Below, piece after piece: positions 1-26,050 of a stretch of 26,050 nucleotides of DNA; the stretch's first letter is position 1; each line of letters begins with the position of its first letter. The notes beneath the pieces are model-generated. The model was not told where the DNA came from. It did no database searches and saw only the letters and a list, made by a program, of their open reading frames with translations. The stretch comes from a virus: positions 1 through 26,050 of IMG/VR virus record IMGVR_UViG_3300032214_001786. One strand, given 5' to 3'. Position numbers and translations under genes: made by a program.

Positions 1-213
1 GTGTAGGTAACTATCGTCTACTACTTTGAATTGAGTGTAAATTCCGCTATCAGAATATAGCACATAACCTGAAGTGATGTCCCGGACTACCACATACTCC
101 AGAGTATCTCTAACATATAAATTCATGGACCTAAAGGAGGTATCACATATCACATTATCCTTTTCACAAGAATAAAAAAATACAAGGGATAGTACTAACA
201 AAAGTTTTTTCAT
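1..213 (-). CDS. Putative lipoprotein, 3' end outside window
   Basis: Reading from an ATG at 213 the frame stays open for 71 codons to the window edge, so only the N-terminal part is visible. The first residues form a lipoprotein signal: two lysines, a hydrophobic run of about ten residues, then FYSC with Cys16 as the probable lipidated residue, followed by EKDN, which fits surface or periplasmic lipoproteins of Bacteroidetes. The start overlaps the stop of the preceding secreted-protein gene as ATGA (210-213), so the two are probably translationally coupled. No family is recognised for the mature part. A membrane-anchored phage lipoprotein could act in superinfection exclusion or lysis, but nothing seen here decides this. 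The signal peptide is clear; the function is unknown. Confidence 0.75.
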   Translation of the reverse strand, partial: MKKLLLVLSLVFFYSCEKDNVICDTSFRSMNLYVRDTLEYVVVRDITSGYVLYSDSGIYTQFKVVDDSYLH

Positions 214-605
214 TCGTGTCTGCAGATATAAAACCAAACCAAGTCATTATATTCAATAGCAACAGTAACAATTCCAGGGTAATCGGGACTTTTTCTTAAA
301 GCGACATAACACGACTTTGCTTCAGGGTCTCGACATAGCCATTTCCAAGAATTCTCTTCTTGTTCGACTTGCTTTATGATGTAGTAATTCTGAGTCTTTT
401 GGCTGTAGATAATAACTTTGGTTTGATGAAGCTCGACTAACATATTAACTTCACGACCATCGACAATCCACTCACTCACACCAGAATTTTCGTCTTCTCT
501 TACTCCCATCGATGCGGACTGAGCCCTAAGGTAGGTTACCTTAGCTTCTTGAGAAAACAAACTGGTAAAAGAGAAAAATAAAAAGAGAAATAATAGGTTT
601 TTCAT
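210..605 (-). CDS. Secreted protein of unknown function
   Basis: A 131-residue protein with a clear Sec signal peptide: MKN, a Leu/Phe-rich core and a likely signal peptidase I site around residue 18 (SLFSQ|EA). The mature part is about 113 residues, has two cysteines in its middle (CRDPEAKSC, perhaps a periplasmic disulfide) and another near the C terminus, and ends in a hydrophobic/aromatic stretch with no obvious membrane anchor. The gene overlaps the downstream lipoprotein gene by four bases (ATGA), suggesting the two exported proteins act as a pair at the host envelope. It follows a terminator and has TATTTATC exactly four bases before its ATG. No family recognised; an envelope-modifying or exclusion role is only an inference. 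Confidence 0.8.
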   Translation of the reverse strand: MKNLLFLFLFFSFTSLFSQEAKVTYLRAQSASMGVREDENSGVSEWIVDGREVNMLVELHQTKVIIYSQKTQNYYIIKQVEQEENSWKWLCRDPEAKSCYVALRKSPDYPGIVTVAIEYNDLVWFYICRHE

Positions 606-609
606 AATA

Positions 610-617
610 GATAAATA
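610..617 (-). promoter_or_regulatory. TATTTATC box four bases before ATG
   Basis: On the minus strand TATTTATC lies exactly four bases upstream of the ATG at 605, just downstream of the terminator that closes the previous operon. The same motif occurs before four other genes in the window that start after a gap, at the same 4-nt distance in one of them. It is read here as a possible -10-like element of a second promoter class giving a leaderless transcript. No -35-type box is evident. Confidence 0.45.
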
Positions 618-634
618 GATAATGAAAACCTAAT

Positions 635-663
635 AAAAAAACCCCACTCTTTCAAGGGGGGTT
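635..663 (-). terminator. Rho-independent terminator of the RNA-repair/purA operon
   Basis: On the minus strand AACCCC pairs with GGGGTT across a short loop and is followed by a run of seven T. It sits just downstream of the stop codon at 669, where several kilobases of tightly packed minus-strand genes end. Confidence 0.85.
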
Positions 664-668
664 GTAAA

Positions 669-1019
669 TTAATTTTCTGGGGTTGTCTCTAGGAGTTGTT
701 TTATTTCTGGTTTGAACTCTAAATAATCCAAGTCAGGGTCACAAACATTATCAACCAAAACTTCATAACCAAATAGAACTCTCATATGGATATGGGAAAT
801 CTGTCGTTCGTAATAATCCATATAGAATTCAAAATTGAACCCTTCTTTATCCTCACAATGTTTTATGATTTTGGTAAAGTCTTTTTGGTCTTCCCAATCT
901 TTCTTAAACTCGTCCCATTCGAACTCATTGGTTGGGTCAATCTTACAAAATTCATCGTTGAACTGCATCCAAGTTCGTAGTCGGTCCACATGTTCCTGTG
1001 GTGCTTTTGCCATTTTCAT
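669..1019 (-). CDS. Hypothetical protein, acidic
   Basis: A 116-residue protein rich in Asp/Glu and aromatic residues, apparently soluble and mostly helical, with no signal peptide or membrane segment. No motif is recognised. It is the last gene of the operon that includes purA, two bases after the stop of the gene before it and immediately before a terminator. ATG at 1019 is followed two codons later by another ATG at 1013, so the exact start is uncertain by two residues. Position and compact spacing support a real gene; the function is unknown. Confidence 0.8.
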   Translation of the reverse strand: MKMAKAPQEHVDRLRTWMQFNDEFCKIDPTNEFEWDEFKKDWEDQKDFTKIIKHCEDKEGFNFEFYMDYYERQISHIHMRVLFGYEVLVDNVCDPDLDYLEFKPEIKQLLETTPEN

Positions 1020-1021
1020 AA

Positions 1022-1387
1022 TTAAGAATTTAGAATACCATCAATTCGATTCATAAATTTGGTATACTTACCCTGTGATAGCTGCCGGGTGATTTTTTCA
1101 GCATTAATCAACTTGTGTAAGCGAAGAATGGTCACCCTAGACGGTCTCATACCTTTAAGAGAATGTGGTGTTCCATATCCATACGGATAATTTTCTACCC
1201 AGACTTCAACACCACCAAATGAAACGATGTGTATTTTCCCATTCAAATCATTTACAGGACCAAAAACTGGTGGAAATTTGTCCATCAAAAGATTCAACTT
1301 TTCATCCCACTCTCTATTGAAAGACTCGGTCATTACCCAATAGTCTGGTCTAAAAATAAATTGTAGATTTTTAAAAAAATCAATCAT
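1022..1387 (-). CDS. Hypothetical protein
   Basis: A 121-residue protein with no family recognised. The N-terminal half has a pattern of strands including KIHIVSFGGVEVWVENYPYGYG, and the C-terminal half is basic and helical. The ATG at 1387 overlaps the stop of the upstream gene (ATGA, 1384-1387), and its own stop lies two bases before the next gene, so it is a coupled member of the purA-containing operon. No catalytic residues can be proposed. Confidence 0.8.
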   Translation of the reverse strand: MIDFFKNLQFIFRPDYWVMTESFNREWDEKLNLLMDKFPPVFGPVNDLNGKIHIVSFGGVEVWVENYPYGYGTPHSLKGMRPSRVTILRLHKLINAEKITRQLSQGKYTKFMNRIDGILNS

Positions 1388-1719
1388 AACACTTCAGTTA
1401 AAATTCGCCATTCTTTCAAGAGGTTACCATCAAAAGTTGCTTCAACTGGCGTACCTTTAAGTTTATCCACGCTATTAACTTTTGCATCACTCAAAAGTTT
1501 TGATACAAAACGTACTGTGTCATCGATGTTGTTTGTTCTATCTCTTTCTGTCCATTGGGTGTGCTCGGAGGATTTAATCATCTCTGGGTCCCAAGTCCCT
1601 TTAAAGTCTCCTACACCCCAACCAATACCGCCTAGAGTGACCGACAAACCAATACATGCATCTTGATAACCACCATGTCCGAATCTCACCGATTCAATCT
1701 TTCCTAATTTTTTTTCCAT
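1384..1719 (-). CDS. Conserved-looking phage protein of unknown function
   Basis: About 111 residues when started at the ATG at 1719. The longer frame to 1782 would run into the purA coding region and adds residues that look like out-of-frame translation, so I reject it. The N-terminal part has an HGGYQDACIG segment, then LSVTLGGIGWGVGDFKGTW, a glycine-rich strand-turn pattern I associate from memory with small uncharacterised proteins of phages and prophages. The C-terminal half is helical. There is no signal peptide or metal site. It lies 11 bases after the purA stop and overlaps the next gene by four bases. Function unknown. Confidence 0.8.
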   Translation of the reverse strand: MEKKLGKIESVRFGHGGYQDACIGLSVTLGGIGWGVGDFKGTWDPEMIKSSEHTQWTERDRTNNIDDTVRFVSKLLSDAKVNSVDKLKGTPVEATFDGNLLKEWRILTEVL

Positions 1720-1730
1720 AATAATTAATT

Positions 1731-2738
1731 TTAAATTCCCAAGGGAGTACGCGAAAATACGGTTTCTTTTATTGATGAGCAATATAGTGTCAATTTATTT
1801 TCAATAAAATCTTCAAAATCTTGATACTCTTTGAAATCAATCAACTCACCTTCAAAGTAAAGGTTATATTTCCCAACAGACTTAAGAATATCAGCCTTAT
1901 TGAAAATCAGTCGAGTAACCCCGTTTATATTGATTGCTTGAATTAAGTCATCCACATTCAACCAATCAACTTGACGTTTTCTACCGGTTGTTGCCCCAAA
2001 CTCTTCACCCGCTTCACGGATTTTCTCGAAAATTGGGTCTTCACCTTCAAACTCCTTTGCTCCAACATATGTGCGATATACCTTAGCAATACCATACACC
2101 TCTCTAATTTGTTGGGGAGGACAGCCATTCAACACAGCACTTCCAACGGTGCAATGAGATGAGGTAACATAAGGATAGTCACCCCAATCAATATCGAGTT
2201 CGAAACCCTGGGCACCTTCGAAAAGAATCGAACACTTTTCCTGCCCATGAAACTCTTCATAGATGTCAATAATCAATGGTCTAAGAATTTCTACGTCGCC
2301 AGCTCTAAGACCTTTACGATAATACTTGTCTCGATAACAGGGACCATTACCAGTTTTAGTTGTTCCAATCTCCGTATCTTTCGAATCTTCTTCAACGTGA
2401 GCGTCGGTGATAATATGAGCTCGTTTATCGATGAAAAGAAAATCTTTGACATTCACCCCATTATTCTGAAGTTCGATAATTTCCTTTACCAATTTATCAA
2501 TATTGATAACGCAACCCAAACCAATAATTGATTTGATTCCGTAGAATACTCCAACAGGGACAAGATGGGTCACAAACTTTTTTCTATTGTGGTATACGGT
2601 GTGCCCAGCATTACCGCCACCGTTATATCTAACAACGTGAGTGTAACGATTTGGTTCCTTAGCCAAAGCGTGACAAACCTTTCCCTTACCGGTATCACCA
2701 GCTTGGAGGTCTACAATAACATCTGCGTAATCAATCAT
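1731..2738 (-). CDS. purA: Adenylosuccinate synthetase-like enzyme (PurA/PurZ superfamily)
   Basis: A 335-residue enzyme of the family that joins aspartate to IMP (PurA) or dGMP (PurZ) using a nucleoside triphosphate. Visible motifs: AGDTGKGK (13-20) with Asp15 at the PurA catalytic aspartate position, GGNAGHT (41-47) with the catalytic His46, IGTTKTGNGP (124-133), RKGLRAGD (141-148), FEGAQG (173-178) followed by DIDWGDYPYVTSS, EFGATTGRKR (246-255), and NKAD (280-283) at the guanine-binding position. At 335 residues it matches the short archaeal/phage form, not the roughly 430-residue bacterial form. The GPDR-like guanine-contact loop near the C terminus of bacterial PurA is not recognisable. 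Retained Asp15 argues for IMP use; in strict PurZ this aspartate is replaced. It overlaps the upstream kinase gene by four bases. An alternative is a PurZ0-like 2-aminoadenine pathway enzyme. Confidence 0.9.
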   Translation of the reverse strand: MIDYADVIVDLQAGDTGKGKVCHALAKEPNRYTHVVRYNGGGNAGHTVYHNRKKFVTHLVPVGVFYGIKSIIGLGCVINIDKLVKEIIELQNNGVNVKDFLFIDKRAHIITDAHVEEDSKDTEIGTTKTGNGPCYRDKYYRKGLRAGDVEILRPLIIDIYEEFHGQEKCSILFEGAQGFELDIDWGDYPYVTSSHCTVGSAVLNGCPPQQIREVYGIAKVYRTYVGAKEFEGEDPIFEKIREAGEEFGATTGRKRQVDWLNVDDLIQAININGVTRLIFNKADILKSVGKYNLYFEGELIDFKEYQDFEDFIENKLTLYCSSIKETVFSRTPLGI

Positions 2739-3118
2739 AATACAATCTCGAATCGGGTTTTCATTTGTTCTAATTTTTCTTCAGGTACTCCGTGTTCATT
2801 AACTCCACTGTGACGGTTTTCAACAATCAACGAGTAGACTCGGTAACCATACTCATCAGCCAACTTATAGTAAGCTTCCATCTCCCACTCTTGGGTAAAA
2901 GTGTTAGAGACAACTAATCTCGGCTCTTCGTTAATCATTAAGCCACCAATACTTGAACGACACCATTCATGTGCGTCTCGTAGCTTAGTTGCATCAAACT
3001 TATATTCACCATCTATGACAAAATACATATCGGCCTCGAAGTGTCTTCCGCCTAATGATTTTGCCAATGTAGACTTACCACTTCCTGGTAAACCTCTTAA
3101 TAAAAATAATTCATTCAT
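2735..3118 (-). CDS. P-loop kinase, probable polynucleotide 5'-kinase type
   Basis: A 127-residue P-loop protein with Walker A GLPGSGKST (9-17), then EADMYF...GEYKFD and LRDAHEWC, a signature of the N4BP2/zeta-like branch of P-loop kinases that includes polynucleotide kinases, and SNTFTQEWEMEAYY in the centre. It is small but appears complete. It lies downstream of a Pnkp-type 3'-phosphatase and an RNA ligase and overlaps purA by four bases. T4 Pnkp joins kinase and phosphatase in one chain; here the two look encoded separately, so 5'-OH RNA kinase is the most natural role. A nucleoside or nucleotide kinase serving the adjacent PurA is the alternative. The family call is firm, the substrate is inferred. 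Confidence 0.82.
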   Translation of the reverse strand: MNELFLLRGLPGSGKSTLAKSLGGRHFEADMYFVIDGEYKFDATKLRDAHEWCRSSIGGLMINEEPRLVVSNTFTQEWEMEAYYKLADEYGYRVYSLIVENRHSGVNEHGVPEEKLEQMKTRFEIVL

Positions 3119-3271
3119 AATTTTAAATTGTTTTAAATGAACCCGTGGTCAACCACTCGCATCCCACCGATTTGTTGAGTTTAACTTTCTTTAGTGCAAA
3201 CGAACTATGTTCTCCTACATACACATCTAACTCTCACTCGCCAAAGCCTTGTCCGTTGTCGGGTTCTTAAC
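3119..3271. other. 153-base non-coding gap inside a packed operon
   Basis: This is the largest gap in the repair operon. It holds a small hairpin GTGG-TCAA-CCAC (3145-3156) and a distant 7-bp inverted repeat, GAACCCG at 3139-3145 and CGGGTTC at 3260-3266. I could not fold it as a tRNA and found no promoter match. The frame after the phosphatase stop stays open for 14 more codons (VKNPTTDKALASES) to the next stop. No clear function can be given. Confidence 0.4.
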
Positions 3272-3727
3272 TTAAAAATCTCCGTAATTCACTTGAAAAC
3301 AGCTGATACCATTGTCTCTCCACATTTTCACAACTTTGTCTCGGTCATCAAAAACACACATGACGGACTTGCCTTCGGCTTGTAGTTCGTCCAACCAGGC
3401 CTTCTTCAACACGTCATCCGGAGTGTGAGAACCCTGGGGTCGCATCTTAAAGAAGTCTGGCCAAATGCCATTCTCGTGCAACCAGTCTTCAGTCTCTTTA
3501 CGAGAGATTGCATCGCGGCCTGACAGAATACCAACTTCAAAGCCGGCTTGCTTCAGGGCTTGAAAGGTTTTGATGACTGGAATGTTTGGTTCGTCCAACT
3601 GAATATTTTCAGGTTTGAAGAACTCACCCCAATTTAATTTTCCATTGACCTTAAGAGCTTTAGCCCGTCTCTTGTCAATCAGAGCCAAAGTTCCATCAAG
3701 GTCAAATATGACTGTCAGTGTTTTCAT
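3272..3727 (-). CDS. Polynucleotide 3'-phosphatase (Pnkp phosphatase-like, HAD family)
   Basis: A 151-residue HAD phosphatase resembling the C-terminal domain of T4 polynucleotide kinase/phosphatase. Motif I is FDLDGTLA with Asp9 as nucleophile and Asp11 as general acid; motif II is LSGRD (68-72); Lys108/109 supply motif III; and VFDDRDKVVKMWRDNG (125-140) is the Pnkp-type motif IV segment. The ending CFQVNYGDF also resembles the T4 domain. It would remove 3'-phosphate or 2',3'-cyclic phosphate ends so that ligase can seal. It lies between the ligase and the P-loop kinase genes, giving a split Pnkp. TATCTTTG ends four bases before the ATG, so the message may be leaderless. Family call strong; the RNA substrate is inferred from neighbours. 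Confidence 0.9.
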   Translation of the reverse strand: MKTLTVIFDLDGTLALIDKRRAKALKVNGKLNWGEFFKPENIQLDEPNIPVIKTFQALKQAGFEVGILSGRDAISRKETEDWLHENGIWPDFFKMRPQGSHTPDDVLKKAWLDELQAEGKSVMCVFDDRDKVVKMWRDNGISCFQVNYGDF

Positions 3728-3731
3728 AATA

Positions 3732-3739
3732 CAAAGATA
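3732..3739 (-). promoter_or_regulatory. TAnnTTTG box (TATCTTTG) four bases before the phosphatase ATG
   Basis: On the minus strand TATCTTTG is followed by TATT and then the ATG at 3727. It matches the Bacteroidetes -7 consensus TAnnTTTG, which would place the transcript start at or next to the ATG. No TTTG box at the usual upstream distance was found. Confidence 0.55.
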
Positions 3740-4768
3740 CTACAACTTTTGGAATTCCGGTTTGATAATCTTCCAAATTATAGGTGAAACATCTTTACTA
3801 TCCAACATTCCAAACAATATTGATGGGTGTTTGTATTGTTTTGCTGCGTATGCAAAATTTCTACGGTCACCATCAACTATTTTCATCAAGTTTTGAATGT
3901 CCATGAAGCTTCTGGTGTAATCATTTGCAATGGAGTTGAACATAAATTTGAGTTCATCTTCATGCTCTTTGACTTTATTATAGAACTCATCAGGTACATC
4001 CTTCAACAAATCATCCATATTACCACCAGTCGATAACACTTCCCAAATTGCTGTGGTTGATAAGTTGGTCATAATCTTGTGGAGACGAAGATACTCTTCA
4101 CCTTTGATTTTCATTCTATCACCATTAGAAAAACGAATAACAAAACCTTCTTGGTTATCTTTGATGATACCTTTTAAGGTAGAGTAATCTTTGACACCAT
4201 CGTATCGTTTAACCACATCACAGTTAGCACCTCTTGCAATCAATTCTAATTGTTCATAGGTCGCCTCAGTTTCATCATCGGTTCGGATTGCACCCAACAA
4301 AGTTAAGTTATCGTCCTCACCATAATCCACCACAATTCTATTCCACTTTGCGGTGAATTCAAAAAGGTAAGTGATACCAATTGAAAAGTTGTGGTCTAAT
4401 TTATCAAAGAAAATTTTAGATGCTGCAACTGCTTGGTCTGAAGTGAATGAACCTCTTGATGCAACAACCCATCCACCATCATACCAAAACACAATGATAA
4501 GTGAACCATCCATTTTTTCATAAACATCAAATGAAGAAGTTGGAATGTGTTTACCCTCTTCAATGTTGAAAAACTTTCTGAATGGACGAGCAGCCACAAT
4601 ACCCTTATCATCAGTAACAAGACCTCGGCAAGACAACGTAACCTCATCCCAAAGACCCTCGTACTGAACCTTCTCAGTATAGTTCCATATAGTCAAAGGA
4701 AGAGTCGGATGGGTTTGCTTATAGAGCAATCCATCTTCAAGGTACCGAGTTAAAACTTTTAAGTCCAT
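3740..4768 (-). CDS. RNA ligase, T4 Rnl1-like
   Basis: A 342-residue ATP-dependent RNA ligase. Lys85 in EKMDGS is the adenylated lysine of motif I; it is preceded by SCRGLVTDDKG and ARPFRKFFN, the hallmark run of Rnl1-type ligases. Motif IIIa appears as YLFEF (134-138), motif IV as EGFVIRF (207-213) and motif V as MKIKGEEY (219-226). The remaining helical C-terminal part resembles the tRNA-recognition region of T4 Rnl1, and the length is close to T4 Rnl1 (374). It would seal broken RNA, classically the tRNA anticodon loop after host nuclease attack, with the phosphatase and kinase encoded next to it. TATCTTTG lies four bases before the ATG. Confidence 0.9.
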   Translation of the reverse strand: MDLKVLTRYLEDGLLYKQTHPTLPLTIWNYTEKVQYEGLWDEVTLSCRGLVTDDKGIVAARPFRKFFNIEEGKHIPTSSFDVYEKMDGSLIIVFWYDGGWVVASRGSFTSDQAVAASKIFFDKLDHNFSIGITYLFEFTAKWNRIVVDYGEDDNLTLLGAIRTDDETEATYEQLELIARGANCDVVKRYDGVKDYSTLKGIIKDNQEGFVIRFSNGDRMKIKGEEYLRLHKIMTNLSTTAIWEVLSTGGNMDDLLKDVPDEFYNKVKEHEDELKFMFNSIANDYTRSFMDIQNLMKIVDGDRRNFAYAAKQYKHPSILFGMLDSKDVSPIIWKIIKPEFQKL

Positions 4769-4772
4769 GGAA

Positions 4773-4780
4773 CAAAGATA
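4773..4780 (-). promoter_or_regulatory. TAnnTTTG box (TATCTTTG) four bases before the ligase ATG
   Basis: On the minus strand TATCTTTG is followed by TTCC and the ATG at 4768. Same 8-mer and same 4-nt distance as at the phosphatase gene. No convincing upstream TTTG box was seen. Confidence 0.55.
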
Positions 4781-4786
4781 TTAAAA

Positions 4787-5404
4787 TTATTCTAAACTAT
4801 ATGGAAGAAACAATAAAGTTGGATTTTTCTTTTGGATATCAGGGACCACTTCACCTCTTTCAGTCAATTGCTTACCAAATTCCATAACATCAAATCTTGT
4901 AGTAATTAAGTGAACACCACTTTTAGTTGGTATAATCGCTTCAACCTTGCTACCCTTATCTGTTGGTCTAACACTTTCGATTATATTCACCATCATATTC
5001 CTTGTGTGAATAGATTTGGTGTCGATATCTATAATCCATCGTTTTTCCAAAGTTTTGACTTGACCCACAACAGAATCAAATAAGTGTTGTTGTTTGAGTT
5101 GTCCGTTACGGATTTTATTAGCCAAGGCAACCATCATCTCCAAAGATACATCTTCGTGATTTTGTTTCTGAACATGGATGTAAGCACGTGCTTTGAACAT
5201 CTCACAAAGTTGTTTAATTTCTTCGTAGCGTGATTCGAGATATTCAACACTTTCAACACAATACGTCTTGATAGTCCGAACAGACTGATGATTGGCTTTA
5301 TCAGTAGTTTGGTCTTTCTTTCTCTTGAAGACATAAAGCATGTAAAAGTCCCCCTCTTTTTCAAAGTTCAGAAGAGGTTTAATAAGTTCCAGGTTATCAA
5401 TCAT
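4787..5404 (-). CDS. Unknown protein with possible primase-type (AEP) palm motifs
   Basis: A 205-residue protein. The N-terminal half is charged and helical. The C-terminal half contains WIIDIDTK (123-130) and, about 35 residues later, IIPTKSGVHLITTRFD (157-172). This resembles the hhhDhD and sGxH motifs of archaeo-eukaryotic primase-like nucleotidyltransferases; the third conserved acidic residue could not be placed with confidence. It is encoded immediately upstream of the RNA ligase and five bases after a 47-codon small gene. An AEP-fold protein in an RNA-repair locus could be a nucleotidyltransferase or end-processing enzyme. The gene is certain, the fold assignment is tentative. Confidence 0.8.
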   Translation of the reverse strand: MIDNLELIKPLLNFEKEGDFYMLYVFKRKKDQTTDKANHQSVRTIKTYCVESVEYLESRYEEIKQLCEMFKARAYIHVQKQNHEDVSLEMMVALANKIRNGQLKQQHLFDSVVGQVKTLEKRWIIDIDTKSIHTRNMMVNIIESVRPTDKGSKVEAIIPTKSGVHLITTRFDVMEFGKQLTERGEVVPDIQKKNPTLLFLPYSLE

Positions 5405-5408
5405 AATA

Positions 5409-5552
5409 CTAAACTATTTCAAGTAATTTCAATAAAAGATATAAAGACATCCAACCATAGAAAAACCCCTGGAACATAGGGCTAGGTGTTTTAACCATAC
5501 GCGGTCGAACTTTTATTACCTTATCGGGGTCAACTTCTACTTTCTGTTTCAT
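5409..5552 (-). CDS. Small protein with hydrophobic C terminus
   Basis: A 47-codon frame from the ATG at 5552 to TAG at 5409. The N-terminal part is basic (MKQKVEVDPDKVIKVRPR), and after a short Pro/Ser linker comes FFYGWMSLYLLLKLLEIV, which could be one membrane segment or an amphipathic membrane-binding helix. It begins four bases after a TATATTTG box, follows a terminator and ends five bases before the next gene, so it would be the first gene of the RNA-repair operon. No family recognised. Promoter position and tight spacing make it a likely real gene despite its size. Confidence 0.65.
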   Translation of the reverse strand: MKQKVEVDPDKVIKVRPRMVKTPSPMFQGFFYGWMSLYLLLKLLEIV

Positions 5553-5556
5553 AGGA

Positions 5557-5564
5557 CAAATATA
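5557..5564 (-). promoter_or_regulatory. TAnnTTTG box (TATATTTG) four bases before ATG
   Basis: On the minus strand TATATTTG is followed by TCCT and the ATG at 5552. A TTTG lies upstream at 5581-5584, 16 nt away, shorter than the 20 nt seen at the two best promoters in this window and touching the terminator's T run. Probable start of the RNA-repair operon. Confidence 0.6.
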
Positions 5565-5581
5565 TTAAAAATATTTAAAAC

Positions 5582-5612
5582 AAAAAACCCCCACTTCAAC
5601 GTGAGGGCTTTT
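5582..5612 (-). terminator. Rho-independent terminator
   Basis: On the minus strand GCCCTCAC and GTGGGGG form a stem with one mismatch around GTTGAA, followed by six T. It lies 22 bases past the stop codon of the gene ending at 5634 and separates two operons. Confidence 0.82.
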
Positions 5613-5633
5613 CAAACAAAAACACAAACCACA

Positions 5634-5816
5634 TTAGGAAAAAGCTTCCCCTAATATCTGCAGAGCATTATCCCTATTTTCTGCCGGGAAAGGCCCGTAT
5701 ACTCTGGCCACAAAAGGACTGGTATGAGCTTCATCGATATCTTGTTGGTCAAAATAACGTTTGGCTTGGATGCTACCATTAATATGAAGGTAACCCCACC
5801 ATTGAAAGTCACTCAC
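5634..5816 (-). CDS. Small hypothetical phage protein
   Basis: A 60-residue protein with WWGYLHINGSIQAKRYF near the N terminus and SPFVARVYGPFPAENRDNAL in the second half. The pattern resembles small conserved proteins I recall from various phages, but no function is known to me. It overlaps the upstream gene by four bases (ATGA) and ends just before a terminator, as the last gene of a three-gene operon. No signal or membrane segment. Confidence 0.78.
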   Translation of the reverse strand: MSDFQWWGYLHINGSIQAKRYFDQQDIDEAHTSPFVARVYGPFPAENRDNALQILGEAFS

Positions 5817-6073
5817 AGTCCTTTATAGATTTGTCGAATTGTATCTTCATCGCTCTGACACATTGTAAGACGTGACTTACGAATTTTCTCACAGATATTA
5901 TCCCACTCTTCATCGAGATAGTTTCTAGTGTCTTGACCACCAACAATTACTTGATGAGGTTGGATGTGTCCATCCTCGATGAGTGCTTCAATAATTTCTT
6001 TAATCTCACTTGAAGAGCAATCATTGATAAACTCATCAGGACTGATATCTATTTCAGCTGTGAACTCAGGCAT
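5813..6073 (-). CDS. Hypothetical protein
   Basis: An 86-residue acidic protein. The first half looks helical (SSSEIKEIIEALIEDG) and a polar middle contains QVIVGGQDTRNYLDEEWDNI. Nothing is recognised. It is the middle gene of a compact three-gene operon, overlapping the upstream gene by eight bases and the downstream one by four, which argues for translational coupling. Confidence 0.75.
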   Translation of the reverse strand: MPEFTAEIDISPDEFINDCSSSEIKEIIEALIEDGHIQPHQVIVGGQDTRNYLDEEWDNICEKIRKSRLTMCQSDEDTIRQIYKGL

Positions 6074-6389
6074 GAGATTCGGTTTCTAAGGTTAGTTCAG
6101 AGGGACGAGAGACTGATTGCATCAGACCGATGTAAAGGGGAATATACTTTCGGTTGATAAAGTCAGCACGAGAAAAAGCAAGTTGGAGGTTGTTATCCAC
6201 CACAGCTTGAACAAAGCTTCCACCTGGGAAGCCAACATTCCACTTGGTGCATAGAACGCTTTCACCAATGTTAAGGATGTGCTGGTATTCATCATCCGTG
6301 GGGGTGAAGCCATGTGTAAGATACATCTCACGGCTGCAGTAGTCTTCAACGAGTTTGCGTACCACGTCGATTTGTTGAGTCTTGGTCAT
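6066..6389 (-). CDS. Hypothetical protein
   Basis: A 107-residue protein, mainly helical, with no recognised domain. Two cysteines (18 and 47) are not arranged as a metal site. It is the first gene of a three-gene operon. The ATG at 6389 lies about 26 bases downstream of a well-formed Bacteroidetes-type promoter (TTTG-N20-TAGGTTTG), so unlike several neighbours it should have a short leader. A role in early host takeover would fit the position but is unsupported. Confidence 0.78.
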   Translation of the reverse strand: MTKTQQIDVVRKLVEDYCSREMYLTHGFTPTDDEYQHILNIGESVLCTKWNVGFPGGSFVQAVVDNNLQLAFSRADFINRKYIPLYIGLMQSVSRPSELTLETESHA

Positions 6390-6415
6390 GTTTAGATTTT
6401 ATTAGTTCAACAAGA

Positions 6416-6447
6416 CAAACCTACAACAAGATTTTCATTCCACCAAA
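6416..6447 (-). promoter_or_regulatory. Bacteroidetes-type promoter TTTG-N20-TAGGTTTG
   Basis: On the minus strand TTTG (6447-6444) is followed 20 nt later by TAGGTTTG (6423-6416), matching the -33/-7 consensus described for Bacteroidetes vegetative promoters. It lies directly upstream of the gene starting at 6389. The -33 box is inside the inverted repeat ACCAAA-CT-TTTGGT (6442-6455). Confidence 0.7.
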
Positions 6448-6455
6448 CTTTTGGT
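6442..6455. repeat. 14-bp inverted repeat over a -33 box (possible operator)
   Basis: ACCAAA and TTTGGT are perfectly complementary with two bases between. No T run follows on the minus strand, so it is not a normal terminator, although it lies just past the stop of the gene ending at 6460. It covers the -33 box of the promoter for the next operon, so a repressor or activator site is possible. Confidence 0.4.
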
Positions 6456-6459
6456 AAAA

Positions 6460-6627
6460 TTATTTTCTAAACTCCTGAATCATCATCAGAATAAACATGA
6501 CCAAAAAGAATGGCCAGCCCAGAATAACAAATAATACTTCAGTGAATACAACATCCTGGTCGGTTTGTACCATGGCTAAATGAAACAACATCCCGAAAAT
6601 AATCCCCCAGAGAAGATAAACAATCAT
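6460..6627 (-). CDS. Small membrane protein, two predicted segments
   Basis: A 55-codon frame from the ATG at 6627. Two hydrophobic stretches, LLWGIIFGMLFHLAMV (about 5-20) and VLFVILGWPFFLVMFILMMI (31-50), are separated by the polar loop QTDQDVVFTE and followed by a short charged tail QEFRK. Topology suggests a hairpin in the inner membrane. It overlaps the upstream DUF3310 gene by four bases (ATGA) and is the last gene of the glutamine synthetase operon. No family recognised. Holin-like size and topology are noted, but nothing else supports a lysis role. Confidence 0.7.
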   Translation of the reverse strand: MIVYLLWGIIFGMLFHLAMVQTDQDVVFTEVLFVILGWPFFLVMFILMMIQEFRK

Positions 6628-6842
6628 TTCTTGGACTCCAGCAGTTCAATCTTTCGTTGCAGATACCAGACGGCTTTCTTTAGGTCCTGAATTTCTTTAT
6701 CAGTTTCTTTCTTTCCTGCTCTAGCAATGTACTTAAAAGTGTTGCCGAGATGAAAATCCATTTCAAGGGCTTCAATAACCTTGATGACTTCGTAAACATT
6801 TGAGGCTCCTCCATAGTGAGTTGGGTGATTAACGTGTTCCAT
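6624..6842 (-). CDS. DUF3310-family phage protein
   Basis: A 72-residue protein with the DUF3310 pattern: VNHPTHYGG near the start, VYEVIKVIEAL, the central LGNTFKYIARAGKKE, and DLKKAVWYLQRKIELL at the end. This small helical family is widespread in tailed phages, usually among nucleotide-metabolism genes, and has no firmly established function known to me. It abuts the methyltransferase gene with no gap and overlaps the following membrane-protein gene by four bases. Confidence 0.88.
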   Translation of the reverse strand: MEHVNHPTHYGGASNVYEVIKVIEALEMDFHLGNTFKYIARAGKKETDKEIQDLKKAVWYLQRKIELLESKK

Positions 6843-7472
6843 TTATTTTTTAGTTAAGATAGGACAATAATAAGTTTTCCATTCAGGATGCCAATAGTAT
6901 CTACCATCAGCAGTTTGCATTTCTGGTCCATCGATATCTTCGAGTTGTATTGTTTCAAACTCAATATTGAAAATTGGGTTTAAAATATCATAGTGCTCCT
7001 GGGTCATGTGCAGACCTTTCTCATCAGCTCTTGGATTGTTGAAGAACGACAGAATACCATCTTTTTTCAAAAATGCTGGTGAGTTGCGAAGGAAATCATA
7101 AATCTCTTCGTTCCAGGTATCAATATAAACTCCATCAAACTCTGGAAGGTATTTCATAAACCACTGCCAGTCACCATGAAGGATTCTCACGTGGGGTTTC
7201 AAATGCCAACCATCATTCATCATCTTGGTAAAGACATCCAAGTGAGGTTCAATAATCCAGTGCTCCTGGATTTCATGGTTTTCAATTGCGGTATCAATGA
7301 TACCCATACCGAAACCTACGTTCAATACTCTACCACCTTTTCTACAGATTACCTCGGCTGCTTGCTCCATAATGGGACGTTCCCATTCCATCATTACCGC
7401 TTGTCCGGTCTCATCCATAAGCCTACCATCTTCCGTGTAGGTCAAATGTTGTTGAATATAAGGTTTACCCAT
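6843..7472 (-). CDS. SAM-dependent methyltransferase, guanidinoacetate N-methyltransferase-like
   Basis: A 209-residue class I methyltransferase. VMMEWERPIM (26-35) matches the substrate-side helix of guanidinoacetate/arginine N-methyltransferases; VGFGMG (52-57) is the SAM-binding glycine motif; EHWIIEPH (70-77) follows it as in GAMT; and DGVYIDTW (113-120) carries Asp118 at the position of the guanidino-binding aspartate of GAMT. From this the substrate may carry a guanidino group (guanidinoacetate, arginine or a base derivative). It follows glutamine synthetase with a one-base overlap (TAATG), so the two are probably translated together. GAMT-like enzymes are unexpected in a phage. Fold certain, substrate unproven. 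Confidence 0.85.
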   Translation of the reverse strand: MGKPYIQQHLTYTEDGRLMDETGQAVMMEWERPIMEQAAEVICRKGGRVLNVGFGMGIIDTAIENHEIQEHWIIEPHLDVFTKMMNDGWHLKPHVRILHGDWQWFMKYLPEFDGVYIDTWNEEIYDFLRNSPAFLKKDGILSFFNNPRADEKGLHMTQEHYDILNPIFNIEFETIQLEDIDGPEMQTADGRYYWHPEWKTYYCPILTKK

Positions 7473-8638
7473 TATTCCTTTCCGATATTATCAATCGTTC
7501 GTTCCTCTTCCTCGTAATCGTGATGATTATTTGCGTTGAAGTCAACACCAAGATAAGCAAGCATTTCCTTAGCTTTTTCAACATCAATCTTGGTGTTCAT
7601 AGTGTGATTGATTTTATCCAACTGCAAAGCAAAGTCCAAAGCCTCAGCAATCACACGAACAATCTTATAAGGGTCACCATTCGATGCTGGACGACGGTCT
7701 TCAACATATCCTTTCCATTCCTTAGAAGTAGCTAGTGGAACACGGATTGAAGCACCACGGTCCGAAACACCCCAACTGAACTTGTCAATTGATTGGGTCT
7801 CGTGCTTACCAGTTAAACGAAGGTTGTTTTCCGAACCATAGTTTTGGATGTGTTCTTGGTGACGCACATCAAAAGAACGGAAGATGTTATTGAAGTATTC
7901 TTCACCCCCCTCTTCACGCATTTTATCATTAGAGAAGTTGCAGTGAAGTCCAGAACCATTCCAATCACCTTGTACTGGTTTGGGGTGGAATTCGATTTTG
8001 AATCCGTACTCTTCGCTCATCTGCAGGAGAATATAACGAGCCATCCAAAGGTCATCACCAGCTTTGAGTTTTCCTTTGCTGAAAACCTGGAACTCCCACT
8101 GACCGAGCAACACCTCCGCGTTGGTACCCGTGATGTCAATTCCTGCTTTAATACACATCTCCATGTGATTGTCAACAAACTCACGTCCGTGAACTTGTCC
8201 GTTACCGACACCACAATAGTATTTGCCCTGGGGTTCTGGGTAACCATTCTTTGGAAATCCAAGAGGTCTGCCGTTTTGATAAATGGTGTACTCTTGCTCA
8301 AAACCAAACCAAAGGTCTTCTTCTTCAAATCCGACATCAGCACGGGTGTTAGTGATGTGGGGAGTTCCATCAGGATACATAACCTCACACAAAACAAAAA
8401 AGGATTTCAGATAACCTTTGTTGAGGATGTTTTCATAAACTCTTACAGGTTTGAGAATGCAATCTGAGAATTTACCCTCCGCTTGACGAGTTGAGGAACC
8501 ATCAAAGCTCCACTCAGGGCAATCATCAAGGGTAACTCTACCTTCCTGGTGAGGTGTGTTTATTACTTTAACCTTACTTCTAAGGTTTGGCTCAGGAGCG
8601 TATCCATCAAGCCATACATATTCTAATTTAACTTTCAT
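7472..8638 (-). CDS. glnA: Glutamine synthetase, type II (eukaryote-like)
   Basis: A 388-residue enzyme of the GSII class, which makes glutamine from glutamate, ammonia and ATP in the cytoplasm. The beta-grasp start LEYVWLDGYAPEPNLRSK is typical. Active-site motifs are all present: FEQEYT (113-118), EVLLGQWEFQ (175-184), GDWNGSGLH (224-232), RLTGKHET (274-281), WGVSDRGASIR (289-299) and EDRRPASN (313-320). The length is near the usual 340-370 plus a short acidic tail. It overlaps the upstream small gene by four bases and the methyltransferase by one. GSII genes occur, from memory, in flavobacteria, so capture from a host is likely. It may feed glutamine to nucleotide synthesis or make a gamma-glutamyl product. 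Confidence 0.93.
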   Translation of the reverse strand: MKVKLEYVWLDGYAPEPNLRSKVKVINTPHQEGRVTLDDCPEWSFDGSSTRQAEGKFSDCILKPVRVYENILNKGYLKSFFVLCEVMYPDGTPHITNTRADVGFEEEDLWFGFEQEYTIYQNGRPLGFPKNGYPEPQGKYYCGVGNGQVHGREFVDNHMEMCIKAGIDITGTNAEVLLGQWEFQVFSKGKLKAGDDLWMARYILLQMSEEYGFKIEFHPKPVQGDWNGSGLHCNFSNDKMREEGGEEYFNNIFRSFDVRHQEHIQNYGSENNLRLTGKHETQSIDKFSWGVSDRGASIRVPLATSKEWKGYVEDRRPASNGDPYKIVRVIAEALDFALQLDKINHTMNTKIDVEKAKEMLAYLGVDFNANNHHDYEEEERTIDNIGKE

Positions 8639-8832
8639 AATAATTCAAAATAAAATTTTCCAACCTTTAGAACTTTCCTATATCCTTCTCTTACGGAAAA
8701 CCTGGGTTTTGTTGTTACCGATAAACCATGGCTACCAAACCGTATCCAACTTACAATCATACCAAAAGAAAAAGAGAAAATGGGTTTGCCCCACATTCTC
8801 AAAGAAAATGCCCAGTGGTGACGGTTAAACAT
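8635..8832 (-). CDS. Small basic hypothetical protein
   Basis: A 65-residue basic protein when started at the ATG at 8832, one base after the stop of the preceding gene. An upstream in-frame ATG at 8874 would overlap that gene by about 40 bases, and its extra residues look like an out-of-frame artefact. The sequence contains WGKPIFSFSFGMIVSWIRFG, a basic middle with KPRFSVREGYRKVLKVG, and ends in KFYFELL. The YRKV-KxGKFYFE ending resembles small uncharacterised phage proteins I recall. The stop overlaps the glutamine synthetase start (ATGA). Function unknown. Confidence 0.72.
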   Translation of the reverse strand: MFNRHHWAFSLRMWGKPIFSFSFGMIVSWIRFGSHGLSVTTKPRFSVREGYRKVLKVGKFYFELL

Positions 8833-8833
8833 A

Positions 8834-9028
8834 CTACGAAGACTTACGCACATAGTATTGTTTACCGAACTCACTTTCTTCGATTTGGTTTTCAGTTATA
8901 AGATGTTCCATTACCCTAGTTGTAACGTCCAATTCTTGTTTGAGAATATAACGAGCAATGTAACTTACATGAACCGGACGATTCATCTTGTCAAGCATAG
9001 TCTTTAGGGTAATTTGGTCAATTTCCAT
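8834..9028 (-). CDS. Small protein, possible winged-helix DNA-binding domain
   Basis: A 64-residue protein whose pattern fits a minimal winged helix: helix ITLKTMLDKM, helix VSYIARYILK, recognition-like helix VTTRVMEHLITENQIEE, then a short hairpin EFGKQYYVRK. It could be a local regulator, or a domain with another partner. It lies in the glutamine synthetase operon, two bases downstream of the gene before it and one base before the next start. The fold call is by eye only. Confidence 0.72.
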   Translation of the reverse strand: MEIDQITLKTMLDKMNRPVHVSYIARYILKQELDVTTRVMEHLITENQIEESEFGKQYYVRKSS

Positions 9029-9030
9029 CT

Positions 9031-9246
9031 TTATTGTTTTTTGGCTTTTTTCTTTTTTGTGGTTTCTTCTAAAGTGGGGGCTACTACTTCAGCGGTAGTT
9101 CCACGGGTTTCAGCTTTCCATTTTGATTTTGGAACAAACTTCCAAAGACCTGTTGAAACTTTAATATCTGCTTCTTTATTTTCCACACGGGAGATATGAC
9201 CCAGTTTGTAATTGTTGTTTTCCTTAACGGCTTGAATACATTTCAT
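9031..9246 (-). CDS. Small lysine-rich hypothetical protein
   Basis: A 71-residue protein. The first part looks like a small beta barrel or wing (YKLGHISRVENKEADIKVSTGLWKFVPKSKW), followed by a Thr/Val/Ala linker and a strongly basic tail TTKKKKAKKQ, which suggests nucleic-acid contact. It is tightly spaced in the operon, two bases after the preceding gene's stop and two bases before the next start. No family recognised. Confidence 0.72.
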   Translation of the reverse strand: MKCIQAVKENNNYKLGHISRVENKEADIKVSTGLWKFVPKSKWKAETRGTTAEVVAPTLEETTKKKKAKKQ

Positions 9247-9248
9247 AA

Positions 9249-9446
9249 CTAATTGATTATTTCTTTCTCAAATATATTAAACAACTCCTGGTCTGTCAAA
9301 CCTAAAAGATAGCTTTCATACACTCTTAATGACAAATCATCATAAAAAACAAAAACATCACCTTTTCTGAAAAGTGATGTTACGGTTTTATTTGCAAGAT
9401 TTGTTACGGTTTGTTCCTTTGTGATAAAACGTTTTGTGAATCCCAT
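9249..9446 (-). CDS. Small hypothetical protein, first gene of the glutamine synthetase operon
   Basis: A 65-residue protein with a basic N terminus (MGFTKRFITKEQTVTNLANKTVTSLFRKGD), a short strand pair VFVFYDD and a helical end. No domain recognised. Its ATG is exactly four bases after TAAATTTG, with TTTG a further 20 nt upstream, so it should be translated from a leaderless transcript and lead an eight-gene operon that includes glutamine synthetase and the GAMT-like methyltransferase. Confidence 0.75.
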   Translation of the reverse strand: MGFTKRFITKEQTVTNLANKTVTSLFRKGDVFVFYDDLSLRVYESYLLGLTDQELFNIFEKEIIN

Positions 9447-9450
9447 GTGT

Positions 9451-9482
9451 CAAATTTAAGAAATTAATTTGGAAGTATCAAA
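9451..9482 (-). promoter_or_regulatory. Promoter TTTG-N20-TAAATTTG of the glutamine synthetase operon
   Basis: On the minus strand TTTG (9482-9479), 20 nt, TAAATTTG (9458-9451), then ACAC and the ATG at 9446. Both boxes match the Bacteroidetes -33/-7 consensus, and the spacer equals that of the promoter at 6416-6447. The 4-nt distance predicts a leaderless message. It overlaps the end of the upstream gene. Confidence 0.75.
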
Positions 9483-10232
9483 GTAAACAATCTCTTTTGT
9501 TGGAACTGATTGTAAGATATAATTTACAACCTTTCGTTTAATCATTGGAATAAGGGTTTCTTCCATCGGGAACTTATTATTAGTTGTGATTTCAAACATT
9601 GGAAGCTTATTCACCTCTTCTTCATCCAACCATGAAGTCTTTTCAAGACAAATGTCAAATATTTTCAATCCTTGAGGGTCCCCTTCCCAAATCAAAGTCA
9701 TATACATCTTGGCATCACCTTTGAATTTTCTAAGGGTGTATTCCCAAACTAAAACTTTTTTAACTTGCTTAAGGGGTAAATAAATAAAACCTCTTCCGCT
9801 ATTAAATCCTCTTTTATTTTTTTTAAGAACCAAATTTGTGGATTCAAAAACAATAGACCAGATTGATTTACCAATATTAAATGTGTCGAGAAGTTTGTTA
9901 CCGGAGAACATTATAGTTTTTTCAATCTCTGCAAACTCCTCTTCAGTTAAACCAGTTACTCTTTTGGGGTAGAGTTCTTTCACGAGTATTTCATCATCTG
10001 GATGTTCGAACTTCTTTTTAGTGTAAAGAAGTGTTCGCTCTTTCATAAGCGACTGCAGGTTTGCCAGATGCAGGGAAACTTCAACAAAGTCAGGATAGAT
10101 TTTGAAATCATCAAAACTCTTTTCACATTTTTGAATATAATCCAACAGCGTGTATTTGTTAAACTCAAAATCTATGGGCTGGGAAAACATCCAGTCAGGG
10201 CTGAGTTTGAAGTGCTGTTTTTTTCTTGGCAT
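9456..10232 (-). CDS. Hypothetical protein
   Basis: A 258-residue protein when started at the ATG at 10232; the frame could also use a TTG two codons earlier, which I consider unlikely. It begins with a basic MPRKKQHF and then SPDWMFSQPIDFEFNKYTLLDYIQKC. The middle has long charged helices (residues about 60-125), and the C-terminal half alternates strands and helices (KVLVWEYTLRKFKG, KMYMTLIWEG). No signal or catalytic motif. It lies after the acidic coiled-coil gene and may share its transcription unit. I associate similar proteins with large phages but cannot name a role. Confidence 0.78.
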   Translation of the reverse strand: MPRKKQHFKLSPDWMFSQPIDFEFNKYTLLDYIQKCEKSFDDFKIYPDFVEVSLHLANLQSLMKERTLLYTKKKFEHPDDEILVKELYPKRVTGLTEEEFAEIEKTIMFSGNKLLDTFNIGKSIWSIVFESTNLVLKKNKRGFNSGRGFIYLPLKQVKKVLVWEYTLRKFKGDAKMYMTLIWEGDPQGLKIFDICLEKTSWLDEEEVNKLPMFEITTNNKFPMEETLIPMIKRKVVNYILQSVPTKEIVYFDTSKLIS

Positions 10233-10258
10233 GTTCAAATAATAGATATTTTTTTTAT

Positions 10259-11269
10259 TTAATCAATCCGGATAATATAAAATGTCTCTCCATCAACGTA
10301 TTCTTCATTTACTTCACCATCATAAGAACTCATAACATTATAACCGTCTTCACGAATTACTAGTCTAATGATTTCTTCTCCATCCAAAAAGTTAGCTATT
10401 TCTAAACCATAATCATCAATGTATCGCATAGGATTTTCTTCAACAGCCTCAACTAATTCCTCAATTCTTTCTTCAATTGCATCTTCTTTATAATCACCCT
10501 CTGGCTCACTTTCCAGTTCCTCCATTTTTCCATGCAAGTCATTGAATTTGTCTTCCAGTCTTTCAACCAAATCCATTATTTGGTCTTTTTTTTCACTCTC
10601 AGGTTCATTTTTGACCGCGTCACGCAATGCACGGGCTCTTTCTAATGAACGTTTAGCTTCTAATTTATAAGAGTTGTAAATAATTTTTTGCTCACGAGAA
10701 AGGTCTTTACCCTCATCTTGTAAATAATCCTCAGGGTTATTATAAACATCTTCATTGAACATTTCTTTAAAATAAGCCACAACATTATCTTCATTCAATG
10801 CGCTTTCTAACAACCACTCCGGTAAGTGCGAATAACCAATTTCATCATATAATTGTTCGAGGTATTTTTCTGCAGCGTTTTCCATATCGTATTCATCACC
10901 TACCATATACATCTGACCAAGTTTTTCTACGTTGAATGAACTTATATCCCAACCGGAATAATCCTCATCATCTAGTTCAATATCATAAACATCTGAAAAC
11001 TCTTCATAGAGTTCATTGAGCTCTTCATCAATCTGCTCAATCTGTTTAACCAACTCAGGTCTTGGATTAGGGTCTTCTTCAATCTCCTTTTCCATAGTGA
11101 ACTTTCTACTTGCAAGAGCTTGCATTCTTTCTTTGGTGTCTTCATCGGCTTCAACTAACTCCCCCTGATTTACTAAAAATTGAAATAAAGCATTCGCTTT
11201 CTTCGCCAGTTCACTCATGTCTGGACCAACTTCCCATTCTTTCTCACGTCTTAGATACTCCTTATCCAT
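10259..11269 (-). CDS. Acidic, coiled-coil-rich hypothetical protein
   Basis: A 336-residue, very acidic protein dominated by Glu/Asp, with predicted coiled coils around residues 50-95 and 200-275 (ERARALRDAVKNEPESEKK and onward). The C-terminal 50 residues change to a beta-type pattern ending in YVDGETFYIIRID. No known domain. It is transcribed away from the plus-strand MGCGC gene, with a shared 78-base region between them that holds TATTTATC 20 bases before its ATG. This motif class also precedes the fibre operon, so a virion or assembly role is possible but unproven. Confidence 0.78.
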   Translation of the reverse strand: MDKEYLRREKEWEVGPDMSELAKKANALFQFLVNQGELVEADEDTKERMQALASRKFTMEKEIEEDPNPRPELVKQIEQIDEELNELYEEFSDVYDIELDDEDYSGWDISSFNVEKLGQMYMVGDEYDMENAAEKYLEQLYDEIGYSHLPEWLLESALNEDNVVAYFKEMFNEDVYNNPEDYLQDEGKDLSREQKIIYNSYKLEAKRSLERARALRDAVKNEPESEKKDQIMDLVERLEDKFNDLHGKMEELESEPEGDYKEDAIEERIEELVEAVEENPMRYIDDYGLEIANFLDGEEIIRLVIREDGYNVMSSYDGEVNEEYVDGETFYIIRID

Positions 11270-11282
11270 TTTCTTGTGTTGT

Positions 11283-11290
11283 TATATTTG
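11283..11290 (+). promoter_or_regulatory. TATATTTG box (TAnnTTTG) in the divergent region
   Basis: On the plus strand TATATTTG matches the -7 consensus and lies about 57 bases before the MGCGC gene at 11348. No TTTG 20 nt upstream, so the support is partial. Confidence 0.4.
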
Positions 11291-11297
11291 ATAAATA
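11290..11297 (-). promoter_or_regulatory. TATTTATC box upstream of the acidic protein gene
   Basis: Minus-strand TATTTATC, 20 bases before the ATG at 11269. Read on the plus strand it is GATAAATA, close to a T4-type late promoter (TATAAATA) and pointing at the gene at 11348, so its orientation is ambiguous. Confidence 0.4.
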
Positions 11298-11311
11298 CCA
11301 AACTAATCCTA

Positions 11312-11319
11312 TATTTATT
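11312..11319 (+). promoter_or_regulatory. TATTTATT box upstream of the MGCGC gene
   Basis: Plus-strand TATTTATT, 28 bases before the ATG at 11348. A one-base variant of the motif seen before the other genes that start after a gap. Weak on its own. Confidence 0.3.
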
Positions 11320-11347
11320 GGTATAAACCTCAAAATACAATTTAGAC

Positions 11348-11488
11348 ATGGGTTGTGGATGCAAAAATAAAGGAAATCAATCACCGGAGCAAGCAGCCGC
11401 TCAAGCAGCAGCAAAACGAACTACGGTTCAAGAGAACGTTAAAGATGCCATTAAAAAAACGGTAGAGAAATACTACAATAAAAACTAA
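11348..11488 (+). CDS. Small MGCGC protein
   Basis: A 46-codon plus-strand frame beginning MGCGCKNKGNQ, then an Ala/Gln-rich stretch (EQAAAQAAAKR) and a basic helix ending in KYYNKN. Two closely spaced N-terminal cysteines (CGC) suggest metal binding or lipid/thiol attachment; there is no signal peptide before them. It is followed 25 bases later by a strong terminator, which supports a real monocistronic gene. I recall similar tiny CGC proteins among structural genes of T4-like phages, but this is a memory, not a match I could test. Confidence 0.7.
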   Translation: MGCGCKNKGNQSPEQAAAQAAAKRTTVQENVKDAIKKTVEKYYNKN

Positions 11489-11512
11489 TATTACGGGCGT
11501 TCTCTTAAAGAA

Positions 11513-11537
11513 GGGGTGGAGAAATCCATCCCTTTTT
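11513..11537 (+). terminator. Rho-independent terminator with GAAA tetraloop
   Basis: GGGGTGGA pairs with TCCATCCC (one G-T pair) around a GAAA loop, followed by five T. It ends the short transcript of the MGCGC gene. Confidence 0.88.
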
Positions 11538-11538
11538 G

Positions 11539-11546
11539 TATTTATA
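11539..11546 (+). promoter_or_regulatory. TATTTATA box four bases before ATG
   Basis: Plus-strand TATTTATA, then GCAT and the ATG at 11551. It starts two bases after the preceding terminator's T run. Same motif and same 4-nt distance as at 610-617. Confidence 0.5.
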
Positions 11547-11550
11547 GCAT

Positions 11551-12525
11551 ATGGACAAGTACGATAGAATAGTTCAAGATTATAATAATGATGATGTTGA
11601 CGACATCCTTGAAGTATTAGGTGGTAATACCCAAGCATTATTTAAAATGCTAGATAAAAAAGGTAAACTCGATGATTTGTATTATGAAACACCACTTCAA
11701 AACGAGTTGTTTTTATACATAGCTAGAAATTATCCGGATAGATTCAAAAATATAGCAACCAGCACTTTAGCGGATGTTGAAATTAATTCGGATGGAGAAC
11801 TTGTTTATATTGGTTCAGATTTCGGAGATTTAGCAAGTTTTTTTTGCGAGGGTAGATATTCTTTATCTCAGGATTCTATTGAACGTATTTTAGATGATGA
11901 AGGTGATTACTTTGAATTTTTTGATGATACTACTGACGACTTATATCGAGATGTGATTGAGGATTTGACTGAAGAAAACTTACAACTTTTAATTAAAAGA
12001 CTCACCAATGAAAGTCCTTTGATTGAGCCAACAACAGAACTATTGACTATATTAGCTTCCGAACAAAACAATGAAGGTTTAGTTAGAATTAACGAAGAAA
12101 ATTTGGATGAAATCTTAGAGGATGAGAAAAGTACCCTAAGTATTCTTAACCAAAACTTAGACGTTAAATCTGATTTGTACAATGTTCATAACAGTGCGTA
12201 TAACGATGCATATCTTTCACAAGTTAAAAAAAATGTTCTATCGGGACTTGAAGAACTTTTCGATGGTTTGCCCAAAACAAAACCTGGAATGGGAAACAAA
12301 AAGTTCTATGTGGAAATAAAACTCAAAGAGAACATATTTCTTGAAACTTTAAAAAACTTTTTGGAAGAAAACCGCCAATGGTCAGAAGAAACCCTTGATA
12401 GGTACGGTTATTTTAACAGCATCTTCGGTGAAGTTTCTGATTGTTTAAGCACTTTTGCTCCGGACTATGCAGACTGGACGAAAACAAAAGAAAATATTAA
12501 TTTAATTTTTCCTGATTATTTTTAG
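11551..12525 (+). CDS. Acidic hypothetical protein on the plus strand
   Basis: A 324-residue acidic protein, mostly helical, with many Asp/Glu-rich turns ([29 protein letters not shown]). Leucine-rich helices repeat at roughly 30-40 residue spacing in the first two thirds, but I see no regular repeat family such as ankyrin. No signal or catalytic motif. It is one of only two plus-strand genes and converges on the fibre operon: its TAG and the TAA of the opposite gene share three bases (12522-12525), with no terminator between. The high acid content and solitary position resemble phage-encoded inhibitors or DNA mimics, but this is speculation. Confidence 0.78.
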
Positions 12526-15500
12526 ATAACCAAGCCAGATTGTTGTGCTTTGTCCAATATTCTCTGAGTTCTGATTTCAAGTTCAGTAATTTTCTTTTCC
12601 TGCTCTTTGATAGCTTCGATTGTTACAGTAACAACGTCTTTGTAACGGACACCATAAGCAGTATCTTCATTTCCAACTAAAACTTCTGGGATATATTCCC
12701 CAATCTCTTGCGCAATAAATCCTATTTGTACAGTAGTCGTATCCCTACCTAAACCTTCAGTCCAGTTATATCGAACACCTCTTAGTTTTTTTACTAGGTC
12801 AATAGCAGAAGTTATATCCACAATATTCTTCTTCAGCCTTATATCCGATGGACCTGCTGGTCCAGGGGCACCTTGAGCTCCCGTTGGCCCTTTTGCCCCT
12901 TGAGCACCGGTAGGACCTGGATTATTTGCTCCTTGTGCTCCAGTTGTGGCTGACGCAGGGCCTGGGGCTCCCTGAGGTCCCCTTGGTCCCGTAATACCCA
13001 AATCCCCTGGTCCACCCTGAAATCCTTGACCACCTTGTGCACCTTGGAATCCTTGTCCTCCAGCCGCCCCCTGAGCCCCTTGGAAACCCTGCGGCCCTTG
13101 TGCTCCTTGCGGTCCGGTTACACCAGGTAATCCTTGGCTACCTTGAGGGCCTTGAACTCCAACAGGTCCTTGAGAACCCTGTGCTCCGCCAGGACCTTGG
13201 GCACCTTGGAAACCTTGAGGACCTTGAGCTCCTTGAGGTCCACCACCCCCGGTAGCTCCCTGAGCACCCTGGAATCCTTGACCCCCTTGGTCACCTTGTG
13301 CTCCTTGAGGACCTTGAGCGCCGTTAGCCCCTTGGAATCCTTGAGCACCAGTTGCTCCTCCGGGACCAGTAGCGCCAGTAGCACCCTGTGCTCCCTGAAA
13401 GCCATTAGAGCCAGTTGCTCCTTGAGACCCTTGAGGGCCAGTGGCTCCTGCAATACCTTGGAACCCTTGACCACCTTGAGCACCTTGTGCTCCCTGTGGA
13501 CCACCGACTCCCTGCGCACCCTGAAAACCCTGAGCACCAGCACTACCCTGAGAACCTGTTGCCCCAGTAGCACCCTGAGCACCTTGGAATCCTTGTCCTC
13601 CTTGAGCACCTTGTGCTCCTTGTGGTCCTGTACCTCCACCAGCACCTTGGAATCCTTGACCACCTTGGGCTCCTTGAGAACCTTGTGGACCACCAACTCC
13701 TTGTGCGCCCTGAAAGCCCTGAGCACCAGCAGCTCCTGTTGGTCCTCCAGCTCCTGTGGCACCCTGAGCACCTTGGAATCCTTGTCCTCCTTGAGCACCT
13801 TGTGCACCCTGTGGTCCTGTTCCTCCTGGTGCTCCTTGAAACCCTTGTCCCCCTTGAGCTCCTTGTGCTCCTTGTGGACCTAAAACTCCCTGAGCACCTT
13901 GGAAACCCTGACCGCCTTGGGCTCCTTGCGCCCCTTGTGGTCCGGTTACACCAGGTAATCCTTGGCTACCTTGTCCCCCTTGTGCTCCTTGTGCTCCTTG
14001 GGGGCCTTGAGCGCCTTGTATACCTTGAAATCCTTGACCACCTTGGGCTCCTTGAGCACCAACAGCTCCTTGAGAACCTTGTGGACCCTGAAAACCCTGT
14101 CCTCCTTGAGCTCCTTGAGCTCCCGTTGCCCCTTGAGCACCTTGGGCTCCTTGAAATCCTTGTCCCCCTTGAGCTCCCTGAGCACCTTGGGCTCCCGTTG
14201 CCCCTTGAGCACCTTGAAAACCTTGTCCTCCTTGGGCTCCTTGAGCTCCTTGTGGTCCGAAATTGGCGCCACCTTCACCACCACCATTGATACCTTGAAA
14301 ACCTTGACCTCCCTGCGCTCCCTGAGCACCCTGTGCACCTTGGACACCAGGTATACCTTGAGCACCCTGACCGCCTTGAGCTCCTTGTGCCCCTAAAATA
14401 CTTGAACCACCTTGTGCACCTTGGAAACCTTGCCCTCCTTGAGCTCCCTGAACACCAGTAGCTCCTTGAGCCCCCTGTGCTCCCTGGAAACCTTGCCCTC
14501 CTTGAGCTCCTTGTGAGCCAGTTGCTCCCAATGCACCTTGAGCCCCTTGGAATCCTTGTCCACCTTGTGCTCCTTGTGCCCCTTGTGCTCCCTGAGCACC
14601 TGTTGCACCTTGGAAACCTCTAGCACCGACAGGTCCTTGAGCTCCTTGTGCACCCTCCAAAACACCTTCCGCGCCACCACTTATACCTTGAAATCCTTGA
14701 CCTCCTTGGGCACCTTGTGCACCGATGGCACCTTGAACTCCAGGTATACCCTGAGCTCCTTGACCACCTTGAGCTCCTGTTGTACCATTCGCTCCTTGGG
14801 CACCCTGTGCACCTTGAAATCCTTGTCCACCTTGTGCCCCTTGAGCACCTTTGGCACCTTGTGCACCTTGCGCACCTTGAAATCCTTGACCACCCTGAGC
14901 CCCTTGAGCGCCAACGGCACCTTGTGCACCTTCTGGTCCTTGAGCACCTTGCGCACCTTGTGCCCCTTGAGCACCTTGAAACCCTTGACCTCCTTGCGCA
15001 CCTTGGAATCCTTGCCCTCCTTGAGCTCCTTGAGCACCTTGTGCCCCTTCTAATACCCCTTCAGCACCACCATTAATTCCTTGAAATCCTTGACCACCCT
15101 GAGCTCCAGTAGCTCCTTGAGCACCGACAGCTCCCTGAGCTCCTTGAAAACCTTGACCGCCTTGAGCTCCTTGTGCTCCAACATGACCCTGCGGACCTTG
15201 AGCACCTTGTGCGCCTTGAGCCCCTTGAGAACCTTGCCCACCAATACCTCCCTGGGCACCTTGAGCACCTTGTGCTCCTTGTGCTCCTTGCGCTCCAATA
15301 GCTCCTTGTGCACCTTGTGAACCCTGAACCCCCTGGAAACCTTGTCCACCTTGAGCGCCCTGAGCACCTTGTGCCCCAATTTCCCCAGGAATTCCTTGTG
15401 CTCCTTGACCTCCAGTAGCTCCCTGAGCACCCTGAAACCCTTGACCTCCTTGTGCTCCTTGAACCCCTTGAGCCCCTTGAGCTCCAGCAGAGCCTACGCG

Positions 15501-15992
15501 ACCCTCAGCACCCTGGGCACCTTGAACTCCTTGAACACCAGTAGCCCCCTGTGCCCCAACAGCGCCTTGAAAACCTTCAACACCTTGAGCACCTTGACCG
15601 CCTTGTGCTCCCTGAGGGCCTATATCTCCAGTGGGACCCTTAGCTCCTTGTGCTCCTTGTGCTCCTTGTGCTCCTATTGGGCCTGATGGTCCAGGAAATC
15701 CAGTAAAACCTTTTGCTCCTTGAGCTCCCTGGGGTCCTGTATTTTGATTACCTAACCAACCAGTCCCATCTATAATTTTACCCCATTGGTTTGTAATTGA
15801 GTCAACGTACAAATCAGCGTCAGTGACTTTGAAACTTACTGCACTATCAACAATGTCTAATATATTGTAACTACTATTTGAAAATCTCAAACCAGTGCCT
15901 GTGCTCACAAATACCCAATCGGAAAATGTTGAACCTGAATCAACAAATTCGAATTTAGATTGTCCTGGGAATATAATAATATTTTCAGCCAC
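12522..15992 (-). CDS. Collagen-like tail fibre with S74 chaperone (third of three)
   Basis: A 1156-residue fibre. Residues 1-85 form an N-terminal attachment domain starting [10 protein letters not shown] and ending in the hinge GTGWLGN. About 960 residues (86-1047) are nearly perfect Gly-X-Y triplets, mostly GAQ, GGQ and GFQ, predicted to form a long trimeric triple helix. There are a few breaks, such as [10 protein letters not shown] and GGEGGANFG. Residues 1049-1156 are the intramolecular chaperone (peptidase S74): SDIRLK with the Ser1049/Lys1054 dyad for self-cleavage, the conserved GFIAQEI, and a terminal helix. After trimer folding the chaperone is expected to be released. It overlaps the preceding fibre gene by eight bases. 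Likely a receptor-binding or side fibre; some Pro triplets (GPA, GPT) lie near the end. Confidence 0.92.
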
Positions 15993-18900
15993 TTATCAAT
16001 GATTTTAAGGGTTTGATTTTATTTCTCAATAGATTAATTCTTTCTTGGTTTTCTTTGATTGCTGCAACACCAACGGAGACTAAAATATCATATTGTATAT
16101 TTTTGTATCCATATCTATCTTCCAATATTAACTCGGGAAACAATTTCTCAATTTCTTGAGCTATAAATCCAATACTTTTCCCTTTAATGTAGAAATGTTC
16201 ATTTTTCGGGTAGCTTTCAAGTTGTGGGATATCTTCCAACCACTCAAAATGAACTCCGCGCATATCAATAATTTTGCTCGAGACATTTGATAAAGGAAAA
16301 ACATTCGTTTTTAATCTGGCATCTGAAGGGGGCCCTTGAGGTCCTTGAGCACCCTGTGAACCTACGGCACCTTGAGAACCTTGAGCTCCTTGAAGTTTTG
16401 CCCCTTGTGCCCCCTGAGGTCCTCTTGGTCCAACGACACCTTGAAAACCTTGGGGACCTTGAAAACCCTGAGCACCCGTTGGTCCTTGAGCACCTGTTGG
16501 TCCTCCAGGGTTTCCAGTAGCTCCTTGAGTCACACCAGCAGCTCCAGTAGCTCCTGTGGCTCCTTGTGTTGTCGAAGCAGCACCCCCAGCACCCTGTGGT
16601 CCTTGAGAACCTTGAGCTCCAGTAAAACCTTGGACACCACTTTGACTACCTTGAGCACCGGTAGGACCTTGAGCCCCTTGATTACCAGTAGCTCCTCCTG
16701 TTGTGCTTGGAGCTCCTTGTGCTCCCTGGGGACCCTGTGCTCCAGTGGCTCCAGTGGCTCCTTGTGTAGCATTTCCAGCTCCTGGTGCTCCTTGAAAACC
16801 CTGAGCACCTTGAGCACCTTGAGCACCAGTAACCACACTTGCCGGACCTTGTGCCCCTTGCGGTCCTTGTGCACCTTGTCCACCAGTTGCTCCTTGAGAA
16901 ACATTATTCGCTCCTGTGGCTCCTTGTGAACCCTGTGGCCCTTGGGAACCTTGTGCGCCTGTTGGTCCACCAGTAGCACCAGTTGCTCCCTGGAATCCTT
17001 GAGCTCCTTGAGCACCTTGAGCTCCAACTGTTGCAGTTGCTGGCCCTTGCGCCCCTTGTGGGCCTTGAGCTCCTGTTGCTCCAGTAGCTCCTTGAACTGC
17101 ACTACCCGCGCCAGTGGCCCCTTGAGAACCCTGTGGTCCTTGAGGACCCTGTGCTCCAGTAACTCCACCCGTGGCTCCAGTTGCACCCTGAAATCCTTGA
17201 GCACCTTGGGCTCCTTGAGCTCCTACGGTTGCAGTTGCAGGACCTTGTGCACCCTGTGGCCCCTGGGCTCCTTGACCTCCAGTGGCTCCTTGGACCGCAC
17301 TACTAGCTCCAGTTGCTCCCTGAGAACCCTGTGGTCCTTGAGCTCCCTGCGCTCCTGTTGGACCACCTGTTGCTCCTGTAGCACCCTGAGCACCTTGTGC
17401 ACCCTGGGCACCTTGTGCACCAGTAGTGCCTCCTTGAGCACCTTGAGCTCCTTGTGAACCTTGTGGACCTTGGGAACCTTGTGCTCCTTGAATAGTGCTG
17501 TTCAAACCTTGAGCTCCTTGTGGTCCTTGAGCACCCTGAGCTCCCTGAGCTCCAGTTACACCACCAGTTGCACCTATTGAACCACCTGGTCCTTGTGCAC
17601 CTTGAGGACCTAACGCTCCCTGAGGCAAACCTGGAGCTCCAACACTACCTTGCGCTCCTTGTACTCCCTGACCACCGGTTGCTCCTTGCGTTGCACCTGC
17701 TGCGCCCTGAGCTCCACTTTCACCTTCAAGTCCTTGTGCTCCTTGACCTCCTTGTACACCTCCAGATGTGCCTGGAGCTCCTTGAAATCCTTGTGCACCT
17801 TGCGAACCTTGAGCTCCTGTTGGACCTCCAGTTGCACCGATTGCACCTTGAGCTCCTTGTGCACCTTGAGCTCCTTGTGCACCTTGTATACCACCCTGAG
17901 CACCTTGAGCCCCCTGAGCACCCTGTGCTCCTTGAGCCCCTGTGGCTCCTTGTGGTAATCCTGTTGCACCTATTGCCCCTTGGGCACCCTGAGCACCAGT
18001 AGCCCCTAATGCTCCTTGAACGGCACCTTGTGCACCTTGAGCACCCTGTGCTCCTTGGGCTCCTTGACCACCAGTAGCTCCTTGAGGCAGACCAGTTGCA
18101 CCAGTCGCTCCCTGGGCTCCTTGAGCTCCGGTAGCACCCTGAGCACCGATTAAATCAGATTGGGGTCCCTGAGCACCTTGTGCACCTTGAGCACCCTGTG
18201 CTCCTTGCGCACCTTGGGTTGCTCCTTGCGCTCCTTGAGCACCTTGCGCTCCTTGAGCACCTTGCGCTCCCTGAGCTCCTTGAACTCCACCTTGCGCACC
18301 TTGGGCTCCTTGAGCACCTTGACCGCCAGTAGCCCCTTGTGCTCCCTGTGTGGCTCCTTGAGCACCTTGGGCTCCTTGAGCACCTTGGGCTCCTGTTGCC
18401 CCAGCAGCACCTTGTATTCCTCCTTGTGCACCCTGAGCACCTTGTGCACCTTCAGCGCCTTGAGCACCTTGAGCACCCGTTACACCACCTTGAGCACCCT
18501 GTGCTCCTTGGGCTCCTGTAAAACCCGTTGCCCCCTGAACCCCTTGTACACCACCTTGAGCACCTTGGGCACCTTGAGCACCTTGAGCACCTTGTGCTCC
18601 CTGAGCACCTTGAACCCCTCCTTGGGCTCCCTGAGCACCTTGGGCTCCCTGAGCTCCTTGGCCACCTTGTGCGCCTTGAACCCCACCTTGTGCACCTTGA
18701 GCTCCTTGCGCTCCAGTGAATCCGGTCGCGCCTTGAATACCCTGGACACCACCTTGAGCACCTTGTGCTCCTTGAGCACCTTGAATTCCTACAGCACCTT
18801 GGATTCCTTGCACACCACCTTGTGCTCCTTGGGCTCCCTGGGCACCCTGCGCTCCTTGCGGACCTATTGCACCTTGAACAGCTCCTTGCGCTCCCTGAGC

Positions 18901-21900
18901 TCCTTGGGCTCCCTGAGCTCCTTGGGCACCTTGAGCACCTTGAACCGCTCCTTGTGAACCTTGTGCTCCAGTTGCTCCAATAAAACCAGTAGCACCCTGA
19001 GCTCCGAGTACGCCTCCTTGTGCACCTTGCGCACCTTGAGCCCCTTGAGCTCCTTGTGCACCTAAGGCACCTTGAACAGCACTTTGTGCTCCTACAGCTC
19101 CTTGAGCACCTTGAGCTCCTTGAGCACCTTGGGCTCCTTGAACACCACCTTGAGCTCCTTGAGAACCTTGGACTCCTTGAGCTCCTTGAGGTCCTATTGC
19201 TCCTTGAGCACCTTGTGCTCCTTGTGCTCCTTGTGCACCCTGAGCTCCTTGAGAACCAATAGCTCCTTGAGCTCCTTGGAACCCTTGAATATTGAAAGGG
19301 GGTCCCACCCATTCTCCGATGGTGTTAATCATTCTGGTTTCACCAGCCCAAACACCAGTTGATGGATTGCTTACGCTGGTTCCCGAAGTTGTCACACCCG
19401 AAGAACTTATTACAACTAAACGAGGAGAAGTCCCGGCAGAAAATCTTAACTCATTACCAAAATATTTTAATTTAAATTGGTCGCCAACAGCATCCTCAAA
19501 TAAAATTTGTGGAATTTCATCACCAGTTACTCCTGAAGGGAATATAGTTATATTATTGGCCATTAGAGATTAAAATATTTTTCAAGTTCAATTATATCTT
19601 TTTCTACTTCTTCAATAAATACTTGTTGTTCTTTAATACCCTCCACTAAAACAGCATTTATACGTGGATAATCAATAGTATAATAACCATCACTTCTCAA
19701 GTGTACTAGTTGCGGAATAACAGCTTTTACTTGTTGAGCTATAAATCCTATTGAATGAGTAATTCCTTTTTCTACAAAGAATTGATATTCTGGTGTTATT
19801 TCTTTCCAATCAAATTCAACTGGTTCTAATTTTAAAAGAGAATCAAGAGAATCAGATAAAGTTTCAACATTTGTTTTTAGTCTTGAATCAGAACAATCGA
19901 ATGCTTCACCTATGACACAATCTGAAACCGTGTAACCCTCTGTACCACTGCATAACAACATACCCGCATCACCTCGACAAATACAAGCGTCCGTACAATT
20001 AGACAGATTATAAATTGGACAACCTCCCCCTAGTCCTGAACATGTCGAGTATTGGTCTATACAACCACTTTGACAACCTGTTGCACAAGCATCACCACCA
20101 TCAGCATAACACTGGTCACAGAATGAAAATGCAAAACATGTTGCAGTAGGTCCTGTTGGGCCTTGTGCACCTTGTGCCCCAGTAGCACCAGTAGCACCTT
20201 GTGCACCCTGTGGACCTGCTAAGCCTTGTGCACCCTGGAATCCCTGTGGTCCTGTTGTACCCTGAGCACCAGTAGGTCCTGGGAAACCATTTGGTCCTAA
20301 TGGTCCTGTTGCACCCTGAGGTCCTCTTGGTCCTTGAGCTCCTTGCGGACCACGTGGACCTTGGGTTCCTTGTGCACCCTGAGGTCCTCTTGGTCCTTGA
20401 GCACCTGAAAAACCAGTAGCTCCCCCGGCTCCTTTTGCCCCCAACGGTCCTGGGGCACCTTGTAAACCACCGTTTCCTTGTGCTCCTGTTGGTCCTTGTG
20501 CTCCTTGAGGTCCTCTTACTCCTTGAGCACCCGTAAAACCAGTAGCACCCTGGCTACCTTGTACTCCTTGTGGACCACGAGGTCCTTGAACACCGGTAAA
20601 TCCTCCAGCTCCGGGTAAACTTGCCGCACCTTGTGGACCCCTTGACCCCTGTGCACCAGTAACTCCTTGAGCACCTTGCGGTCCTTGTGCTCCTTGTGGT
20701 CCTGTGCTACCCTGAGAGCCTTGGGCTCCTGTAAAACCTGTTGCGCCCTGTGCTCCCTGAGGACCTCTTGGTCCCTGAGCACCGGTAGCACCACCAGCAC
20801 CTGGAACGCCTTGAGCACCTTGTGGACCTATTGTTCCTTGGGCTCCAGTAAATCCAGTCGCGCCTTGAGAACCTTGTGCTCCTTGTGGACCTCTTGGTCC
20901 CTGTGCTCCTGTACCTCCAGTAAATCCTGTAGGACCTTGAGCACCTTGGGGTCCAATAGGGCCTTGAGCTCCGGTTGCACCTCCAGCACCTGGCACCCCT
21001 TGGGCACCTTGTGGACCTCTTGTTCCTTGAGCACCAGTAAATCCAGTGGCACCTTGAGAACCTTGTGCCCCTTGTGGACCTCTTGGTCCTTGTGCTCCCT
21101 GACCTCCAGTCAATCCAGCAGCACCTTGAGAACCCTGAGGACCTCTAGGTCCCTGAGCGCCCGTGGCACCGCCAGCAGCTGGTACTCCTTGAGCCCCTTG
21201 AGGACCTATGGCTCCAGAAATTCCTTGGGCACCAGTGAAACCAGTTGCGCCACCATCTCCTTTTGGACCAAATGGTCCTTGAGCACCAGTAAACCCAGTA
21301 GCACCTGTGGCTCCTTGAGCTCCTTGCGGACCTCTTGGCCCTTGACCTCCCTGGGCTCCTTGTGCTCCAGTAAAGCCTACATCACCCTGAGGGCCTCTGG
21401 GTCCTTGACCTCCCTGAGCACCAGTGGCTCCTTGAGCCCCTTGAGCCCCTTGAGGTCCTCTTTGTCCTTGAGCACCTTGACCTCCTTCAGCCCCCTGAGC
21501 TCCTTGCGCACCTTGAGGTCCTCTTGGTCCTTGTGCTCCCTGAGCTCCAGTAGCTCCCAAAGCTCCTTGTGCCCCTTGAGGACCTCTTGGACCTTGAACA
21601 CCCGTTGCTCCTTGCGCTCCGGTTGCACCACCATCACCTTTTGCTCCAGCAGCACCCTGGGCACCTGTTCCACCCTGAGCTCCTTGAGCACCTTGAGCTC
21701 CTTGAGGTCCTCGTGGTCCCTGTGCTCCTTGCCCTCCTTGTGCTCCTTGCGCTCCAATATCTCCTTGTGGGCCGCGTGCACCTTGAATTCCTTGTCCGCC
21801 TGTGGCTCCTTGAGCACCCTGAGCTCCTTGAGGACCTCTTGGTCCTTGCGCCCCCTCAAAACCATTTTCCCCCTGAGCACCTTGTACTCCTTGAGGTCCT

Positions 21901-22900
21901 AATGGTCCTTGTGCACCCGTGGCTCCTTGAGCACCCAATGCACCCTGTGCTCCTTGTGGTCCTCTTGAACCTTGTACTCCAATAGCACCTTGAGCTCCTT
22001 GAGCTCCACCATCACCCTTTGCTCCGGCAGCTCCTTGAGCACCTTGTGCCCCCTGTGCTCCTTGGGCTCCCTGAGCTCCTTGTGGACCCCTTGAACCCTG
22101 CACACCTTGACCTCCTTGAGCTCCTTGAGCCCCGATATCACCTTGTGGACCAACGTCTCCTTGAGCACCTCTTTCTCCTTGACCTCCTTGCGCTCCTCTT
22201 TCTCCTGTTGGGCCTACTTGTCCTTGAGCGCCTTTAGCACCCTGTGCCCCTTGCGCTCCTTGAGCACCCTGCGGACCTACTTGTCCTTGAGCGCCAGTAG
22301 CACCCTGGGCACCAATAGCTCCTTGAGCACCCTGAGGTCCTCTTGGTCCTTGTGCTCCTTGAACTCCAATAGCCCCTTGAGCTCCCTGAGCTCCTTGAGG
22401 ACCAACAACTCCCTGAGCACCAATAGCACCCTGTGAACCTTGTGCCCCTTGCGCTCCTTGAGGCCCTACCTCTCCTTGTGCACCTCTTGCTCCTCCCGCA
22501 CCTTGTGCGCCTTGTGCTCCCTGAGGCCCAACAGTTCCCTGTGCACCTTGACCCCCTTGTGCTCCTTGAAGTCCATTATCTCCTTGGGGACCTCTCGCCC
22601 CCTGAACACCTTCAGCTCCTTGCGCACCTTGTGCTCCAGAGTTACCTTTGGCTCCAGCAGCTCCTTGCGCACCCTGTGCTCCTTGAGCTCCTTGTGCACC
22701 CTGCGCTCCTTGGGGTCCAACCGTTCCTTGTGCACCTTGACCTCCTTGTGCTCCTTGAGCTCCTTGGTCCCCTTTAGGACCAAGTGTTCCTTTAGCACCC
22801 TGGGCACCTTGAGCACCTCTACCACCAACATTTCCAGTAGGACCAACAGCACCTTGAACACCTTGTGGTCCTGGAGCACCCTGTGCGCCCTGAGCTCCTT
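12940..22900 (-). repeat. 9-kb minisatellite-like Gly-Ala-Gln coding DNA
   Basis: Across the three fibre genes the DNA is a degenerate 9-base repeat on the minus strand, GGN-GCN-CAR and variants, interrupted only by the unique N- and C-terminal domains. Synonymous codons vary constantly (GGT/GGA/GGC, GCT/GCA/GCC, CAA/CAG), which keeps exact repeats short although the protein is monotonous. It also opens long meaningless frames on the plus strand rich in Ser, Thr and Leu. Confidence 0.85.
15985..19563 (-). CDS. Collagen-like tail fibre with regularly kinked repeat (second of three)
   Basis: A 1192-residue paralogue. The N-terminal domain (1-93) starts [10 protein letters not shown] and ends in GEWVGPPFN. 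The collagen part (94-1079) differs from its neighbours: runs of six to eight triplets, mostly GAQ, are broken again and again by a four-residue unit (GGVQ, GAVQ, GATQ, GLPQ, GGPT), which shifts the glycine register by one and should kink or loosen the triple helix at short intervals. Residues 1080-1192 are the S74 chaperone with SDARLK (Ser1080/Lys1085) and GFIAQEI. It overlaps the first fibre gene by one base and the third by eight. A fibre with many bends is predicted. Confidence 0.92.
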
Positions 22901-23798
22901 GAGCACCCACGGCAGCATTTGTTGGTGCGGTAAAGTCGTATAAAGTAATGTATGTTGGCAATGCGTCATTAGGCACTTCGTTTGCACTACCGGAAATGAA
23001 AGTTACACCAAAGGTATGGTAGCTCCCGTTGTCAGTTACTGAAGTAATGCCAAAAATGTAACTATTACCAGTTTCAGTAGTTACTCCTAATCTCCATTTT
23101 CCAGCGACAACCGAATCATATAATGCATCACGGTCAACCGCATCATCATCAGTATCATTAATCAAATACTGGGTCACACCAGTTCTCGTGCTTCCATTGT
23201 TAGTGGTAACATCACCACTTGCTGGTGGAGTTAAAGTTGTCCATTTATAATCAAATGGACCATAAATAGTTGGTTGACCACCACCTTGAGTTCCTTGAGC
23301 ACCCTGCGCTCCTTGAGGACCTTGCGCTCCTTGTGCTCCGGTGATATTTGTTCCTGGCCCAATCCAATCTCCAGTTCCGTTCAATACTTGGACACCACCA
23401 ACACTTAAGAAGTTATTAACGGTCAGTCCACTATAGATTTGAACCTTTGGGTAACACGCACCCAAACTTTGGGTAATTGAAACACCTGAAATATCCGATA
23501 TACTTCCACTTCTGGCACATCTATATCTGTATTCTCCAAATGGAACCACAAGTTGAGTAACAACTCCGGTATTACAATCTGTATATTGAACTGTACAGCT
23601 TGGGTTAGTAGCCCCGAAAATTTCGTAATTGATACATCCGGTTTGAGGAGCAACTAATAACTGATTAAAAATTTGAATGGCTCCAGCAAAAAGAACCTCA
23701 AGCTTCATGTTGAAGGTGGTATACTCAAATACAATATTTGGCCTCCTTAACGGCTGAGGAACTAAGTTACTTGGAAATATAATTATGTTGCTAGGCAT
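19563..23798 (-). CDS. Collagen-like tail fibre with cysteine-rich tip (first of three)
   Basis: The longest of the three (1411 residues). N-terminal part 1-153 starts [10 protein letters not shown], contains a five-cysteine domain ([20 protein letters not shown]) and ends in [12 protein letters not shown] short collagen piece (154-172) is followed by a non-collagen insert (173-297, beta-rich, starting YGPFDYKW). The main Gly-X-Y region runs from 298 to about 1217, with many GPR/GPQ and GFT triplets. Residues 1221-1302 are a module with 14 cysteines, then the S74 chaperone (1303-1411) with SDSRLK (Ser1303/Lys1308) and GFIAQQV. Self-cleavage would leave the cysteine module as the exposed fibre tip. 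It is the first gene of the operon, preceded by a TATTTATA box and an 8-bp direct repeat. Confidence 0.93.
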
Positions 23799-23815
23799 TC
23801 AACTTCTTTGGATAC

Positions 23816-23823
23816 TATAAATA
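23816..23823 (-). promoter_or_regulatory. TATTTATA box upstream of the fibre operon
   Basis: Minus-strand TATTTATA, 17 bases before the ATG at 23798. The plus strand reads TATAAATACTAAT, nearly the T4 late promoter (TATAAATA), but that orientation points away from the fibre genes. Confidence 0.45.
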
Positions 23824-23826
23824 CTA

Positions 23827-23856
23827 ATCAATCAGGTTTGGAACCCTCATCAATCA
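23827..23856. repeat. Two ATCAATCA direct repeats 22 bp apart
   Basis: ATCAATCA occurs at 23827-23834 and again at 23849-23856, a 22-bp period (two helical turns), around the imperfect palindrome AGGTTTGGAACCCT. It lies immediately upstream of the TATTTATA box of the fibre operon, so an activator-binding site is plausible. Confidence 0.4.
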
Positions 23857-23875
23857 AAACTTATTGGAAGATTTA

Positions 23876-24154
23876 TTAGAGGTGCTTTTTGATAATTTCC
23901 AAAGCTTCGGTCAACTCGTTGTAGTCCCGCTCTGGAGCATATAAAAAAGATTTATAACTTTCACCCCCCTCTTCAATAATCAAAAGCGCAGGGACATAAT
24001 CGTTCTTGGTCACCTCAACAAAGACCTGGTATTCCTCGTCGTTCTCTTCGATGTCTCTGTCGACAAAGTCAATACCTTCTTTTTGTAGCATCTCTTTAAA
24101 GTCCACGCAATGAGGGCAACCCTGCATTGTATAGACCACAACGTGAGTTGCCAT
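23876..24154 (-). CDS. Glutaredoxin-like protein
   Basis: A 92-residue thioredoxin-fold protein. VVVYTMQGCPHC places the CPHC redox pair at residues 13-16, preceded by the typical beta strand, and VPALLIIEEGG has the cis-proline after valine. CPHC is a less common variant of the CPYC glutaredoxin site, and glutathione-binding residues are not obvious, so it may be reduced by the thioredoxin encoded just upstream (genes abut with no gap). Likely role: electron donor to phage ribonucleotide reductase (not in this window) or reduction of thiols in infected cells. It ends 77 bases before the cysteine-rich fibre gene begins. Confidence 0.88.
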   Translation of the reverse strand: MATHVVVYTMQGCPHCVDFKEMLQKEGIDFVDRDIEENDEEYQVFVEVTKNDYVPALLIIEEGGESYKSFLYAPERDYNELTEALEIIKKHL

Positions 24155-24466
24155 TTAGTATTTACCCATCACCTCCAAGAGCTGAGACTGACTCATAACG
24201 CCAACGTTAGAGAAGACCTCTTCACCCCCTTTATACACCTTAAGTGTGGGAACGGAACGAATACCCAGTTCCATAACAAAATCTCTATCAGAATCAATAT
24301 CCAAAGTATAGATATTCATGGGCAATGCCTCACCGGATTTTTCCAAAGCACCGAGGTTTCCCATTAAAACTCTGCAGGGTCCGCACCATGTGGCGAACAA
24401 ATCCAACATAAAATTTTCTTTGTTGTTAATTTTTTCTTTAAGCTCTTGGGACGTTAGTTGTGTCAT
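24155..24466 (-). CDS. Thioredoxin
   Basis: A 103-residue thioredoxin of normal length. LFATWCGPCRVL contains the catalytic WCGPC (27-31), RSVPTLKVYKGGEE supplies the cis-proline segment, and the Asp-rich strand YTLDIDSD fits the fold. There is no signal peptide, so it is cytoplasmic. The gene abuts the glutaredoxin gene, and its start overlaps the upstream gene by 29 bases. Phage thioredoxins usually serve ribonucleotide reductase; T7 recruits the host protein for its DNA polymerase. Either use is possible. Confidence 0.94.
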   Translation of the reverse strand: MTQLTSQELKEKINNKENFMLDLFATWCGPCRVLMGNLGALEKSGEALPMNIYTLDIDSDRDFVMELGIRSVPTLKVYKGGEEVFSNVGVMSQSQLLEVMGKY

Positions 24467-24767
24467 TTTTCTTTAAAATTGAATTCAAGAATATTTTTAT
24501 CTGTGGCAGCTTATCAGCAGGGAAATAACATTCCAAATCATAATAACCTGTCGTAGAAGTTTTCTTCATTAATAAATAGACAGGCTCAGTTGTTTTGTAA
24601 ATAACTTCATTGTACTCCGTGCTGGGGTAATTCGAATTTACATAAACCACATTATAGTTGGAAAGTTGAATACTTTGTTGTTTAATATTAGCCAACCTAA
24701 AGACCGAAAAAGAATAGTTATTCTCCTCTCCGAGCTTCTTTATAAAAGGGTGAAATTTGATAAACAT
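24438..24767 (-). CDS. Hypothetical protein
   Basis: A 109-residue protein with mixed strands and helices (NYNVVYVNSNYPSTEYNEVIY, EPVYLLMKKT), no signal peptide and no recognised motif. It lies three bases after the PcfJ-like gene's stop. Its stop lies 29 bases inside the thioredoxin gene, a larger overlap than elsewhere in the window but still compatible with coupling. Function unknown. Confidence 0.72.
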   Translation of the reverse strand: MFIKFHPFIKKLGEENNYSFSVFRLANIKQQSIQLSNYNVVYVNSNYPSTEYNEVIYKTTEPVYLLMKKTSTTGYYDLECYFPADKLPQIKIFLNSILKKNDTTNVPRA

Positions 24768-24770
24768 ACT

Positions 24771-26050
24771 TCAGAAAAGATAATCAATATCATCGACCAT
24801 TTCAAGGTTGTTTTTCCAAATGGGACGACCATTTTCAGTCCAATCCATTTCAATAATTTTTTCAACGTCACCTCTAACTTTTCTAAGACTTGTCTTATAA
24901 CCGTGTTCATACAAAAGCTCTTTAACTCTATCATCTAGCAAAGACAAAACCTCTTCCCAATTTTCATCAAGCTTTTTATTGAACCTACCCAGGAACTGAA
25001 CCCTATCAACAAACCATTCATCTGCAGATGCAGAAATATTGTACTCCACAGTTGCACGTTCCTTACCCTGGCGAACAGAGAAGATAAACGCATCAGGTTT
25101 CTGGATATAGGTCTTCACACAATTTTGTTGGTAGTCACTCTCATGGTAATACGAATACTGCGAATCCAAAAGATACACACCATACTTTAAATCCCCCACT
25201 TTTAACCCCTCCTTAAAATAATCCTGGTAAACCTCCGGATATATTCTATCAGTAATACCGTGCTTCAACCTATCATACTCATCAGAGAACAACTTGTGCT
25301 CCAAAACAAAGTCATTTTCGTTCTTTGCCTTCCACACATAATTTAATTCCTTTTCTTTTAGATAGCTTAAAAACATCGCATGGTCACGAAGAGTTCTCAC
25401 ATGGATATCGGATGAGATAAGACACTTAAATGCGTTGGCTTTCTCCTGGTCACTCATCCCTTGAGAATAATCTTTAGCAAAATGATAATCCGTCCCATCA
25501 TACGTCAAAAACTTTCTAACAAGGTCCGGTCGCTGGTGAAGTCTATCTTTACCGACAATTGAAACAATAAACTTGTAAATTGATATCGTTGGGACAGATT
25601 TGTTTACCTCATGCAATATCTTTCTAACAGCATCACCACTGATATCATTGTAAAGCATCACCGCATCAATGAACTTATTCTTTACCTTGCGGAATAGTTT
25701 AGTGGGGGGAATTAGATTGTAAGTTTTGAATATTTTGAAGTTGTCTGGGATTTTCACACCCTTTTTGGTTAAGTAATATTCATAAAACTGTTGTCCCGTG
25801 AGTTTAGGTACGTTACCAGGTTCAAAGTATTTCCAATCAGGAATTTCTTTGACAAATGCGTATAGTAGTTCGCTTTCTATACCTTTTGTTTCATTGTGTG
25901 AATTGGAAATTGAATGAGCAGCTGATTCAAAAACAGAGCTTATATCACCCCAAAACTTATTGGTATGAATGGTCTTTACCTTCTTTTTGTTACCAAGCTT
26001 ACCAATGTGTCCCGTGTAAAGCAAACCAGTCCGGGTGTTCAAAGTAATGA
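24771..26050 (-). CDS. PcfJ-like protein, 5' end outside window
   Basis: At least 423 residues. The frame is open to the window edge. The first usable codon inside the window is a TTG at 26042 and no ATG is present there, so the true start is probably beyond the edge. The C-terminal third resembles the PcfJ domain: QQNCVKTYIQKPDAFIFSVRQG, then ATVEYNIS and VQFLGRFNKK, matching the pattern of a cysteine-centred helix, a strand ending in charged residues, and a conserved G-R-x-N-K. The rest is helical and basic. PcfJ-like proteins occur in phages and conjugative elements and their biochemical role is not established. It may head the transcription unit with the redox genes. Confidence 0.7.
   Translation of the reverse strand, partial: ITLNTRTGLLYTGHIGKLGNKKKVKTIHTNKFWGDISSVFESAAHSISNSHNETKGIESELLYAFVKEIPDWKYFEPGNVPKLTGQQFYEYYLTKKGVKIPDNFKIFKTYNLIPPTKLFRKVKNKFIDAVMLYNDISGDAVRKILHEVNKSVPTISIYKFIVSIVGKDRLHQRPDLVRKFLTYDGTDYHFAKDYSQGMSDQEKANAFKCLISSDIHVRTLRDHAMFLSYLKEKELNYVWKAKNENDFVLEHKLFSDEYDRLKHGITDRIYPEVYQDYFKEGLKVGDLKYGVYLLDSQYSYYHESDYQQNCVKTYIQKPDAFIFSVRQGKERATVEYNISASADEWFVDRVQFLGRFNKKLDENWEEVLSLLDDRVKELLYEHGYKTSLRKVRGDVEKIIEMDWTENGRPIWKNNLEMVDDIDYLF

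Follow-up and report, generated by a model that had tools for sequence, protein, structure and literature searches.

What does a module packed with cysteines do at the very point where a phage fibre is expected to cut itself? We met this question in a viral DNA stretch of 26,050 nucleotides (IMG/VR record IMGVR_UViG_3300032214_001786, positions 1 to 26,050; hereafter the window). According to the translation and its Pfam matches, fibre 1 of the window consists of an N-terminal part, a collagen stalk with a long Gly-X-Y repeat of about 300 triplets, the cysteine module and an S74 chaperone, in this order (Table 1). The 14 cysteines in 82 residues reported by the initial annotation are all present in the translation, at residues 1221, 1227, 1230, 1238, 1242, 1246, 1253, 1260, 1268, 1272, 1274, 1283, 1294 and 1302 (spacing C5C2C7C3C3C6C6C7C3C1C8C10C7C). 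With the cysteine frequency of 14 other proteins of the window, at least 14 cysteines in 82 residues would arise by chance with a probability of 3e-13. The residue range of the module given there (1221-1302) was correct, but its nucleotide positions, 19888-20136, were off by a few bases and are replaced in Table 1. Its placement of the last cysteine directly before the S74 serine also holds for the window, where C1302 is followed by S1303, the first residue of the Peptidase_S74 match (PF13884, E 2e-14, 54 bits against a cut-off of 22). A minority of the other module versions described below share this contact, and in the rest the last cysteine lies about 1-7 residues earlier. S1303 and K1308 form the expected catalytic arrangement of a serine with a lysine five residues on.

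Table 1. Positions in the window of the three collagen-S74 fibres, the parts of fibre 1 and the two genes upstream of it.
Feature	Position	Strand	Evidence
Fibre 3, collagen + S74, no cysteine	12522..15992	-	translation + Pfam
Fibre 2, collagen + S74, no cysteine	15985..19563	-	translation + Pfam
Fibre 1 gene, 1411 aa	19563..23798	-	ORF + Pfam PF01391 + PF13884
S74 intramolecular chaperone of fibre 1, residues 1303-1411; expected cut C1302/S1303	19566..19892	-	PF13884; Ser + Lys(+5) spacing as in T5 pb1
K1308 codon, predicted catalytic lysine (S1303 + 5)	19875..19877	-	Ser + Lys invariant in alignment A4
14-cysteine module of fibre 1, residues 1221-1302	19893..20138	-	translation; 22 other versions in related phages
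RGD triplet of fibre 1, residues 1275-1277, not conserved	19968..19976	-	translation + comparison of versions
Collagen Gly-X-Y stalk of fibre 1, residues 298-1218, small breaks	20145..22907	-	PF01391 E 7e-117
Glutaredoxin gene (CPHC), directly upstream of fibre 1, not fibre-specific	23876..24154	-	PF00462 E 1e-11
Thioredoxin gene (WCGPC)	24155..24466	-	PF00085 E 6e-18

We searched IMG/VR for relatives and, after removal of duplicates, obtained 23 different module versions including that of the window. All 23 are found on contigs of uncultured phages, each preceded by a collagen stalk and followed by an S74 domain. Two of the contigs measure 317 and 321 kb, indicating that the module-bearing phages are probably large. 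Exactly three tandem S74 fibre genes exist in each of the 14 records examined first and in G029, and every complete cassette examined carries the module on one of its three collagen-S74 fibres, usually the first (the second in G009 and G016). In G016 (L230), the first fibre is cysteine-free, the second is the cysteine fibre, and two other ORFs separate it from the third. In the window, the collagen stalks of fibres 2 and 3 lead directly into the S74 serine, with zero cysteines. The three-gene cassette (12522-23798) is optional, and related phages (L253, L255, L241, L259, L280 and L293) keep the flanking genes without it. For cultured phages, tblastn with two modules as queries found no match of weight among 50,697 phage records. 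A scan for S74 proteins in bacterial genomes revealed none with collagen and a cysteine module, and two cyanophage/pelagiphage matches that we examined both lack the module. The known cysteine-rich families (EGF, TNFR, knottins and others in Pfam) are absent from the Pfam matches of the 11 members of A2, the module alone matched nothing in PHROG, and a search of PDB profiles gave no match. The RGD triplet, which the initial annotation mentioned, is present in the window but occurs in only two of the 23 versions, at different positions, and was rejected as an integrin-type motif. The nearest bacterial S74 matches belong mostly to Bacteroidota, a weak hint at a host in this phylum.

We then investigated the number and pairing of the cysteines. 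Counts over the 23 modules are 14, 12, 10 and 10, followed by 8 in fourteen versions and 6 in five, and are thus even in all 23. Four cysteines (alignment columns 3, 27, 63 and 113) are invariant among these versions, and the S74 domains of the module-bearing fibres contain none. On the S74 tree, about 55 single-site gains or losses, summed over sites, are required. In simulations of independent single events, all tips shared the same parity in none of 20,000 runs with 55 or 30 events and in 2 of 20,000 with 20 events. The optional cysteines tend to come in pairs: c23 and c92 are found together in 10 of the 12 sequences with either, c46 and c84/89 in 6 of 8, c13 and c29 in 3 of 4, and c42 and c55 likewise in 3 of 4, while c98 is nearly always accompanied by c67/69. 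Exceptions are few, for sites that were grouped visually from a loose alignment; site-by-site tests on well-supported branches comprise too few events for significance. Because the cysteine number is always even and the optional cysteines co-occur in pairs, the comparison points to disulfides within each chain.

Both properties bear on the reading of the module as a structural clamp, in which disulfides between chains would lock the collagen triple helix at its end after the chaperone has left, like the cysteine-rich ends of animal collagens and minicollagens. The position at the C-terminal end of the stalk suits such a clamp, as does the invariant last cysteine adjoining the cut, but even parity and co-occurring pairs suit intra-chain pairing better. 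Nor is a clamp required, since fibres 2 and 3 of this phage end at the cut without cysteine, and a clamp would not be expected to vary more than the rest of the fibre. Cysteine-rich domains of minicollagens have the spacing C-x3-C-x3-C-x3-C-x3-C-C, and this pattern is absent from the window module. We therefore regard a clamp as unlikely.

Structure prediction differed between module versions. A relative with six cysteines (G003) was modelled as a confident compact α/β mini-domain over residues ~1-84, with pLDDT ~85-90 over most of it and block means of 76-91 up to residue 80. The 14-cysteine version of the window, modelled from an 11-row alignment, reached a pLDDT of only ~30 and no confident structure. 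Fold searches of the PDB with the six-cysteine model, using a query not confined to the module, returned only weak matches (lowest Foldseek E 0.2; highest VIA Z 4.3 over 53 residues). Its matches in a viral structure library are mostly S74 proteins, and one of them, A0A6J7WJA7 (84 columns, rmsd 2.9), might fall on the module.

Comparison among related phages, which the initial annotation had suggested as a way to detect receptor-linked change, revealed strong variation confined to the module. The median identity of all pairs is 52% for the S74 domain, 19% for the module and 15% for the module without its cysteines. The proteins of L232 and L237 are 95% identical in S74 and 39% in the module. 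At the DNA level, identity is mostly 81-99% over their fibres 1 and 2 but 52% in the module, a drop that starts where the collagen ends and stops at the S74 serine. Similarly, L272 shares 83-87% of S74 and 31-33% of the module with L279 and L286, and these two share 76% of the module; judged from these identities, the set looks like a case of module exchange. A diversity-generating retroelement was rejected as the cause, because no RVT_1 is found in 12 records (three of them of 317-321 kb) and the module differences are not limited to adenines. A template-like repeat for such an element is likewise absent from the window.

Divergence of this kind could alternatively reflect relaxed constraint, if S74 did not cut and the module were a mere linker to a retained S74 tip. 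The low median identity outside the cysteines would fit a linker, and so would the lack of an upstream fold-sensor region like that of T5 and K1F. However, the active-site serine, the aspartate after it and the lysine are invariant in the 14-member alignment A4, four invariant cysteines and a confident fold speak against relaxed constraint, and a sharp variable block between conserved flanks favours selection or exchange. We consider such a linker very improbable.

Our preferred reading, which we hold to be probable, is that the module is a disulfide-braced receptor-binding tip of one of three collagen-stalked fibres, exposed on removal of the S74 domain. Receptor binding is suggested by the combination of a location at the fibre end, presence on one of three fibres, a stable frame and a fast-changing surface. 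The C-terminal S74 domain would help to register the three chains and would then remove itself by cutting in front of Ser1303, so that the collagen stalk would end in three cysteine modules and each chain in Cys1302. Intra-chain disulfides would brace the fold of each module, and its surface residues could therefore change quickly. The initial annotation had proposed a disulfide-rich tip that is exposed when the chaperone is released. The part concerning a folded, disulfide-type domain on the fibre side of the cut is supported by the even cysteine number in 23 of 23 versions, the paired gain and loss, the six-cysteine model and the confined hypervariability. For the remainder, we infer self-cleavage, cysteine oxidation, trimeric assembly and receptor binding.

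A mature fibre ending at Cys1302 with an exposed module would be expected by analogy, because S1303 and K1308 match the arrangement of the T5 L-shaped tail fibre pb1. This protein and the K1F endosialidase also have a C-terminal S74 domain with a serine and a lysine at +5 (Ser1264/Lys1269 is the T5 reference spacing; PMC4690869). In T5 pb1, S74 cuts before the serine, which stays on the departing chaperone, and the release unmasks the receptor-binding end; the domain directly before the cut is this end, in the position that the module occupies in fibre 1 (PMC4690869). Unlike T5 pb1 and K1F, fibre 1 has a stalk of collagen rather than β-structure, a small cysteine-rich tip and no triple β-helix as fold sensor. 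The cleavage is uncertain because the fold-sensor arginine and aspartate of T5 and K1F lie in a triple β-helix just before the cut (PMC4690869), which these fibres lack. The corresponding segment of fibre 1 consists of collagen and the cysteine module, with one arginine.

How can a protein that folds in the reducing cytoplasm acquire disulfides? Cytoplasmic folding, together with the CxxC and CxC spacings of the window version, would suit cysteines that bind zinc or iron or remain free in a domain folded without disulfides, but this reading appears very improbable, with CxxC missing in 14 of the 19 versions with six or eight cysteines, only 0-2 histidines per module, and single cysteines standing about 15 residues apart, a spacing of the disulfide type. 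If the module is instead a disulfide-braced tip, its cysteines must be oxidised at a later stage than folding, because the cytoplasm in which this takes place is reducing. Disulfide formation would be difficult before lysis, and the cysteines would be oxidised probably after leaving the cytoplasm. A search for Evr1_Alr (PF04777), as used in poxvirus-like cytosolic oxidation, gave no match, and the control likewise gave none.

In each of the 13 records with a contig that extends far enough, the thioredoxin and glutaredoxin genes adjoin the cassette on its upstream side, and they are the sole PF00085 and PF00462 matches in the records of 317-321 kb. The same pair occurs without a downstream collagen fibre, and with the other neighbours unchanged, at 24 of 43 non-redundant glutaredoxin loci from this clade of phages. 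As the pair is kept at these loci without the fibre, its adjacency is no evidence for disulfides, and we rejected dedicated redox helpers of the fibre as specific evidence. The linkage is one of inherited gene order, in which an optional fibre cassette lies beside a more widely conserved pair. The pair may still play a role. Weak matches to ribonucleotide reductase (PF02867, E ~1e-5), found in the large relatives G004, G015, G017, G018 and G019 at a distance from the pair, offer another use for it.

On a wider scale, we lean slightly towards the view that the modules form an undescribed family of receptor-binding domains, hypervariable and scaffolded by disulfides, in a clade of large uncultured phages. 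Each domain would have a constant frame of three to seven cystines and loops free to vary, and would sit at the end of a collagen stalk, capped by S74 until release. The initial annotation knew of no description of collagen stalk, cystine knob and S74 in one fibre, and in the open-access literature we also found none of a cysteine-rich domain that terminates a collagen stalk before S74, with subscription papers mostly outside this scope. Fibres with S74, phage fibres with collagen and tips capped by a chaperone are familiar one by one; what appears to be undescribed is the tip-domain family.

The prophage fibres EPclA and EPclB of E. coli O157:H7 have a trimeric collagen stalk with a C-terminal globular end, but they use a PfC trimerisation domain, and S74, a chaperone and disulfides are unmentioned in their description (PMC3368898). 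The eBAP3 fibres of eCIS carry a terminal binding domain, TNFR-like in this case, on a collagen shaft; unlike fibre 1, they belong to an injection system, S74 is reported there in other architectures, and any kinship between the TNFR-like end and the module would be hypothetical (PMC12923769). In the Alteromonas phages A5 and V22, the receptor-binding tip is transiently covered by a chaperone and modules are exchanged between phages, although this chaperone is a separate protein and neither collagen nor cysteine is mentioned (PMC10579305). Cnidarian minicollagens also have a cysteine-rich domain flanking a collagen helix (PMC4863159), but they are animal proteins that cross-link into polymers and their cysteine spacing is different.

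If the proposed reading holds, a cystine frame serves phages as a mutable binding surface, which is more familiar from toxins and knottins, and they join it to collagen, whose simple fold can be lengthened by repeats. The disulfide pairings would also be readable from sequence through the paired gain and loss of cysteines. The sharp modular border delimits about 80 residues as relevant to the search for a receptor.

Fibre 1 shows further features near its N-terminus. Five additional cysteines, an odd number, are located in the N-terminal part (residues 55-115; 23454-23636), and a non-collagen stretch (residues ~175-297; 22908-23276) breaks the stalk. Among the relatives, that in G001 has four cysteines outside its own module, and L007 has four in an N-terminus-proximal insert. 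Elsewhere in the window, the ORF at 210-605 has a signal peptide that looks Bacteroidota-like by eye, a weak host hint. An adenylosuccinate synthetase-like gene (1731-2738; PF00709 E 4e-81), which at 335 aa is short for its family, could bear on base modification of the phage DNA. A glutamine synthetase-like gene, recognised by eye, is located at 7472-8638 and has a homologue near the cassette in G016.
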